Source of the DNA: Enhydrobacter aerosaccus
GTDB taxonomy: Bacteria > Pseudomonadota > Alphaproteobacteria > Reyranellales > Reyranellaceae
DNA length: 64,000 bases
Reading direction: 5' to 3'
Assembly: GCF_900167455.1 (NCBI RefSeq)
Contig: NZ_FUWJ01000001.1
Coordinates: 62,001 to 126,000 of the forward strand
In this document: positions 1 to 64,000 of the stretch, piece after piece
Numbering within the stretch: position 1 is the stretch's first letter
Layout: every line of letters begins with the position of its first letter
The notes under the pieces: generated by a model
Told to the model about the DNA's origin: nothing
Database searches by the model: none
Seen by the model: the letters and a program-made list of their open reading frames with translations, nothing else
Program-made: the position numbers and the translations under genes

Positions 1-2
1 AG

Positions 3-1595
3 ATGCAATGGTTCATCAATGCCGCCAAGCCGTTTGTTGGCATGGACATCAGCGTGGTGTCTGAGACCATTACCACGCATGAGTACGAATCCAAGGTGCT
101 GGCCAAGGCGTTCACCGAGATTACCGGCATCAAGGTGAAGCACGACATCATCCAGGAGGGTGACGTCGTCGAGAAGATCCAGACCCAGATGCAGTCGGGC
201 AAGAACATTTACGACGGCTGGATCAACGATTCGGACTTCATCGGCACGCATCCGCGCTATAATCAGACCGTCAACCTGACGGACTGGATGAATGGTGAGG
301 GCAAGGACGTTACCTCGCCGACCCTCGACGTCGACGACTTCATCGGCAAGTCGTTCGGCACCTGGATCGACGGCAAGCTGTTCCAGTTGCCCGATCAGCA
401 GTTCGCCAACCTCTACTGGTTCCGTTACGACTGGTTCACCAATCCAGACTACAAGGCCAGGTTCAAGGCCAAGTACGGCTACGATCTCGGCGTGCCGGTG
501 AACTGGTCGGCGTATGAGGACATCGCCGAGTTCTTCACCAACGACATCAAGGAGATCGACGGCGTCAAAGTCTATGGCCACATGGACTACGGCAAGAAGG
601 ATCCATCGCTCGGTTGGCGCTTCACCGATGCCTGGCTGTCGATGGCCGGCAACGGTGACAAGGGCATCCCCAACGGCAAACCGGTCGACGAGTGGGGCAT
701 CCGCATGGAAGGCTGTCGTCCGGTCGGCTCGTCCGTCGAGCGTGGCGGCGACGTCAACGGGCCGGCCGCAGTCTACGCCGTCACCAAGTACGTCGACTGG
801 CTGAACAAGTATGCCCCGCCCAACGCCCGTGGCATGACCTTCTCCGAGTCCGGACCGGTCCCGGCCCAGGGCGCCGTCGCGCAGCAGATCTTCTGGTACA
901 CCGCCTTCACCGCCGACATGGTGAAACCCGGCCTGCCGGTGGTGAACGCCGACGGCACCCCCAAGTGGCGCATGGCGCCGTCGCCGCATGGACCATATTG
1001 GAAGGAGGGCATGAAGCTTGGCTACCAGGATGCAGGGTCGCTCACGCTCCTGAAGTCGACGCCCGTCGACCGGCGCAAGGCGGCGTGGCTCTACATGCAG
1101 TTCATCGTCTCCAAGACGACCTCGCTGAAGAAGAGCCATGTCGGCCTGACCTTCATCCGCGAAAGCGACATCTGGGACAAGAGCTTCACCGAGCGGGCGC
1201 CCAAGCTCGGCGGCCTGATCGAGTTCTACCGCTCGCCGGCGCGCGTGCAGTGGACCCCGACCGGCGTCAACGTGCCCGACTATCCCAAGCTCGCGCAGCT
1301 CTGGTGGCAGAACATCGGCGATGCCTCATCCGGGGCCAAGACGCCGCAGCAGGCGATGGACGCTCTCGCGGCGGCGCAGGACTCCGTCCTCGAACGCCTC
1401 GAGAAGTCGGGCGTGCAGGGCGCCTGCGGGCCCAAGCTCAATCCCAAGCAGACGGCCGACTATTGGTTCGCCAAGGCCGAGAAGGATGGCACCATCGCCC
1501 CGCAGCGCAAGCTCGCCAATGAGAAGCCCAAGGGCGAGACAATCGACTACGACACGTTGATCAAGTCGTGGCCGGCAACGCCACCCAAGCGGTAG
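3..1595 (+). CDS. ABC transporter solute-binding protein, family 1 (5' truncated)
   Basis: Periplasmic binding protein of a carbohydrate-type ABC importer. The 530 visible residues read like an extracellular solute-binding protein: an N-terminal lobe with a conserved THEYES segment, aromatic-rich ligand-site stretches around residues 130-145, and a C-terminal lobe with tryptophans. No signal peptide is present and the reading frame is open to the window edge, so the true start and secretion signal lie upstream and the first ATG is probably internal. The gene ends at a TAG, followed by a strong hairpin. The partner permeases and ATPase would be upstream; the importer at 2.0-5.4 kb belongs to a different family. 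The substrate cannot be told. Confidence 0.8.
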   Translation: MQWFINAAKPFVGMDISVVSETITTHEYESKVLAKAFTEITGIKVKHDIIQEGDVVEKIQTQMQSGKNIYDGWINDSDFIGTHPRYNQTVNLTDWMNGEGKDVTSPTLDVDDFIGKSFGTWIDGKLFQLPDQQFANLYWFRYDWFTNPDYKARFKAKYGYDLGVPVNWSAYEDIAEFFTNDIKEIDGVKVYGHMDYGKKDPSLGWRFTDAWLSMAGNGDKGIPNGKPVDEWGIRMEGCRPVGSSVERGGDVNGPAAVYAVTKYVDWLNKYAPPNARGMTFSESGPVPAQGAVAQQIFWYTAFTADMVKPGLPVVNADGTPKWRMAPSPHGPYWKEGMKLGYQDAGSLTLLKSTPVDRRKAAWLYMQFIVSKTTSLKKSHVGLTFIRESDIWDKSFTERAPKLGGLIEFYRSPARVQWTPTGVNVPDYPKLAQLWWQNIGDASSGAKTPQQAMDALAAAQDSVLERLEKSGVQGACGPKLNPKQTADYWFAKAEKDGTIAPQRKLANEKPKGETIDYDTLIKSWPATPPKR

Positions 1596-1620
1596 GCAGC
1601 ACCAAGGTCCCCGTCAAATT

Positions 1621-1645
1621 CCTCTCCCCCCGCTCGGGGGAGAGG
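1621..1645. terminator. Perfect hairpin after the binding-protein gene
   Basis: A 10-bp perfect stem (CCTCTCCCCC pairing with GGGGGAGAGG) closes a 5-base loop, 25 bases after the stop codon. No T-run follows. Stems of this CCTCTCCCC/GGGGAGAGG type are common dispersed palindromes in alphaproteobacterial intergenic DNA, so it may be a repeat copy that also serves as a terminator. Confidence 0.5.
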
Positions 1646-1672
1646 CAGGAGAGAGGGGACAGATCAGAACGG

Positions 1673-1975
1673 CCGTGGCGGTCCCCAAAGCGCCAGGGTC
1701 GTGCCCAGCGAGACCATGGCCTCGCAGGCTCTATAGAAGTCGAGGAAGTTGGGCAGCCACACGTCGACGGCCGACCCTCATCGAGCACCGCCACGTCATA
1801 GAGGGCGAAGGCATCGGCTAAGGTCGGCTCGCAGACCTCGGCCTCGCCCTCCGAGGCGAACCGGACCGGTCGCGGGTCGAACGTCCGCGCTCGCCGCAGG
1901 GCCGCGCCAGGCGCGGACGTTGCAGGCGCCCCAGGCGCCGAAACCCACGAGTGCCTTTTATGCAGGCGTCACTCG
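1673..1975 (-). pseudogene. Possible frameshifted gene remnant, unidentified
   Basis: This otherwise gene-free stretch (1646-1975) reads on the minus strand as a protein-like C-terminus in two frames. One frame gives a segment ending VAVLDEGRPST, the other continues as VWLPNFLDFYRACEAMVSLG to a stop near 1673. The joined product looks like natural protein rather than random translation, with the shift near 1765. I do not recognise the family. It may be the decayed tail of a gene cut off by the neighbouring operon. Confidence 0.25.
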
Positions 1976-2743
1976 CTAGAGGACGCAGCTGTCGTAGAAG
2001 CGCATGACCAGCCATTCGAGGGCGACGAAGGCGGCGAACAGCAGGATGCCGACGCCGCACAGCAGGACGATCGCGGCCAGCAGCAGCGCCGTCTCGAAGT
2101 TGTTGGCCGAGAACAGGATGATGTAGCCGAGGCCTATCTGCGCGGTGATGAACTCGCCCAGCACGACGCCGATCACGGCGAAGGTGACGCCGATGCGCAG
2201 GCCGCTGAAGATGTGCGGCAGTGCGAACGGCAGGCGCACGGCGAGCAGGCTGCGCCAGCGCGACATGCCGAGCGACCGGCACAGCCGCTCGTAGTTGTCC
2301 GGCGCGGCGTCGAGGCCGGTGATGGTGGCGACCAGCACCGGGAAGAAGGCGATGAAGACGGAGAACAGGATGTTCGCCGTCATGCCGGTGCCGAACCAGA
2401 TCAGGAACACCGGCGCCAGCGCCACCTTGGGAATGAGCTGGAAGAAGACGATGGTGGGATAGATCGCCTGCATGGCGGTGCGCGACAGCGTCACTGCGAT
2501 GCCGAGCAGGATGCCGGAGGCGGCAGCCAGCAGGATGCCGGCAAGCGCGCCGGTGAGGGTGGGTACGGCCTGTTCGAGCAGGATGCCGAACGAGCGTTGT
2601 AGCGTGTCCCATACCAGGGTGGGAGCGGGCAGGAGGCGCGGGCTGACCAGGCCCGACCGGCTCATGGTCTCCCACAGGCCGATCAGCAGGAGCGCCGTCG
2701 CCAGCGGCGGCACGGTGCGCCGGAGGGTGAGGCTGTTGCTCAA
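1976..2743 (-). CDS. ABC transporter permease (SsuC/TauC type)
   Basis: Inner-membrane permease, 255 residues and about six hydrophobic segments, of the family that imports sulfonates, taurine, nitrate or thiamine precursors. The cytoplasmic loop after the fourth membrane segment carries the conserved E-x-x-x-x-x-x-x-G region of this fold (LCRSLGMSRWRSL followed by RLPFALPHIFSGLRIG). The start is taken as TTG at 2743 because TTGA overlaps the TGA stop of the upstream permease; a GTG at 2755 is the alternative. It is the last gene of a four-gene operon read leftward from 5419. Confidence 0.85.
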   Translation of the reverse strand: MSNSLTLRRTVPPLATALLLIGLWETMSRSGLVSPRLLPAPTLVWDTLQRSFGILLEQAVPTLTGALAGILLAAASGILLGIAVTLSRTAMQAIYPTIVFFQLIPKVALAPVFLIWFGTGMTANILFSVFIAFFPVLVATITGLDAAPDNYERLCRSLGMSRWRSLLAVRLPFALPHIFSGLRIGVTFAVIGVVLGEFITAQIGLGYIILFSANNFETALLLAAIVLLCGVGILLFAAFVALEWLVMRFYDSCVL

Positions 2744-3555
2744 TCGCCCCGCCACCGCCGCACGGCCAGCTCGCCCAGATGCACGAGGCCGAAGCTCGCC
2801 AGCCCGACCAGGCACAGCACCAAGATGGCGGCCAGGATCACGTCGGTCTGCAGCAATGCCGCGCTCTTCAGGATGAAGAAGCCGAGCCCTTCCGAGGAGG
2901 AGATGAACTCGGCGACGACGACGCCGATCACCGACAGGGTGATGCCGATCTTGAGGCCGGAGAAGAGGTAGGGCATCGAGGCCGGAAAGCGGACCAGCCA
3001 GAAGGTCCGCCATGGCGTCGCGGTGAGGGCGCGGCAGAGCCGGACCAGCGAGCCGTCCGTCGATTCGAGCCCGGCCAGCATCGCCATGAAGATCGGGAAG
3101 AAGGCGATGAAGGTCGCGATCGTCAGTCGCGACGGCCAGCCGATCCCCGCCCACACGATGAAGAGCGGCGTCCAGGCGATCTTCGGGACCAGCTGGATCA
3201 CGATCACCAGCGGATAGATGGCATCGCGCAGCAGGCGGTTGACGGTCAGCAGGGAGGCGAGGCCGATGCCCAGCACGGCGGCGATGCAGAAGCCCGCCAG
3301 CGTGTCGCGCGTGGTCGGAACCGCCTGCCGGCAGATCTCGGAGAAGTTGGCCGCCAGCGCGCTGGCGATATCGGACGGCGCCGGCAGGATCACCTTCGGA
3401 TAGCCGCCGATATCGACCGCCACCTGCCACAGCAGCAGCACGGCGGCGGCGAAGCCGATCGGCAGCGCCGCCGAACGCAGGCGGTCGAGAGTCACGAGGC
3501 GCAGGCGGACCGGTGCCCGCGCCGCCGTCGCCGTCACGGTGTCGATCACCGTCAT
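2740..3555 (-). CDS. ABC transporter permease (SsuC/TauC type)
   Basis: Second permease of the same importer, 271 residues, homologous to its downstream neighbour (shared LPAPSDI near the N-terminus and FPASMPYLFSGLKIGITLSVIGVV in the EAA-loop region). Two non-identical permeases suggest a heterodimeric channel, which is less usual than the homodimer typical for SsuC/TauC. The ATG at 3555 overlaps the ATPase stop by one base (TGATG), showing translational coupling. The N-terminal 35 residues before the first membrane segment are Ala/Thr rich. Confidence 0.87.
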   Translation of the reverse strand: MTVIDTVTATAARAPVRLRLVTLDRLRSAALPIGFAAAVLLLWQVAVDIGGYPKVILPAPSDIASALAANFSEICRQAVPTTRDTLAGFCIAAVLGIGLASLLTVNRLLRDAIYPLVIVIQLVPKIAWTPLFIVWAGIGWPSRLTIATFIAFFPIFMAMLAGLESTDGSLVRLCRALTATPWRTFWLVRFPASMPYLFSGLKIGITLSVIGVVVAEFISSSEGLGFFILKSAALLQTDVILAAILVLCLVGLASFGLVHLGELAVRRWRGD

Positions 3556-4322
3556 CAGTGCGAGATCCGGTTGCGCAGATGGGCGCAGATGCGATTGAAC
3601 TCCGCCGTCTCGCCGATCTCCAGCGTGCGCGGCCGGTCGAACGGAATGGCGACATCCTCGACCACCCGCCCGGGGCGCGGACTCATCACCAGCACGCGGT
3701 CGGACAGGAACACGGCCTCGCGGATGCTGTGGGTCACGAACAGCGCCGTGCGCCGATGGTCGTGCCACATCTTCATCAGCACGAGGTTCATCTCGTCGCG
3801 CGTGATGGCATCGAGGGCGCTGAAGGGTTCGTCCATCAGCAGCAGGTCGGGCTCGTAGACGAGGGCCCGGCAGATCGCCACGCGCTGCCGCATGCCGCCC
3901 GACAGCTGGCGCGGCTTGTGGTCGTGGAAGCCGGCGAGTCCGACCTGGTCGAGGAGCTGCGCGGCTCGGCCTTCGAACGGGGCGACCGGCCGGTTCATCG
4001 CCCGGAAGGGAAACAGCACGTTCTCGAGTGCCGATTTCCACGGCAGCAGGGTCGGGTCCTGGAACATGATGCCGGTCTCGGCGCGTGGCGCCGCCATCGG
4101 CTGGCCAGCGACGTTGATCGTGCCGGTGCTGGGCGTGTCGAGGCCGGCCACCATCATCAGCAGGGTGCTCTTGCCACAGCCCGACGGGCCGAGCAGGGTC
4201 ACGAACTCGCCGGCCTTCACCGAGAACGACGTGGCCGTCACCGCATCGACCTGCTGGCGGCTGCCCGGGTTGTAGGTCTTCGCCACCCGGTCGATCACGA
4301 CGTAGTCGGAGGCGGCGGTCAT
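3555..4322 (-). CDS. ABC transporter ATP-binding protein (SsuB/TauB type)
   Basis: Cytoplasmic ATPase, 255 residues, which energises the two permeases. Walker A is GPSGCGKST at residues 45-53, the Q-loop is in IMFQDP near 86-90, the signature LSGGMRQR is at 140-147, Walker B LLLMDEP at 160-166 with the D-loop SALD, and the H-loop histidine at about 198. All catalytic elements are intact. The ATG overlaps the binding-protein stop by four bases (ATGA). The family transports nitrate, sulfonates, taurine or pyrimidine precursors. Confidence 0.92.
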   Translation of the reverse strand: MTAASDYVVIDRVAKTYNPGSRQQVDAVTATSFSVKAGEFVTLLGPSGCGKSTLLMMVAGLDTPSTGTINVAGQPMAAPRAETGIMFQDPTLLPWKSALENVLFPFRAMNRPVAPFEGRAAQLLDQVGLAGFHDHKPRQLSGGMRQRVAICRALVYEPDLLLMDEPFSALDAITRDEMNLVLMKMWHDHRRTALFVTHSIREAVFLSDRVLVMSPRPGRVVEDVAIPFDRPRTLEIGETAEFNRICAHLRNRISH

Positions 4323-5419
4323 CCGAGCGCGTATTTGGCGGTCGACGCCTTCACCGTCTTCCATTCGTCGGCGCTGAGCTGCAGCTTGCCGACGAACTCG
4401 TTGGTGAACAGCGAGGCCGGATCGGGCTTCTTGTCGCCGGCCGCGGCGGAGGTGGCGAACACGACATCGGTCATCTTCGCGTAGATGGCCGGATCGGCCC
4501 AGCCGATGCCCTTGTCCATCGCCTCCTTGGTGACGTAGTTCGCCGACCAGACGCCCATGCCGATGGCAAGCTGTTCCTTGGCGGTCGAGGCGAGCTTCAT
4601 CTCCGGCACTTCCTTGAACAGGATCTCGATCGTCTCGTCGGGATGCAGCAGGGCGAACTTCACGCCTTCGGCAAGGCCGGCCGTCATGTCGGCGCACAGC
4701 GCCTTCTCCTTGGCGTAGAAGGCGTTCGTGGTCGTGAGCGAGTGCGCATAGAAGGGCAGGCCGTAGTTCTTGTAGAGGAACACGCGCGGATTGACCTTCG
4801 AGGCGATCAGCTTCGGCAGCGCGCTGGCGACGAAGCAGGTGATGGCGTCGCACTGCTTCTCGATCAGCGCGACCTCGCGCACCTTGCTGTCGAGCGCGAT
4901 CGACTGGATGTCGCCCATGGTGAGCCCGACATTTTTGAGGAACAGCGGCAGGAAGGGATATTCGCCCGAGGTCAGTGTCGAGCCGACCTTCTTGCCCTTG
5001 AGCTGTTCCGGCTTGGCGATGTCCGATTCGGGACGGACCGCGATGCCCATGGTGGTGTCGTAGTTGAAGCAGCCGAGCGAGAGCAGCGGCAGTCCCTTCA
5101 GCGCCTGTTGGATCGAATTGGGCGCGGCGGGAATGCCGAACTCGTACTGGCCCTGGGCGATCGCCTGCGTAGCGGCGGCTGAGCCGCTGCCTTTCTCGAT
5201 CGTGACGTCGATGCCCGACTTGGTCCAGAATTGCTTCGCCGCGTACGACCAGATGTTGGCGCCTTCGGGCAGCCAGCCGAGCGTATATTTTACACTTATT
5301 TTTCTCTGAGCATGGACGCGCTTGGGCGTGAACCCGCCGATGGTCGCCACTGCGCTCGCCGAAGCGGCCGCCACCAGCGACCGCCGCGTCAGTGCGTTTG
5401 CCTTCGCGCCCTTGCCCAT
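4319..5419 (-). CDS. ABC transporter substrate-binding protein, NMT1/THI5-like
   Basis: Periplasmic binding protein, 366 residues, first gene of the importer operon. The start at 5419 is supported by GGAGG six bases upstream; longer in-frame extensions lack a ribosome site. The N-terminus has a twin-arginine-like signal (RR at 12-13, then an Ala-rich hydrophobic core, with a possible cleavage site after VHA near residue 37). The mature part begins with KYTLGWLPEGANI, typical of the NMT1/SsuA-like group that binds thiamine precursors, sulfonates, nitrate or aromatic acids. The divergent oxygenase genes suggest an aromatic or N-/S-containing substrate for both, which is inference. Confidence 0.85.
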   Translation of the reverse strand: MGKGAKANALTRRSLVAAASASAVATIGGFTPKRVHAQRKISVKYTLGWLPEGANIWSYAAKQFWTKSGIDVTIEKGSGSAAATQAIAQGQYEFGIPAAPNSIQQALKGLPLLSLGCFNYDTTMGIAVRPESDIAKPEQLKGKKVGSTLTSGEYPFLPLFLKNVGLTMGDIQSIALDSKVREVALIEKQCDAITCFVASALPKLIASKVNPRVFLYKNYGLPFYAHSLTTTNAFYAKEKALCADMTAGLAEGVKFALLHPDETIEILFKEVPEMKLASTAKEQLAIGMGVWSANYVTKEAMDKGIGWADPAIYAKMTDVVFATSAAAGDKKPDPASLFTNEFVGKLQLSADEWKTVKASTAKYALG

Positions 5420-5517
5420 GATTGCCTCCGTCCGGTCGACAGCAGCAAACTCGCAACATGCATGCCAAGGATCTCCAGTTGCCGCCGGTGGCATAGCGAT
5501 TGCTGAGCTGAGATGAC

Positions 5518-6951
5518 ATGCATGTCCCCGAAGGGCTGCCGGCGCTCGAAGCTCGGATTCGGCGCGATCTCGAGCTGATTGCCCATCCGCGCCTCGACTG
5601 GATGACGCCTCGCTTTCATGGCGGCGTTCCGGCGCTCGATGTGCTGATCGTCGGTGCCGGCCAGTCCGGCCTCACCATCGCCTTCGCGCTGCGGCGCGAG
5701 CGGGTGCGCAATGTCCTGATTGTCGACCGCGCGCCGGCCGGCAAGGAAGGACCGTGGATCACCTTCGCGCGCATGGCGACGCTGCGCAGCCCCAAGGACT
5801 ACAGCGGGCCCGATCTCGGCATCCCCAGCCTCACCTTCCAGGCCTGGTACGAAGCGCAGTACGGCGGCCAGGCCTTTGCTGACATGGGGCTGATCCCGCG
5901 CGAGATGTGGCACGCCTATCTCATGTGGTACCGGAACCTCCTCGACTTTCCGGTCCGCAACGATGTCGAGGTCGTCACTGCCGGACCGGGCACGCTCGAC
6001 GATGGGGGCCGATGCCTGCTCGTCACGCTCTCGACGGGTGAAGTGCTGGCAACGCGCAAGCTGGTGCTCGCCACTGGGCAGGACGGCGGCGGCGAATGGT
6101 GGATGCCGGATTTCGTGGACGCCCTGCCGGCCGGCTATCGCGCCCATACCTGCGATCGCGATATCGACTTCGAACGGCTGCGCGGCCGCACCGTCGCGGT
6201 GCTGGGCGCCGGCTCGTCGGCGATGGACAATGCCGCCGTGGCGCTGGAGCACGGCGCCGACGTCCACTTGTTCTGCCGCCGCGCGCAGCCCTCGACGGTG
6301 CAGCGCTATCGCTGGCTCACCTTCGCCGGCTTTCTCAGGCACATCGGCGACATGCCGGATGCGTGGCGCTGGCGCATGATCGGCACCATCCTGCGCGCCC
6401 GCGAGGGCTTCCCGATCGATACGTACCGGCGCGTGATGGCGCATGCCGACTTCACCATGCATGTGGGCCGCGCCTGGACCGGCGCGCGCATCGAGGACGG
6501 GCGTGTCCATATAGAAACCGAGCGCGGACCGTTCATGGCGGACTTTGTGATCTGCGGCACCGGCATCCGCCAAGACCTGACCAAGCGGAAGGAACTGGCC
6601 GGCTTTGCCGACAAGATCGCGCTCTGGGGCGATCGCTATACGCCGCCGCCGGGTGAGGAGGATGCGGCGCTGGCGGCCTTCCCCTATCTGGGGCCGGACT
6701 ATGCCTTCCTCGAGAAGCGCCCCGGCGAGGCGCCGTGGCTCGCCGATGTCCATATGTTCAGCATCGCTTCGACGATGAGCTTCGGCCCGTCGGGCAGCAG
6801 CATCAACGCGATCACCTCGGCCGTTCCCAAACTGGTGGCCGGCCTGACACGCGGCCTGTTCGCCGCCGACCTGGAGCGGCACTGGGCCTCGCTGCAAGCC
6901 TATGACGTCGAGCAGTTCCAGCTCGACTGGGACCGCGTCGCCGCGGATTGA
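5518..6951 (+). CDS. FAD/NAD(P)-dependent monooxygenase (flavoprotein)
   Basis: Cytoplasmic flavoprotein of 477 residues with two Rossmann motifs: GAGQSG at 46-51 for FAD and GAGSSA near 237 for NAD(P)H. The spacing fits class B monooxygenases (Baeyer-Villiger or N-hydroxylating types) and related SidA/YUCCA-like enzymes, but I do not see an intact FxGxxxHxxxW fingerprint. A reductase-like role supplying the next-door Rieske oxygenase is therefore also possible. It is divergent from the NMT1-type importer across 98 bases and lies nine bases upstream of the Rieske gene, so the two are surely cotranscribed. Confidence 0.75.
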   Translation: MHVPEGLPALEARIRRDLELIAHPRLDWMTPRFHGGVPALDVLIVGAGQSGLTIAFALRRERVRNVLIVDRAPAGKEGPWITFARMATLRSPKDYSGPDLGIPSLTFQAWYEAQYGGQAFADMGLIPREMWHAYLMWYRNLLDFPVRNDVEVVTAGPGTLDDGGRCLLVTLSTGEVLATRKLVLATGQDGGGEWWMPDFVDALPAGYRAHTCDRDIDFERLRGRTVAVLGAGSSAMDNAAVALEHGADVHLFCRRAQPSTVQRYRWLTFAGFLRHIGDMPDAWRWRMIGTILRAREGFPIDTYRRVMAHADFTMHVGRAWTGARIEDGRVHIETERGPFMADFVICGTGIRQDLTKRKELAGFADKIALWGDRYTPPPGEEDAALAAFPYLGPDYAFLEKRPGEAPWLADVHMFSIASTMSFGPSGSSINAITSAVPKLVAGLTRGLFAADLERHWASLQAYDVEQFQLDWDRVAAD

Positions 6952-6960
6952 GGAGGGAAT

Positions 6961-8211
6961 ATGGATACGTACACACCGAGCCGGACCCGACACGCCGTCA
7001 CCCGGACGCCGGAGGTCGAGGGCCTGCTGGAGCAGATCGACCGCCTGGATGAAAAGACGGCGCAGGAGAAGATGCTGCCCGCCGGCTGCTATACCTCACC
7101 GGCGTTCTTCGCCTTCGAGCAGGCGGAGGTCTTCAGCCGCACCTGGATTTGCGTCGGGCGCGTCGAACAGGTGGCGCAGCCTGGAGATTGCCTGGCGACC
7201 GAAGTCGCGAGTGAACCGGTGCTGGTCGTGCGCGGCGACGATGGCGACATCCGCGCCCTGAGCGCGATCTGTCGGCATCGCGGCGAGGTCATCCCATGCG
7301 CCGAGGCGGGCAAGAAGGTGCTGCGCTGCCCGCTGCATTACTGGACCTATGATTTCCAGGGCCGTCTCGTCGGCGCGCCGCGCATGGGCGATGCCGAGGC
7401 GGTCCAGCGGCTGCGCCAGGCCGTGCGTCTGCCGTCGCTGCGGCTGGAACTCTGGCACGGCTTCATCTTCGTCAATCTCGACGAGAAGGCCGCGCCGCTG
7501 GCGCCGAGCCTCGCCAAGCTCGAGCCGCTGTGGGCGGGCTACGAGGCCACCGGCCTCAAGGCGATGCCGCCGGTGATGAGCGACACGCCGCTGCCGTGGA
7601 ACTGGAAGGTGCATGTCGAGAACTTCACCGACGCCTATCACACCGAGTATGTGCATATCGGCACGCACGATTTCGCGCCGAGCGTGCTCGGCGATGACGG
7701 CGTGCGCTACATGGACATGAAGCCCGGCGACAACGCGATCGTGCGCAGCGTGCCGATGCGCAAGCCCGGCGGCGGCATGAACAGCGGCGGCTGGAGCGAG
7801 GACTCGGCGTTCCCGGCGATCGCCACGCTGCCGCCCGAGCAGCGCGAACGCATCACCTTCGCGATGCTGCCGCCCAGCCTCCTGCTGATGATGGCGCCGG
7901 GAACGATCGCCTATACGCTGATCCGGCCGGCCGGTGCGGAGGCCACACTGGCGGGCAGCGACCGCGTGACCTATGGCGGCTGGCTGCTGCCGCAGAGCAC
8001 GCTCGATCTGCCGGACCTGATGGAACGCTGCGCCGCCGTCAGCGCGGGCGGTTCGAAGATCTGGGCCCAGGACGTGCCGATGAATCGCGGCATGCAGGCT
8101 TCGAAGCATTCGCGGTTCTCGCCCGACGGCATCTACGGTCCGCTGGAAACGACCCTGCCGCAGTTCAACTTGTGGCTGCTGGAGACCTATCGCCGTGCCA
8201 TGGCCGGCTGA
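6961..8211 (+). CDS. Rieske non-haem iron oxygenase, alpha subunit
   Basis: Oxygenase of 416 residues that hydroxylates, demethylates or cleaves an aromatic or quaternary-amine substrate using a Rieske [2Fe-2S] centre and mononuclear Fe(II). The Rieske ligands are C104 and H106 (CRHRG) and C123 and H126 (CPLHYW). The catalytic iron site is in the ENFTDAYHTEYVH segment, with H227 and H232. It has good RBS spacing (GAGGAGGGAAT before the ATG). No ferredoxin or classical reductase is seen nearby; the upstream flavoprotein may provide electrons. The substrate is unknown. The family is close to the one that holds stachydrine, carnitine and aromatic-acid oxygenases. Confidence 0.88.
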   Translation: MDTYTPSRTRHAVTRTPEVEGLLEQIDRLDEKTAQEKMLPAGCYTSPAFFAFEQAEVFSRTWICVGRVEQVAQPGDCLATEVASEPVLVVRGDDGDIRALSAICRHRGEVIPCAEAGKKVLRCPLHYWTYDFQGRLVGAPRMGDAEAVQRLRQAVRLPSLRLELWHGFIFVNLDEKAAPLAPSLAKLEPLWAGYEATGLKAMPPVMSDTPLPWNWKVHVENFTDAYHTEYVHIGTHDFAPSVLGDDGVRYMDMKPGDNAIVRSVPMRKPGGGMNSGGWSEDSAFPAIATLPPEQRERITFAMLPPSLLLMMAPGTIAYTLIRPAGAEATLAGSDRVTYGGWLLPQSTLDLPDLMERCAAVSAGGSKIWAQDVPMNRGMQASKHSRFSPDGIYGPLETTLPQFNLWLLETYRRAMAG

Positions 8212-8230
8212 CCGCTCCCGCCGTCCCGCG

Positions 8231-8254
8231 CCTGTCCCGGGGGGCCGGGACAGG
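8231..8254. terminator. GC-rich hairpin after the Rieske gene
   Basis: A perfect 10-bp stem (CCTGTCCCGG with CCGGGACAGG) and four-G loop lie 20 bases past the oxygenase stop. There is no T-tract, so it is either a Rho-assisted terminator or an mRNA-stabilising stem before the SDR gene. Confidence 0.5.
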
Positions 8255-8387
8255 TCGGATACCGATAAGACAAGGCTTTCGAGCGTCGTGTCCCGCCCGT
8301 CCCCAGTGTCCGAATGCGCCGGGCGGGCCGGTCCTCGAATGAACTTTTCCGTTCCTGCTGCCTGGATACCGAAATTGGAGTGGATGT

Positions 8388-9146
8388 ATGACAAAGCCGC
8401 AAGGTGCACTTCGTAACCGCATTGCCGTGATTACCGGCGCGGCTGGAGGTATCGGCAGTGCCGTGGCCCGCGCCTATGCGGAGCAGGGAGGGCGCCTTGC
8501 GCTCGTCGACCGGTCAGTCGAACTGCTGGCCCCCATACAGGAAGAACTCGCGCGAGGCGGGCATGAGGTCCTTCCCATTGCGGTGGACCTGCGCGACGAG
8601 GCCTCGGTCCAGTCGGCTTTCAGGAAGATCCGGGAGCAGCTCGGCGAGCCGGATATCCTGGTCAACAATGCCGGCATCGACACCACCAGCCGCCTGGTCG
8701 ATATGCCGACGCAGATGTGGGACGAGATGATGGCCGTCAACCTGCGCAGCGTCTTCCTGACGACGCGGGAGGTGCTGCCGGGCATGATCGCCAGAAAGTG
8801 GGGCCGGATTATCAACACCGCCTCGCAGCTCGGGCACAAGGGCGCGGCCGACATGGTCCACTACTGTGCTGCCAAGGCCGGCGTCATTGGGTTCACGCGC
8901 GCCCTGGCCTATGAGGTCGCCGCCAGCGGCGTCACCGTGAATGCGGTCTGCCCTGGGCCGATCGATACGCCATTATTGCAGGCGCTACCGCAGGCCTGGC
9001 TCGACAAGAAGCGCGCCGAACTGCCCATCGGCCGCTTCGGTCGGGTCGAGGAAGTGGCCCCTGCCTTTGTTCTGCTCGCTTCAGAGCAGGGCTCCTACTT
9101 CATCGGCAGCACGGTCAACATGAATGGCGGCGACTATATGATCTGA
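8388..9146 (+). CDS. Short-chain dehydrogenase/reductase (FabG-like)
   Basis: NAD(P)-dependent SDR of classical length (252 residues). The cofactor motif TGAAGGIG is at 16-23, NNAG at 93-96, and the catalytic triad is S146, Y159 and K163. It probably oxidises or reduces a product of the upstream oxygenase, but a 176-base gap with a hairpin separates them, so it may have its own promoter. It is convergent with the next SDR. The substrate is unknown. Confidence 0.88.
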   Translation: MTKPQGALRNRIAVITGAAGGIGSAVARAYAEQGGRLALVDRSVELLAPIQEELARGGHEVLPIAVDLRDEASVQSAFRKIREQLGEPDILVNNAGIDTTSRLVDMPTQMWDEMMAVNLRSVFLTTREVLPGMIARKWGRIINTASQLGHKGAADMVHYCAAKAGVIGFTRALAYEVAASGVTVNAVCPGPIDTPLLQALPQAWLDKKRAELPIGRFGRVEEVAPAFVLLASEQGSYFIGSTVNMNGGDYMI

Positions 9147-9204
9147 GTGGACGACGATGGCCGTCCTGGGCATCTGCTGCGCCGTCTGCCTGGAGGGGGT
9201 CTGC

Positions 9205-9963
9205 TCAATACCGGCCCACCAGCAGACCGCCGTCGACGACAACCGTCTGTCCCGTCATGTAACGGGCCTTGGTCGAGGCGAGGAAGACGATGACATCGGC
9301 GATATCTTCCGGTTCGCCCAGTCGGCCCATCGGGATGAAGGAAGCGGCGGCCTCCGCACCCTCCGGCCCCAGCGAATGTTCTTTCGACAGAAGTTGCGCC
9401 GTCCGGATGTAGCCAGGTGCCACGGCGTTGACCCGAACACCGCTGCGCGCCAGTTCGACGGCGAGACCGCGGACGAGCCCGACAACACCGGCCTTTGCCG
9501 CCGAATAATGCACGTGCTCGTCCCAACCATAGGCCACGCCCATGATCGAGGAGAGCGCCACGATGGCGCCGGATCGGCGGGCGCACATTCCGGATAGCGC
9601 CGGTCTCACGACGTGGAAGATTCCCTTGAGGTCGACGTTGAACGTGTGATCCCAAGCTTCGTCCGTCAGGGCGGGGAGCGGGACGCGATGGGCGATGCCG
9701 GCATTGGCGACGACGACATCGATACGGCCGAGACGTGCCTCGGTCTCCGCCACGACGGTTGTGGCCTGGGCCGCGTCGGTGACGTCGAGGTGGCGGAAGT
9801 CCGCGGCGCCGCCCCTGGCACGGATCGCCTCGACAACCGCCTGGCCTTCCGAGTCCAACACGTCGGTGACGACGACGTGGTGATCGGCATCGGCGAACGC
9901 CATTGCGGTTGCCCGTCCGATGCCGATGCCGCCGCCTGTGATGAGAACGATTTTTTTCGCCAT
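9205..9963 (-). CDS. Short-chain dehydrogenase/reductase
   Basis: Classical SDR, 252 residues. It has a glycine-rich loop GGGIGIG at 10-16, an NAG motif near 87-89, serine at 138-139, and Y153/K157 in the YSAAK motif. The C-terminus ends in a conserved VDGG segment before GLLVGRY. The ATG at 9963 gives the N-terminus expected for the family; longer in-frame extensions do not look like protein. It is divergent from pxpA across 123 bases, so it may share regulation with the oxoprolinase operon, though no TGTGATCACA site is present there. Confidence 0.87.
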   Translation of the reverse strand: MAKKIVLITGGGIGIGRATAMAFADADHHVVVTDVLDSEGQAVVEAIRARGGAADFRHLDVTDAAQATTVVAETEARLGRIDVVVANAGIAHRVPLPALTDEAWDHTFNVDLKGIFHVVRPALSGMCARRSGAIVALSSIMGVAYGWDEHVHYSAAKAGVVGLVRGLAVELARSGVRVNAVAPGYIRTAQLLSKEHSLGPEGAEAAASFIPMGRLGEPEDIADVIVFLASTKARYMTGQTVVVDGGLLVGRY

Positions 9964-10086
9964 GGCGGAAATCCAGCAACCGTCGTGCCAGCTGCATGCA
10001 GCGGCGTCACGAGGCGGCAATGGCCTTGATCTTGCATCGTATCGGCCTGCTATCTTCGACGATCTTTGTCGACGTGCGAGGTCGCC

Positions 10087-10818
10087 ATGACGTGGGACAT
10101 CAATTGCGACATGGGTGAGGCGTTCAGCCTCTACAAAATGGGCGACGACGAAGGCATCATGCCCTTCATTACCGTTGCCAATGTCGCCTGTGGTTTTCAT
10201 GCGGCGGATCCCATGGTCATGCGTCAGACCGTGGCGATGGCCAAGCGCTTCGGTGTCAAGGTCGGCGCCCATCCGTCACTGCCGGACCGCGAGGGCTTCG
10301 GTCGACGCGAGATGAAGATGCGACCGGAAGAGATCACGAACACGGTGATCTACCAGGTGGGGGCGCTTAAGGGCTTCCTCGATGCCGAAGGCCTTGCACT
10401 CAATCACATCAAGCCGCACGGATCGCTGTACGGCATGGCCGCCAAGGATGCAGCCGTCGCGGCTGCCATAGCCGATGCGGCTGCCGTCTTCGGCGTGCCC
10501 CTCTACGGCATGAGCGGCACGCAGCACGAGGCCGTCTATCCTGCGCGCGGACTGCCCTTCGTCGGCGAATTCTATGCGGATCTGGATTATGGCCCGGACG
10601 GATTCCTGGTCATCACCCGTGAACATGCGGCGGTGGACCCGCAGGACGCGGCACGCCGGGTCCTGCGGGCGCTCCACGAAGGCAAGGTGACGGCGCTCGA
10701 CGGGCACGACGTGCCGGTGCGCGCTCAGTCGGTCTGCGTTCATTCCGATACGCCGGGATCGCTGGCAGTCGCCAAGGCGGTGTTCGAGGCGTTGCAGCCG
10801 GCCAAGGCCGCGGACTAG
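10087..10818 (+). CDS. pxpA: 5-oxoprolinase subunit A (LamB/YcsF family)
   Basis: Subunit A of the ATP-dependent PxpABC 5-oxoprolinase, which opens L-pyroglutamate to glutamate. The 243-residue protein begins with the family hallmark DINCDMGE (residues 4-11), followed by ACGFHAADP and GAHPSLPDREGFGRR, and later HIKPHGSLYG. The ATG at 10087 is chosen because the family N-terminus starts right there; a TTG seven codons upstream is unlikely. It heads a plus-strand operon with pxpB, pxpC, a biotin-carrier gene and possibly an aminotransferase. Confidence 0.93.
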   Translation: MTWDINCDMGEAFSLYKMGDDEGIMPFITVANVACGFHAADPMVMRQTVAMAKRFGVKVGAHPSLPDREGFGRREMKMRPEEITNTVIYQVGALKGFLDAEGLALNHIKPHGSLYGMAAKDAAVAAAIADAAAVFGVPLYGMSGTQHEAVYPARGLPFVGEFYADLDYGPDGFLVITREHAAVDPQDAARRVLRALHEGKVTALDGHDVPVRAQSVCVHSDTPGSLAVAKAVFEALQPAKAAD

Positions 10819-10859
10819 GCGCGCCGTCACATAGAGCGCAAACAAGCGGGGAAGCACAC

Positions 10860-11729
10860 GTGATCTACGACAAACCCGTCTTCAAGCCGGGCGGCGACCG
10901 TTATCTGCTGATCGAACTGGGCGACGAGCTGAACCTGGCGCTGAACTTCACCGCGAACGGACTGGCCGACGCGATTGCCCAGGCCGGCATGAAGGCGGTG
11001 GTCGAGACCGCTCCCTGCTTCGCGTCGCTGCTGGTGCACTACGATCCCGACCTGATCGGCTTCGCCGATCTGAAACGGGAGATGGCCTCGCTGATCGCAG
11101 CGCTCGGTCCGTCGGACGACATCGAGCTGCCCAGCCGACTATTCTACTTTCCGACCTGCTATCTCGATCCCTGGACCAAGGCCTGCGTCGAGGACTATTC
11201 GGCCAAGATCACGCCCAAGAAATGGGATGCCGAGTACGTTGCCGAGATCAACGGGCTGAGCGGTCCGGCCCAGCTGGTCCGGGTCCATTCGGGCAGCGAA
11301 TACTGGGTTGCCTCGCTGGGTTTCTGGCCCGGCCTGCCGTTCCTGATGCCCCTCGATCCGCGCTCGCGGCTGACGGCACCGAAGTACAATCCGCCGCGCA
11401 CCTGGACGCCGCAGGGTACGATTGGCATGGGCGGCGCGGCATCGGCGATCTACCCGGTGGCGACGCCGGGCGGCTACCAGATCTTCGCGCGCACTCCGGT
11501 GCCGATCTGGGACACCAAGAGACGGTTCCCCGAATTCGAGAACTCGATCTGCCTGTTCAGGCCCGGCGATCGCATCAAGTTCGTGCCTTGCTCGGTCGAG
11601 GAGTTCAACGAGATCGAGGCCGAGGTTTCCGCCGGCACCTATACCTACAACGTCGTCGGCTATCAGAAATTCTCCGTGCGCCAGTACAACGAGTGGCTGG
11701 TGACGATCGACGCCGGCAAGCGGCTTTAG
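10860..11729 (+). CDS. pxpB: 5-oxoprolinase subunit B / carboxyltransferase domain (KipI-like)
   Basis: Subunit B of 5-oxoprolinase, 289 residues, homologous to KipI and to the first half of the carboxyltransferase domain of allophanate/urea amidolyases. It starts with GTG at 10860 and has the conserved GFWPGLPFL and GSVGIGG-like (GTIGMGG) stretches, with an ATP-site-like region in the C-terminal half. It is longer than KipI (about 240 residues) through an insertion around residues 90-130. The gene is 41 bases after pxpA and ten bases before pxpC. Confidence 0.9.
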   Translation: MIYDKPVFKPGGDRYLLIELGDELNLALNFTANGLADAIAQAGMKAVVETAPCFASLLVHYDPDLIGFADLKREMASLIAALGPSDDIELPSRLFYFPTCYLDPWTKACVEDYSAKITPKKWDAEYVAEINGLSGPAQLVRVHSGSEYWVASLGFWPGLPFLMPLDPRSRLTAPKYNPPRTWTPQGTIGMGGAASAIYPVATPGGYQIFARTPVPIWDTKRRFPEFENSICLFRPGDRIKFVPCSVEEFNEIEAEVSAGTYTYNVVGYQKFSVRQYNEWLVTIDAGKRL

Positions 11730-11738
11730 GAGCGCCTC

Positions 11739-12707
11739 ATGATCGATGTGATCACGCCGGGCCTCGAAACGTCGGTACAGGATTATCCGGGCCGCATTGG
11801 CTTCTGGAACCAGGGATTTCCGCCTTCCGGGCCGTTCGATGCCTGGTCGTTCCGCCTCGCCAACCTGCTGGTCGGCAATCCCGTCGGTGCCGCCGGGCTC
11901 GAGTGTCAGTATATCGGGCCGACATTGCGCTTCGGCGAGGCGACCGTGATCGCCATCACCGGCGCCGATATGGCGGCGACGCTCGACGGCACGCCAGTCC
12001 TGCTGTGGCAGAGCGTTGCGGTGACAGCGGGGCAGGTCCTGAAGATGGGGCCGGCGAAGGCTGGGACGCGAGCCTACATCGCCATTGCCGGTGGCATCGA
12101 TACCGTGCCGTGGCTGGGATCGCGGTCGACATTCCATAAAGCGGGTGTGGGTGGATTGGACGGCAGTGCCCTGAAGAAGGATTCACGCATCCCCGTTGCC
12201 TACACCTCCGGGACGCCCGGACGAAGCGTCAAACCGGACTGCAGGCCAGTGTTCTCGACCGACAAGCGCTGGGAGATCGAGGTCGTGCCAGGGCCCGACG
12301 ACGACTGGATCGACGCGGCCGGGCAGGAGCGGTTCCTGGGCAGCGACTGGAAGTTGTCGGGCAAGAGCGATCGCACGGGGTTCAGGCTCGACGGGCCGCA
12401 ATGGACCTTCACCGCCAAGGCCTACGACAAGTTGCCGGAAAACGGTTCGGAGCCGTCCAACATCATCGACCACGGCTATCCCCTCGGGGCCATCAACCTC
12501 GCCGGACAGACTCCCATCATTCTGGTCAGCGACGGACCCAGCATGGGCGGCTTCATCAATCCCTACACCGTGCCGTCGGCCGCCTTCTGGAAACTCGGCC
12601 AATCGCGGCCCGGCGACATCTATCGCTTCAAGGCGGTTTCGGTCGAGGAAGCCCAGGCCCTGCGGCGTCGGCAGGATGCGATCTGCAGCATGGACAGTCT
12701 CGCATGA
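11739..12707 (+). CDS. pxpC: 5-oxoprolinase subunit C / biotin-dependent carboxyltransferase family (KipA-like)
   Basis: Subunit C, 322 residues. The family start IDVITPGLETSVQDYPGRIG is followed by GPFDAWSFRLANLLVGN and, near the C-terminus, the GPSMGGF signature. PxpB and PxpC together form the catalytic carboxyltransferase-like body. It sits ten bases after pxpB with GGAG before the ATG. The biotin-carrier gene directly downstream raises the possibility that this pair works as a real carboxyltransferase rather than a simple oxoprolinase. Confidence 0.9.
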   Translation: MIDVITPGLETSVQDYPGRIGFWNQGFPPSGPFDAWSFRLANLLVGNPVGAAGLECQYIGPTLRFGEATVIAITGADMAATLDGTPVLLWQSVAVTAGQVLKMGPAKAGTRAYIAIAGGIDTVPWLGSRSTFHKAGVGGLDGSALKKDSRIPVAYTSGTPGRSVKPDCRPVFSTDKRWEIEVVPGPDDDWIDAAGQERFLGSDWKLSGKSDRTGFRLDGPQWTFTAKAYDKLPENGSEPSNIIDHGYPLGAINLAGQTPIILVSDGPSMGGFINPYTVPSAAFWKLGQSRPGDIYRFKAVSVEEAQALRRRQDAICSMDSLA

Positions 12708-12744
12708 GGGACTCGCGCCCCATCGACGGAACGAGAGGAAGGAC

Positions 12745-12963
12745 ATGAGCGAACGGATCGAGACCCAGGTTCCCGGGAACATGTGGAAGGTGATGGTGAA
12801 GAAGGGCGACGCCGTGAAGGCGGGGGATGTCCTCTTCATCATGGAAGTCATGAAGACGGAAGTGCCGCATGTCGCCGGGATCGATGGCACCGTCACCGAG
12901 GTCAGGGTGAGCGAAGGCGAGGAAGGGCTCGAAGCGGGGATCGTCGCGGTCGTCATTTCCTGA
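12745..12963 (+). CDS. Stand-alone biotin carboxyl carrier (biotinyl) domain protein
   Basis: Tiny protein of 72 residues that is a complete lipoyl/biotinyl swinging domain: PGNMWKVMVKKGDAVKAGD, then the modification loop EVMKTEV with the biotin-acceptor lysine at residue 37, and a closing beta hairpin. The acceptor context VMKT differs from the canonical AMKM. AGAGGAAGG precedes the ATG. It follows pxpC by 37 bases and precedes the first TGTGATCACA operator. No biotin carboxylase gene is visible in the window, so its partner must be encoded elsewhere or shared with acetyl-CoA carboxylase. Confidence 0.88.
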   Translation: MSERIETQVPGNMWKVMVKKGDAVKAGDVLFIMEVMKTEVPHVAGIDGTVTEVRVSEGEEGLEAGIVAVVIS

Positions 12964-12967
12964 CGGA

Positions 12968-12977
12968 TGTGATCACA
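12968..12977. promoter_or_regulatory. TGTGATCACA operator, site 1
   Basis: Perfect 10-bp palindrome, extended to 12 bp (ATGTGATCACAT), five bases after the biotin-carrier stop and 76 bases before the aminotransferase ATG. A degraded half copy (TGTGATTGACA) lies about 10 bases downstream. It is probably an operator of the locus regulon. Confidence 0.75.
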
Positions 12978-13053
12978 TGAGGCTCTGTGTGATTGACAAT
13001 GCAGCATGCCGGCGACACGATGGCACTCCCATCGTCGATCGCGGGCGTATGTT

Positions 13054-14445
13054 ATGGATGTAGAAAATACGCTGACAAATGCCGGGTCCGGGTCTTTGCT
13101 GATCGGCTTCAGCAATCTCAGGCGCGCGCGCGGCGAACGGCCTCTTGTGATCACAAAGGGGCGTGGCGTTTTCATCGCTGATGAGGACGGGCGGGAAATC
13201 CTCGATGCCTCGTCCTCTTTCTACTGCGCCGCCCTCGGCTACAGCGACACCAGGCTGGTGGAAGCGGCCCGACGGCAGCTGGGCCAGTTGCCGTTCTACA
13301 CCACCGGCATGCATCGCACGGTCGACGTCGCCTTGGAGCTTGCGGAGAAGCTGAAGCCGCTGGTACCGATCGCCGACGCGCATGTCGCCATCTACTGCAC
13401 CGGGTCAGAGGCAGTGGATTTCGCGCTGAAGTTCATGCGCTATCGCAACGTGGCGCGCGGCGAGCCGCAGCGACGCAAGGTCATCTCGCGCTGGGGCAGC
13501 TATCATGGCGGGACGATCGCCTCTGCCGCCTTGGGCGGCGGACGCGACGTTCACGATGCCTTTGCCCTGCCGATGGACGACTTCCTGTTCGTCAGCCAGC
13601 CCAACTGGCCGGCGGGGGCGGAGCCTGGAGAAAGTGAAGCCCAGTATGTCGGCAGGCTCATCGCCGAGCTCGAGCAGACGATCGAGGCAGCGGGGCCGGA
13701 GACTGTCGCCGGATTCGTGGCGGAGCCGATCAGTTTCTCCTGCGGTTTCTTTCCTCCCCCGGCAGGATATTTCGCTGGCGTGCGCGAGGTGCTCGACCGT
13801 CATGGCATCCTTTACCTCGACGACGAGGTGATCTGCGGTTATGGCCGCACCGGTCATCTGTTCGCCGCCGAACCGCTGGGCCTGAAGCCCGACATGATGA
13901 GTCTGGCCAAGGGAATGACGAGCGGATACTTCCCAGTCTCGGCCACCATCATTAGCGGCGAACTGTACGACTGGCTGGAGCGGGGAAGCGAGCAGCGCGG
14001 CACCTTTGCCCATGCCACGACGGCATCGGGTCATCCCGTGGGCGCCGCCGTGGCCCTCGAGATGCTGCGCATCGTGAAGGAGGACCGGCTGCTGGAGCAG
14101 GTCCAGGCCCGCATTCCGTCGTTGCATCGCCATGTCCATGCCCTGGCCGATCATCCTCTGGTGGGAGCCGTTCGGGCGTTCGGCCTGGCCGGCGCCCTCA
14201 CGCTGACGACCGCCAGGATCGGCGGCATCGGCGCGGGTTCGGCTGCCGGAGGCGTTGCCATGATGGGCGCGGTGGGCCGCATCCTCGGACGTGTCATGCT
14301 CGATCACGGGCTGATCGTGCGCATCACTGGGGACAACGCCGTCATCGCGCCCCCTCTGATCATTCAGGAGTCCGAGATCGACGAGCTGTTCCGCCGCCTG
14401 CGCGCAGCCCTCGATGACGCTGCGGCCGAACTGATGCGCGGCTGA
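13054..14445 (+). CDS. Class III aminotransferase (PLP-dependent)
   Basis: PLP enzyme of fold type I, 463 residues. Landmarks are TGSEAVDFALKFMR near 116-129 (phosphate binding), SYHGG near 149-153, the DDEVICGYGRTG block with the cofactor aspartate at 256-257, and the Schiff-base lysine K286 in SLAKGMTSG. The family includes omega-amino-acid:pyruvate and 4-aminobutyrate transaminases and aminomutases. ATG 13054 is used because an earlier ATG at 13049 is out of frame. It is preceded by operator site 1 and contains operator site 2 about 100 bases into the gene. It likely acts on an amine from lactam or hydantoin opening (inference). Confidence 0.87.
   Translation: MDVENTLTNAGSGSLLIGFSNLRRARGERPLVITKGRGVFIADEDGREILDASSSFYCAALGYSDTRLVEAARRQLGQLPFYTTGMHRTVDVALELAEKLKPLVPIADAHVAIYCTGSEAVDFALKFMRYRNVARGEPQRRKVISRWGSYHGGTIASAALGGGRDVHDAFALPMDDFLFVSQPNWPAGAEPGESEAQYVGRLIAELEQTIEAAGPETVAGFVAEPISFSCGFFPPPAGYFAGVREVLDRHGILYLDDEVICGYGRTGHLFAAEPLGLKPDMMSLAKGMTSGYFPVSATIISGELYDWLERGSEQRGTFAHATTASGHPVGAAVALEMLRIVKEDRLLEQVQARIPSLHRHVHALADHPLVGAVRAFGLAGALTLTTARIGGIGAGSAAGGVAMMGAVGRILGRVMLDHGLIVRITGDNAVIAPPLIIQESEIDELFRRLRAALDDAAAELMRG
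13146..13155. promoter_or_regulatory. TGTGATCACA operator, site 2 (inside a coding region)
   Basis: Perfect palindrome, 12 bp with flanks (TTGTGATCACAA), inside the aminotransferase gene where it encodes LVITK. It is 178 bases from site 1, about 17 helical turns. This is the only copy in coding sequence and could be chance or an auxiliary site. Confidence 0.5.
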
Positions 14446-14465
14446 ACCGAACCGCCTCCGCGCCG

Positions 14466-15170
14466 TCAGACCCAGCCGAGCCGCTTGTAGATGAAACTCT
14501 GGAAGGTGCGAACATCGGCGGCCCGCAGATCGCGGGCGCGGTCGCCGTCGCGATCGCGGATGGCATCCGTGATCTGCTCCTGGAGCTGAAGGCTGAAGCG
14601 GAAGAACGGATCGTCGGCCGAGACGCGGCCACCGAAGGCCTGTGCGATATGCGGTGCGCAGCGCAGCCGTACGTTCGATATGTAGCCCATGAAAGGGCTC
14701 GAATGACTGGCTTTGGCCAGATGCATGGCCCATATGCCTGTGTCCTTGACGAAGGTGCGCGCATCGCCGTCACGGACGGCCTGCCACATCTCTGCGGTAA
14801 CCTCGACCAGGCTGTCGATGTCCTCGGGCGTCGCGACTTCGGCCGCCAGTGCCGCGGCGTCGCCCTCGATCAGCCAGCGGATCCGCCACAGTTCATCGAT
14901 CTCGCGACGCCCGAGTTCGGGGACGACGATGGCGCGATTGGGTTGCAGTTCCAGGGCCTGCTCGGCCGCCAGCCGGCTCACCGCTTCGCGGACCGGCATG
15001 ACGCTGGTGCCCAGACGCTCCGCCAGGGCCCGCAGCGTCAGGGCCGTACCGGGCAGGAAGTCGCCTCTCAGCAGCGCCGCCCGAAGCTCATGATGCGCAC
15101 GCTGGGTCAGGGTCGCCGCGGAGGACTTGCGGGCGGAATCGATACGGCGAAGCGACTTGGCGGCGATCAT
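14466..15170 (-). CDS. GntR-family transcriptional regulator (FCD domain)
   Basis: DNA-binding repressor-type regulator, 234 residues. An N-terminal winged helix-turn-helix spans about 20-88 (LRGDFLPGTALTLRALAERLGTSVMPVREAVSRL), typical of the FadR/FCD branch. The C-terminal all-helical FCD effector domain spans about 89-225 and contains histidines in the WAMHLAKASHS region that usually bind metal near the ligand. It is the only transcription factor in the 9-33 kb locus and sits in its middle, convergent with the aminotransferase, which makes it the best candidate to bind the TGTGATCACA sites. No copy of the site precedes its own gene. Confidence 0.9.
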   Translation of the reverse strand: MIAAKSLRRIDSARKSSAATLTQRAHHELRAALLRGDFLPGTALTLRALAERLGTSVMPVREAVSRLAAEQALELQPNRAIVVPELGRREIDELWRIRWLIEGDAAALAAEVATPEDIDSLVEVTAEMWQAVRDGDARTFVKDTGIWAMHLAKASHSSPFMGYISNVRLRCAPHIAQAFGGRVSADDPFFRFSLQLQEQITDAIRDRDGDRARDLRAADVRTFQSFIYKRLGWV

Positions 15171-15243
15171 GATCGGTGGCGAATCTGCGGATGACGGCGC
15201 TTGTTACTGGATTCGCACACAATCGGCAATTCGGGGAGCTCCT

Positions 15244-17304
15244 CTATCGACCTGGTTCGATAAGCAGGCTGCCGGAGGCCAGCTTGCGCGCGGTAGCCCC
15301 CGGATCGACGACGATCGTCGTGAAGGGGGATTCGACGATTGCCGGACCCGCGATTGACTGCCCGTCGACGAGGGTGCCGAAATCGTACAGGGAAGCGTCG
15401 ACGAAGCCATGGCCGAAGTAGGCCCGCCGCGTTGCCGGCAGCCCGCCGTTCCGGGGACTTCCGGCAAGGCTGAAACCCGACGCCGCGCTCAACCGGCAGG
15501 CGGCCCGCACGGTCCAACCGACGATCTCGACGGGCGATTGCGGGTCGCGGATGGCGAACACCGACTCATGCGTGGCATGGAAGAGCTCAACGAACCGCTC
15601 GATATCGGCCTGGTCCTCGAAGCGCTCGACGCCGAGGGGCACTTCGATCTCCCATACCTGATTGGCATAACGGGCCTCGACGGCGCACTCGATGCGCCCT
15701 TCGCCCAGCCCCGCGCTCGCGATGAATTGCCGGCCACGCTCCACCAGATTCCCAAGCACGTCGTTGGCGGCGGCGAAGTCGAATGCCTCGGTAGTGACGA
15801 ATCGCGTCGCCCGATAGAGCTGCGTCAGCTCCGACATCAAGGCGCCCGCGGCACTCAAGGCCGCGCCCAGCGACGGCACCAGCACCGCCCGGCTGCCCAG
15901 CCGGCGGCCGATCATGGTGGAGTTGAGGCCGGCGGCGCCGCCGCCTGCGATCAGAACCGCGGTCGCGGGATCGATGCCCTGGTTGACCGTGATATCGAGG
16001 ATCGCCTGCACCATGTTCTCGGTCGCGACGGCGATCACCGAGGCCGCTGCCTGCTCGACGGAAAGGCCGAGTGGCCGCGCCACGGCGCCTTCCACCGCAG
16101 CATGGGCCGCCTTCGCATCGAGCCGGATCGCGCCGCCGAGGAAGTGTGTCGGATCGAGATGCCCCAGCACCAACGCGCAGTCGGTGACGGTAGGGTCCGT
16201 ACCGCCCTTGCCGTAGCAGGCGGGGCCGGGCATCGCGCCCGCGCTCCGCGGCCCGACCGTGAGCAGTCCGCCGCGATCGACGGCTGCGATCGAGCCGCCG
16301 CCGGCACCGATCGAGCGTACATCGACCGACGGAAAGCCGGTCATGTGGCCGACATAGGGCGTGCCGATCCAGGTCTCGCGGGTCCAGGGGATACGCCCGT
16401 CGCGCACCAGGCTGATGTCATAGGTGGTGCCGCCGGTATCGGCGACCACCGCCGTCGCTGCGCTTGTATCGGTGCCGACATAGTGATGGCCGGCGACGGG
16501 GGCCATTGCGGGGCCGGAGTTGATGAGATGGATCGGCGTCTCGGCGCCTTCCGCGGCGTCGATGACGCCGGCCTGGGAAGTGACCACGAAGACGCGGCCG
16601 CCGAAGCCGGCCTCGCGCAACCGCGCCTCGAGATCACGCATGTAACTGCTCATCAGCGGCTTCAGCGACGCGTCGATCGCCGCTGAAGAGGCCCGACGAT
16701 ACTCGCGGAGGCAGGGGTTCAGAGCATGGGAAAGGGTGAAGGGCATGCCGGGAAGGTATTGCTCGATCAATGCGCCGATGCGCCGTTCGTGCTCCGGGTT
16801 GACGATCGACCACAGCAGGCACACGGCGATCGCCTCGACTTTCATCGGCGGCAGTTTCAGCAGGATTTCGATCACGGCCGCCTCGTCGAGTGCGGTGATG
16901 ACCGCTCTGTCCGGTCCGGTCCGTTCGGGAATCTCGAAGGTCAGGGACCGCGGAATATAGGGCTGCGGAAAGGGGACGGCGAAGTTGAAGACTTCGTTGC
17001 GGCCGCCCTCGCGCAGCACCAGCACATCCGGATGGCCCTGCGTGACCAGCAGGGCCGTGCGGGCGGTATTGCCGGTGATGATGGCGTTGATCGCCCGTGT
17101 CGTGCCATGGATGAACATGCTGCCGCGGGCGAGGAGGTCGGCGCGCGGCTCGCCCAGCGCATCGGCGGCGACCTGCAGGCTGTCGAGCACCCCCGCGATG
17201 GGATCGAGCGGCGTCGTCTGCGCCTTGAACATGCGCAGCCGCCCAGCGTCGTCCTCGATCACCAGATCCGTGAAGGTGCCCCCCGTATCGACTGCGAACC
17301 GCAT
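15244..17304 (-). CDS. Hydantoinase/oxoprolinase subunit A (HyuA-like), copy 1
   Basis: ATP-dependent lactam-opening enzyme subunit of 686 residues (N-methylhydantoinase A, acetone carboxylase beta and 5-oxoprolinase family). The phosphate-binding motif DTGGTFTD is at 6-13, GTTRAINAI near 68-76, the actin-like GTTYDISL region is mid-protein, and GGGAAGLN is in the C-terminal half. It works with a HyuB-type subunit, probably that at 19109-20896. Operator site 3 lies 13 bases upstream of the ATG, where it would block ribosome or polymerase access. The gene is divergent from the DMT permease. Confidence 0.92.
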   Translation of the reverse strand: MRFAVDTGGTFTDLVIEDDAGRLRMFKAQTTPLDPIAGVLDSLQVAADALGEPRADLLARGSMFIHGTTRAINAIITGNTARTALLVTQGHPDVLVLREGGRNEVFNFAVPFPQPYIPRSLTFEIPERTGPDRAVITALDEAAVIEILLKLPPMKVEAIAVCLLWSIVNPEHERRIGALIEQYLPGMPFTLSHALNPCLREYRRASSAAIDASLKPLMSSYMRDLEARLREAGFGGRVFVVTSQAGVIDAAEGAETPIHLINSGPAMAPVAGHHYVGTDTSAATAVVADTGGTTYDISLVRDGRIPWTRETWIGTPYVGHMTGFPSVDVRSIGAGGGSIAAVDRGGLLTVGPRSAGAMPGPACYGKGGTDPTVTDCALVLGHLDPTHFLGGAIRLDAKAAHAAVEGAVARPLGLSVEQAAASVIAVATENMVQAILDITVNQGIDPATAVLIAGGGAAGLNSTMIGRRLGSRAVLVPSLGAALSAAGALMSELTQLYRATRFVTTEAFDFAAANDVLGNLVERGRQFIASAGLGEGRIECAVEARYANQVWEIEVPLGVERFEDQADIERFVELFHATHESVFAIRDPQSPVEIVGWTVRAACRLSAASGFSLAGSPRNGGLPATRRAYFGHGFVDASLYDFGTLVDGQSIAGPAIVESPFTTIVVDPGATARKLASGSLLIEPGR

Positions 17305-17317
17305 ACCTTGCCCCTTT

Positions 17318-17327
17318 TGTGATCACA
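17318..17327. promoter_or_regulatory. TGTGATCACA operator, site 3
   Basis: Perfect palindrome in the 95-base divergent spacer, 13 bases before the hyuA-like ATG on the minus strand and 72 bases before the DMT permease ATG on the plus strand. One bound dimer could control both directions. Confidence 0.75.
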
Positions 17328-17399
17328 TCGATCGCAAGCCAGCTTACCATCGTCCTGGCTCGACCGTTGCAAGAGCCGTGCGACGGGGGAACCGAACCG

Positions 17400-18308
17400 A
17401 TGCGTGCCTTGCCGATCGCCTATCTCGTCCTTGCCGCCGTCTCCTTCGGGGCCACTTTCTGCCTCAACAAGCTGGCGGCCGAAGGTGGCATTCCACCTCT
17501 TGCCTATGCGTTCTGGCAAACCGGACTGTCGGGTTTGCTGCTGCTGGTCATTGCGTTGGCGCGCGGTCATCGTGTGCCGCGCAATGCGAACGCGCTCAAG
17601 GTCTATGTGCTGGTCGGTGTTCTCGGCCTCGGCTTGCCGGCGGCGCTCCTGACCTTCGTGGCGCCGCACCTGCCGGCCGGGCTCGTCACCCTGGTCCTGG
17701 CGCTTTCGCCCCCGATCACGTTCCTGCTGGCCGTGGCCTTCCGCCTCCAGGCGTTCCTCTGGCTGGGCCTCGGTGGCGTCGCCCTGGGATTTGCCGGCAT
17801 CCTGGTGCTGGTGGCGCCCGGCAGCACGGCGCTGCCGTCGTCGGAGGCGCTGGGTTGGTTCGCCCTGTGCCTCATTGCCCCCTGCCTGTATGCCACCGCC
17901 AATGTCTCCGCCGCGGTGTTCCAGCCGCCGAGCGCCGACTCCGTCGCCCTCGCCGCCGGGATCCTGCTGGGGGCCGCGGCAGGCCTGCTGCCGCTCGCGG
18001 CGCTCTCGGGCCAACTCGCCTGGATGCCGCACGGGGTGGGTGATGCGGAGATCGCGATCGGTCTCTCGATCTTCATCTATGCCGGTTTCACGTGGTTGTT
18101 CCTGGAGATCGTCCGCATGGCGGGGCCGACCTTCTTTGCGCAATTCAACTACCTCGCGATCGTCGCCGGGCTGGGGTGGGGCTGGATCATCTTCCTCGAA
18201 CCCGTGCAGGCCACGACCATCCTGGCGCTCGTCCTGATGGTGCTGGGTATCGTGTTGCTCTCGGTGGCGAACAGCCGCCCAGCGCCGGCGCAGATGGGCA
18301 CAAAATGA
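17400..18308 (+). CDS. DMT-superfamily permease (EamA family)
   Basis: Inner-membrane protein of 302 residues with about ten hydrophobic segments arranged as two EamA repeats (around 5-135 and 150-290). This family mostly exports amino acids, purines or metabolites. The ATG at 17400 follows GGGGGAACC; longer in-frame starts lack support. It is the first gene of a plus-strand unit with an SDR and a HyuB-type gene and is divergent from the HyuA-type gene. A role in moving the lactam or its amino-acid product is inference. Confidence 0.87.
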   Translation: MRALPIAYLVLAAVSFGATFCLNKLAAEGGIPPLAYAFWQTGLSGLLLLVIALARGHRVPRNANALKVYVLVGVLGLGLPAALLTFVAPHLPAGLVTLVLALSPPITFLLAVAFRLQAFLWLGLGGVALGFAGILVLVAPGSTALPSSEALGWFALCLIAPCLYATANVSAAVFQPPSADSVALAAGILLGAAAGLLPLAALSGQLAWMPHGVGDAEIAIGLSIFIYAGFTWLFLEIVRMAGPTFFAQFNYLAIVAGLGWGWIIFLEPVQATTILALVLMVLGIVLLSVANSRPAPAQMGTK

Positions 18309-18313
18309 GCAGA

Positions 18314-18323
18314 TGTGATCACA
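18314..18323. promoter_or_regulatory. TGTGATCACA operator, site 4
   Basis: Perfect palindrome, ATGTGATCACAT with flanks, in the 28-base gap between the permease stop and the SDR ATG, overlapping the region just before the SDR ribosome site. It suggests a separate promoter for the SDR-hyuB pair or a roadblock site. Confidence 0.75.
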
Positions 18324-18336
18324 TAGGGAGCAAGTC

Positions 18337-19095
18337 ATGACGGGGCTGGCTGGCAGGATCGCCATCGTGACGGGGGGCTCGGAAGGGATTGGTGCGGCCA
18401 TCGCGCGCGGCCTGGCGGCAAGTGGCGCCGCCGTGGCGATCGTCAATCGCAGCCATCCAGAACGCGCCGCCGCCGTTGTGAGCGCCATTGTGTCTGCAGG
18501 AGGCACTGCCGCCGCCTTCCAGGCCGATTGCAGCGAAGTGTCCTCGATCGAGGCCGTCGTCGACGCGATCAGCCGGCATTTCGGTGGCATCGACATCCTG
18601 GTGAACAATGCCGGCATCTTCCGGCCGGTGCCGATCGAGGAGACCACCGAGGAGATCTGGGATACCCAGCTCGACCTCAACCTGAAGGGAGCCTTCTTCT
18701 TCGCCCGCAGCGTCGTGCCGCATATGGGGCGACGGGGCGGCGGCAAGATCGTCAATGTGAGCTCGATCGCCGGGGAAGCGGGATTCCCCAATGCCGCGGC
18801 CTACTGCGCAAGCAAGGGCGGTCTCACCAATCTCAGTCGGGCGCTTGCGCTGGAACTGGCCGGCCGCAACATCAACGTCAATGTCCTGGCGCCGGGCAAT
18901 GTCGCAACCGCAATGAATGCGGCGTTGCGGGAGGACGATGGCTGGCGCGCCAGGATGCGCGAGCGCACGCCGTCGGGCGATGATTTCCTGTCCGTCGACG
19001 ACCTGGTCGGTTCGGTCCTCTTCCTGGTTGGCGACGGCGCGCGCAAAATGCATGGTCAAGTGCTGTGCGTCGACGGTGGCTGGACCGCCTGGTGA
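18337..19095 (+). CDS. Short-chain dehydrogenase/reductase
   Basis: Classical SDR, 252 residues. The cofactor loop TGGSEGIG is at 12-19, NNAG at 90-93, and the catalytic residues are S142/S143, Y156 and K160. AGGGAGCAAGTC precedes the ATG. It is 13 bases upstream of the hyuB-like gene and directly behind operator site 4, so it belongs to the regulon. It presumably acts on a carbonyl or alcohol intermediate; the substrate is unknown. Confidence 0.88.
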   Translation: MTGLAGRIAIVTGGSEGIGAAIARGLAASGAAVAIVNRSHPERAAAVVSAIVSAGGTAAAFQADCSEVSSIEAVVDAISRHFGGIDILVNNAGIFRPVPIEETTEEIWDTQLDLNLKGAFFFARSVVPHMGRRGGGKIVNVSSIAGEAGFPNAAAYCASKGGLTNLSRALALELAGRNINVNVLAPGNVATAMNAALREDDGWRARMRERTPSGDDFLSVDDLVGSVLFLVGDGARKMHGQVLCVDGGWTAW

Positions 19096-19108
19096 AGGGG
19101 AGCATGTG

Positions 19109-20896
19109 ATGGATCAGCTTGCGATCGAACGTCCGACCGACGGCGTCAGCCTCGCCATCCTGAGCAACCGCCTGCAGGGGGTGGCCAAGAAGATGGCCAA
19201 CACGCTTCTGCGGACAGGCCGGTCTGGCGTGCTCAACATCGCCCGCGACTTCTCCTGCTGTATCGTCACCCGCGACAACCGACTCCTGGCCGCGGCCGAC
19301 AGCCTTCCGATCCATGTCCTGTCGGGGCCGGATCTGATGTGTGCCGCGATGCAGCGCTTCCATCCGGTGCTCCGGCGCGGCGATGCCTTTCTGCACAATT
19401 CGCCCTATCACGGCTGCTCGCATCCGGCGGACCACACGCTGCTGGTTCCCGTCATCGACGATGCCGGCACACACCATTTCACCGTGCTCGCGAAGGCGCA
19501 TCAGGCCGACTGCGGCAATTCCATTCCGACCACCTACATGGGGGCGGCGCGGGACGTCTACGAGGAAGGCGCCCTGATCTTCCCGGCGGTGCAGATCCAG
19601 CGCGACTTCCAGGATATCGAGGATGTCGTGCGCATGTGCCAGATGCGGATCCGTGTGCCCGAGCAATGGTGGGGTGACTACCTTGCGATGGTCGGCGCGG
19701 CCCGCGTCGGCGAACGCGAACTGCTGTCGCTGGCCGCCGATGTCGGCTGGGAGGCGCTGCACCGGCATACCGAGCGCTGGTTCGACTATTCGGAGCAGCG
19801 AATGGTCGAGGCGATCCGCAAGTTGAGCCCCGGCCATGCGGTGCGGACCTCGCGTCACGATGCGGTCCCGGGCACGCCGGCGGAAGGCATCGAGATCAAG
19901 GTTGCGGTCACGATCGACACCGAAGGCGCGAACATAGAAGTCGATCTGCGCGACAACCCCGACAATCTCCCCTGCGGCCTGAACCTGTCGGAGGCCTGCG
20001 CACGGACGGCGGCCATGGTCGGCGTCTACAACAGCATCGACCCCGGCGTGCCCAAGAATGCCGGCGCGCACCGGCGGATAAAGGTCCTGCTGCGGGAAGG
20101 CTGCATTGTCGGCATTCCCCGCCATCCGGTCAGCTGCTCGGTCGCCACCACGAACCTTGCCGATCGTGTCGCCAATCCCGTGCAGTGCGCGATTGCCGAC
20201 ATCAGCGAGGGCGCCGGGCTGGCGGAATGCGGCGGCATCATCCCGCCTTCTTCGGCAGTGGTGTCGGGCGTGCATCCCGGAAGCAACCGACCCTTCGTCA
20301 ACCAACTCTTCCTCGGCCTGTCGGGTGGCGCCGCCGCCCCTGCCGCCGACGCCTGGCAGACCATCTGCCACGTCGGAAACGCAGGCCTTTGCTACATCGA
20401 CAGCGTCGAACTCGACGAGCTACGCCAACCGCTGCGCGTTCACGAGCGCCGGTTCCTGGTCGATCGCGAGGGAGCCGGCCGGCATCTCGGGGCGTCGAGC
20501 CTCAGAGTCGTCTACGGGCCGGTCGGGGCCAGTCTCGACGTCGCCTATGTGAGCGACGGCACGCTGAACGCCGCCCGCGGAGTCCGTGGCGGTGGAGACG
20601 GTGCGCAGGCGCGGCAGGTGCGGATCGACCAAGCCGGGCAGATGCACGAGGTGCCGACCTGCGGGGTCGTCACCTTGCAGGATGGCGAGAGGATCCTGAC
20701 CGAGACCACAGGCGGGGGTGGGTATGGACCCGCCAGCGACCGCGATCCGGAGCGCGTGGCGATCGATGTCCGCGAGGGCTGGATAAGCCGGGATCGCGCC
20801 GCCTCCGTCTACAGGGTGGTCGTCGACGAGGCCGGCCGCCTCGATGCTGGGGCGACGACGCGACTGCGTGCCGATCCGGCCTATTCGGCTGGCTGA
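19109..20896 (+). CDS. Hydantoinase/oxoprolinase subunit B (HyuB-like), copy 1
   Basis: Subunit B, 595 residues, of an ATP-dependent hydantoinase/oxoprolinase. Family hallmarks are RDFSC near residue 47, the HNSPYHGCSHPADH metal-site region near 91-104, KAHQADCGNSIP, DLRDNPDNLPCGLN, and TTGGGGYG near the C-terminus. It is more divergent than the tandem HyuB pair at 26-29.7 kb (HNSPYHGC in place of HNDPYTGN). ATG 19109 follows GGGGAGCATGTG. The last 16 bases overlap the end of livM on the other strand. It probably pairs with HyuA copy 1. Confidence 0.9.
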   Translation: MDQLAIERPTDGVSLAILSNRLQGVAKKMANTLLRTGRSGVLNIARDFSCCIVTRDNRLLAAADSLPIHVLSGPDLMCAAMQRFHPVLRRGDAFLHNSPYHGCSHPADHTLLVPVIDDAGTHHFTVLAKAHQADCGNSIPTTYMGAARDVYEEGALIFPAVQIQRDFQDIEDVVRMCQMRIRVPEQWWGDYLAMVGAARVGERELLSLAADVGWEALHRHTERWFDYSEQRMVEAIRKLSPGHAVRTSRHDAVPGTPAEGIEIKVAVTIDTEGANIEVDLRDNPDNLPCGLNLSEACARTAAMVGVYNSIDPGVPKNAGAHRRIKVLLREGCIVGIPRHPVSCSVATTNLADRVANPVQCAIADISEGAGLAECGGIIPPSSAVVSGVHPGSNRPFVNQLFLGLSGGAAAPAADAWQTICHVGNAGLCYIDSVELDELRQPLRVHERRFLVDREGAGRHLGASSLRVVYGPVGASLDVAYVSDGTLNAARGVRGGGDGAQARQVRIDQAGQMHEVPTCGVVTLQDGERILTETTGGGGYGPASDRDPERVAIDVREGWISRDRAASVYRVVVDEAGRLDAGATTRLRADPAYSAG

Positions 20897-21951
20897 GCCT
20901 GTTCGGCCGCCGTCGGCCTCGCGTCGCGCGTCGTGAAGGGCCAGGGCACTTCGCGGCTTTTCGTCAGCCCGGAGGGACGGAAAAGCAGGATCAGCGCCAT
21001 GATGACGCCGAGGCCGATCTCCTGTGAGCCCTGGGGAAGCGCGACAGTGGCGCCGCCGATTTTGAAGCCGGCTTCGAACGCGCGCAGGACCTGCACGATC
21101 AGTGTGACGATCAGCACGCCGGAGACGGCGCCGAACAGGCTGCCGATCCCGCCGACGACCAGCATCGACAGCGTCACGAAAGTCAGGCCCATATAGAAGA
21201 TGTCGACGGTCAACACGCCCAGGAAGTGCCCGTAGAGAGCGCCGCCCACCCCAACCAGGAACGCGCTGGCGACAAAGGCGATCAGGCGGACCTTCACGAT
21301 ATCGATCGCGGATGCCTTGGCGGCCACCTCGTCGTCGCGTGAGGCCTTCAGCATCAATCCATATCGCGACTGCTGAAAGACGTAGGCAACCACCATGCTC
21401 ACCAGGGCGAAGGCCAGCGCTTCCCAGGGGCCGACCACCTGCGGGATGCCGATGATCGAGCTCGTGCCGGCGGTGACCGAGTCCCAGTTCGAGTAGACGC
21501 TGTTGACGATGGCGAGGAAGGCGAAGGTGGCGATCGAGGCGGCGATACCGGACAGGCGGATGACGGCGGCGCCGAAGATCAGCGCGACGATGGCCGCCAG
21601 AAGGCCGCCGCCGCCGACGGCGAGCAGGAACGGATATTCGTTCTCCTGCAGGAATGCCGGCAGTCCGGTCAGCATCAACTGCTTCCACGCCGGATTGCAC
21701 GTGGCCCAGCCGGCGGCGTAGGCGCCGATGCACATGAAGCCGATATGGCCGAACGACAGGATGCCCGAGTTGCCGATGAACAGGTAGGTGGCGATCACCA
21801 CCGTCATGCGGATCAGCATTTCGGTCAGGGTCACCTTGATTTCGTCCCCGCCCATCCAGATGGCGATTGCCGTGACCAGCGTCACGATTGCCGCGAGGGA
21901 CAGCACGGGCCACCATTCGCGTATCTGGCGCATAACGAGCGGGCTGTTCAT
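20881..21951 (-). CDS. livM: Branched-chain amino acid-type ABC permease LivM
   Basis: Inner-membrane permease of 356 residues with about ten hydrophobic stretches and the LivM signature region GGIGSLFGAVSGVL near 255-268. The C-terminal tail after the last membrane segment is charged. It is the last gene of a livG-livF-livH-livM operon and partners LivH. Importers of this family take up branched-chain amino acids but also urea, amides and aromatic acids. In this locus an oxoproline- or hydantoin-like ligand is plausible (inference). Confidence 0.9.
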   Translation of the reverse strand: MNSPLVMRQIREWWPVLSLAAIVTLVTAIAIWMGGDEIKVTLTEMLIRMTVVIATYLFIGNSGILSFGHIGFMCIGAYAAGWATCNPAWKQLMLTGLPAFLQENEYPFLLAVGGGGLLAAIVALIFGAAVIRLSGIAASIATFAFLAIVNSVYSNWDSVTAGTSSIIGIPQVVGPWEALAFALVSMVVAYVFQQSRYGLMLKASRDDEVAAKASAIDIVKVRLIAFVASAFLVGVGGALYGHFLGVLTVDIFYMGLTFVTLSMLVVGGIGSLFGAVSGVLIVTLIVQVLRAFEAGFKIGGATVALPQGSQEIGLGVIMALILLFRPSGLTKSREVPWPFTTRDARPTAAEQAQPAE

Positions 21952-21961
21952 TGCTGAAACC

Positions 21962-22876
21962 TCATACGCGTTGGACCAGCGCCTTGGTCGGGATCAGGCC
22001 GGAGGGGCGGAAGATGAGCACCGCGATCACGATGGCGAACACGAACGCATCGCGGAAGGAGCGGAGCTCCTCGGGCAGGTAGGCCTGGCACATCACCGAC
22101 ACGAAGCCGACGGCAAAGCCGCCGATCACGGCTCCGATCAGGCTGCCCATGCCGCCGATGACCGTGGCGATGAAGGCGAACAGCATCAACGGCACGCCCA
22201 TCACGTAGCTGAGCGTGCCAGTCTGGGAGACGAACAGCAGCGAGACCATGGCGGCCAGCAACCCGGAGATCGCGAAGGCGAGGCCGATCACGAAGTTCGC
22301 CTTGACGCCGAGATACCTTGCCATGCGGAAATCCTCGGCGGCGGCCCGCATCTGCACGCCATAGGACGTCCGGTTCAGGAACAGGCTCAGTCCGAGCATC
22401 AGGACGATCGTGATGCCGATCGTCACCAGCTGCAGCTGGGGCACGCGCAGCTCGCCAATCACGACCTGCTGCTGCAGGCTCGACCATACGTCGATCGCCT
22501 TGGGGCGGGCGCCGTAGACCATGAGGATGACGTTCTGGATCACATAGCCCACGGCGAACGAGGCGATCATCAGGGTCGGGGCCGAGGCCTGGCGCAGTTT
22601 GCGGAACACCAGGAAGTCGCTCAACAGGGCCAGAAGCACGACGAGCGCCGCAATGGCGGGCAGCGTCAGATACCACGGCCAGTTGCCGATGAACTTGGTG
22701 GCCGTGACTTCGAGCGAGGGAACGATCAACGCATAGGCGCCGAACGAGATGAAGTCGCCGTGGGCGAAATTGGTCAGCCTAAGGATGCCGAACAGCAACC
22801 CGATGCCGAGTGCCGCAAGCGCATACAGGCTGCCCAAGCTGAGGGCATCGATCAGATTCTGCAGGAAGCCGATCAT
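21962..22876 (-). CDS. livH: Branched-chain amino acid-type ABC permease LivH
   Basis: Inner-membrane permease, 304 residues, about eight hydrophobic segments. It has the N-terminal LivH pattern (FLQNLIDALSLGSLYALAAL), NFAHGDFISFGAY near 36-48 and GGMGSLIGAVIGGF near 230. The ATG at 22876 overlaps the livF stop by four bases, and the stop lies ten bases before livM. It forms the translocation pore with LivM. Confidence 0.92.
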   Translation of the reverse strand: MIGFLQNLIDALSLGSLYALAALGIGLLFGILRLTNFAHGDFISFGAYALIVPSLEVTATKFIGNWPWYLTLPAIAALVVLLALLSDFLVFRKLRQASAPTLMIASFAVGYVIQNVILMVYGARPKAIDVWSSLQQQVVIGELRVPQLQLVTIGITIVLMLGLSLFLNRTSYGVQMRAAAEDFRMARYLGVKANFVIGLAFAISGLLAAMVSLLFVSQTGTLSYVMGVPLMLFAFIATVIGGMGSLIGAVIGGFAVGFVSVMCQAYLPEELRSFRDAFVFAIVIAVLIFRPSGLIPTKALVQRV

Positions 22877-23643
22877 TCGGCGGCCCTCTTCATGGTCGGT
22901 GCTGGAGACAGGGGCGGCGGTGCACCAGTGCCGTCGGCGAACCCGAAATAGGCCTGCATGATCGCCTTGCCGTCCTGCAGGTTTGCCGCCCGGTCCTCCA
23001 GATGGATGCGGCCGCCACGCATGACATAGATGCGGTCCGCGAATTTGAGCACACGCTCCGAAGATTGTTCGTTGATGAGCAAGGTGAGGTTCGCGGCGTG
23101 GCGCAGCTTGATCAGGATGTCATAGACCTGATCAACGATCTTGGGCGCCAGTCCCAGCGACGGCTCGTCCACCATCACCAGCCTCGGGCGCGTCATGAGG
23201 GCGCGGCCGATGACGAGCATCTGCTGTTCACCGCCCGATAGCCGTCCGGCCGGCTGCTGGAGACGCTCGCGAAGCCGCGGGAAGTGCTCGAGGATGCGTT
23301 CGAAATCCGCGGCGACGGCGGCCCGATCGCGCCGCTGGAAGGTGCCGATGCGCAGATTCTCGGCAACGGTGAGCGAGCCGAAGACATGGCGCCCCTCGGG
23401 GACCAGCGATACGCCCAGCCGCGCAACCGCTTCGGGAGGAAGCCCACCGAGGCTCTGGCCGCGCAACGTGATGCGGCCTGCGTGGGGCGTCACACCGCCG
23501 GCGATCGCGCCGAGGGTTGTCGACTTGCCGGCGCCATTCGGTCCGACGACGCAGACGATCTCGCCCTCCCGGACCGAAAGGGAGACGCCTCGCAGCGCCT
23601 GGAGACGACCATAGTTGACGTGGATGTTGTCCACCTCGAGCAT
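22873..23643 (-). CDS. livF: Branched-chain amino acid-type ABC ATPase LivF
   Basis: Cytoplasmic ATPase, 256 residues. Walker A GPNGAGKST is at 34-42, signature LSGGEQ at 135-140, Walker B LVMVDEPSLG around 155-164, and the LivF-type switch sequence INEQS replaces the usual H-loop (VEQN in most LivF). The C-terminus has about 20 extra residues rich in Pro/Ala. It is coupled to livH and lies 25 bases after livG. Confidence 0.92.
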   Translation of the reverse strand: MLEVDNIHVNYGRLQALRGVSLSVREGEIVCVVGPNGAGKSTTLGAIAGGVTPHAGRITLRGQSLGGLPPEAVARLGVSLVPEGRHVFGSLTVAENLRIGTFQRRDRAAVAADFERILEHFPRLRERLQQPAGRLSGGEQQMLVIGRALMTRPRLVMVDEPSLGLAPKIVDQVYDILIKLRHAANLTLLINEQSSERVLKFADRIYVMRGGRIHLEDRAANLQDGKAIMQAYFGFADGTGAPPPLSPAPTMKRAAE

Positions 23644-23668
23644 CTGTTCGCTCCCTTGCCGCTGCCGA

Positions 23669-24442
23669 TCAGGCCTCGCCGCCGAGGTAGGCGGCGATCA
23701 CCGTTTCATTCCGCTGAATTTCCTGAGGTGTGCCCTCGGCGATGGTCCGGCCGCCGTCCAGGACGTGGATGCGATCGCACACCCCCATCACGACCCGCAT
23801 GTTGTGTTCGATCAGCAGCACGCCGCAGGTGAAGATCCTGGGGATCGCGGCCACCAGATGCATGAGGTCGTCGCACTCGGCGTCGGACATGCCGGCGGCG
23901 GGTTCGTCGAGCAGCACGAAGGCGGGCCCGAGCATCAGGGCACGAGCCATGCCGACCCGGCGCTCGTCCGTGTAGGGTAGGGTTCCCGCCACGGTCTCCG
24001 CCTTGCCGGCAATGCCGACCCACTCCAGCAGGTCCATTGCCTGGGCGCGTGCCTGCCGCCGTGTCAGACCCAGGCCTACACCGGTGACCTCGACGTTCTC
24101 GACGACCGTCATCTCGCGGAAGAGACGCCCGGCCTGGAACGTCCGCCCGATCCCGGCCTTGCGAAAGCGCTCCGACTTCCAGCCTGCCGTCTCTTCGCCT
24201 CCCAACAGGATGCGTCCGCTGCTGGGGACCTGGAAACCCGTGAGGCAGTTCACCAGCGTCGTCTTTCCGGCACCGTTGGGGCCGATCAGTCCGAAGACCT
24301 CGTGCCGCCCCATCGACAGGCTGACGTTACCAATCGCGGTCAGGCCGTCGAACTGTACGACGACGTCCTCGGCGGTGAGCATGGCAGCCGTTGCCGGCTT
24401 CAATCCAGGAGGGGGCGGCGCGGACAGGCTACGAAGGGACAC
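23669..24442 (-). CDS. livG: Branched-chain amino acid-type ABC ATPase LivG
   Basis: Cytoplasmic ATPase, first gene of the liv operon. From GTG 24442 it has 257 residues with Walker A GPNGAGKTT at 54-62 and Walker B VLLDEPAAGM near 177-186. The ABC signature is degenerate: LPYTDERR where most LivG proteins have LPYGxQRR, so the conserved glycine is missing. An ATG at 24382 would remove a 20-residue Pro/Ala-rich leader and is an equally good start. The imperfect operator at 24520 lies 78 bases upstream of the GTG. Confidence 0.88.
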   Translation of the reverse strand: MSLRSLSAPPPPGLKPATAAMLTAEDVVVQFDGLTAIGNVSLSMGRHEVFGLIGPNGAGKTTLVNCLTGFQVPSSGRILLGGEETAGWKSERFRKAGIGRTFQAGRLFREMTVVENVEVTGVGLGLTRRQARAQAMDLLEWVGIAGKAETVAGTLPYTDERRVGMARALMLGPAFVLLDEPAAGMSDAECDDLMHLVAAIPRIFTCGVLLIEHNMRVVMGVCDRIHVLDGGRTIAEGTPQEIQRNETVIAAYLGGEA

Positions 24443-24519
24443 GGATTACGATCCCGCCCGTGACGGTTGTCGTGCTGCAGAGATTGTGCGGGGTACGGCC
24501 TGTGTGTTCATAAGGCACC

Positions 24520-24529
24520 CGTGATCACA
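24520..24529. promoter_or_regulatory. Near copy of the TGTGATCACA operator, site 5
   Basis: CGTGATCACA matches the palindrome at nine of ten positions. It lies in the 238-base divergent spacer, on the livG side, 133 bases from site 6. Sites 5 and 6 together could control both the liv operon and its binding protein. Confidence 0.55.
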
Positions 24530-24652
24530 GTGGCGGTGATCGGAGCCAAGCAAGAAGCGTGCAACAGGGGCGGCCGGTTCGCTTCCTTGTCGATGGAACA
24601 ACATTTGCTTGGTGTATGTGCAATGCGAACCGCCCTAGGTCCGCAGCTCTTA

Positions 24653-24662
24653 TGTGATCACA
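24653..24662. promoter_or_regulatory. TGTGATCACA operator, site 6
   Basis: The most extended copy: a 16-bp perfect palindrome TTATGTGATCACATAA at 24650-24665, 18 bases before the binding-protein ATG and just ahead of its ribosome site (TGGAG). It probably represents the strongest binding site. Confidence 0.8.
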
Positions 24663-24680
24663 TAATGGAGGCTCCGGAAC

Positions 24681-25883
24681 ATGCGGACCCGTTTGCTCAC
24701 CGCCGCAGGACTCTGTCTGCTGCTTTCCTCGCTCTTCTCGCTGCCAGCGCGAGCTGCCGACGACATCGTGTTCGGCTTCTCGGTCGCGATGTCGGGACCG
24801 ATGGCCGCGTACGACGACAACAGCACGAAGATGGCCCAGGTGTTCATCGACGACATCAACGCCAAGGGCGGACTGCTTGGCCGGAAGATCAAGGCGGTCT
24901 TCGCCGATACCAAGTCCGATCGGGCGGAAGGCGCCAAGGCAGGGCAGGAAGTGCTGCGCCAGGGAGCCGATGTCGTCTTCGGCACCTGCGATTACGATTA
25001 TGGTGCACCGGCGCTGCTCCAGGCGCAGAAGGCCGGCAAGATTTCGATCTTCCTCTGTGCCGAAGACCCCAAGGCGGGGATCATCGGCATCGGACCCTAT
25101 TCCTTCACCTCCTCGATCGCAGCCCAGGTGCAGGGAGCGGTCGGCGCCGAATGGGGCTACGCGAAGAAGGGCTGGAAGACGGCCTATGTCCTGCTCGACG
25201 ACAGCATCGAATATGACAAGTCCGTCTGCGCCGGCTTCGACTGGATGTTCCCCGCCAAGGGCGGAAAGATCGTCGGGCGCGACACGTTCAAGAACAGCGA
25301 CTCCTCGATCGCCTCGCAAATCAGCAGGCTGCGCAGCACGATGCAGTCGCAGAAGGTCGATATGGTGATGCTATGCACCTATCTGCCGGGCGGTGGATCG
25401 GCGACACGGCAGCTGCGCGCAGCCGGCATCGATCTGCCGATCTTCAACGGCAGTTCCTTGGACGGCACCTACTGGCTCGATGCTGTCCCGAACCTGTCGA
25501 ATTTCTACGTTCCGGTGCAGGCATCGATCTATGGCGACGACCCGCGGCCGGAGATCGCGGAGCTGATCGCGCGTTACAAGGCCAAGTTTAACGAAGCCCC
25601 GGTGACGCAGTATGCGTTCCCGATCTACTCGATCCTGCAAGTCTGGGCCAAGGCGGTCGAGAAGGCGGGAACGGTCGACGCGGCCAAGGTCGTGGCCGTG
25701 ATGAACAATGCCCATGACGAGCCGACGGTCCTCGGACCGCGCAGCTTCACCAGCAAGCTGCACATCCAGGATCGCGCGCCCTACATGGTCGTCGAGATCG
25801 GGGACAAGAAGGGCAAGGTGGTGGACTCGTGGCGCATCAGCGAGGCCGTGCCCAACGATGTGCTTTATCGCCTGAAGAAGTAG
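24681..25883 (+). CDS. Liv-type ABC transporter substrate-binding protein
   Basis: Periplasmic binding protein of 400 residues (Leu/Ile/Val-binding or amide-urea-binding type). It has a signal peptide of about 25 residues ending in ARA before ADDIVFGFSVAMSGPM, then the family pattern with FIDDINAKGGLLGRKI near residue 55. ATG 24681 is preceded by GGAGGCTCC. It is divergent from livGFHM and directly behind operator site 6. It delivers ligand to LivHM. A strong terminator-like hairpin follows. The ligand is probably the compound degraded by this locus. Confidence 0.9.
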   Translation: MRTRLLTAAGLCLLLSSLFSLPARAADDIVFGFSVAMSGPMAAYDDNSTKMAQVFIDDINAKGGLLGRKIKAVFADTKSDRAEGAKAGQEVLRQGADVVFGTCDYDYGAPALLQAQKAGKISIFLCAEDPKAGIIGIGPYSFTSSIAAQVQGAVGAEWGYAKKGWKTAYVLLDDSIEYDKSVCAGFDWMFPAKGGKIVGRDTFKNSDSSIASQISRLRSTMQSQKVDMVMLCTYLPGGGSATRQLRAAGIDLPIFNGSSLDGTYWLDAVPNLSNFYVPVQASIYGDDPRPEIAELIARYKAKFNEAPVTQYAFPIYSILQVWAKAVEKAGTVDAAKVVAVMNNAHDEPTVLGPRSFTSKLHIQDRAPYMVVEIGDKKGKVVDSWRISEAVPNDVLYRLKK

Positions 25884-25900
25884 ATCGAGATCATCGGTGA

Positions 25901-25929
25901 CAGGCGTCCGGTTCAGTGCCGGACGCCTG
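25901..25929. terminator. Terminator-like hairpin after the Liv-type binding-protein gene
   Basis: Perfect 11-bp stem (CAGGCGTCCGG with CCGGACGCCTG) and a 7-base loop, 18 bases past the stop codon, on the path of the plus-strand gene. No T-run follows. Confidence 0.65.
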
Positions 25930-25948
25930 TGCATTTCCGAGTGACTAC

Positions 25949-26046
25949 AGCGCGATGACTTTTCATGGAATCAAGCCGTCGCCCTGACGCATGCGCTGCC
26001 ATGCTGCGGGCGTCAGGGCGACGGCCGAAGTAAAAGTCATCGCGCT
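25949..26046. repeat. 98-bp nested inverted repeat between convergent genes
   Basis: Outer arms of 15 bp (AGCGCGATGACTTTT at 25949-25963 and its complement at 26032-26046) enclose inner arms of 16 bp (GCCGTCGCCCTGACGC at 25975-25990 and its complement at 26010-26025). Both pairs are perfect, and the structure folds identically from either strand. It ends against the stop codon of the minus-strand hyuB gene. It may be a dispersed intergenic palindrome, a bidirectional terminator, or a miniature non-coding mobile element. Confidence 0.75.
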
Positions 26047-27846
26047 TTAAGACGGGCGGGCCGCCTGCAGCTCCCTGCGCAGACGCAGCGTCGCCTCTCC
26101 ATCGACGGCAAGGGTTTCCGTCTCGATGCTGCCGGTAAGGACGACGCCGTAAATCGTGCGGGCCCGATCACTCGTCTCCCACCGCTCCAGCACGTCGTGC
26201 AGAACACGTCGCGGATCGCGCGTCAGCGGATCGCCATAGCCGCCGCCAGAACAGTCGATCCCCCTGATGGTCTCGCCCTTGGCGATCTCGATCTGCACGA
26301 CGTTGTCGAGCTTCTCGGTGTGGCCGTTGGCGCTGATGCGCCATCCCTCGGCAAGCTGACCATCCTGGCCGCCGCGCACGCCCCTCGGCGGGACATGCTG
26401 GCCGTCGCAGGGATAGATCACGGTGATTGGATGCTCCTTGGGACCGAAGGCGACGTCGCCGCCAGGCGCGCCGCGGAAGCGCCCGGCCCCGCCGGAACCC
26501 GGTATCAGGCGCAGGTGACGGAATTCGATCGGATGCTTCAGCTCGTCGATCTCGACGGAGTCGCGGAAGACGACACCACTGTCGACGGGGAGGCCGTAGT
26601 TCGGCCACCCGTCGGCCTGAGGGCTGGCAGGGCCGCCATTATTGGCGATGATCAGCTGGTTGATGTAGGCGTCGTCGCCGGCCCGATGGTCCTTGCCGGA
26701 GATCACCGCGAAGGCGACGCCCATGCCGAGGCCGCCTTCGGCGATGCCATGCGAGTCGCCCAGTTGCGCGAAGGCCGCCCCCGTGCAGTTGACCAGCCGG
26801 TCGGCCACGTTGGTGGTGGCAAGAGAGCAGGAATGAGGAAAGCGCGGCCGTCCGACCACCGATCCTGTACGCATCAGCACCTCGACGCGCCGGAACGAAC
26901 CGGAGTTCTTCGGGATGCCGGGATCGAGCGAGTTGAACACGCCGGTCAGGACGGCCGATGTCGTGCAAGCTTCGCTGAGGTTGAGTCCGGCTTCGACGTT
27001 GTCGGGGTTGTCGCGAAGGTCGACCGTGACCCGCGCTTCCTGCGGATCGATATCGATGTCGACGTGAAGGGCGATGCCGTCCGGCAGCATCGGCATGAAC
27101 GGGTCGTGCCTGCCGCTGTTGACCAGTCGGGCCGCCGGCAGGCGGCGCAGGGCTGTTGCCATGCGCTGCTCGGAATAGTCCAGCCAGTCCACGACGAAGC
27201 GCTTGATCGTGTCGGTGCCGAACTTTGCGCAGAGTTCCTTCAGGCGCCGTTCGCCGATGCGGGCGGCGCCCAAGCCAGCGAGGAAATCGCCGTACCACTG
27301 GCCGGGAACGCGGATCCGGCTGCGCGCCATGCGCACCACGTCCTCGATCATCCGATAGTCGCGCTGGATGCGAACCGACGGGAAGATCAGTGCGCCCTCC
27401 TGATACACGTCGGCGGCGCCAGCGTGATAGGTGCTCGGGATCGAGTTGCCGATGTCGGCTTGATGCGCCTTGGCAACCGTCGTGAACAGATGCTCGCCGT
27501 CGACGAAGACCGGGACCAGGAAGGTATGGTCAGCCGGGTGGGTGTTGCCGGTGTAGGGATCGTTGTGGAGGAAGGCGTCGCCCTCGGACAGAGTCGGGTG
27601 GGCGAGCGTCATGGCGCGCGCCTGCTCATGGACGCCGAAGATGTGGATCGGCAGCCCCTCCACGCACGCCAGCAATTGGTTGTCGCCCGTGCAGATGCCG
27701 CAGGAGAAGTCGCGGGCACTGCTGATCACGGCTGAACGCGCCGCGCGCAGCAGGGTGTTCGTCATCTCGCGCACGATCCCGTCGATGCGGCTGGCGATGA
27801 CGGCCGTCACCACCGGGTCGATCGCGGGGCCCGCTGCCGGGCGCAT
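26047..27846 (-). CDS. Hydantoinase/oxoprolinase subunit B (HyuB-like), copy 3
   Basis: HyuB-type subunit of 599 residues. Hallmarks are RDFSCGI, HNDPYTGNTHPADH near 100-113, KAHQADIGNSIPSTYH, GPASPQADGW and CSGGGYGDPLTRDP. The ATG at 27846 lies two bases past the TGA of the upstream paralogue, which it resembles along its whole length. The Cys/Gly-rich C-terminal active-site loop is intact, so both copies look functional. It belongs to a minus-strand operon: aminotransferase, HyuA copy 2, HyuB copy 2, HyuB copy 3. Confidence 0.92.
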   Translation of the reverse strand: MRPAAGPAIDPVVTAVIASRIDGIVREMTNTLLRAARSAVISSARDFSCGICTGDNQLLACVEGLPIHIFGVHEQARAMTLAHPTLSEGDAFLHNDPYTGNTHPADHTFLVPVFVDGEHLFTTVAKAHQADIGNSIPSTYHAGAADVYQEGALIFPSVRIQRDYRMIEDVVRMARSRIRVPGQWYGDFLAGLGAARIGERRLKELCAKFGTDTIKRFVVDWLDYSEQRMATALRRLPAARLVNSGRHDPFMPMLPDGIALHVDIDIDPQEARVTVDLRDNPDNVEAGLNLSEACTTSAVLTGVFNSLDPGIPKNSGSFRRVEVLMRTGSVVGRPRFPHSCSLATTNVADRLVNCTGAAFAQLGDSHGIAEGGLGMGVAFAVISGKDHRAGDDAYINQLIIANNGGPASPQADGWPNYGLPVDSGVVFRDSVEIDELKHPIEFRHLRLIPGSGGAGRFRGAPGGDVAFGPKEHPITVIYPCDGQHVPPRGVRGGQDGQLAEGWRISANGHTEKLDNVVQIEIAKGETIRGIDCSGGGYGDPLTRDPRRVLHDVLERWETSDRARTIYGVVLTGSIETETLAVDGEATLRLRRELQAARPS

Positions 27847-27848
27847 CG

Positions 27849-29654
27849 TCAGGCAGTCGTCGCTTCTGCCGCTCGGGCCGCCCGCAGTGAGGTGGTTGCG
27901 GTGACATCCACGGCCAGCGTCTCGTCGTCGAGAGAGCCTTTGAACACCACGCCGTAGACGGCCTGTGCTCGCGTGACGGTTTCCCACTTCTCCAGCACGT
28001 CGTGCAGCACCCGGCGCGGGTCGCGTTTCAGGGGATCGCCATAGCCGGCCCCGGACGCATCGAGCCCGCGGATCAGTTCGCCCTTCTTGACCTCGATCTG
28101 GGTGACGTTGGGCAGCTTGGTCTCCAGTCCGTTGGCACTGACATGCCAGCCTTCGGCGCAGGTGCCGTCGGCGCCACCGCGCACGCCCTTGGGCGCGAAG
28201 TGCTGGCCGTCGCAGGGATAGATGACCGTGACCGGATGTTCCTTGGGACCGAAGGCGATATCGCAGCCGGGCGCGCCGCGGAACCGGCCGGCGCCGCCCG
28301 AACCCGGGATCAGCCGCATGTGCTTGAACTCCATCGGATGCTTGAGCTCGTCGATCTCCACCGAATCGCGATACATCAAGCCGCCGACGACGGGCAGACC
28401 GTAGGTCAGCCACCCGTCGGCCCTGGCGCTGGCCGGACCGCCGTTGTTGGCGATGATGAGCTGGTTGACATAGGGACTATCGCCGTACCGATGGTCCTTC
28501 CCGGACACCACGGAGAAGGCGACGCCCATGCCGACACCGCCTTCGGCCAGGCCATAGCCGTCGCCGAGCTGGGCGAAGGCCGCTCCGGTGCAGTTGACGA
28601 GCCGGTCGGCGACATTGGTGGTGGCGACGGAGCAGCTGTGTGGGAACCTCGGCTTGCCGACCACGGCGCCCTCGCGCATCAGCAGCTTGACGCGGCGGAA
28701 CGAGCCGGAGTTGCGCGGGATCTCCGGGTCGAGAGAGTTGAATATGCCGGCCATGACGGACGATACGGTGCAGGCTTCGCTTTCGTTGAACCCGCAGTCG
28801 ATATTGTCGATGTTGTCGCGCAGGTCCACGGTGATGGTCGCCGCCTGCGGATCTATGTCGAGTTCGACCTTGAGCGGGATACCTTCGGGGAGAAGCGGTT
28901 CGAATGGATCGTGGCGGCCGGTGTTGACGAGCTTGGCCTTGGGCAGCTTGGCGATGCCATGGATCATGCGCTGCTCGGAGTAATCGAGCCAGTCGCGCAT
29001 GAAGGTCTTGATCGTGTCCTTGCCGTACTTGGCGCAAAGCTCCTTCAGGCGCCGCTCGGCGACACGCGCGGCGCCGATGCCGGCCAGGAAGTCGCCGTAC
29101 CACTGCCCGGCCACGCGGATGCGGCTGCGGCACATGCGGACCACGTCCTCGACAGTCTCGAAGTTCCGCTGGATGCGGACCGCCGGGAAGATGAGAGAGC
29201 CTTCCTCGTACACGTCCTTTGCCGCGGCGTGATAGGTCGTCGGGATGGAGTTGCCGATATCAGCCTGGTGCGCCTTGGCGGCCGCCGTGAACAGATGTTC
29301 GCCTTCGAAGAACACCGGCACCAGGAAGCAATGATCCGCTGGATGCGTATTGCCGGAGTAGGGATCGTTGTGCAGGAAGGCATCGCCTTCGGCGAGATCG
29401 GCGTGGAATTCCGTCATGGCACGTGCCTGGTTGTGGACGCCGAAGATATGGATCGGCAGGCCTTCAGCGCAGGCAAGGAGCTGGTTGTCGCCCGTAACGA
29501 TGGCGCAGGAGAAGTCGCGCGCGCTGTTGATCACCGCCGAACGTGCCGCGCGTAGCAGCGTATTGGTCATCTCGCGGACAACGCCGTCGATGCGATTGGC
29601 GATCACTGCCGTGATGACTGGATCGATGGCCGATGACGCCTGCACTCTGTCCAT
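27849..29654 (-). CDS. Hydantoinase/oxoprolinase subunit B (HyuB-like), copy 2
   Basis: HyuB-type subunit of 601 residues, tandem paralogue of the next gene; long stretches such as FLHNDPYxGNTHPADH and KAHQADIGNSIP are nearly identical. In the C-terminal loop it has ASGAGYGDP where its partner has CSGGGYGDP, so a cysteine is replaced by alanine, which may change specificity. ATG 29654 is supported by GAGGAG 8 bases upstream. It probably works with the HyuA subunit encoded 24 bases before it. Confidence 0.92.
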   Translation of the reverse strand: MDRVQASSAIDPVITAVIANRIDGVVREMTNTLLRAARSAVINSARDFSCAIVTGDNQLLACAEGLPIHIFGVHNQARAMTEFHADLAEGDAFLHNDPYSGNTHPADHCFLVPVFFEGEHLFTAAAKAHQADIGNSIPTTYHAAAKDVYEEGSLIFPAVRIQRNFETVEDVVRMCRSRIRVAGQWYGDFLAGIGAARVAERRLKELCAKYGKDTIKTFMRDWLDYSEQRMIHGIAKLPKAKLVNTGRHDPFEPLLPEGIPLKVELDIDPQAATITVDLRDNIDNIDCGFNESEACTVSSVMAGIFNSLDPEIPRNSGSFRRVKLLMREGAVVGKPRFPHSCSVATTNVADRLVNCTGAAFAQLGDGYGLAEGGVGMGVAFSVVSGKDHRYGDSPYVNQLIIANNGGPASARADGWLTYGLPVVGGLMYRDSVEIDELKHPMEFKHMRLIPGSGGAGRFRGAPGCDIAFGPKEHPVTVIYPCDGQHFAPKGVRGGADGTCAEGWHVSANGLETKLPNVTQIEVKKGELIRGLDASGAGYGDPLKRDPRRVLHDVLEKWETVTRAQAVYGVVFKGSLDDETLAVDVTATTSLRAARAAEATTA

Positions 29655-29678
29655 GTGCGATCTCCTCAAGTGAAAGGA

Positions 29679-31760
29679 TCAGCCAATCCCGAAAACGTAA
29701 TTCCCAACGCCCGATACGGTGGTCGAGGTCTGGGGGAAAACGACGAGCGTTGTGGTCGGCTCCTCGACGATGGCGGGCCCCACGATCTTGTAGCCGGGCT
29801 TGAGGTCGCCCGACTTGTAGATCGGCGTCGGCACCGGTGTGGTACCGCCGAAATAGCAGGACCGGGTTGTCGACGGCGTGGGGGCGGCCAGGGCGGTGAT
29901 CGCCGGGCCGGCCTCGCCCGTCACTTCGGGGGCCAGCTTCACGATCAGGCGAGCCTTCCAGTTCACGCATTCGACCGGGCTGCCTTCGTCGCGCATGGCA
30001 AAGACGCGCTCATGGACCTTGTGGAAGCTCTCGACGAGCCCTTCGACGTCGGCTTCGGTGGCGAAGCGGGAGAATTCCAGCGGCGTCTCCAGTTCCCATA
30101 CTTGGGCGAGATAGCGAGCCTCGGTCAGGAATTCGATACGGTGCGCGGCCTGGGCACGAGGACCCAGGGTGGCGAGGAACTCCTTTAGCTTCCGCTCGAG
30201 GGTCGAGAGCACGCGGTTCACGCCTTCGAGATTGAAGCGATCGGATGTGGTCACCAGGCTGGCGGTCTCCTCCTTGACGATGTCGGCGAACTGCATGCCC
30301 GATGCCGACAGGGCCGAGGCGACCTTGGGCAGCACCAGCCGCTCGCAGCCGAGTTCCTGGGCGATGGGGAGGATATTGATCCCGGCGGCGCCGCCACCGG
30401 CGACGATGGTGCTTTCGCGCGGATTGACGCCTTCGGCGATGGTGATCTCCTGGATCGCCTTGATCATCAACTCGGTCGCCAGATTCAGGATGTTCCAGGC
30501 GGTTTCCTCGATCGGCCGGCCGATCCGTTCGGCCACGGTGCCGATCGCGCGGCGGGCGGCTTCGGTGTCGAGCGTCATGCGTCCGCCGAGGAAGAATGCG
30601 GGATCGAAATATCCCAGCACGCAGGCGGCGTCGGACACCGTGGGCTGGGTGCCGCCGCGGCCGTAGCAGGCGGGGCCGGGGTCGGCGCCGGCCGACTGCG
30701 GGCCGACCCGCATCAGGCCGCCCTCGTCGATCCAGGCGATCGACCCGCCGCCGGCCCCGATCGAACGCACGTCGACCGAGGAGATGCCGAGCAGGTGTCC
30801 GGTCCATTGACCGCCGAGCCAGGTATCCCGGCTGTAGGTGAGGCGGCCATCGCGCACCAGGCCGACGTCGAAGGTCGTGCCGCCGGTGTCGCAGACGATG
30901 ACATTGTCGCCGAGATTCTCGATCGTCGAGTAGGTGAGGGCAGCCACGGGAGCCATTGCAGGTCCCGATTTCGCGGTGTGGATCGGCGCATCGACAAGCT
31001 CATCGACGAGCATGACGCCACCGACGCTGGTCGAAACGAGGATGTCGTTCCGGTAGCCGGTGGCGCGCAGATCGGCTTCCAGGCCGCGCAGATGATCCTG
31101 CATCAAGGGTTTCAGAGATGCATCGATGGCGGTGGCGGAGGCGCGGCGGTACTCGCGGACGATGGGCACCAATTTGTGTGACAAGGTAAACGGCACGCCG
31201 GGCAGCATCTCGTTGATGAGTTCGCCCATGCGTAGCTCGTGGTCTGGATTGGCGATCGACCACAGGAAGCAGACCGCCACCGCTTCGAATCCGCGCGCCT
31301 TCAGCACCTCCAGCACGGAACGCGCCTGCGCCTCGTTGAACGGCACCGAAGCTGTTCCCTCGGCGCTCATGCGCTCCTCGATCTCGAACGTGTAGCGGCG
31401 GGGGATGTAGGGTTCCGGGTAGTCCTGGGTGAAATCGTGCGGATTGACCTTGCCGCCTTCCTTCAGCACCAGCGTGTCCGGAAATCCCATGGTGGTGAGG
31501 AAGGCGGTCTTGGCGACGTTGCGCGTGACGATGGCGTTGGTCGCGCGCGTGGTGCCGTAAATCAGCAGATCGGTCTGGTCCAGCAGCCCCTTCATGGTGA
31601 GGCCAAGCTCTCGAGCCGCAACCTCGATCGCCTCGCTCATCCCCCGGAAGATACGTTCCTTGGTGGTGAGAGCCTTTCCGATGGTCTGGCGGCCACTCTC
31701 ATCCATTACGACGATATCGGTAAACGTGCCGCCGGTGTCGACGGAGATCCTGAAACCCAT
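29679..31760 (-). CDS. Hydantoinase/oxoprolinase subunit A (HyuA-like), copy 2
   Basis: HyuA-type subunit, 693 residues. DTGGTFTD is at 8-15, GTTRATNAI near 70-78, the internal CDTGGTTFDVGLV phosphate loop is near 290, and GGGAAGIN lies in the C-terminal half. It is clearly homologous to the copy at 15.2-17.3 kb but with diverged termini. Operator site 7 is 71 bases upstream of the ATG, so it has its own controlled promoter although it also follows the aminotransferase gene by 93 bases. Confidence 0.92.
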   Translation of the reverse strand: MGFRISVDTGGTFTDIVVMDESGRQTIGKALTTKERIFRGMSEAIEVAARELGLTMKGLLDQTDLLIYGTTRATNAIVTRNVAKTAFLTTMGFPDTLVLKEGGKVNPHDFTQDYPEPYIPRRYTFEIEERMSAEGTASVPFNEAQARSVLEVLKARGFEAVAVCFLWSIANPDHELRMGELINEMLPGVPFTLSHKLVPIVREYRRASATAIDASLKPLMQDHLRGLEADLRATGYRNDILVSTSVGGVMLVDELVDAPIHTAKSGPAMAPVAALTYSTIENLGDNVIVCDTGGTTFDVGLVRDGRLTYSRDTWLGGQWTGHLLGISSVDVRSIGAGGGSIAWIDEGGLMRVGPQSAGADPGPACYGRGGTQPTVSDAACVLGYFDPAFFLGGRMTLDTEAARRAIGTVAERIGRPIEETAWNILNLATELMIKAIQEITIAEGVNPRESTIVAGGGAAGINILPIAQELGCERLVLPKVASALSASGMQFADIVKEETASLVTTSDRFNLEGVNRVLSTLERKLKEFLATLGPRAQAAHRIEFLTEARYLAQVWELETPLEFSRFATEADVEGLVESFHKVHERVFAMRDEGSPVECVNWKARLIVKLAPEVTGEAGPAITALAAPTPSTTRSCYFGGTTPVPTPIYKSGDLKPGYKIVGPAIVEEPTTTLVVFPQTSTTVSGVGNYVFGIG

Positions 31761-31830
31761 AGCCGATCCCTCACCACATCATTTGCGGGGTCGGTGGATC
31801 GGCAGCAAGGATCGTGCCGAAACGTCAATA

Positions 31831-31840
31831 TGTGATCACA
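31831..31840. promoter_or_regulatory. TGTGATCACA operator, site 7
   Basis: Perfect palindrome in the 93-base gap between the aminotransferase stop and the hyuA-like ATG, 71 bases before that ATG. It suggests an internal regulated promoter for the hyuA-hyuB-hyuB genes. Confidence 0.75.
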
Positions 31841-31853
31841 AAGCGGACGTTGT

Positions 31854-33182
31854 TCAGGCGAGGAGGCGTTGCGTAGCCAATATCCGTAGCTCGCCTTCGA
31901 CAGCGTCGACAAAACTATCGAGCTCTGCCTCCGTCATGACGGTCGACAGAAAGCCGTTACCCTTCGTGCTGATCAGGAAGCCGCGGCGCAAGAGGCCCGC
32001 CTGCAGAGCGGCCAGATCGGCGAGTTCCTCGGGTGTCGACCAGGCACTGCGGTAATCGTTCACCGGTCGACTATGAGTATGGATCTTGAAGATCGAGCCA
32101 TGACCGGTGATCTGTGCGGGATACTGACTGCGACGGACGGCATCCGAGAGCTTAGAGCGCGTTCGGTCGCCCAGCGCATTCAATCGGTCGAATGCCTCTT
32201 CCGTCATCAGTTCCATGCCCACGAGGCCGGCTGTCATGGTCACCATGTTCGCGGTGAAGGTTCCTGTGGAGGCCACCGCAGGCTTGCCGCTTCGGTGGTC
32301 GAATACGGCCATGATCTTCTCCTTGCCGGCGACGGCGCCTACGGGAAAGCCGCCGCCGATGATCTTGGCCAGTGTCGTGAGATCTGGCTCGATGCCGAAT
32401 ACGCCCTGACCTCCGCTATAGCCAAAGCGAAAGGAGATCACCTCGTCCAGGATAACGATCGCGCCGGTGGCTCGCGCGGCCTCGGTGATCGCCTTGAGGA
32501 ACTCCGGTGTCGCCGGCACGCACCCCGTATAAATTGGCATCAGATCGATCAAAACTGCTGCAAGCCGCGCTCCCTGCTCGCGAATGATTCGCGCGGCAGC
32601 CTCGGGCTGGTTGAACGGTAGGATGACGGTGTCGTCGAGTACGGCTTTGGGAGTGCCCGCCACAAAGGCGACGGGGTTAGGGTCGTTTCCCCAGTTTTCC
32701 GGTCGAGAATCGAGACTGACCTCAACGTGATCATAGGTGCCATGGTAGGCACCTTCGACCTTGGCTAGTGCGGGGCGTCCCGTGAAGGCGCGCGCTGCCT
32801 TGACAGCGAGCATAACTGCCTCGGTTCCCGAGTTGCAGAAGCGGACCTTGTCGAAGGCAGGGACGCGCTCGCACAGTAATTCAGCCAACGCTACTTCCCG
32901 TTCAGTCGGCATGGTGCAGGCGGTGCCATGCGACAGCTGAGCTGTTACGGCGTCGATGATCGCCGGATGGGCATGGCCATGGATTAGCGAGGCGAAATTG
33001 TTGATGAGATCGAATATCTGGTTGCCGTCGACGTCGGTGATCCACGCGCCCTTGCAGCTCTGAGCGTAAACCGGATAGGGCGGCTGCCACGGCGCCACCC
33101 GCGTGACGCCGCCAGGAAGGACATTCAATGCCCGATCGTACAGGCTCCTCGACTTAGTATCAGGATCCGGCCATCGTGGCAT
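31854..33182 (-). CDS. Class III aminotransferase, glutamate-1-semialdehyde aminomutase-like
   Basis: PLP enzyme of 442 residues that resembles glutamate-1-semialdehyde 2,1-aminomutase: LPGGVTR near 22-28, FCNSGTEAVMLAVKAAR near 115-131, GAYHGTYDH, LDEVISFRFGYSGGQG with D246, and PLP lysine K273 in LAKIIGGGFPVGA. It is unlikely to be the haem-pathway enzyme, since it heads a catabolic operon. Related proteins act on beta-amino acids or as racemases. The ATG at 33182 has GGAG eight bases upstream, and operator site 8 is 30 bases before it. Confidence 0.88.
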   Translation of the reverse strand: MPRWPDPDTKSRSLYDRALNVLPGGVTRVAPWQPPYPVYAQSCKGAWITDVDGNQIFDLINNFASLIHGHAHPAIIDAVTAQLSHGTACTMPTEREVALAELLCERVPAFDKVRFCNSGTEAVMLAVKAARAFTGRPALAKVEGAYHGTYDHVEVSLDSRPENWGNDPNPVAFVAGTPKAVLDDTVILPFNQPEAAARIIREQGARLAAVLIDLMPIYTGCVPATPEFLKAITEAARATGAIVILDEVISFRFGYSGGQGVFGIEPDLTTLAKIIGGGFPVGAVAGKEKIMAVFDHRSGKPAVASTGTFTANMVTMTAGLVGMELMTEEAFDRLNALGDRTRSKLSDAVRRSQYPAQITGHGSIFKIHTHSRPVNDYRSAWSTPEELADLAALQAGLLRRGFLISTKGNGFLSTVMTEAELDSFVDAVEGELRILATQRLLA

Positions 33183-33212
33183 AGAAACGCTCCAAGCAAA
33201 CGAGTGGTCAAA

Positions 33213-33222
33213 TGTGATCACA
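33213..33222. promoter_or_regulatory. TGTGATCACA operator, site 8
   Basis: Perfect palindrome, ATGTGATCACAT with flanks, 30 bases before the aminotransferase ATG. It is the rightmost copy, close to where the metabolic locus ends. Confidence 0.75.
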
Positions 33223-33412
33223 TCGCATCTGGCAGTCCAGAGAATTCCACAATGATCGCGGGAGCGGGCACGGTAGGGACAAGCGATGTCGACCATCCGC
33301 CTCTCGGAAATGGCGCCTCGGCGATCGCTGCCTCGAGCCGGCGTTGCGCACGCCAAGTGGCGTCCGTGAAGTGCGATCGAATCAATAATCGCGACGTGCT
33401 GACAGTGTGGCG

Positions 33413-33676
33413 CGTGCATCAACACCAAGGGCTTTCCGCTTCAAGGCCGGCTCGACGTTTCTCGAGGTCAGGGAGCCGATTGTCAGCTTCCCTTGCTGCT
33501 GCTCGCGGGACATGGTCGGGAGCAGCATGAGCACGTCGCCCTCTTTGGGAGCGAGCAAGTCGCAAGGCGACAGCAGTCTTTCGAGGTTTCCGATCTTCGG
33601 TCTCCAGAGCGTCGTGCTCGCGCTTCCAGAGGTAGGGACACTTGATCCCGGTCCCCGTCTTGATGTCGTCGAAGCT
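33413..33676 (-). pseudogene. PemK/MazF-like toxin remnant, frameshifted
   Basis: The minus strand encodes a broken toxin-like protein across two frames. FDDIKTGTGIKCPYLWKREH and KTAVALRLARS are in one frame, GDVLMLLPTMSREQQQGKL in another, and DLEKRRAGLE back in the first. The order and spacing match PemK-like growth inhibitors of alphaproteobacteria, which end with a conserved tryptophan strand that is missing here. Just upstream (about 33680-33745) another reading frame ends in RNALEAYIHDESK, perhaps the rest of its partner. The rest of 33223-34020 shows no gene. Confidence 0.45.
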
Positions 33677-34020
33677 TATTTGGACTCGTCGTGGATGTAG
33701 GCTTCCAGCGCGTTGCGCACGTCATGGGCGAGGTCGGCGGGCATTTCGGCGGGTTAATCGGCCGATCCTCTGCGGCCAGATTGAAGAGCATTGCCTGTTC
33801 ATTTCGCCTGCCCACTACCGTCGCAGGTCTACTCTTCGCAGCCAATTAGGAAGGCGTGAACGTCAGGCGAACGTTTGCCCACCAACTTGCTCGGCATTTT
33901 CTGCGGATTTCGTGGTCGATTGCTGTTCCCCAGTGTGCAGACCGGCGACTATCCACAGGCCATTGCACGTCCTGGCGCCATGATAATTCAAGCGGGCCAC
34001 GATTTCGGGGATCGGATGAA

Positions 34021-34069
34021 TGGTGCTGCCGGACAGGATTGAACTGTCGACCTCTCCCTTACCAAGGGA
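34021..34069 (-). other. Attachment site: 3' fragment of tRNA-Thr(GGT)
   Basis: On the minus strand this reads as the 3' half of a tRNA: anticodon loop TTGGTAA (GGT, Thr), stem GGGAG, variable loop AGGTC, T-arm GACAG/TTCAATC/CTGTC, acceptor CGGCAGC and ACCA. The 5' half (D-arm and first acceptor strand) is absent; beyond 34069 the sequence is unrelated and leads to the integrase. This is the direct-repeat fragment left by an integrase that targets the tRNA 3' end. The element lies to the right, and the intact tRNA-Thr should be at its far end, outside the window. Confidence 0.8.
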
Positions 34070-34208
34070 CGACAGTTGCGGGATTTTCTGCGTGAGGCAG
34101 CACCCCCTCCCCACAGTTCCCCATCAACACCTACATATAGTACCGATTTCGGCGCTTTGTCAGCTTCACCACAGTCGGACACTGCCGCCGATGATGTCTC
34201 ACCCGGGT

Positions 34209-35354
34209 TCACCCGGCCTTCTTGGCGCCGAATCGTACGTCTGGCGCCAGCTCCGGCCGGCGCAGGATCCGATAGCGGAATGTCGTCTTCTCGTTGGAAT
34301 GGCCGACATATTTGCCGGCCTGTTTGTAATCGCCGGTGCGGGCGACGATGTCGCTGACGATGGCGCGCCTCGACTCGTGCGGCCGCCATTTCTTGTCCGG
34401 CCCGATCAGCTGATCGGCCCAGCGGTAGACGTTGCTGCGTGAATGCCACGGGAAGACCTTCCCGGCCTTCCGCGCGCCCAGGACTGCAAGGTAGGCGACG
34501 GCTGTTGGGCTGAGTTCGAACTCCTCCCAGCGCAGATCTTTCTTATTCTTGGTGATGGCCATCCGGCCGCGCGCACTGGGCAGATCGACCCATTCCCAAT
34601 CAAAGCGCAGCCACTCGCCGATGCGGTAGCCCCGCTCATGGCAGAGCCAAACGAACGCGCGCTTTTCAAGGTGCTTTTGCAGCGTCCAGGGCGTGGGTGC
34701 CGACCTGATCCTCTCCTCGATCGCGTCAAGCAACGCAAACACTGTCTCATCATCGGCGATCCGCGGCGGGTCGGGCGGCAGGCTTCCCTCTGGCGCCTTG
34801 AGGCTCCGGACGACAATCTCGCCACGCCAATCTTGCTCGGCGCCAAATTTCAGCAGCGCACGATACGGGGTGATCACCTCGCGGTTGGCCGCGGCGAAGG
34901 TCGGAACCTTGTGACGTGGCCGCTTTTGCTTGGCAATCAGCTCAGTGTTGGCCGAGGCGACTTCGCTGCGACGCTTCGCCAGCCAAGCCTCAGCCGTGCC
35001 CTTGGTCACGGCGTTGTTAATGCCGCGCACTTCGAGCTTGCCGTCGCGGGCTTCGATGAAAGCAAGCCGCCGCCAGTCGGCATGCGTTTCGTCCAGACCG
35101 CGATCCGCCTTGTAGTGGGCACTGACAATTCCGAGCGTTACGCTCGCCGCGCCCGCGGCGGGAGGGCGACGACAGGCTCGCTCGGCGAGATGCTTCTTGA
35201 CGTACGCCTTAGCGCCCGCTGGATCTCGCGCGTCTGTAGCGAGCTCGAGCTTGGTCCCGGCATCGTCACGGCCACGCCAGACGACCCACCGATTAGCCTT
35301 GCGTTCGCCTGGAGCGTAGAAGGTTCCGCCGACACCGGGAATCTTGTACGGCAC
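34209..35354 (-). CDS. Tyrosine recombinase (phage/ICE integrase)
   Basis: Site-specific recombinase, 381 residues, that integrates and excises the element at the tRNA-Thr site 140 bases away. A C-terminal catalytic domain carries R244 (GYRIGEWLR), H326-x-x-R329 (PHESRR), H352 (VGHSN) and nucleophile Y361. The N-terminal part (1-60) resembles a DNA arm-binding domain, followed by a core-binding helical region. It starts inside the gene of a small HTH protein read in another frame, suggesting coupled expression. Confidence 0.9.
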   Translation of the reverse strand: MPYKIPGVGGTFYAPGERKANRWVVWRGRDDAGTKLELATDARDPAGAKAYVKKHLAERACRRPPAAGAASVTLGIVSAHYKADRGLDETHADWRRLAFIEARDGKLEVRGINNAVTKGTAEAWLAKRRSEVASANTELIAKQKRPRHKVPTFAAANREVITPYRALLKFGAEQDWRGEIVVRSLKAPEGSLPPDPPRIADDETVFALLDAIEERIRSAPTPWTLQKHLEKRAFVWLCHERGYRIGEWLRFDWEWVDLPSARGRMAITKNKKDLRWEEFELSPTAVAYLAVLGARKAGKVFPWHSRSNVYRWADQLIGPDKKWRPHESRRAIVSDIVARTGDYKQAGKYVGHSNEKTTFRYRILRRPELAPDVRFGAKKAG

Positions 35355-35524
35355 CGCTCGCGCTCCTTTCGCTCCAGTTCCTCGACGTCCTCAGGGCTCA
35401 GCCGTGCCAGACGGCCGCTCCCAATGGTGGCAATTCCATGCCGAGTGAGCAAGCGGCGCAACGTGCGAATTGACCACCGTTGTTGCTTTGCAACCTCGGC
35501 GAGTGTGAGACGCTCATGAGTCAT
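35138..35524 (-). CDS. Small helix-turn-helix DNA-binding protein
   Basis: The N-terminal 65 residues form a plausible excisionase- or MerR-like HTH (LTLAEVAKQQRWSIRTLRRLLTRHG, then IGSGRLARLSPEDVEEL). The frame stays open for another 60 residues while overlapping the first 217 bases of the integrase; that tail is Arg/Ser rich and probably of no structural value. It may regulate integrase expression or aid recombination. The overlap is unusually long for two real genes, so the true boundary is uncertain. Confidence 0.6.
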   Translation of the reverse strand: MTHERLTLAEVAKQQRWSIRTLRRLLTRHGIATIGSGRLARLSPEDVEELERKERERCRTRFPVSAEPSTLQANARLIGGSSGVAVTMPGPSSSSLQTREIQRALRRTSRSISPSEPVVALPPRARRA

Positions 35525-35726
35525 AATGCATGAGCTTAGGGGGACCTTCCTGCTTACAAAACGGCCCGTATCTGCGCAGAGCTGCGCCGTAGGCCGCCAG
35601 AGCTACCGATCATCTCCATGGCCAGACGAACGAATTGATCAGTCTTCCTGACCGAGCGAGGTCATTGTACGCCCTTTGGCCCGCTCGTTCGCCACTCGTC
35701 GGGCATTGACGCTGGGAAATGACCCA

Positions 35727-35945
35727 TTAACGACGCTTGGGCGGCCGCAAGAGATCAAGATGGCTGACGCCCAGCGCGTTGGCGATTTCGTAAACCGTGA
35801 CGACCGTCGGGTTACGATTCCCCTGTTCGAGGCCGCTGATGTACTGCTGGCTGAAGCCCGAAATGTCCACGAGCTTCTCCTGAGTCAGGCCCTTCTTCAG
35901 CCTGATGCGTCGAACATTCCGCCCCACCAGCTTGCGCATGTCCAT
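35727..35945 (-). CDS. XRE-family repressor, QseC-like
   Basis: Cro/CI-type DNA-binding protein of 72 residues: an HTH spans about 8-62 (LTQEKLVDISGFSQQYISGLEQGNRNPTVVTVYEIANAL). It is divergent from the DUF2285 protein gene at 36146 across 200 bases. In ICEMlSym of Mesorhizobium, the divergent pair qseC/qseM has exactly this layout: QseC represses both promoters and so sets whether the quorum-sensing antiactivator QseM is made. The assignment rests on size, fold and gene order. Confidence 0.75.
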   Translation of the reverse strand: MDMRKLVGRNVRRIRLKKGLTQEKLVDISGFSQQYISGLEQGNRNPTVVTVYEIANALGVSHLDLLRPPKRR

Positions 35946-35966
35946 GCGCCGAAGTCAGCGGGATAC

Positions 35967-35980
35967 AAACTATAAAGTTT
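35967..35980. promoter_or_regulatory. Inverted repeat in the qseC/qseM-like divergent spacer
   Basis: AAACT and AGTTT separated by four bases (35967-35980), followed by a related AT-rich stretch with AACTAT at 35984-35989. The spacer here is markedly AT rich compared with its surroundings. It lies 22 bases before the XRE gene and 166 bases before the DUF2285 gene. It is a candidate operator for the XRE protein. Confidence 0.5.
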
Positions 35981-36145
35981 ATCAACTATATTATGTATCG
36001 GCCGATCTGCACGGAGAAGAACTGGCGTAGTTCACCACCACTTCTATCCACATCCGGCCCGGCGCATGTCACTGGCCTCTCGACTCTGACTCCGTAAATT
36101 GAAGGCCACGGCGCTTGGCGAACATCAGCAGGAGGGCAGGGCGCA

Positions 36146-36412
36146 ATGGTGGCTCGGCGTCACAATCAACCCATTGCCGACGACGTCCCTTGGTCAGACT
36201 CGATCACCGCCTACGACGAGGCGCATCTGGTGGTTTACCTTCGCCTGTTGGACGCGACCGCCGACGGCGCAAGCAAGAACGAAATGGCCAAGATCATCCT
36301 TGGCATCGATCCGGCCAAGGAGCCCCAGCGGGCCGAGCGCGTGGTCGACAGCCACCTGCGCCGTGCCCGCTGGATGAGCCGAGTTGGCTACCGTCATCTC
36401 CTGCGTGGCTGA
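36146..36412 (+). CDS. DUF2285 protein, QseM-like antiactivator
   Basis: Protein of 88 residues consisting of one DUF2285 domain (LVVYLRLLDATADGASKNEMAKIILG, then RAERVVDSHLRRARWMSRVGYRHLL). The C-terminal half of the FseA-like protein at 38.2-39.0 kb has the same pattern. In ICEMlSym, QseM binds TraR and FseA and blocks excision and transfer; a small DUF2285 protein divergent from an XRE repressor fits that role. AGGAGGG lies nine bases before the ATG. Confidence 0.78.
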   Translation: MVARRHNQPIADDVPWSDSITAYDEAHLVVYLRLLDATADGASKNEMAKIILGIDPAKEPQRAERVVDSHLRRARWMSRVGYRHLLRG

Positions 36413-36621
36413 GCCGGCCAACTTGTCTGATCTCAATTAGCCTGACATGTAACTGTAAAATTCGGGTGCCGCGCGTGCGCTTTCCCGGGCGAATGCCCGC
36501 AATCGGCAAGAGTCTTACCGTCATGGCTGCATGGCACGAATGCAGCCTCATGTTGTCACTGGCAAGAGCGCGCTGGCATGCCTGAAAAGATCGCTGGGTC
36601 TCGCGTCATTGGGGCCAAGCG

Positions 36622-37347
36622 ATGCACCGGGTCTTCCAGACCTTCATCGACCGGCTGTCGGAAAGCGTCGATCGCGCTGACTTGCAGTCTACCTTGGCCG
36701 ATGCGGCAGCCGCATTCGGCCTACACTGCTTCGCGTACTTGTCCTTGCCGCCTCGGCCGGATGACAAGGCGCTCCTCATATCCACCTATCCAACCCAGTG
36801 GACGACGCACTATCTGCAAAGCCGCTACGAGCGGCTCGATCCCGTGATCCTTCAGGCCCAGCGTGGCACCGACCCGTTTGAATGGGGCTTCGGCGCCGGG
36901 AGCATGACTCTCTCCAAGCGGCAACAGCAGTTCTTTGACGAAGCGGCCCAGTTCGATATCCGCTGCGGCTTCACCATCCCCATTCACGATGGCCGCGGTC
37001 CGGTGGCGGCGATCACCTTCGCCGCCCACGAGCGTCACCCGGTGTTCAGCCGCGGCGTCGAGCGACACGGGGAAGTCCTGCAATTCATGGCGCTCCACTA
37101 CCACGCCCAGGTGCGTCAAAAGTTGTCCGGCGATCGCATCATCGCCGGCGTGGCGCTCTCGCCGCGCGAGTTCGACTGCCTGCGGTGGGCCGCCTTGGGA
37201 AAGTCTGCCGGAGACACCGCAGACATCCTGGGTATCAAGCGCCGCACGACGGTTTTCCACCTCGAGAATGCCAAGCAAAAGCTTGGCGTCCGCACCATCT
37301 CCCAAGCTGTCGCGCGCTACTCGGCCTCGATGCGCACCACGCCCTGA
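36622..37347 (+). CDS. traR: LuxR-family quorum-sensing activator (TraR-like)
   Basis: Acyl-homoserine-lactone-responsive activator of 241 residues. The N-terminal ligand domain (about 15-160) has the conserved W60, Y64, D73, P74 and W88. The C-terminal LuxR HTH (about 176-232) contains LSPREFDCLRWAALGKSAGDTADILGI. It is followed by a lux box and the AHL synthase gene, so it most likely activates traI and fseA when signal accumulates. The 36413-36621 region before it shows no gene or clear lux box. Confidence 0.9.
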   Translation: MHRVFQTFIDRLSESVDRADLQSTLADAAAAFGLHCFAYLSLPPRPDDKALLISTYPTQWTTHYLQSRYERLDPVILQAQRGTDPFEWGFGAGSMTLSKRQQQFFDEAAQFDIRCGFTIPIHDGRGPVAAITFAAHERHPVFSRGVERHGEVLQFMALHYHAQVRQKLSGDRIIAGVALSPREFDCLRWAALGKSAGDTADILGIKRRTTVFHLENAKQKLGVRTISQAVARYSASMRTTP

Positions 37348-37366
37348 CACGACTGGCCCCCTGTCA

Positions 37367-37388
37367 ACCCTGTTCAGGTATACAGGGT
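37367..37388. promoter_or_regulatory. lux/tra box upstream of traI
   Basis: Inverted repeat with 7-bp perfect arms, ACCCTGT and ACAGGGT, and an 8-base centre. The core CCTGT-N8-ACAGG is the same layout as the Vibrio lux box and tra boxes. It ends 57 bases before the traI ATG, the position expected for a LuxR-type activator site next to a promoter. Confidence 0.78.
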
Positions 37389-37445
37389 GCGCTGGGCCAA
37401 TTTTGACCCTTTCATTGTCGCTGCCTGTTCATCCAGGAGGCGACC

Positions 37446-38078
37446 ATGATGCAGCTCATCAGCCAGGATCACTATGGTGAATTCGTGGAAGAGCTCGCCG
37501 ACATGCACCGCTTGCGCTATCGCGTCTTCAAGCAGCGGCTCGATTGGGACGTCCAAGTCAGTGGCGATCTAGAGGTCGACGACTTCGACGCCTTTCACCC
37601 CATTTACCTCCTCCAACGCGGCCGCGACGGCCGTGTTCAAGGCTGTGTCCGCCTGCTGCCGTCGACCGGTCCCACCATGCTGCGGGACGCGTTCGGTGTT
37701 CTCCTGAACGGCGAATCGCCGCCGGCCAGTCCGAGCATCTGGGAGAGCAGCCGCTTCGCTCTCGATCTGCGCCACGATGCGGCTGCGGCAGTCAGCGGCA
37801 TCGCAAGGGCGACCTTTGAGCTGTTCATCGGCATGGTCGAGTTTGGCCTGGCACGGGGTCTCAGCTCTATCGTCACGGTCACGGACCTCAGAATGGAGCG
37901 CATCCTGCGGCGGGCCAGTTGGCCGCTGAAGCGCATCGGCGTCCCTCACGCAATCGGTACGACCCGAGCCATTGCGGGCTACCTCGAGGTCTCGCGCGAC
38001 GCCCTCGCTCGCCTGCGGCGCGAGGGTGGTCTCGAACAGCCAGTTCTCTGGGCGCCGGTCACGATGGCCACAGCCTAG
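37446..38078 (+). CDS. traI: Acyl-homoserine-lactone synthase (LuxI/TraI family)
   Basis: Makes the AHL signal from S-adenosylmethionine and an acyl carrier protein. All the family's invariant residues can be seen in the 210-residue product: R24, F28, W34, D45, D48, R69, E100 and R103. AGGAGG precedes the ATG. It lies behind the lux box and 108 bases before the fseA-like gene, which matches the traI1-msi172-msi171 operon of ICEMlSym, where TraR-AHL drives the excision activator. Confidence 0.92.
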   Translation: MMQLISQDHYGEFVEELADMHRLRYRVFKQRLDWDVQVSGDLEVDDFDAFHPIYLLQRGRDGRVQGCVRLLPSTGPTMLRDAFGVLLNGESPPASPSIWESSRFALDLRHDAAAAVSGIARATFELFIGMVEFGLARGLSSIVTVTDLRMERILRRASWPLKRIGVPHAIGTTRAIAGYLEVSRDALARLRREGGLEQPVLWAPVTMATA

Positions 38079-38186
38079 AGCAGCCTCGTTGGCAGCGGAA
38101 AGGAAGCATTCTCGGCGAGACGGGACCGTCCAACTACATCAGGGGGCGGCTGACGGTCTGCCTTGCCACAGCGCGAGGAGCCCACG

Positions 38187-38997
38187 ATGGTCAGCCGTCC
38201 CCCATCCCAAGACGAACAGCCATGGCGTCGTGCCGACGCCTATGACTACACCGATTTACTGCCGAAGCGCGGCTGGGGATGGGAATTCCTACGCCGGGAT
38301 CCTGAGTATCAGCGCGAATGGGCCGCTCTTGGCCCCGCAGTTTCTGTCGAACAGCGACGGCATTTGACCCTTCTGACTGCCAACCGGCCGCTCGATGATC
38401 TGGCGCCATGGGGCGTGTTTTTTCGCAGATCCACCCGACCACGATGCGACTGCCGCCACGGTGTTCTGGCGGCCCGAGGCATGCCCTCACGTCCTGCCGG
38501 TGACGGCCGTTCCGGCCGTCTCGACGGCTCCGTTCTCGCTTGCCGAACTGCACCATCCTACGGCACTCCTGGTCCTGCCGGATGGAACCCAGCATCTCTT
38601 GGCGCGCGATAGCAGCCGCAGTTTGCAGTTGGCGGTCCGGGGTTCAAGCCTGCTTGAGCCCGTCAGCCTGCGCACTGATGCGATCTTCGATGCGCGACAC
38701 TTGCGGCCTCGGCTCACGGCGCTGGAAGGCCTCAACGCTCTGATCAGCAAGCAGAGCTTGCCCGATCATCTCTTCCCAATCGACCCAAGGTCACGGCGGC
38801 TGCGTCATGTTCTGCAATCCTTGGACGGCTTTCTGGCCGGCGCTACCTATCGCGACATCGCCGTCGCTTTGTTCGGCGAAGCGCGTGTTCTCGCCGACTG
38901 GTCGGACCCTCGGCGCCATCTCTTCGACCAAGTGCGCCGAGCGGTCCGGCGGGGACGCTACCTCATGAACGGCGGGTATCGAAGTTTCCTGATTTGA
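38187..38997 (+). CDS. fseA: FseA-like excision activator made by +1 ribosomal frameshifting
   Basis: Two overlapping frames together encode one protein of about 269 residues. Frame 1 (from ATG 38187, GAGGAG upstream) gives an N-terminal domain with DYTDLLPKRGWGWEFLRRDP and continues to 38612 without the family sequence. The second frame carries FWRPEACPHVLPV and a C-terminal DUF2285 domain ending at 38997. They join at TTTTTTC (38418-38424), where skipping C38424 gives VFF-ADPPDHD. In ICEMlSym, msi172 and msi171 are fused by programmed +1 frameshifting into FseA, activator of rdfS. The order here (traI before, rdfS after) is the same. Confidence 0.82.
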
Positions 38998-39237
38998 CGC
39001 CTCTTGCGTCGTCGGCGCTGCATCGATTCACAGCAAAACACGCCGCCTGAACGGCTGGCTGCTGCCTTCGCTGGATCAGGCGCGGCAACGATGTCTTCGC
39101 CGTCTGAGGCAGCGCTTGGGTGGCGAAAACGTCCCCAAGGGTCTTCGCCAGTCCTAGGCCATCGCTTGCCCGCTCATGCTGCCCACGAAGGAGACGACCT
39201 GCGTCGTCGTCTTCCGACCACTTCGATGAGGGCACGC

Positions 39238-39468
39238 ATGGACGACGATGCCGCCCGAGCTGCCAACGCCAAGAAGGGCAGCCCATTTCTCAATACGGCC
39301 CAGGCTGCGCACTATGTCGGCTTGTCGCCGCGCACGTTCGAGCGCATGCGGCGCACTGGCCGCGGCCCGCGCTTTCGCAAGCACGGCCGCTATGTGCGCT
39401 ACCACATCGTCGACCTCGACGCTTGGTCGGAGGGCCGCGCTCATACCAAGGTCGACGGCGATGCGTAG
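39238..39468 (+). CDS. rdfS: Excisionase / recombination directionality factor, RdfS-like
   Basis: MerR-like winged-helix DNA-binding protein of 76 residues (FLNTAQAAHYVGLSPRTFERMRRTGRGPRFRKHGRYVRYHIVDLDAW, given in family form across residues 17-63). Such proteins turn integrase toward excision. ATG 39238 has GAGGG five bases upstream; ATG 39226 is a weaker choice. The 240-base region between fseA and this gene has no coding sequence and is the expected FseA target; it contains a small inverted repeat GACGAC/GTCGTC at 39193-39208. The stop overlaps the traF start. Confidence 0.8.
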   Translation: MDDDAARAANAKKGSPFLNTAQAAHYVGLSPRTFERMRRTGRGPRFRKHGRYVRYHIVDLDAWSEGRAHTKVDGDA

Positions 39469-39964
39469 GGGGACCGTCCTTCGCGTCGGCGCCCTTGCGG
39501 GGCTCGGTCTGGCCGCGCTCGCTTTTGGCCCCTCGACGCCCCGCTTCGTCTGGAACGCCAGCGCCAGTGCACCGCTTGGTCTTTACCTTGTCGAGCAAAC
39601 GGCGGCCTTGGGCAAAGGGGATCTCGTTCTCGCGTGGGCGCCCGACAGTGCGCGCCGAATGGCCGCCGAGCGCGGCTATCTTCCCGAATCCGTGCCGCTC
39701 ACCAAGCGCATCGTGGCCGTCTCTGGCGACACCGTGTGCGGCCGCCATAGCCTCCTCCTCATCAATGGATGGGTCGCTGCAATCCAGTTGCCAGCTGACC
39801 CGCAAGGCCGTCCGCTGACGCCCTGGACGGGGTGTCGTGTGCTCGGGCCCGGCGAGGTTTTGCTGCTGATGGCGGAGGTCTGGGACTCCTTCGACAGCCG
39901 CTATTTCGGACCGATCCCGACCACTTCGATCTTGGGCAAGCTGGTGCCGATATGGACCCGCTGA
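39461..39964 (+). CDS. traF: Conjugal transfer signal peptidase TraF (S26 family)
   Basis: Membrane-anchored serine peptidase, 167 residues, that matures the conjugative pilin. One N-terminal membrane segment spans about 7-25. The catalytic serine is S36 in SAPLGLY, and the catalytic lysine is K82 in TKRIVAVSGDTV. The C-terminal PIPTTSILGKLVPIW is typical of TraF/LepB relatives. It overlaps the excisionase gene by eight bases and the next gene by 13, so rdfS-traF-slt is one operon. Confidence 0.88.
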   Translation: MRRGTVLRVGALAGLGLAALAFGPSTPRFVWNASASAPLGLYLVEQTAALGKGDLVLAWAPDSARRMAAERGYLPESVPLTKRIVAVSGDTVCGRHSLLLINGWVAAIQLPADPQGRPLTPWTGCRVLGPGEVLLLMAEVWDSFDSRYFGPIPTTSILGKLVPIWTR

Positions 39965-40791
39965 TCGCGCTGTTGCTGTGTAGCTCGCCGTTTGCGCAGC
40001 CACCCATGAGCTCTAGGGATTGCCCCACGACAGCGATCAGCCGCGCAATCTCTGTCGAGGCTGGTGTGCAACGGGCCTTGGCGCCAGCCGATATTATTCG
40101 CGTGGCTGACACGCCAGGCGCCACGAATGTTGGGCAATGGCAGATATTCATCGCTGAAGCGGCTCTGCGTTTTGGCATTCCGGAGGCCTGGATCCGCGCC
40201 GTGATGCGCGCCGAAAGCGACGGCCAGGCTACGGTTGATGGCCGGCCGATCACGTCGCCCGCAGGTGCCATCGGCCTCATGCAAGTGCTACCCGAGACTT
40301 ATGCGGAGATGCAGCGTCGCCACGGCCTAGGGCCTAATCCTGCCGATCCGCACGACAACATTTTGGCCGGCGCCGCCTATCTACGCGAGATGCTCGACCG
40401 GTTTGGCTACCCGCACCTCTTTGCAGCCTACAATGCCGGCCCAGAACGCTTTGCGGCCTACCGCCGGGGAGAGCAACCGCTACCAGCGGAGACGCGCGCC
40501 TATATCGCTCAAATCGGAACGGAGCTCACAAACGGGAGCGACGATGGTGCCGCGGCCCAACAGCTTTCATCGGTACCTGCTGCGCCAGAGCGCGGCCGCA
40601 GCCTCAATCCTCTGCTTTTTTTCGCGCCGGGGCGACCCTCGACTCTGTTCGTGAACCACGATGAATCGGCTTCTCGAGCTGATCAATCCAGAGGCAAGTT
40701 GCCGCTCGAACCGGAAGCGGATCGAGGCCTACGTGCACCGACTGGCGACAGCAAACCTGCGGCGCCAGTTGACGATCAGGGACCGCCCTGA
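39952..40791 (+). CDS. Lytic transglycosylase (conjugation-associated)
   Basis: Peptidoglycan-cleaving enzyme that opens the wall for the conjugation machine, 279 residues. The SLT domain spans about 65-190, with catalytic E88 (MRAESDG), GAIGLMQVLPETY near 105-117 and AAYNAGP near 162-168. A short hydrophobic N-terminus (PLIALLLCSS) acts as a signal. The last 80 residues are low-complexity and Pro/Ala/Ser rich. It lies directly after traF, as in rhizobial ICEs. Confidence 0.88.
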   Translation: MDPLIALLLCSSPFAQPPMSSRDCPTTAISRAISVEAGVQRALAPADIIRVADTPGATNVGQWQIFIAEAALRFGIPEAWIRAVMRAESDGQATVDGRPITSPAGAIGLMQVLPETYAEMQRRHGLGPNPADPHDNILAGAAYLREMLDRFGYPHLFAAYNAGPERFAAYRRGEQPLPAETRAYIAQIGTELTNGSDDGAAAQQLSSVPAAPERGRSLNPLLFFAPGRPSTLFVNHDESASRADQSRGKLPLEPEADRGLRAPTGDSKPAAPVDDQGPP

Positions 40792-40987
40792 TCACGCGTA
40801 CACCGCATCACGATTGCCAATATTAGGCCGCAACACAGTTCGGCTTGAATGGCCCGGTGCGCGAGCCAATCGCAGCAAAGCGTGCGTGGACGAAGATCGG
40901 ATGGTGGAGAGAACCACAATCGCGCGTAGGCAAGATAAAAGGCTCCCTCCAACGGTCGCCAAGTCCTTGTCTGCACATCGGTTTTGA

Positions 40988-41013
40988 GGAGGGAAGGGCG
41001 CCAGTGTCCCTCC
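40988..41013. other. Inverted repeat upstream of the relaxase; candidate oriT region
   Basis: The 311-base gap 40792-41102 has no gene. It contains perfect 7-bp arms GGAGGGA (40988-40994) and TCCCTCC (41007-41013), and a further CTCCCTCC copy near 40950. Origins of transfer of MOBP-type elements often lie just upstream of the relaxase gene next to inverted repeats. The nic site cannot be recognised by eye. Confidence 0.35.
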
Positions 41014-41102
41014 AATGCGGCGACAAACCCTTGATTTGGTTGAGGTTGAAGCCTCCATGCCAGCAATCGGTTACGAACCAGCGTTATCGTCCCGAGGTTT
41101 CC

Positions 41103-43094
41103 ATGAAGCTCCCTGCCATCCATGGCCATGAGTTCGAACCGAAGCTGGGTCGCATCGGCAATCGGGGCGTACGCAGTGCCTTCCTACGTGACGTTGCACA
41201 GGCGGTCGCACGGGCAGGCGGGCGCAGCCATGCCTTGTCGCGCCGAGCCGGCCAGCTCGGCCGGATCGGCCGTGGGGCGGGCGTTGGCCGTGTGCTTGGT
41301 ACACGCGACCGCTACGCCGCCTTCCGCCGGCGTCGCGTCATCGTCAAGACACGCCTGATCAAGCTCGCCGGTCGCGGCACAACTCCGGCCCGCGCGCACC
41401 TGCGCTACCTGCAGCGCGACGGCGTCACGCGCGAGGGCCAGCCCGGCGACCTCTACGATGCTGCCCACGACCGGGCCGACGGCGATGCCTTCCTGGGCCG
41501 CGGCGAGGGTGACCGCCATCAGTTCCGATTCATCGTCTCGGCCGAGGACGCGACCGAATTCGCCGACCTCAAGGATTTCACGCGACGGCTGATGCAGCAG
41601 ATGGAACAGGACCTCGGCTCGAAGCTCGACTGGGTAGCGGTCGACCACTACAACACCGGTCATCCTCACACCCACATCGTCTTGCGCGGGAAGGACGACC
41701 GCGGCCGGGACCTGATCATCGCTCGTGAGTATCTCAGCCATGGCACGCGTGAGCGCGCCGCCGAGATCATCAGCTTGGATCTTGGCCCGCGCAGCGACCG
41801 CGAGATCGAAGCCCGATTGCGGGCTGAGGTCGAGCAGGAGCGGTTCACATCCCTCGATCGCGCTTTGCTCAAGGAGGTGGGAGAGCAGGGGCTCTTGCGA
41901 TCCGGAACGACCGTAGGCGATGCCTTCCAACAGACGCTGCGCGCCGGCCGGCTGCAGAAGCTACGGCATCTGGGCCTGGCGCAGGAGATTGGATCGGGAC
42001 AATGGAAGCTCGCCAGCGATCTGGAGCTGGTCTTGCGGCGGCTTGGAGAGCGGGGCGACATCATCAAGACCCTGCATCATGAGCTTGCCCGCCAGGGGCT
42101 GGCCCGCTCGGTGGCTGACTACATCATCTACGAGCCAGCCGAGGACAATGCTCAGCGACTCGTGGGCCGGGTCGTCGCGCGCGGCCTGTCGAACGAGTTG
42201 AACGACCGACGCTATGTGATCGTCGATGGCGTCGATGGCCGCACCCACTATGTCGATATCGGCCAAGCCGGCGAGGCAGAACCGATTCCGGTCGGCGGTA
42301 TCGTCGCCATCGAGCCCAAGCGGGCGGAGCCTCGCGCGGTCGATCGGACCGTGGCCGAGATCGCAGCAGCACATGATGGCCGCTACAGCGTCGACCTTCA
42401 TCTTCACCACGATCCCACGGCCCGGCAGGCGTTTGCCGAAGCTCATGTGCGCCGGCTTGAGGCGATGCGTCGGGCTGGCGTGGATGTCACCCGCGAGAAG
42501 GATGGCGCTTGGATCATTGCGCCCGAGCACCTCGAGCGCGCTGTAGCTTTCGAGCGCGCGCAGGCTCGGCGGGTGCCGGTAGTCATCGAGACGATGTCGA
42601 CCGTACCGCTGGAGCGCCAGGGCGTCGCCGAGGGCGCGACGTGGCTCGACCGCGAGCTCCTCGTCGATGCGCCGACGATCACCCGAGACGCCGGCTTCGG
42701 ACGCGAGGTGCGCGAGGCGCTTGCCCGCCGCCGGCAATGGTTGATCGAGCAGGAGCTGGCACGCGCCGAGCAAGATCGGGTGATCTATCGCGCCAACCTG
42801 CTGGGCCTGCTACGCCGTCGCGAGCTAGTGCGCGTCGGCGCTCGGCTCTCAAGTGAACTCGAACTTCCTTACGCCGAAGCTCAGCCAGGCGGGCGCATCG
42901 AGGGCACCTATCGCCGCCGGCTGGACCTTGCGAGCGGTCGGTTCGCCCTCATCGACAAGGGGCGGGAATTCACCCTGGTTCCTTGGCGGCCGGTGCTTGA
43001 GCGTCATGTCGGCAAGGAAGTGTCCGGTGTGGCGCATGGTGAGACGATTTCTTGGACCATTGGGCGGCAGCGACGTGCGCTGTCAGTGTCCTAA
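41103..43094 (+). CDS. Conjugative relaxase (VirD2-like, DUF3363), RlxS-like
   Basis: Relaxase of 663 residues that nicks oriT and pilots the strand. The N-terminus EFEPKLGRIGNRG is the family start, which supports ATG 41103 over longer in-frame extensions. The likely nucleophile is Y102 (HLRYLQRDG), and the metal-binding histidines are H182, H187, H189 and H191 (DHYNTGHPHTHIVLRG). The C-terminal two thirds match DUF3363. It is followed by the defence-gene cargo rather than further tra genes. Confidence 0.88.
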   Translation: MKLPAIHGHEFEPKLGRIGNRGVRSAFLRDVAQAVARAGGRSHALSRRAGQLGRIGRGAGVGRVLGTRDRYAAFRRRRVIVKTRLIKLAGRGTTPARAHLRYLQRDGVTREGQPGDLYDAAHDRADGDAFLGRGEGDRHQFRFIVSAEDATEFADLKDFTRRLMQQMEQDLGSKLDWVAVDHYNTGHPHTHIVLRGKDDRGRDLIIAREYLSHGTRERAAEIISLDLGPRSDREIEARLRAEVEQERFTSLDRALLKEVGEQGLLRSGTTVGDAFQQTLRAGRLQKLRHLGLAQEIGSGQWKLASDLELVLRRLGERGDIIKTLHHELARQGLARSVADYIIYEPAEDNAQRLVGRVVARGLSNELNDRRYVIVDGVDGRTHYVDIGQAGEAEPIPVGGIVAIEPKRAEPRAVDRTVAEIAAAHDGRYSVDLHLHHDPTARQAFAEAHVRRLEAMRRAGVDVTREKDGAWIIAPEHLERAVAFERAQARRVPVVIETMSTVPLERQGVAEGATWLDRELLVDAPTITRDAGFGREVREALARRRQWLIEQELARAEQDRVIYRANLLGLLRRRELVRVGARLSSELELPYAEAQPGGRIEGTYRRRLDLASGRFALIDKGREFTLVPWRPVLERHVGKEVSGVAHGETISWTIGRQRRALSVS

Positions 43095-43224
43095 AGGAAA
43101 ACAACGGTAGGAGGCTTAGATGCGTTGAACCGCTCTTTGCCGGCATGCATGACCTTCGTCGAGAACGAGGGGAAATCGTGCGACGGGTTGTGAATCACGC
43201 ACCGACAAACTAGGTTTCTTGGTG

Positions 43225-43836
43225 ATGCAGCTTGAAGTCACCCGCTTCAAATCCATGCACATCGCGCTGAAGGAGCTCGAGCGCTTCATCCGCGACGGCG
43301 AGCATCTTCAAACGGGCAAGCCGTTGCGGCAGATGCACGACCTTCGGTCGCGTGAAGCGTTGGGCAACTGGCTCCTGTGCGCCGCCGTCAATCACGGGTT
43401 CGTTCGAGACCGGCTGATCTTCAGCAGCGATCCGCGCGGCGGCGACGGGATCATTCAGGATACGGAGGGCGGCACAACATGGGACATGGAGCATGTAATC
43501 GTGCCGGCCTCACGCGACGGCTCCGCACAGGACGAGACGGCGCTGATCCAGAAGGCCATTCAGGACAAGCAGAACAAAGGCGGCCGGGCCTATGCGTCCG
43601 GCAAGACGCTCGTCGTGTTCTCGAACGCCCGCGGCGGTGAGTGGTATCCGAACCGCGTCGGGCGGGCTTTGCCCGAGCCGCTGGACTTCGATGCAGTGTG
43701 GGTGGTGTGCCTACAAGGCGTCGTTGATGGGGGCTACACGTACGGGGTGACGCGCCTCGAACGGACACATTCGCCCGTATGGCGCGTCCACATCGCGCCC
43801 GACTTCGGAAGCTGGACGGTCGAGCCGGTTCAGTGA
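43225..43836 (+). CDS. Uncharacterised protein at the defence-island edge
   Basis: Hypothetical protein of 203 residues; I do not recognise the family. Codon use and composition look genuine. Segments such as LRQMHDLRSREALGNWLLCAAVNHG near 32-57 and TWDMEHVIVPASRDGSAQDETALIQKA near 80-106 look like structured domain. It has no signal peptide or membrane segment. It is separated from the relaxase by 130 bases and is convergent with the DISARM-like operon. Confidence 0.6.
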   Translation: MQLEVTRFKSMHIALKELERFIRDGEHLQTGKPLRQMHDLRSREALGNWLLCAAVNHGFVRDRLIFSSDPRGGDGIIQDTEGGTTWDMEHVIVPASRDGSAQDETALIQKAIQDKQNKGGRAYASGKTLVVFSNARGGEWYPNRVGRALPEPLDFDAVWVVCLQGVVDGGYTYGVTRLERTHSPVWRVHIAPDFGSWTVEPVQ

Positions 43837-44003
43837 CGAAGGCGCAAGGCATGATCTTCTTGAGCTTGCCCTTCAGCTCGCGATCGACAAAGAAAGGAAC
43901 GCTTTTGAGCTCAGGAAAGAGGCCTCGGGTCGCGTATTGGATGACTTTCGTGGGGTTGCCCGACGGCGCTTCCCCAAACGTAAACGTGTAGCTCTTCCCG
44001 CAA
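43820..44003 (-). pseudogene. Possible coding remnant between drmC and the unknown gene
   Basis: In the 176-base gap the minus strand reads, without its own start, as GKSYTFTFGEAPSGNPTKV followed by IQYATRGLFPELKSVPFFVD and ELKGKLKKIMPCAF. This looks like natural protein and is not the drmC frame. It is probably the tail of a lost gene once downstream of drmC. The family is not recognised. Confidence 0.25.
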
Positions 44004-44012
44004 GCGATTCTG

Positions 44013-44864
44013 CTACAGCACGCGGGATACCCGAAGAACAGCATCGATGAGGCGGGCGGCCTGAGACGCCGGAGCGCCTTCAACGACCAAACCTGTTTCG
44101 AGCGACACGCCTTCACTTGAGCTGAGAAGATTCGCCGAACCGACGTAGGCGAGCGACTCATCGGCGACGACAAGTTTTGCGTGAAAGGTCTCGATCGGCA
44201 GCGATCTTCCGGAGGTCGTGTCGTGGGAAAGATGGTAGTCGCACACTTCGACGCGAAGTGCCTGGAGCCAGGAGGCATGAAGAACGCCAAGTTCAACGGC
44301 ATATCGATCGGAGTCCCGAAGGACGAGAATCTTGCGGCAGTCCGTGCGGGCAGCTTCGAATACGCGGCGAATCCAGCGAAAGCCGCCTGCGTCGATGAAT
44401 GGCGTCATGATAACGAGTCGGCGGGCCGCGGCCCGCGCCAGCCGCGCAAAGGCGTCCGAAGTTGTGAGGTAGCCACCGGGCCGCCCGAGCATGGCCGACA
44501 ATTCCGTTTCGAGATAGCTCGGCGACATCGGCATGGTCACGGCGAACTCGATGGCCGAGGGGCTCAACCGCATGCGCCGAAAATGCTCGGCGCCATCGAG
44601 AATGTTCGCCAGCCGCTTCAGCTCGGCGGGCGCGTATTCGCAGAGCCAGGAGTCGTCAACCGCTGTGGGGACGCAAAGTCCGGTCATCGCGAGGCCGGCA
44701 AGGATTTGCGAGGCGTGGCCCGGCTCAGTACCGGAGCCTGCCGCGCGGCAGATGACTTCAAGGGACCAGGTTCCCGGCCCTAGATCGGCAAGACCTTCGA
44801 GAAGTCGCGCGGCCGTTCCAGGCCAGGGAGCCGCGAAACGAACGATCTCGGAGTCGGTAGCCAT
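44013..44864 (-). CDS. drmC: DISARM component DrmC (phospholipase D-like nuclease)
   Basis: PLD-superfamily protein of 283 residues with a single HKD motif: H at about 224 in TFHAKLVVAD, followed by YVGSANLLSSS. The preceding MTPFIDAGGFRWI and ILVLRDSDRYAVEL give the PLD fold. DISARM DrmC proteins have this single-motif architecture. The start is coupled to the drmB stop (ATGA-type overlap). It is the last gene of the five-gene minus-strand operon. Its position after a DUF1998 protein and a large helicase supports the call. Confidence 0.85.
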   Translation of the reverse strand: MATDSEIVRFAAPWPGTAARLLEGLADLGPGTWSLEVICRAAGSGTEPGHASQILAGLAMTGLCVPTAVDDSWLCEYAPAELKRLANILDGAEHFRRMRLSPSAIEFAVTMPMSPSYLETELSAMLGRPGGYLTTSDAFARLARAAARRLVIMTPFIDAGGFRWIRRVFEAARTDCRKILVLRDSDRYAVELGVLHASWLQALRVEVCDYHLSHDTTSGRSLPIETFHAKLVVADESLAYVGSANLLSSSEGVSLETGLVVEGAPASQAARLIDAVLRVSRVL

Positions 44865-47092
44865 CACCCTTGGGCGGGCCGCTGAGCCTGCTGGCGCACT
44901 TCCTGAACAACTTGGTAGTAGCCGACAAGCGGTGTCTGGTTCATGTCCCATAGCGGCGCGCGGCCGCCGACAAGCGCTGCACGGGACAAAAGTTGATTGC
45001 CCGCGATGCAGGAGGTCTCGGGGATCATGATGCAGGCTGGGCAAGCGCCCCCGCGATGGTCGCAGAGCGTGCCGGAGCCGCACCGTAGTTCGCGGCGCGC
45101 GACGAGATGCCTGAGAAAAGCAGCGTTCTGGTCACGCCACATGGACGAGATGTTGCCGAGGTCTTCGGTCATCCCCCGGCGATGGACCACGAAGGCGAGA
45201 TCGGCCGGAAACATCACTTCGCTCAAAGAGCCAAGATCCAGGCCGGAGAACCGCGCAATTCCATGCATTACATGATGAGCCATGGAATGGAGAAGGAGGT
45301 ACGTCAGGGATGCGATGTCGCGAGCTCGCGTGCGCGAGGCCTCGTCGCGCACCGAAAAGTCGCGGAGGAACAGGCCGAAGTCCGTGTAAGACTCGATCAG
45401 CTGGCTGCCAATGGTGCGCGGAGCCGGCGGTAGCTGAGCGAGAACGCCGTTTTGTTGCAGGAAGGCGCCTACCATTTGCGCATTGAGCTGGATGTAGAGC
45501 GCTTCGTTCTGCTGTTCGATGACGTAGATGGGCCGTCGATTGTTGGGAAGCGGTGGAAACCCCATGAGGCGAACAGGCATGCGCCTGTCCTTCTGCGTCG
45601 TCTCGGGCGTCGACGAGACGCGGGAATAGCCGAACGAGAACTCGACCATGTCGAGACTCCGGATAAGCCGCGCTTCTTCGACGCCGGCCCGGCTCAGGTC
45701 GTCCGTCACACGCCTCTCATAAGCGCGCTGCAAATCCGCCGACTCATACTCCGCGCATAGGTCGGCATGGGCGACCTTGAGATTGGCGGCTTCTCCGGCG
45801 AGGTTGACCTTGCGGCGGCGGAGAGCGTCGTGCTCAATCGTGCTACGGATCGGATCATAGCGTCGCGCATAATGGCTGCGCTCGTGGACGCGGGCCGCGA
45901 GTTCGGGGCTTGCACTGACTTCACGGGCCACGAGACCCGTGTCGTACCAGGACTGGAGCAAGTTACGTGCTGCATCCGACCAAACGGACGCAGTTGCGTC
46001 GTCACGCGCGCGTGCATCGACTTCCTGCGCACGGAATGATTGGTAGGTGCCGAAGATGGCGCCCTGGCCATTGCGCTGCAGCTGCTCGCGTATGCTGTCG
46101 TCGCTGGGATCGGTGCCGGCAAAGCCGTGCAACAACGCTACACGCGAGGCGAGCTCGTCCTCGCGCGTTGGACTCATGAGCGTAATGACCTCGGGGTCAT
46201 TATCGAAGACGATGAATCTAGCTGTCTGCACGTAGTAGACAGGCGAGGCCCGGTAGGAGACCGGGATCATGTTGATCTCGCTCCATTGATGCGGAACTCC
46301 CGCGTCAATGCGCGGCTTGAGCAATGTCAAGCTAAAGGGGTCGGTCTGATAGACTTCCTTCTGCGCGCTACAGCCTGTGCAGACGAAGCGCCAACGCGAA
46401 AACTGATTGCCTTGCTTGATGAGCCGGAAGTTCTCCGCACCGCATTGGCAACGTGGGATTTTGCGGACCTCGCCATTGGCATCCATGGTGTTTCGGTATG
46501 GCGATAGACCCTCGATCGCGCCGGACCAATGAGCATAGACGACGTCGAGCTGGCGCCAGCGCGAGTCATGCGCCGGATGATTTCCCTCGGCTGGGCACGT
46601 TTGCGCCAGGGGCTCGGCCACTTGATGGGCTGGGGATACGTATTCCCGAACGATCGCGCATGTGTCGCATCGATAGACCAGAGGTCCGGGCAGGTAGCCT
46701 ATGCGCTCGGGTCGCAGAAAGTCGAAGCGGTCGGTCGCGATATCAACGGAGGCGTGCCCCTGCCGCATGGGGTTGTGGAAACAGCCGTCGAGGAGTTGGG
46801 TCTCGTAGACAGGGACGTTGGGCGTGCCGCGCGTGATCTGCATGCCGCGGGCGAGCCAGTTCTGGCAAAACTCTTGAAGGCTCTCGATGATTTGCTCTCG
46901 TCGGGTAGGCCTGCCCGAAAAGTCAATGGCGGCACCTTCGATTGGTACAGAGAGGCACGCTCCTTTGCCGCCCTCCCAGGTAAAGACCGAGCCCGGTGCA
47001 TAGGCCGTGGCGAGTTGAGGCTGAGAGCGGGTCATTCGGGGCGGATACTGCCGCGCCGGGGCGTTGCCGCCGTCTGTGGGTGCTTGAGCCAT
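44864..47092 (-). CDS. drmB: DISARM component DrmB (DUF1998 protein)
   Basis: 742-residue protein. Zinc-binding pairs are seen in YRCDTCA near 150 and in PRCQCGAENF and FVCTGCSAQK between about 220 and 260. The C-terminal DUF1998 region contains LLHSMAHHVMHGIARFSGLDLGSLSE and ends with a cysteine cluster (CDHRGGACPACIMIPE). DrmB binds DrmA in DISARM systems, and the pair senses foreign DNA ends. The ATG at 47092 lies one base after the drmA stop. Confidence 0.87.
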   Translation of the reverse strand: MAQAPTDGGNAPARQYPPRMTRSQPQLATAYAPGSVFTWEGGKGACLSVPIEGAAIDFSGRPTRREQIIESLQEFCQNWLARGMQITRGTPNVPVYETQLLDGCFHNPMRQGHASVDIATDRFDFLRPERIGYLPGPLVYRCDTCAIVREYVSPAHQVAEPLAQTCPAEGNHPAHDSRWRQLDVVYAHWSGAIEGLSPYRNTMDANGEVRKIPRCQCGAENFRLIKQGNQFSRWRFVCTGCSAQKEVYQTDPFSLTLLKPRIDAGVPHQWSEINMIPVSYRASPVYYVQTARFIVFDNDPEVITLMSPTREDELASRVALLHGFAGTDPSDDSIREQLQRNGQGAIFGTYQSFRAQEVDARARDDATASVWSDAARNLLQSWYDTGLVAREVSASPELAARVHERSHYARRYDPIRSTIEHDALRRRKVNLAGEAANLKVAHADLCAEYESADLQRAYERRVTDDLSRAGVEEARLIRSLDMVEFSFGYSRVSSTPETTQKDRRMPVRLMGFPPLPNNRRPIYVIEQQNEALYIQLNAQMVGAFLQQNGVLAQLPPAPRTIGSQLIESYTDFGLFLRDFSVRDEASRTRARDIASLTYLLLHSMAHHVMHGIARFSGLDLGSLSEVMFPADLAFVVHRRGMTEDLGNISSMWRDQNAAFLRHLVARRELRCGSGTLCDHRGGACPACIMIPETSCIAGNQLLSRAALVGGRAPLWDMNQTPLVGYYQVVQEVRQQAQRPAQG

Positions 47093-47093
47093 C

Positions 47094-50000
47094 TCAGTCC
47101 TCCGCATCGACTGGCGGAGGATCAGCGTCGACATCCGAACGCGCCGCCAAACGTTGGCCGCGAATGATGCGCATGACCTGTCGCGTGGTCTCAAGGTTGA
47201 CGTTGCGACCCCGCATGGGGTCGCGGGTTGCCGCAAGGATCACTCCGCCCTCGTCGACATCGCGCAAAGAAGTCATTGGCTTGCGCATGTCGCGCGTCTG
47301 ATGACTCTCCCAGAAATTCGACAGACGGCTGCCATCGGTCCGCCGCGTGAAGATGTCGAGAATCTCACGGACACGATCTTCCACGAAAGTTCGGTAGTGG
47401 TCGCTATGTATGGCGGCCCCGGCGCGGCGCGGGCCACGCCCGTCAATGCCGATCGCCTCGAGTGCAAATTCGGTGGCCGCGCGAATAGCGCCGGGGTTAC
47501 CACCCGCGGATAGATCCGCCCACGATTTGACCTGGGAGGCGGTGGTGAAGGTGCGTGCCGTCGCCTTATCGCCGCCGGCGCTGGCGAAGGTTTCCTGCTC
47601 GACGACCGCGCAGAGATAGGCCTGCAAGATGCTAGGCATGGCACGGCGAATAGCGCGCTCCGCCCAGCGTTGGACGGCGGGCGGCGGGATCATGCGCTCC
47701 AGGAAGCGATGAAATTGATCGTGCGTCTCGACCACATAACGATCCCTGCGGCTGTGGGGCGTCGGAATGAGAAGACTGAAGCCCACATGTGTGCGGCCGA
47801 TGCGGCTTGAAGCCTGAATATATTCGGCAATATCGGAAGGAAGACCGGCAAAGAACATGGCATTGAACTTGTCCACATCAACGCCGTGACTGATGGCTGA
47901 GGTCGCGACGATGTTGCGTAGACTGTCGCCAAGAGAGGGGAAGGGCTCGCCGGGTTGGACGCTGCCCTCGGCTCTCTGCATCACAGCCTGAATCTCGGCG
48001 ATGGTGACGCCCCCGGAAATCAGTTCCGTCGCAAACGGCAGGTCGCCGACGGCGGCGGCCCGCTGGTCGCGCTCCACCTGCGTCTGAAGGGTTTCGATGA
48101 TCTGATCTCCGCCCTTCTTGTTGGTGACGTAGGTGAGGGAGATACGTAGGAGATCAAGGAGGTTTTCGAGTGTCCTGACGCCAAGGGGCGTGGCGGCCAA
48201 CTCCTGCAGCGCCATCCGGCGAAGTGGGGTCAGCGGATCATCCGGAGGCAATGCCGCGCTCAATGTCCCGATGGCATCATCCGTGCGTCCGTCCTCAATG
48301 AGTGCGCGCCAAAGCTCCGTTATTGCAAAATGATATGCCGATACAACGGCGGACGTGGTCATTGTATGCGACCGTCCGTTCGTCATGATTGAGACGTAGC
48401 TCCGCATTCGCGGAGTGAACTGCTCGGTTCGCGATTGAGCAGGCGCCTGTGCCGCGAGACCGCGCCGTTCGACACGGCGAGCGGTGCGCGGCATAGCGTA
48501 GAAGGACTCGTAGATGCTGGGACCTGGGCAAGGGAAGCGCAGCGGTTCGCGCTGGTAGAGGACGCGAAGCTGGCGATCGGGATCTGAGATTGTGGCAGTG
48601 GCGGCGATCACCTTCGCTAGCCGGGGCCGGCGTGTTTCCGACTGAGGATCGGGACGCCATGTGGCGACGTAATCCCGCAAAATGCCGCTGCCAAGGCGTA
48701 GGAGAATGGACTCGAACGATGTCTCAAAGAGCCCGGAAAACGTCCCCAGGCTTTCTTCCAGCAGATGGCCTTCGTCCTGGATGACGAGGCTGGGAAAGGG
48801 GTCTTGGAAGACTTCAGCGCCATTGGAGAAAGGAGGTTTGAGACGAGTCCAGCCCTCATCCGCGGCGCGCGTGAGAGCCCGCGCTCCGCGAGGCATGTAG
48901 AGATGCCTGTTGGCTGGGTCCATGTATCGGGCGGCTCCCAGCATGCCGACAATGGCATTGATGGTTTTGTCGTGCTGGCCGATCAGCGCGAGCTTGTCGA
49001 TGGTTCCGAGGATCACCGATGGTGTGCGCTGGTAGATCGTATCGTCGGTGAGGAGAAAGGGGAGCGGCACCCGATGCGGCGACGGCGGGTTCTCGCGGTT
49101 CCATTCGCAGCCATCGTTGAAGCAGACAATGCCCACGCGTCCATCTTGGAACGGGTAACGGCGCATCCCGGTGGCTTGCCCGCAGCAGGGACAGACGCGG
49201 AGCTTGTCATAAGATTCGAGCGCCTCTTGATAGCGATCAGCGGCGCGTCGTGCGGTGCGTGCGGCATCCGTGTCGCCGCTTGGAGGATTGAGCAGCGTTT
49301 GGTCGTTCGAATGAGTCGTACGGGTGATGATCGGCACTCCACCGAACCCCTGTGCGGCGCGGTTGGGCGTGTTCCCGGAGCCGACCCAGAAGCCGATCTC
49401 GAAAGGAGCGCCCGCGACCCTACGGCGAAGCCGGACGAGTTCCGCCTGTGTGAGAATGCGCATAAGGCGGCGCGCTTGCTGGAGAGTCAGGAGACGAAGA
49501 GGGTACCGGACGAGTGCGGTTACGCCTCGTTGCTTCCCCCGGAGCCGGTCGAGGAAAATGTTGAAGATCAGAAGTCCGAAAAACGCCTCGGACTTTCCGC
49601 CGCCGGTGGCAAAATAGAGAAGGCTGGCGGACATCTCGTCGCGGTGTGCGTCGAATCTGTCGGCAAACTCTGGCATGCGCGAAGCGAGCGTTGGGACATG
49701 GGCCAAGATGAAGGCAAGCTGGAACAATCGCCATTCAGTGTAGCGCTCACCGCCGTACCGGGCGAAGGCTTCGTTGGTCAGTAACCAGGCTTCCCAAGGC
49801 GCGGCGCGCCGGTCGCGAGACGACCAGGAGCCGAGCGGCGCGTCGGGACCAAGCGCGCGAGCAGCGTTGCAGGAGTCCAATAGGAGCTGGATGCCGGCGC
49901 GTATGTAGCCGCTCTCCCTGCGATAGGCCTCCAGGTCAACCGCGTGCGCCTGCCGCTCTCTTTCGGCAATGTCGTCGGGTAGGCCTTGTCCTGCATCGAC

Positions 50001-51785
50001 AAGAGTTTGGGCTTGAATCCACGTGTCGTAGTGATCTGGAAGTCGGAACAGACGGTCGACGTCACCAGTGGGATCTGCGAGATTGGTGTAGCTGACGGGG
50101 AGTCCTTCAATGGCGGTCGGATCAATCCGCGGTTGGGAGTAGCGTGGAGCCCATGTGGTCCCGATGCGTACGATGTCCTCGTTCGCCGGTAGCAGTTCGA
50201 CGCCACAGTTAAGACCCATTGCCGGATAAGTGAGCCAATCTCTGAACCGATACGAAGGTTGGACGCGATCGAGCTGCAGGCGGAGATGTAACCCCTGCGG
50301 AAGGGCGACACCTAGGCTGACTTGGAACAGGCTCGGTTCGTAGTCTGCGAACTCGCGGCGTCCAGGGGCCTGACCGCCATTCTCGAGGGCGATGCGAAAA
50401 TTGATGCGGAGTGGGTCAACGAAGTCCGGCGCCATGTCCAGGACGAGCGCAACGGCCGACAGATCGGGCATGACGTCGCCGAGGGTGGCGAGCCGTCGTT
50501 GCCTAAGAGCGGCCAGATACGCATTCCAGCTTGCTTCGCTTGCGAAGTGGCTCGGCAGAATTCTCTCGCGTGGTCGATAGGCATCTCGCTGGCCTTCGGG
50601 CGTGGCGAGCCAATTGGTCAGGACGGTGCGCACCTCTTCCAGGAGGCGGTTCGTGAATGAGGATGCTGCGGCGGCGCGCGCCGCTTCATCGTGGCATTCG
50701 AACTGAAACTCACTGAGGCTTAGGCGGAAGCGCCGCCATTTCATCGGAATTGGCTGAGGTTCGGCTACCGCGTCATCAAGGACGCCTGCTTCTTGCCTGA
50801 CCGCGAGGACGGCACCTGCGGCGACTGCATTAGCCGTGCCATCCGCCTCTCCTGCGACCGCTTCCGCTTGCGGTTGAGGGGTCTCTTCTGGCGTGCCTGT
50901 CGCGGCTTGATCCTCGTCATTCTCAATTGGCGCGGCGAGATCACCCGCTGTGAGTGCGCGCTGGTCGACTGGTCCGCCAGTACCTGGCCGCAATTGAATC
51001 CCAAGTTCAACAAATGCGCGATTGAAGGCTTCGCGACGAATGGCGGCTATGGCTGCGTTCCGCTCGCGGCGCGCGGCCAATCTGTCCAGCGTGCGCTGTT
51101 GTCGAGCTGCCGCAACCCGCTCGGCGCGCTGGGCGGCCTCACGGGCTGCCTGGGCTTGGCCTCGGCTGTCAGCATCGGTACCGGCGCTTTCGGCGGCTTG
51201 ATCCGCCTGATCAAGGAGTTGCCTTGCTTGTGCCGCGTCGTCACCTGGGCGTTCATCAGGCTCGGCTGGTTCCTCAAGTGGAGGAAGCGCCGCACGAGCC
51301 TGGATGATGTACTGGCGCGCTCGGTCTTCCACAGCTTGCCGTGTTTCGCGCGAAAGTTCGGCACGAGGCGCCATGTCATGCCGGGCATCGCTGATGTCTT
51401 CCCATGTGGGCAGCTGCCGCACATAGATCGATAGATCTGGCGCCACGGTGACCGCGCCCGTCCGTCCTGCCGCGACCTGCAGGTCCAGGCCCATCGTTGA
51501 CAAGTGAATGTCGGATGTTTCGTCATCGAAACCGGAAGCGTCGAAGCGCGGCAGGAGAAAGCCGCTGACAAACTTTGCTGAAGGTTTTGCGCCGAAGACG
51601 TAGTCACCCGAAGGACCGGCCCCTGTGCACTTCTGGATCGTGAGCGCCAGGAGGGCATCGACGACAGCCTCTTTGGCTTCGGTCAAATCTACTCCCGATG
51701 CGGAGCGCAATCTGCGCTCTTCGGCATCGAGGTCGACGCTCAGCAAAGACGGCGGTGGTGTTGTTGCGTTCGACAGATCGGTCAT
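47094..51785 (-). CDS. drmA: DISARM component DrmA (large SF2-type helicase)
   Basis: Helicase of 1563 residues. After an N-terminal region (1-140) comes a long charged, Ala/Gln/Glu-rich linker (about 140-345), probably coiled coil. Walker A ATGGGKSEAF contains K731, the DEGH box is in LVIQDEGHLLEES near 1040, and motif VI is QASSRIGRTH. A four-cysteine zinc knuckle (CPCC...C...C) sits between the helicase lobes near 865-895. DrmA with DrmB forms the DISARM core. The ATG overlaps the upstream stop (ATGA). The family average is shorter, mainly because of the linker here. Confidence 0.87.
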   Translation of the reverse strand: MTDLSNATTPPPSLLSVDLDAEERRLRSASGVDLTEAKEAVVDALLALTIQKCTGAGPSGDYVFGAKPSAKFVSGFLLPRFDASGFDDETSDIHLSTMGLDLQVAAGRTGAVTVAPDLSIYVRQLPTWEDISDARHDMAPRAELSRETRQAVEDRARQYIIQARAALPPLEEPAEPDERPGDDAAQARQLLDQADQAAESAGTDADSRGQAQAAREAAQRAERVAAARQQRTLDRLAARRERNAAIAAIRREAFNRAFVELGIQLRPGTGGPVDQRALTAGDLAAPIENDEDQAATGTPEETPQPQAEAVAGEADGTANAVAAGAVLAVRQEAGVLDDAVAEPQPIPMKWRRFRLSLSEFQFECHDEAARAAAASSFTNRLLEEVRTVLTNWLATPEGQRDAYRPRERILPSHFASEASWNAYLAALRQRRLATLGDVMPDLSAVALVLDMAPDFVDPLRINFRIALENGGQAPGRREFADYEPSLFQVSLGVALPQGLHLRLQLDRVQPSYRFRDWLTYPAMGLNCGVELLPANEDIVRIGTTWAPRYSQPRIDPTAIEGLPVSYTNLADPTGDVDRLFRLPDHYDTWIQAQTLVDAGQGLPDDIAERERQAHAVDLEAYRRESGYIRAGIQLLLDSCNAARALGPDAPLGSWSSRDRRAAPWEAWLLTNEAFARYGGERYTEWRLFQLAFILAHVPTLASRMPEFADRFDAHRDEMSASLLYFATGGGKSEAFFGLLIFNIFLDRLRGKQRGVTALVRYPLRLLTLQQARRLMRILTQAELVRLRRRVAGAPFEIGFWVGSGNTPNRAAQGFGGVPIITRTTHSNDQTLLNPPSGDTDAARTARRAADRYQEALESYDKLRVCPCCGQATGMRRYPFQDGRVGIVCFNDGCEWNRENPPSPHRVPLPFLLTDDTIYQRTPSVILGTIDKLALIGQHDKTINAIVGMLGAARYMDPANRHLYMPRGARALTRAADEGWTRLKPPFSNGAEVFQDPFPSLVIQDEGHLLEESLGTFSGLFETSFESILLRLGSGILRDYVATWRPDPQSETRRPRLAKVIAATATISDPDRQLRVLYQREPLRFPCPGPSIYESFYAMPRTARRVERRGLAAQAPAQSRTEQFTPRMRSYVSIMTNGRSHTMTTSAVVSAYHFAITELWRALIEDGRTDDAIGTLSAALPPDDPLTPLRRMALQELAATPLGVRTLENLLDLLRISLTYVTNKKGGDQIIETLQTQVERDQRAAAVGDLPFATELISGGVTIAEIQAVMQRAEGSVQPGEPFPSLGDSLRNIVATSAISHGVDVDKFNAMFFAGLPSDIAEYIQASSRIGRTHVGFSLLIPTPHSRRDRYVVETHDQFHRFLERMIPPPAVQRWAERAIRRAMPSILQAYLCAVVEQETFASAGGDKATARTFTTASQVKSWADLSAGGNPGAIRAATEFALEAIGIDGRGPRRAGAAIHSDHYRTFVEDRVREILDIFTRRTDGSRLSNFWESHQTRDMRKPMTSLRDVDEGGVILAATRDPMRGRNVNLETTRQVMRIIRGQRLAARSDVDADPPPVDAED

Positions 51786-54619
51786 GCGCGTTCGGCCTCA
51801 CGGAGGGCATGGGTCTGACCTGCCAGAACGCCGTCGAGGTACTCCATCGCCTGTTTGCGCAGGCGGGAGATGCCTTCTTTCACGCTCGGCGGCATGGAAG
51901 CAGAGGTTCCATGTGTGTCGACCAGTACGGACACGAAGGCTTGCGCCATAAGGGTACCGGCTCGCCTGCGGCCAATACGGAGCTGCTCGACCCCTTCACA
52001 CCAAATTGCTGCGGCGAGAGGCTCCGGTATGCCGACAATCTCCATGAAGGCGCGAAATTCGCGCCAGTGCTGAGGCGCGTGAGGCCTGATCTTGTCTTCC
52101 GGCAAGAGCTTGTGCTCGGCGGCGTTGAGCCAGTCCATCACCGTGGCTTCTCCCCGGTCGCGGGCTCCAAGCTTTCGCATGCGCTGGATGACGTGGCGTG
52201 CCTTGGCCGCGCGCGTGTCGCCGGCAAGGCCCGCATAGGCATTTTCGACCGCAAGGTGATACATCTTCACGCGGCTCTGCGACAAAATTCGTACCGGCAA
52301 TACGGAACGAGCTTCGTCGATGAAGGCTTGGCTGGGCACGACGATCATGTCGGTGGCGCGGACGTCGCGCGCAGTTGTTCGTTCGAATGGATTGATGTCC
52401 GCCAGACGATTGTAGCGAATGACCAGGCTGCCAGGCCGGGCACGCATCGTCCGTCCGCTCTCAAGCGCGAATTCGATCACGTCCTGATCTCCCTCATCGT
52501 CGCTGGACGTGAGATCGATCATGGAATCGCTGACCAGAATGGGTGCTTGAAGGGCAAGGTCGAGATCGACCGGCGCTACGTTGCGTGCCTGGGCTTCGGC
52601 TTTGGCGGCTGCCGCGGCTTTGGCGAGACGGGAGCCGATCCTTCCATCGCCCGCCAAATCAGGATGAGCGGCGAGGGAGGCATACGTCGCGGCGATCCTG
52701 TCGACGAATTCGCGATCGGAAAGAACCGCGATTTCCTCGGGCAACCATCGGCGGCCGAGCAGGACCGCGAATGCGTCGCGTGGAGGAGCGACGACGAGCA
52801 ATCGCTTCCATGCATTGCGGCTCTTGCCGCTTTCGATCTGGGTGAGTTCTGCGTCGAGGGCCTGAAGGGTCACAAGTCGGATGAACCCGTCGTCAATGCG
52901 CTCCTTAAGTCGCCGTCCTTGCTCGTCGTTCGAACAAAGACGAAGGCGGCCCAGCAATTGCTCGTACTCGGTTGCGAACGCAATGACACTTGGGCTCGAC
53001 TTCCTCGCAAGTGTCACGGCGACATCAGCGAGCATCGAGCCGATCGGCGTGTCGGTCTGAAAATCATCGAACGCAGTGTTGAGGGCCTTTTCGGCGTCCT
53101 CAAGGGCTTGGCGCTCACCGCCATCCGTGGTGAGTGCCAGTTGCCGTTTGACAACGACAAGGACTGTTCCCGCGGAGCGTCGCTCGAGGAAAGCGCTCGC
53201 CCCAGCATCAGCGTCGCCGAGCGCAGAATGCGCGGTGCCAATTCCGCAGGGGAGGCTCATTGCGCGCCGAACATTCCCCATGGCCTGCCGAAGTGCACCT
53301 GCGGTGCTCGGATCGGCTTTCCGGGCGGCCTCCGAAAGAGCCCTCAGGGCGGCGGCACCGGCGCCGCCAGCTGAATGAAAGCGAATGTCGACATCGGTAA
53401 CCGCGCCGATCTCGGCATCGGGAGAGAAGCAGTCTTCCGTCGTACGGACAAGGATGCGGGAGGACTGAGGTTCGGCCGTGACACCCTTTGTGAGGCCGAA
53501 CTTCTTGAGAAGGAAAACGAGTCGGCGATGCACGTAGATGTCATGCGTGATGGCGAATACGGGTGTTTCCGGATGATGGCGAGTGAGGAGTTCCAGAAAG
53601 TTCTCAAGGAGTTCCTCCCAATCGGCGCCGAGACGCGACAGCCCCGGTGTGCCGAGATCAAGGATGCAAACGTCGGGGCGACGCTCGGACGCGAGCACGG
53701 GAAGCTGCAGCGCGCCTTTCACGTTAGATCGTGGGCACATTCCAAAGAAGGCAAACGGCGCGTTTGCTGGTACGGACAGAAATGGGCGATGGTCGAGTTG
53801 CTTGCTGAGTGCGGCGCCGTGCGCGACGCGGCCAAAGAGTTCATAGACGATCGAGCCGAAAGGACGGGGCGCATCGTCACCGCCGAGCGCTCCGAACGTC
53901 GGATAGAGTTCACCAAGCGTCGGATGAGCGAGATGCGGCTTGGTGGTGTCCCGTTGCTTGAGATTGCAGAGATGGGCAATGGTGACGTGGAGCTTTTCGA
54001 GCTGCGCGGACAGCTCTTGCTGTCCTACGTGCTTGCGCGTCAGGTGAAACTGGTTGCGCTTCAGGAGTTCGGTGCGGTCAATGAGAATGCGCCGCTGAGT
54101 TGTTCCCGTTCCGCCGCCGCGCCAGGGAAAATACAGTGTGCGGAAGTCCGGAACGGGGTCACACCAGGAGTAGCCATCCGTTTCGCGGACCGTGGCGGAA
54201 GTGAGAGCTGCCAACTCCGCGAGAGGATGGAGAACCGAAATGTCCCGGATGCCGCGTGGCCATTGCAGGACAGCGACGGAGGTTCTCCCAACGAGAACTT
54301 TGAGGAACATGTCGAGAAGCGTGAGTGTTGGGCGGTTGAGCGCGACCGCTACGCGTGCTGTATCCGCTTCGAGATCGATGAATCGCAGTCGCGTGGCGGC
54401 TGCGAGTGCTTCTGCGATGTTGATTGTTGTGAAGCGACTACGCTGGACGTTTCGTGCCTCTTCGCGAGCTTGGCGTTGTTCTTCGGCGGCGGTTTGCGTC
54501 TCCTTCATTCGTTCGAGGAGGCGTCGCTTCTCGGCTGCTGCCTGTTCCTGAGCCTCGCGCATGCGGCTGAACTTCTGGGCTTCCCGCATGCGATCGAGAC
54601 GATCTGGCGGCCGCGCCAT
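51782..54619 (-). CDS. DISARM-associated protein, DrmE-like
   Basis: 945-residue protein of uncertain biochemistry in the slot of DrmE. The first 60 residues are a charged coiled-coil-like helix (repeats of RMREAQ). The middle holds a Rossmann-like stretch VCILDLGTPGLSRLGADWEE near 320-340 and FAITHD near 365. The C-terminal 200 residues (YHLAVENAYAG...HWREFRAFMEIVGI...WCEGVEQLR) look like the DrmE C-terminal region, from memory of the family. No nuclease or methylase motif was seen. It overlaps the methyltransferase stop by one base (TGATG). Confidence 0.55.
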   Translation of the reverse strand: MARPPDRLDRMREAQKFSRMREAQEQAAAEKRRLLERMKETQTAAEEQRQAREEARNVQRSRFTTINIAEALAAATRLRFIDLEADTARVAVALNRPTLTLLDMFLKVLVGRTSVAVLQWPRGIRDISVLHPLAELAALTSATVRETDGYSWCDPVPDFRTLYFPWRGGGTGTTQRRILIDRTELLKRNQFHLTRKHVGQQELSAQLEKLHVTIAHLCNLKQRDTTKPHLAHPTLGELYPTFGALGGDDAPRPFGSIVYELFGRVAHGAALSKQLDHRPFLSVPANAPFAFFGMCPRSNVKGALQLPVLASERRPDVCILDLGTPGLSRLGADWEELLENFLELLTRHHPETPVFAITHDIYVHRRLVFLLKKFGLTKGVTAEPQSSRILVRTTEDCFSPDAEIGAVTDVDIRFHSAGGAGAAALRALSEAARKADPSTAGALRQAMGNVRRAMSLPCGIGTAHSALGDADAGASAFLERRSAGTVLVVVKRQLALTTDGGERQALEDAEKALNTAFDDFQTDTPIGSMLADVAVTLARKSSPSVIAFATEYEQLLGRLRLCSNDEQGRRLKERIDDGFIRLVTLQALDAELTQIESGKSRNAWKRLLVVAPPRDAFAVLLGRRWLPEEIAVLSDREFVDRIAATYASLAAHPDLAGDGRIGSRLAKAAAAAKAEAQARNVAPVDLDLALQAPILVSDSMIDLTSSDDEGDQDVIEFALESGRTMRARPGSLVIRYNRLADINPFERTTARDVRATDMIVVPSQAFIDEARSVLPVRILSQSRVKMYHLAVENAYAGLAGDTRAAKARHVIQRMRKLGARDRGEATVMDWLNAAEHKLLPEDKIRPHAPQHWREFRAFMEIVGIPEPLAAAIWCEGVEQLRIGRRRAGTLMAQAFVSVLVDTHGTSASMPPSVKEGISRLRKQAMEYLDGVLAGQTHALREAERA

Positions 54620-56355
54620 CAGCCCCTCCGCCCCTTGGAGATGATGGTGGGAGTGTCCCTGGTGCTGTCTTTCGAACGTCGTACGGAAGCAGCGTAGGCT
54701 GCAACCGCCGCTTCATCGTCGGTGCGCTCGGTTGCCCTCAATAGCGTCTTGATGTCGTGGGGAGACGGCAGGGGAAGCTGACGCAACGCCTTCGTCGATA
54801 TGCTGACTGAGCCCGACATTCGGCGGAAGCGCGCGTCGACCGCGGACGTATTGAGAAGGCGGCAGAGTTTCTTGGGGGACAGAAGCTGGTCTTTCGACGG
54901 ATCAGGCAGAATGACAATCGTGTGGTTTTCGGTGATGAAACCCCGGCCGCCTATGATGTCGTCATGGCGGACTGTGCCTGCGATCAGGCGTCTCTTTTGA
55001 CGCCGGTTGCTCGTGCGCTGGAGGATGATGGCGTCTGAACGGATGATGCCAGGGCAATCGTGCGGAATCTTCGCAAAGACGATTTCCTCTCCATCTTCGG
55101 CCTGAGGGAGGCAGGGCTTGTTTGCGCGGACATTGTGCGCCCAAAACAGAGGAATCTCGGTTGGGCGCGGTTTCTTTCCAACACGGTATCGATGCTGTTC
55201 GCGATTCCAGACGAAGTAGCCCGTTTTCGCGATGTAGCCATAGTCCGCGAGCGTGGACAGACCTGTTTGGAAGACGGGAGCGCGGTCTTCCCCATCAGGT
55301 AGCGCCCATACGTCCCGCGTGGCTTTTGTCGGGAGTTCTATAGTGCCGAGTGGCCGGTCTTCGTTGACCAGGAGCAGAGCGCTTTGCGGCGATCCTGCCT
55401 CGGCGCTGCCGTTATGGCGGCGGAGCACGACGACACTGAGGTCATGTAGCACATCGAGAAAGACGTCGCTTCGTTGGTCGATGAGATCGATGCGGAGAAC
55501 CGACGCTCCCTGCAGAATGCGCTGCCGCAACGCGGCGAAATAAGGGCCGCCAACGAAGGAGATTGGAATGATGAGGCAGACGATGCCGCCGGGGCGTACC
55601 CAACGAAGCGCTTGTTCCACGAAGAGGGCGTAGAGGTTTACATACCCCTCGGAGATGACGGCGTCGTATTGCTTCTTTAGCTTTCGCGTTGGCCTGAAGA
55701 TGCGTCCGTACGGTGGGTTGCCAATCACGGCATCATAGAGCTCTTCGGGTGCATCCAGACTTAGGGTATCAGCAGTTTCGACCAACGCAGAAAAGTTCGC
55801 TTTGGTTGATTGTACTTCGGCCTTGAAGAGGTCGTTGAGCAGAGCTTGGGACAGGCTGCCGAGGCCAGGATCAATTTCGATCCCGTGGAGGGTGCTCGTG
55901 ATCGAGTGAAGGATCTTCCTCGTAGGTTCTCCGCGCCTGCGGCCTTTCTCGGCAATTTGGGTAGCGAGCGGTACTAGAAACGCAGCGCCGCCTGATGCCG
56001 GATCGAGTATACGATGCTCGCCAAGGCGTATGCCGCTGGCGACGAGCATCTCGATAGCGTACCGCGCGAGGTGGGGAGGTGTGAAATACGCGGCAAGCTT
56101 GCGGCGCCGCGCTTGAGGCATGAGAAGGGTGTAGAGACTGGCTATCCAATAGTGTCGTTCGGCGTTTGGGAGACCGGCAAAGAACGAACGGACGCCGCGC
56201 TCGACGAGACGCCCCTCGATGATTGCCTCGCACACTTGAAGCGGGCTCATCTTCGTGCGCTTCAGTCTCGCGGCGATGCGGCGCAAATCGGACACGCGCC
56301 GATTCAACGCGGCTCCGTGCGTCACGTCTGACCTAGGCGTCGTCTTCGTCTGCAT
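54619..56355 (-). CDS. N6-adenine DNA methyltransferase (DISARM-associated)
   Basis: Class I SAM-dependent methylase of 578 residues that should mark host DNA. The AYFTPP start motif is at 89-94, SAM-binding motif I DPASGGAAFL at 118-127, IEIDP near 159-163, and catalytic motif IV NPPY at 213-216. The C-terminal half (about 380-520) would be the target-recognition domain. It heads the DISARM-like operon. ATG 56355 follows GCGGGGGA; a GTG at 56415 adds 20 residues and cannot be excluded. Confidence 0.82.
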   Translation of the reverse strand: MQTKTTPRSDVTHGAALNRRVSDLRRIAARLKRTKMSPLQVCEAIIEGRLVERGVRSFFAGLPNAERHYWIASLYTLLMPQARRRKLAAYFTPPHLARYAIEMLVASGIRLGEHRILDPASGGAAFLVPLATQIAEKGRRRGEPTRKILHSITSTLHGIEIDPGLGSLSQALLNDLFKAEVQSTKANFSALVETADTLSLDAPEELYDAVIGNPPYGRIFRPTRKLKKQYDAVISEGYVNLYALFVEQALRWVRPGGIVCLIIPISFVGGPYFAALRQRILQGASVLRIDLIDQRSDVFLDVLHDLSVVVLRRHNGSAEAGSPQSALLLVNEDRPLGTIELPTKATRDVWALPDGEDRAPVFQTGLSTLADYGYIAKTGYFVWNREQHRYRVGKKPRPTEIPLFWAHNVRANKPCLPQAEDGEEIVFAKIPHDCPGIIRSDAIILQRTSNRRQKRRLIAGTVRHDDIIGGRGFITENHTIVILPDPSKDQLLSPKKLCRLLNTSAVDARFRRMSGSVSISTKALRQLPLPSPHDIKTLLRATERTDDEAAVAAYAASVRRSKDSTRDTPTIISKGRRG

Positions 56356-56599
56356 TCCCCCGCTGGTTCCCCAAGCCGACCGCAGTGTCTTTGCGCTGTC
56401 TTCAGGCGTCCACACTGGTTCAGGTAAGTCTACACTAAAAGCCGCCTGGTAGTCCTATTGGTTGTGACTATACCGAAAGTGGCACCTGCGGTTCGGCTGA
56501 TGATGTGACTCACCAGGAAGCAGCCATCCAAGTGCGCCACGGCGCGATGACTGAAGAGAAGTGCACAAAGACCCGCATCTGCGGGTGCGCTTCCGTGAG

Positions 56600-57018
56600 T
56601 CGCCGAAGAAGACGTCGGCCGCTTCAATTTCGGCGCGCTTTAACGGCGGTTCGGCCCTTTCGGAGGTGAGCGCCGATTTGCCGGTCGTGCCGGCGAATTA
56701 CCGCTCCGTGATCCAGGCCATCTGCGCTGGGTCTGGGACATCGCCCATCACTCGGCGGTCTGTCTCGCGATGGAGGGCGCGACCAAAGAAAGCATCGCGC
56801 GGTCCGCCCGGCTGTGAGAGCCGAGGTTCGGATATCTGGGCACCAAGGACCGGCTGCTGTTGGAGGAGGCGGTTGCCTTTCGTTGTGAAGCTTTCCTGAC
56901 GATGGAGCGGCGTCTGCCGCGTAACGCGGCATATATCGCGCGTAAATTGGGAATTCGTGTTCTGACGCCGGTCACGCATTGGCAAATGCTGCGGCCATGG
57001 GCGGCCCTCTGGCGCTGA
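56600..57018 (+). pseudogene. Remnant of a small PIN-like protein, broken
   Basis: The 850-base gap between the DISARM-like and AbiE genes holds a decayed gene. 56830-57018 reads GYLGTKDRLLLEEAV, CEAFLTMERRLPRNAAYIA and LGIRVLTPVTHWQMLRPWAAL to a stop, resembling the C-terminus of PIN-type nuclease-like proteins. The preceding helix (CLAMEGATKESIARSARL) is in a different frame and ends in a stop, so the gene is frameshifted and headless. 56416-56599 shows nothing clear. Confidence 0.4.
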
Positions 57019-57131
57019 GGGGCTGCATTGGAAGCGACTGGGCGGCGGCAGTTGCGGCCCTCTCCATGCGATCTACTTAGACCATTGAATTAGTGAACTT
57101 TTTTTCGATCCATAATTTAGGCAACCGGCAG

Positions 57132-57154
57132 AACGCTAAGGTGTACTTAGCGTT
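57132..57154. promoter_or_regulatory. Perfect inverted repeat upstream of the AbiE genes
   Basis: Nine-bp perfect arms AACGCTAAG and CTTAGCGTT around a 5-base centre, 53 bases before the AbiEi ATG, in an AT-rich promoter-like stretch. AbiEi antitoxins repress their own operon by binding inverted repeats at the promoter, so this is a strong operator candidate. Confidence 0.65.
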
Positions 57155-57207
57155 TCCTCATATCTACAAACTGGTCTCTTGTTTGGCAATGTGCTATTTT
57201 GCTGAGT

Positions 57208-58056
57208 ATGACTAAGCGAATCAAGGGAAAGCTAAACCAACTAGAACAGACCCTCCCCGAGGGATTGCTGGTAGATGCGGCATGGCTCCAAAAGCGCGGG
57301 TACTCTACATCACTGCGCACTCAATACGTGGCGGCCGGATGGCTTGAACAGCCCGCGCGGCGTGTCTATCGCCGACCGCGCGAGGCCCTGACGTGGCAAC
57401 AGGTCGTCATCTCGCTTCAGACTATTCTTCTTGGCGATCCGCATATCGTTGGCGGACGCACAGCCCTTGAGCTGCAAGGCTACGCGCACTTCCTTCCGCA
57501 GAAGACGCAGGAAGTTCATCTGTACGGACCCAGTCCCCTGCCCACATGGGTTGCCAAGCTGCCCCTGGATGTACGCTTCGAGCATCACAATAGCCGGAAG
57601 CTGTTCAGGAACGATCCAATCACCTACGGCATCAGCAGTCTTAAGCTGAACGTGCTCACGAATGCGAGCACCAGCAATGACCCTCTGCAAAGGGGACTGA
57701 CTTATCAGCCGTGGGGCCAATGGGATTGGCCGCTCACGCTGTCGACGCCTGAACGCGCCATCTTGGAGCTGCTCGACGAGCTGCCTCAGCATGAAAGCTT
57801 CCATCAGGTCGACAAACTGATGGAAGGACTACCCAACCTCAGTCCGCGCCGCCTGCAAAAGCTGCTGGTCGATTGCCACAGCGTGAAGGTCAAGCGGCTT
57901 TTCTTCTTCTTTGCCGATCGTCACAAGCACGCCTGGCTCAAGCAGTTGAAGAAGAAGGAAATCGACTTCGGCACCGGCAACCGGATGCTCGTCGAAGGCG
58001 GTAAGCTCGACCGCACCTACCAGATCACCGTGCCGGAGGATCTGGGTGCCGTTTGA
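57208..58056 (+). CDS. abiEi: Type IV antitoxin, AbiEi family
   Basis: 282-residue antitoxin and autorepressor. The N-terminal winged HTH (about 20-65: LLVDAAWLQKRGYSTSLRTQ then GWLEQPARRVYRR) matches the AbiEi_3-type N-domain, and the C-terminal part with ERAILELLDEL near 192-202 is the family core. It counteracts the AbiEii nucleotidyltransferase without binding it. Codon use is less GC biased than that of the metabolic genes, which suggests transfer. ATG 57208 is used rather than the TTG nine bases earlier. Confidence 0.88.
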   Translation: MTKRIKGKLNQLEQTLPEGLLVDAAWLQKRGYSTSLRTQYVAAGWLEQPARRVYRRPREALTWQQVVISLQTILLGDPHIVGGRTALELQGYAHFLPQKTQEVHLYGPSPLPTWVAKLPLDVRFEHHNSRKLFRNDPITYGISSLKLNVLTNASTSNDPLQRGLTYQPWGQWDWPLTLSTPERAILELLDELPQHESFHQVDKLMEGLPNLSPRRLQKLLVDCHSVKVKRLFFFFADRHKHAWLKQLKKKEIDFGTGNRMLVEGGKLDRTYQITVPEDLGAV

Positions 58057-58957
58057 AGAACAGTATCGGCGCCAGGTCGCCTTGCTTCTTAGGACCATCC
58101 CGCTGGTGGCGGCGGAAGATTGCTTCGCACTCAAGGGAGGGACGGCCATCAACCTCTTCATTCGCAACATGCCGAGGTTGTCCGTCGACATTGACTTGAC
58201 CTATCTGCCGGTCCAGCCCCGTGACAAATCCCTCAAAACCATCGACGCGGCGATGACGCGTATCTCGGATCGCATCATCAAGACCATCCCCGGCGCGCGG
58301 GTCACGCCATCGAGGGCCGAAAGCGCGATCCTGAAGCTTTTACTCCGTGCAGAGGGGGCGCAGATTAAGATTGAAGTGACACCGGTGCTACGCGGTTGCG
58401 TCTACGAGCCGGAACTCCGCGCCGTCTCTGCCGCTGTGGAAGAGACATTTGGCTTCGCCGAGATGCAGGTCGTCTCTTTGGCCGATCTCTATGCCGGAAA
58501 GATCGTTGCTGCCCTCGACCGCCAACATCCGCGCGACCTCTTCGACGTGCGCGACCTGCTGGCCAACGAAGGAATCAGTGACGACCTGCGTCGTGCGTTC
58601 ATCGTCTACCTGCTAAGCCACGGTCGGCCCATGTCGGAAGTGCTGGCCCCGACGCGAAAGCCGATCCAGGAGGAATTCCTGCGAGGTTTCGAGGGCATGA
58701 CCGAAAAGCCTGTCAGCCTCGATGAACTGGTCGCCGCCCGGGAGTCAATCATCCGGGCCGTGGTCGGCGACATGCCGCAAGATCATCGGGCGTTCCTGAT
58801 TTCCTTCAAACGGGGAACGCCCGAGTGGCCGTTGCTTGGCCTGCAGGAGGCCGCCATGCTTCTAGCCGTCAAGTGGCGCCAGGAGAACCTCGACAAGCTC
58901 ACTCGGAAGAAGCGAGACGAATTGGTGAAGCGCCTGGCTGAAGTGCTTGAGCAATAG
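58046..58957 (+). CDS. abiEii: AbiEii-type nucleotidyltransferase toxin
   Basis: 303-residue toxin of the DUF1814/AbiEii family that modifies tRNA or nucleotides to stop growth during phage infection. Key motif KGGTAINLF is at 30-38 and the metal-binding SVDIDLTY at 46-53 (D48, D50); KIEVTP and LYAGKIVAALDRQHPRDLFD follow, all diagnostic. The GTG start overlaps the antitoxin gene by 11 bases, giving coupled translation. Confidence 0.92.
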   Translation: MPFEEQYRRQVALLLRTIPLVAAEDCFALKGGTAINLFIRNMPRLSVDIDLTYLPVQPRDKSLKTIDAAMTRISDRIIKTIPGARVTPSRAESAILKLLLRAEGAQIKIEVTPVLRGCVYEPELRAVSAAVEETFGFAEMQVVSLADLYAGKIVAALDRQHPRDLFDVRDLLANEGISDDLRRAFIVYLLSHGRPMSEVLAPTRKPIQEEFLRGFEGMTEKPVSLDELVAARESIIRAVVGDMPQDHRAFLISFKRGTPEWPLLGLQEAAMLLAVKWRQENLDKLTRKKRDELVKRLAEVLEQ

Positions 58958-59021
58958 ACCGCATAGATTGTGCCGCGATATTCGCAGCGGCGAAACGACC
59001 GCCTTGGCAGAAGGGGGGCAA

Positions 59022-59594
59022 ATGGTGGAAGAAGCGCACGTCATCGCCGGCAAAGACTTGGATCGGTACTGGCAACGTCGCGACGCTTTAGAGGAGTTCC
59101 ATAAACTCTTTAACGAGCAAGGCGTCGTAGACGAACGGGCGATTGCAATCGTGGGAGTGACCTTTCTCGATTCAATTCTTGAGCATACGCTCATCAACTT
59201 CATGATCGACGACGAGAAGGAAGTGAGCAAGTTGCTGGGTTTGGACCGCCCGCTGGGAACCTTTTCCAGCCGCGTGACTGCCGCGTATTGCCTCGGATTA
59301 ATCTGCAAGACTGTTCGGGATGATCTTCGAATAGTCGGGAGGATACGTAACAAGTTTGCTCACGAATTGCAGGCATCCTTCGACCTCGAACCACTGCGTG
59401 GGTGGTGTCTTTCCCTGAGGTGGCACGAATTTTCCATGATGATGAAAGCGCCGTCAGACGCCACGCCGCGAGATATCTTCAAAGTCGGTGTAAACCAATT
59501 GATCTGCTATTTGGACGGACTTGCCGGCGTCGCGCGTCTCGAGCGTCGCAAGATACGAGCCGATGACAAAGACGGCCCGACACTGTTGCGTTGA
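59022..59594 (+). CDS. MltR-family domain protein
   Basis: 190-residue protein resembling the mannitol-operon repressor MltR family: VDERAIAIVGVTFLDSILEHTL near 35-56, LLGLDRPLGTFSSRVTAAYCLGLI near 70-93, and IRNKFAHE near 110-117. The family lacks a known DNA-binding fold, and many members lie in defence or toxin islands. GGGGGGCAA precedes ATG 59022. It is 64 bases after AbiEii, perhaps in the same transcript. Confidence 0.68.
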   Translation: MVEEAHVIAGKDLDRYWQRRDALEEFHKLFNEQGVVDERAIAIVGVTFLDSILEHTLINFMIDDEKEVSKLLGLDRPLGTFSSRVTAAYCLGLICKTVRDDLRIVGRIRNKFAHELQASFDLEPLRGWCLSLRWHEFSMMMKAPSDATPRDIFKVGVNQLICYLDGLAGVARLERRKIRADDKDGPTLLR

Positions 59595-59610
59595 GTGGTA
59601 GTAGAAAAAT

Positions 59611-59679
59611 TTCGACAAGTTCGCCAAGAACAAGCGCAAAGCGTACATCCAGCGTCTTGCCGAAGTGCACCGCGAATAA
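59611..59679 (+). pseudogene. Short C-terminal coding remnant
   Basis: An in-frame stretch reads FDKFAKNKRKAYIQRLAEVH and ends at TAA, with no start. It looks like the truncated tail of a lost gene. Family unknown. Confidence 0.25.
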
Positions 59680-59700
59680 TGAGAAGAGAGGAAACCGGCC

Positions 59701-60177
59701 ATGCATAGCCAAGTCGTCCTAGCGCCGGTGCCATGGATTCACCTGGAGGCAATCGAGAAAGAACCGCGCCTCAAAGATCGTGTCGCCTTCGGTACGAGCA
59801 GCCTCGCCGTGACAGAGGAATACGCCGGCTTGCCGATCTTCATCTATGCCTCCGGGCCTGCGCATGAACGGCATGTTCCCGGCGTCGTCACATGGACCGG
59901 CATGGTGGACAGGATTGAACGTGCCGTTGAACGTGGTCCGCGCTCCGGAAAGCACCCGGACAGCACAGTCCGGCCGCTCACGGCGGAGGAAGGCGACAGC
60001 GCGTTCATTTCATTTCTGGAAGTGACCGGCATTCGGCTGTTGGATCACCCGCTGTCCCTCACCCGCTTCACCAAACGCAACGGCAAGGGCAAGCCGTTCA
60101 CCGGCGCGGTGCCGCAATGGCCTGTTCTGGCCTATCTGGACAACGAACCTGAGAGCGTCAGGAATCCTCATGCGTGA
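59701..60177 (+). CDS. Uncharacterised protein, first of a coupled pair
   Basis: Hypothetical protein, 158 residues. It is hydrophilic, with no signal or membrane segment. Segments YAGLPIFIYASGPAHERHVPG and VTWTGMVDRIERAV resemble small beta-barrel RNA-binding folds of the EVE/ASCH type, but this is only an impression. AGAGAGGAAACC precedes the ATG. The gene overlaps the following one by eight bases, so the two proteins are probably made together. Confidence 0.65.
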   Translation: MHSQVVLAPVPWIHLEAIEKEPRLKDRVAFGTSSLAVTEEYAGLPIFIYASGPAHERHVPGVVTWTGMVDRIERAVERGPRSGKHPDSTVRPLTAEEGDSAFISFLEVTGIRLLDHPLSLTRFTKRNGKGKPFTGAVPQWPVLAYLDNEPESVRNPHA

Positions 60178-60724
60178 CCCAATCGCCATCCTCGGTTGGG
60201 GCTCGCTACTGTGGGACGCACGCCCGGACTTCGACCAATTGCACGGCGCATGGCAGCACGATGGGCCTATGCTGAAGATTGAGTTCTCGCGCATCTCGAT
60301 GACACGGTCCGGCGCCTTGACGCTCGTACTGGATGCGCGGGATGGCGCTGATATTCAGGTTGCCTGCGCTTTGAGCTTGCGGAGCAGCCTGTCGCTTGCC
60401 ATCGAAGACCTCTGCAAGCGAGAAGGCACAAGTAACGCGAACGTCGGCTACGTTCGACCCAATGGAGAGGGCAAGTCGCGCGACGGCTACACGAAATCGC
60501 GCATCGCGGCCTGGGCCAAAGCGAAGAATTTCAATGCCGTCGTCTGGACTGACTTGCAGAGCAACTTCCTGGAGAAGACAGGCAAGCCGTTCTCTATCGA
60601 CGCCGCTATGGAGTACATACAAGGCCTTTCGGAAGAAGGGCGTCGCGCCGCGTCCGACTACATCGGCAGGGCGCCTGACTTTGTCGACACGCCGTTGCGG
60701 CAGCGATCCCGCGCCGCTTCCTGA
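60170..60724 (+). CDS. Gamma-glutamylcyclotransferase-like uncharacterised protein
   Basis: 184-residue protein that begins AILGWGSLLWDARPDF, the GWGSLxW pattern of a GGCT-like fold, with IEFSRISMTRSGALTLVL and AVVWTDLQSNF as further family positions. Such proteins are found next to other unknown genes and their reaction is not established. It overlaps the upstream gene by eight bases and lies 39 bases before the HEPN-like gene. Confidence 0.68.
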   Translation: MRDPIAILGWGSLLWDARPDFDQLHGAWQHDGPMLKIEFSRISMTRSGALTLVLDARDGADIQVACALSLRSSLSLAIEDLCKREGTSNANVGYVRPNGEGKSRDGYTKSRIAAWAKAKNFNAVVWTDLQSNFLEKTGKPFSIDAAMEYIQGLSEEGRRAASDYIGRAPDFVDTPLRQRSRAAS

Positions 60725-60763
60725 CCTCACGACCGCGTCTCTACGCCTGCCAGGAATTCTTCC

Positions 60764-62123
60764 TTGACCAATGACCTATCCTTTCTACGTGCGATCGTCG
60801 GCGATATCGTTGCCGTGCCGGGTCCCGGCAGGCAACTGGACGGAGACGAGACGCTTCAGTGGCTTCAGAATCCGCAGATGGTCTTTCAGCAAATGGACCC
60901 TGCGACTGGCGCGCGCATTGGACTGCGACATGCAGGCGTCGCCGCAGCATTGGCGCTGGCCGCCTCGCTCCAGAAGAGCAAATCCGCTTACGGCCGCGGT
61001 ACGCGAAGGAATGTCCTTGCGACTGCGATCGCTAACGCCGCCCTTGGCGCGTTCGCTGGCAGAACGGAAGACACGATCACCAAGGCGGACTTTGCCGCCC
61101 TGGAGGGAGCTGTTTCCGACTGGTTTGCATCGAAGATAGCAACGCGAACACACGTCGTGCCGTGCGCCATTCTGTTGAATGCGGCCAAATCCTTCGAAGT
61201 CGGCCCCCGTTCAGTTCTCCTATGTGAGCGATTTCATCAAACGGAGGACGACGGGCGTTAACGAGTTCGTGAGTCAACTGGCCTACGGCCCCCTCCTGCA
61301 AACGATGGAAGCGCGGTCCGCCAAATGGGTTGCCGAAGTCGAAATTGAAGGCTGCGAGTTCGAGCGCGCCGAAGAGATGGCGAGCCTCGCGACTGACTTG
61401 GCGTTGGTGGCCGTCCAGTTCGCTGTTCCCAAGTACTACTCGCGTCACATGTCACGCATCACCGCCCGGACCTTGCCTCCCACCGTCGGCAGCGTTCACA
61501 TAAGCGAGGCCGTGCCACGCTTCTCAACGCACAATCGCTTTCCAGGATATGGTCTATCCGTCGAGGTCTTCGAACAGTTCATTGCAACGCAATCGACGAT
61601 TTTGGAGTCTGTGGGCCGACGCGTCGCGAACTTCATTGACCAAAGCGCCAAGCTCGAAAAGCTCGAAAGAGCTTGGAGTGACGCCGCGTACTGGTTCCAC
61701 GAGGGCTTAGCCGAACCGCAAGCCACGATCGCCGTCGCCAAGCTCGAAACGTCGATCGAAGTGCTGTTCGCCGCCGGAAATCCCACAGAGTGCAAGAACC
61801 GGCTATGTGACGCTATCTGGGCGTTTTACGGGCTCGCACCAAATGACCCACTGCCCACCGATCCCACCATGACCGTTGCCAAGTATGTAATTAACATTGT
61901 GACGGCGCGGTCCCGCGTGCTCCATGGCACTTTTTCCACGCTGGCAGAAAATGTGGAGGCCCAACGTGCCGATGTTGAGCTGCTCAGCTTCGATATGCTG
62001 CGATTGAGCAGTTTGACGCTGGACAAATATGGAGAGACAAGTGCACCGAAAGACGACGCGCGTGCGTTTCTCGCTTGGCTCAAGACATTGCGCCAGTCCC
62101 AGACGGGAGGAACAACGCCATGA
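60764..62123 (+). CDS. HEPN-like protein, split by an apparent frameshift
   Basis: Two frames appear to encode one protein of about 450 residues. The first (60764-61261) ends SFEVGP then loses sense; the second (from about 61209) continues VQFSYVSDFIKRR. The switch is at the run CCCCC (61204-61208), where one C fewer would restore one frame. Near the C-terminus, RSRVLH fits the R-x4-H motif of HEPN ribonucleases. The TTG start at 60764 is uncertain. It overlaps a tiny downstream frame by ATGA. It could be a defence effector; function is unproven. Confidence 0.5.
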
Positions 62124-62176
62124 CGGATACAGCCACGGCGGCTAACCAGTCGCACCGGCTTGACATGATCAACTGA
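62120..62176 (+). pseudogene. Tiny truncated frame coupled to the HEPN-like gene
   Basis: An ATG overlapping the upstream stop (ATGA) with GGGAGG eight bases before it opens only 18 codons (MTDTATAANQSHRLDMIN). The good translation signals suggest it was the start of a longer gene lost by deletion where the convergent gene now ends. Confidence 0.3.
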
Positions 62177-62522
62177 CGCGGCCGGTACGAATGGTACTGA
62201 TATCCAGTTCACCCCTCGGATGCTCCTTCGCCCATGCCAAGACTGCGTCTGTTGGAACGACCAGCGTCGTTTGGCCTTTGGGATGGAAGCAGTTCGCGCC
62301 ACTCTTCATGTAGAAGGCACCCGCACCCCGAATGTAGACCCGTCCGCGCTTGAGATTTCTGCCCTCGATCTCCGTGACCACGTATTGCAGTAGGTGGCCC
62401 TGCGTATGCCGCACAACGGCCGCCGCTGCAATTGGTGCATTCCGGTAGTAGGCCTCAATCTCCGCTTTCGTCTGATCTATGCAGGGCGACAAAGGGCCTT
62501 CGTCTATGACTGCGCGTGACAT
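62169..62522 (-). CDS. Uncharacterised small protein
   Basis: Hypothetical protein, 117 residues, convergent with the HEPN-like operon. It contains AYYRNAPIAAAAVVRHTQGHLLQYVVTE and GAFYMKSGANCFHPKG across about 24-85, which suggests a compact alpha/beta fold. There is no signal peptide or membrane segment. I do not recognise the family. Confidence 0.5.
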   Translation of the reverse strand: MSRAVIDEGPLSPCIDQTKAEIEAYYRNAPIAAAAVVRHTQGHLLQYVVTEIEGRNLKRGRVYIRGAGAFYMKSGANCFHPKGQTTLVVPTDAVLAWAKEHPRGELDISTIRTGRVS

Positions 62523-62671
62523 GCTCGCCTGATCGCGTTAGAGAAAAATATTGGCTCCAGAATCGCTCGAGTCGCTAGCGCGCCTCGACATGGCCTGGCA
62601 GGAGACGCCGAAGCTGTTGGATCCCGTCCGGCGACCTTGGGCAGAATATCTCTTGCCGGAGCGCACCAGTC

Positions 62672-63133
62672 CTACTTTGGCTCAGCAACTGGCGTGCGCG
62701 GCTCGGTGAGTTCACCGTTGAAAAGCGGCTGCCCTCCAAGCGCAAATCTACCAAGCCGTGCGATCACCGTGACGCCTGTAGCAACTCCGACCATCACGCC
62801 AACGACGTACTCCCAAGTCGTAGGCGTCATGATGAGTGGCCAAACTTGCTGGACAAGGCTGAATCCGGCGATTGCTGCCGGTATCGCAAACGCCATTGCG
62901 ATCAGCGACCGAACGGCGGGTGACCGACTGTTCTGGAACGTCACTTTGCCTATCAAGAACAGCGCTACACCGGCCACGGCACCGATCGCAAATCCGCCGA
63001 TCTCGCCACTGCCTGCGTGGATCGCCCAAAACGAGACCCACACCCCTACGGCGAAGGGCACGATGTAGACGGCGCAGAAGTAGAGCAGCGTACAGAACGC
63101 CAGGAGGGCCATCAGGCCGATCAAGCCAATCAT
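62672..63133 (-). CDS. Small multi-pass membrane protein
   Basis: 153 residues with about four to five hydrophobic segments (1-35, 45-70, 85-105, 115-130), no charged catalytic motif and a short Pro-rich tail. ATG 63133 is chosen because GGAGG lies five bases upstream, which is the best signal; a longer in-frame start at 63316 lacks one. No family recognised. It is divergent from traG; the 304-base spacer (63134-63437) shows a TTGACG promoter-like element near 63378 and nothing else. Confidence 0.55.
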   Translation of the reverse strand: MIGLIGLMALLAFCTLLYFCAVYIVPFAVGVWVSFWAIHAGSGEIGGFAIGAVAGVALFLIGKVTFQNSRSPAVRSLIAMAFAIPAAIAGFSLVQQVWPLIMTPTTWEYVVGVMVGVATGVTVIARLGRFALGGQPLFNGELTEPRTPVAEPK

Positions 63134-63437
63134 CGCATCCTCCACCGATGGACGATGTGGAGTCGCCGCCGCTCTGTTGCAACAACTTGAGATGGTACTC
63201 GGGCACGCCTCGAACCTTGGAACTGCGATGTGACATAGCTCAATTGCTCCCAACGCATCGCCTCCCGGCATGACCAGCTTCAGTTGCGCCAACGCACGCT
63301 CTAACGCGCTTCGCACTCATGGCGCGAGCGTGAGCGCAGACCCGCGCAGGTAAGGGCCGTTTCTCCTTTCAGCGTTTTGACGATTCCTATCGCGGTCCGG
63401 CGGCGCACCTGCCGCCCAGTAATCCAGCCGGCCGCCC

Positions 63438-64000
63438 ATGACCCCGACCCGCTTTCTCATCGGCCAGATCGCCATCGTCTTTGCCATCGTGATCGGTGGC
63501 TTGTGGGTGGCAACGCAATGGGCGGCGGCCGAGCTCGCCTACCAGCCGCGCCTGGGCGAGCCATGGTTCACGGCACTCGCCCTGCCGGTCTATCACCCTT
63601 GGCGCCTGTTCGAATGGTGGTACGCCTACGACGCCTACGCGCCCCACCTGTTCGACGAAGCCGGCGTGATCGCAGCCTCCGGTGGCTTCCTCGGCGTCAT
63701 CGTCGCCGTGATTGGATCGCTGTGGCGCGCCCGCCAGGCGCGGCTCGTCACCACCTACGGCTCCTCGCGCTGGGCCAGCCGGCGCGAGATCGACCGCGCA
63801 GGGCTGTTCCGTGCGATGGGCGTGTTCCTCGGCCGCCTCGACGATCGGTATCTGCGCCACGACGGCCCCGAGCACGTCATCGCCTTCGCCCCGACCCGCT
63901 CCGGCAAGGGCGTGGGCCTCGTCATCCCGACGCTTCTATCGTGGACCGAGAGCGCCGTCGTCCACGACATCAAGGGGGAGAACTGGCAGCTCACCGCCGG
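63438..64000 (+). CDS. traG: Conjugal transfer coupling protein TraG/VirD4 (3' truncated by window)
   Basis: N-terminal 187 residues of the inner-membrane ATPase that links the relaxosome to the type IV secretion channel. Two membrane segments (about 5-28 and 73-92) precede TYGSSRWASRREI near 105-117. Walker A APTRSGKGVGLVIPT is near 150-164 and DIKGENW near 177-183, the standard TraG pattern. The reading frame is open to the window edge. It shows that conjugation genes resume after the defence cargo. Confidence 0.93.
   Translation, partial: MTPTRFLIGQIAIVFAIVIGGLWVATQWAAAELAYQPRLGEPWFTALALPVYHPWRLFEWWYAYDAYAPHLFDEAGVIAASGGFLGVIVAVIGSLWRARQARLVTTYGSSRWASRREIDRAGLFRAMGVFLGRLDDRYLRHDGPEHVIAFAPTRSGKGVGLVIPTLLSWTESAVVHDIKGENWQLTA

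Follow-up and report, generated by a model that had tools for sequence, protein, structure and literature searches.

An fseA-like gene in Enhydrobacter aerosaccus is probably decoded by programmed +1 ribosomal frameshifting at UUU-C

Among described systems, the closest parallel to the locus analysed here is fseA (msi172-msi171) of ICEMlSym R7A in Mesorhizobium japonicum, for which PMC10359603 reports a +1 shift; the same source counts 4709 FseA homologues from proteobacteria, of which about 61% occupy two open reading frames (ORFs) and have a +1 site next to a UGGGGG element. It also describes the FseA box as inverted hexamers 16 bp apart, and the tra-boxes of R7A are reported to have their centres 69 bp before traI1 and 67 bp before traI2-msi172-msi171 (PMC5882170). 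More generally, bacterial ribosomes are reported to shift by +1 with particular ease at UUU_Ynn (PMC5009743), and prfB, which encodes release factor 2, carries a Shine-Dalgarno (SD)-like sequence three nucleotides before its slip sequence (PMC12421855). Because the FseA +1 frameshift is already published (PMC10359603), the locus described below is a further member of a known family.

Like msi172-msi171, the fseA-like gene of the window (the whole 64,000-nucleotide stretch that was analysed) encodes its DUF6499 and DUF2285 halves in frames offset by +1, with a WG motif where they join, and its surroundings share with ICEMlSym R7A a tra-box ahead of traI, a pair of FseA-box-like hexamers upstream of rdfS with 16 bp between them, and a gene for a lone-DUF2285 antiactivator. 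It differs from R7A in that the host is probably not a rhizobium, a single traI adjoins fseA, and its function is predicted from sequence. Upstream of fseA, and like all genes considered here on the forward strand, lie genes for an 88-aa QseM-like antiactivator consisting of a lone DUF2285 (36146-36412; PF10074 E 3.6e-10, above its cut-off), a TraR-like LuxR-family quorum-sensing regulator (36622-37347; PF03472 7.9e-28, PF00196 3.1e-12; best NCBIfam model TraR at 110.5, below the cut-off of 250) and a TraI-like acyl-homoserine-lactone synthase (37446-38078; PF00765 1.4e-50; NCBIfam TraI 202.2 bits, below the cut-off of 250). A tra-box-like palindrome, ACCCTGT-N8-ACAGGGT (37367-37388), has its centre 68.5 bp ahead of the traI start codon, ATG 37446. 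Downstream, an FseA-box-like inverted repeat, TGGCGAA-N16-TTCGCCA (39121-39150, hexamers at 39122-39149), precedes the gene for an RdfS-like excisionase/HTH protein (39238-39468; PF12728 3.8e-11; NCBIfam excise 7.7e-4, below cut-off), followed by those for a TraF-like conjugative signal peptidase (39446-39964, the extent of the frame rather than a called start; PF10502 and TIGR02771 3.3e-26, the latter at 91.9 bits below its cut-off of 100.25) and an RlxS relaxase (41106-43094; NCBIfam NF041267 995 bits, cut-off 850). Box-like sequences thus stand at the places expected from R7A.

The genome that holds the window contains five FseA-like loci on contigs C17 (two loci), C11, C4 and C19 (L001-L005, L230-L233), all split in the same +1 direction and each with a QseM-like lone-DUF2285 gene upstream. 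The gene order QseM-TraR-TraI-FseA-RdfS-TraF-transglycosylase-RlxS is common to the window, a second element on another contig of the same genome (L230) and the relatives L006 and L007, and also to L008, whose contig begins within traR. In L009, matches to QseM, TraI and FseA were found, with no TraR or RdfS match in the stretch examined, while in the three remaining loci of the same genome (L231-L233) QseM adjoins FseA with no TraR or TraI match in the stretch examined. The tra-box-like palindrome is exact in the window, L230, L006, L008 and L009 and differs at the last base in L007; the window as a whole holds 11 inverted heptamers with the same spacing. GGCGAA-N16-TTCGCC is present in five of these six close sequences (the window, L230, L006, L007 and L008) and in L009, whose stretch has no rdfS match either, the 258 bases downstream of fseA do not contain it; the pattern occurs once in the window, against 43 inverted hexamer pairs of any sequence with that spacing. 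Neither exact box pattern was found in L231-L233. The traI of L006, which comes from a metagenome bin, matches in two overlapping pieces (L006:4259-4887) and may be broken or misassembled.

The zero-frame ORF of fseA (38187-38612; 141 codons from ATG 38187 to the stop at 38610-38612) is msi172-like and carries PF20109 (DUF6499; E 1.2e-9), its N-terminal motif GWEFLRRD corresponding to the AWEFLRRN-like motif of FseA. One base ahead, the msi171-like half (38425-38997; 190 codons plus stop) carries PF10074 (DUF2285; E 3.9e-20). This bears out the +1 offset between N-terminal and DUF2285 halves proposed in the first-pass annotation of the same DNA, and direct reading of the bases confirmed the six T at 38418-38423 and the C at 38424 where it had placed the join. 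A single +1 step at this site yields an open 269-aa protein with both domains, so the halves do join sensibly as had been claimed; the further claim that C38424 is the base skipped is too specific, as omission of any one base of 38418-38424 gives an identical VFF-ADPPDHD and the skipped base therefore cannot be named from the protein alone. A profile built only from single-frame homologues scored the join at the site at 213.3 and the best join, three codons later, at 213.8 (70 candidate joins, lowest 161.0), which resolves the join to about three codons of the site rather than to an exact base. RovC of Yersinia (PDB 6xz5), which by sequence profile is homologous to FseA across the join, is in contrast a single chain; it activates a type VI secretion system (PMC10359603).

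Comparison of close sequences revealed selection on each side of the join. Codons 1-79 of the zero-frame ORF are common to FseA, and the remaining 62 form a tail without sign of selection, for which neither frame nor length conservation was found among close sequences (62, 62, 53, 84, 77 and 17 codons in L001, L002, L006, L007, L008 and L009, respectively). The copy in the second element (L002, L230) has the same site and offset and is approximately 96% identical to that of the window in both protein halves; differences between the two copies fall on zero-frame third positions in 7 of 10 cases before the site and on +1-frame third positions in 23 of 34 after it, with none from -40 to +90 relative to the first T. 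Over the ten, non-independent, pairs of five close sequences, the zero frame had a synonymous fraction of 0.55 before the site, compared with 0.15 and 0.20 for the other two frames. Within the overlap the +1 frame reached 0.49 (zero 0.18, +2 0.20), and past the overlap 0.67. Upstream of the site these fractions favour the zero frame and downstream the +1 frame, indicating that selection switches frame there even though a further 62 zero-frame codons remain open.

These data bear directly on whether the break is functionless, the product of a decayed gene or of a base-call error, for which one base in a six-T run would suffice. Purifying selection acts in both halves, and the same offset recurs in the second element of the same genome and in the relatives L006, L007, L008 (named Reyranella, 80% identity) and L009. 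A mutation or base-call error as the cause of the split is consequently very unlikely on the sequence comparison, and the first-pass preference for a programmed shift over a mutation stands. Decay does occur elsewhere in the family: broken frames were seen in the surveyed loci L172, L220 and L221, and L083 and L086 have stops in the second half.

PF20109 was also searched for in wider sets of genomes. Positive genomes numbered 21 of 75 in the family of the window, 21 of 76 in its order (a set nearly the same as that of the family), 28 of 386 in its class, 46 of 397 in its phylum and 58 of 199 in the family of a further genome, G610. The resulting survey omits seven listed matches, three from the phylum and four from the G610 family (two of these four in one genome, with scores equal to that of an included match). 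From 229 loci, 221 pairs of halves were obtained, eight first-half matches without a second half being omitted, and removal of 19 duplicates left 202 distinct loci: 159 in +1 offset, 40 in the same frame (39 of them open) and three in another offset, including the visibly broken L220 and L221. That both the offset and its direction are common to 159 of 202 distinct loci also speaks against decay or error. The 157 usable splits are these 159 minus L083 and L086.

The identity of the slip signal was sought in the codons at the join. The motif filter, WGxx[F/C/Y], itself demands a Trp and a T-initial last codon, and 149 of the 157 usable splits pass it; the eight outside were inspected individually. 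Within these limits the last motif codon is TTT in 148 of 149 and TGT in one, followed by C in 134 and T in 15, whereas Phe codons elsewhere in these genes are TTT in 294 of 1066 cases. After thinning of clusters at 70% identity, TTT remained in 73 of 74. The homologue profile places the join at the site within 1 bit of the best-scoring join in 133 of the 148 TTT sites, and the exact tetramer, UUU-C at 38421-38424 in the window, rests on the conservation of TTT-Y at this place. Nine of the 157 usable splits lack TTT at that codon: L142 and L059 have TGT, L025, L026 and L038 have CTA, L027 has CTT, and L073, L143 and L226 have TTT-C one or two codons downstream of the expected codon. The CTA and CTT loci all belong to the genus of the window, and these codons may form a slip site of the CUU type, as in prfB.

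The first-pass annotation had taken the whole heptamer TTTTTTC as the slip site and looked to homologues for conservation of both the T-run and the offset. The offset is kept and the T-run is not, with just three T in 118 of the 148 sites and six in nine, and with five in L007 and three in L009. The codon before UUU-Y varies across the window clade (support 0.96), being CAC, CTG, CTC, TCG, TTT, ATT, ATC or CTT, which identifies the core as UUU-Y rather than the heptamer. The short T-runs also argue against slippage of RNA polymerase, in which mixed mRNAs would supply both frames; the six T of the window would suit such slippage, which we nevertheless regard as extremely improbable.

Alternatively, the halves might be made as separate proteins, the second from a start of its own such as ATG 38395, which lies in the +1 frame before the site. 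The halves of rihF1b/rihF1a of Azorhizobium are stated to be separate proteins (PMC9601964), L002, L006 and L008 each have one start in this region, and 89 of 148 splits have a start codon between the opening of the +1 frame and eight codons past the site. The other 59 have none in that range, however, ATG, GTG and TTG are all absent there from L007 and L009, and no SD-like sequence was seen by eye before 38395. Independent starts would moreover leave the fixed UUU-Y unexplained, and we consider them distinctly unlikely.

A programmed +1 ribosomal frameshift, as the first-pass annotation had proposed, is the best reading of the offset and of the near-invariant TTT-Y. We posit that the gene is very probably the fseA of an ICE-type conjugative element, whose rdfS-, traF- and rlxS-like genes were examined here, and that it is decoded by such a shift. 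Ribosomes starting at 38187 would reach UGG-GGC-GUG-UUU-UUU-C, where the upstream GGGG could pair weakly with the 16S rRNA tail and so may assist the shift. With UUU (38421-38423) in the P site, tRNA-Phe, whose anticodon is GAA, would advance by one base to pair with UUC. The observed conservation fits such re-pairing from UUU to UUY, so that this part of the first-pass proposal holds for the tetramer. After the slip, translation would continue in the DUF2285 frame to give the 269-aa FseA, and ribosomes that do not shift would stop at 38612 and release a 141-aa product with DUF6499 only. FseA would then be expected to activate rdfS through the putative box at 39121-39150, leading to excision and transfer.

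Sequence features upstream of UUU-Y suggest further components of the signal. The family consensus is UGG-GGG-UUG-CGA-UUU-Y, with GGG at the Gly codon in 100 of 148 sites (295 of 2279 elsewhere), TTG at the Leu codon in 74 of 126 (496 of 4279 elsewhere) and CGA in 72 of the 81 cases with Arg directly before TTT (434 of 4306 elsewhere); the related genes in these counts are not independent of one another. Relative to this family consensus, the window has GGGGC for GGGGG and UUU for CGA before the slip codon and is accordingly the weaker site, lacking both the fifth G and the CGA. Its SD-like GGGG (38410-38413) lies 8-11 nt before the slip codon as part of the Trp-Gly codons, and as these codons are required by the filter and dictate GGGG, only the fifth G, absent in the window, counts as evidence. 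Predicted pairing with the anti-SD across the family is strongest in 8-mers whose first base lies 11-14 nt upstream of TTT (means -6.9 to -7.7 kcal/mol, versus -0.65 at other positions), a signal that in part follows from the Trp-Gly codons demanded by the filter; the best duplex of the window (UGGGGC, -5.9 kcal/mol) is weaker than the family mean. The window shares with prfB an SD-like G-run upstream, a pyrimidine slip tetramer and the +1 direction, and differs in that the next zero-frame codon after the slip codon is CGC, with no stop in the A site to cause a pause, in slipping at UUU rather than CUU, in a G-run farther from the slip codon and in having no known autoregulation.

The consensus raises the possibility that the translational shift takes place at the codon preceding UUU: while that codon occupies the P site, tRNA-Phe would read UUC instead of UUU in the A site, without re-pairing, as in the Ty3-type +1 step. 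The strong preference for CGA at that codon would suit this scheme, as would the spacing of G-run and CGA in the consensus, which equals that of G-run and CUU in prfB and makes the scheme a live, if minor, rival. Such a shift would not need the first U of UUU, yet this base is kept in 150 of 157 usable splits, and the preceding codon is free in the window clade. Re-pairing on UUU remains the favoured reading, with the signal narrowed to the tetramer, which in much of the family is probably assisted by the upstream G-run and CGA.

The fifth upstream G and the CGA before UUU-Y together define a sharper signal that is perhaps new: no statement of the CGA and UUU-Y detail was found in the passages of literature searched. 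We tentatively hypothesise, at a little under even confidence, that +1 shifting in the FseA family relies on a composite signal that dispenses with a stop codon and downstream structure and consists of an SD-like GGGGG, a weakly paired CGA in the E site and UUU-Y, of which the window clade would show the minimal core of UUU-Y behind a Trp-Gly GGGG, and whose features can go when the shift is lost. The single-frame L162, which lies inside a CGA-UUU clade and reads CGG-TTC, is an example of such loss. Split and intact forms have interchanged at least 10 times by parsimony on a tree of 195 proteins. GGG occupies the Gly codon in 6 of 30 intact genes with WG, and as only 10 of the 39 intact loci match the site motif, codon comparison with intact genes is thin. 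The first-pass annotation had named homologues with a single intact frame as evidence against programming; intact genes do exist (39 of 202), yet all 15 members of the window clade are split with UUU-Y, and the closest intact genes, L071 and L063, fall just outside it with weak support. L012, a single-frame gene among split relatives, still has TTT then C at the old site, which counts against a strict link between the signal and the split.

Over 38424-38520, in the window only, no downstream stimulatory structure beyond chance was found (z 0.21). The longest invariant stretch in five close fseA sequences (18 nt, 38454-38471, lying 30-47 nt past the site) could fold into a short hairpin and also encodes a conserved peptide stretch. 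A terminator-like hairpin at 38403-38416 is followed by the T-run, and such sites numbered three against 1.6 expected; by eye, L008 preserves both its stem letters and the T-run, L009 preserves the stem letters but not the T-run, and the stem is changed in L006 and L007. Attenuation at this hairpin was considered and is thought unlikely in view of the changed stems and the absent T-run.

Taken at the level of sequence, the locus supports an extension of the published translational control of DNA transfer to elements probably outside rhizobia, in a genome whose five FseA-like genes are all split in a way that calls for frameshifting, and it offers direct predictions for +1 shifting at UUU-Y without a stop codon. 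Similar sites were seen among plasmid records, of which eight of 23 with a match were looked at. TTT-C is present in Mesorhizobium (L234, L235 and L236, the last with an unrecognisable first half upstream) and in Sinorhizobium medicae (L239), the Skermanella gene L241 is single-frame, and L237 and L238 had no WG within the scanned range. A complete Azospirillum lipoferum plasmid (L240) carries TGT-C at L240:1949-1975. TGT-C therefore occurs at the join in three loci (L142, L059 and L240), where a shift is not explained by simple re-pairing. The annotation of L234, L239 and L240 gives each half as a protein of its own, so that automatic annotation is again seen to split such genes.
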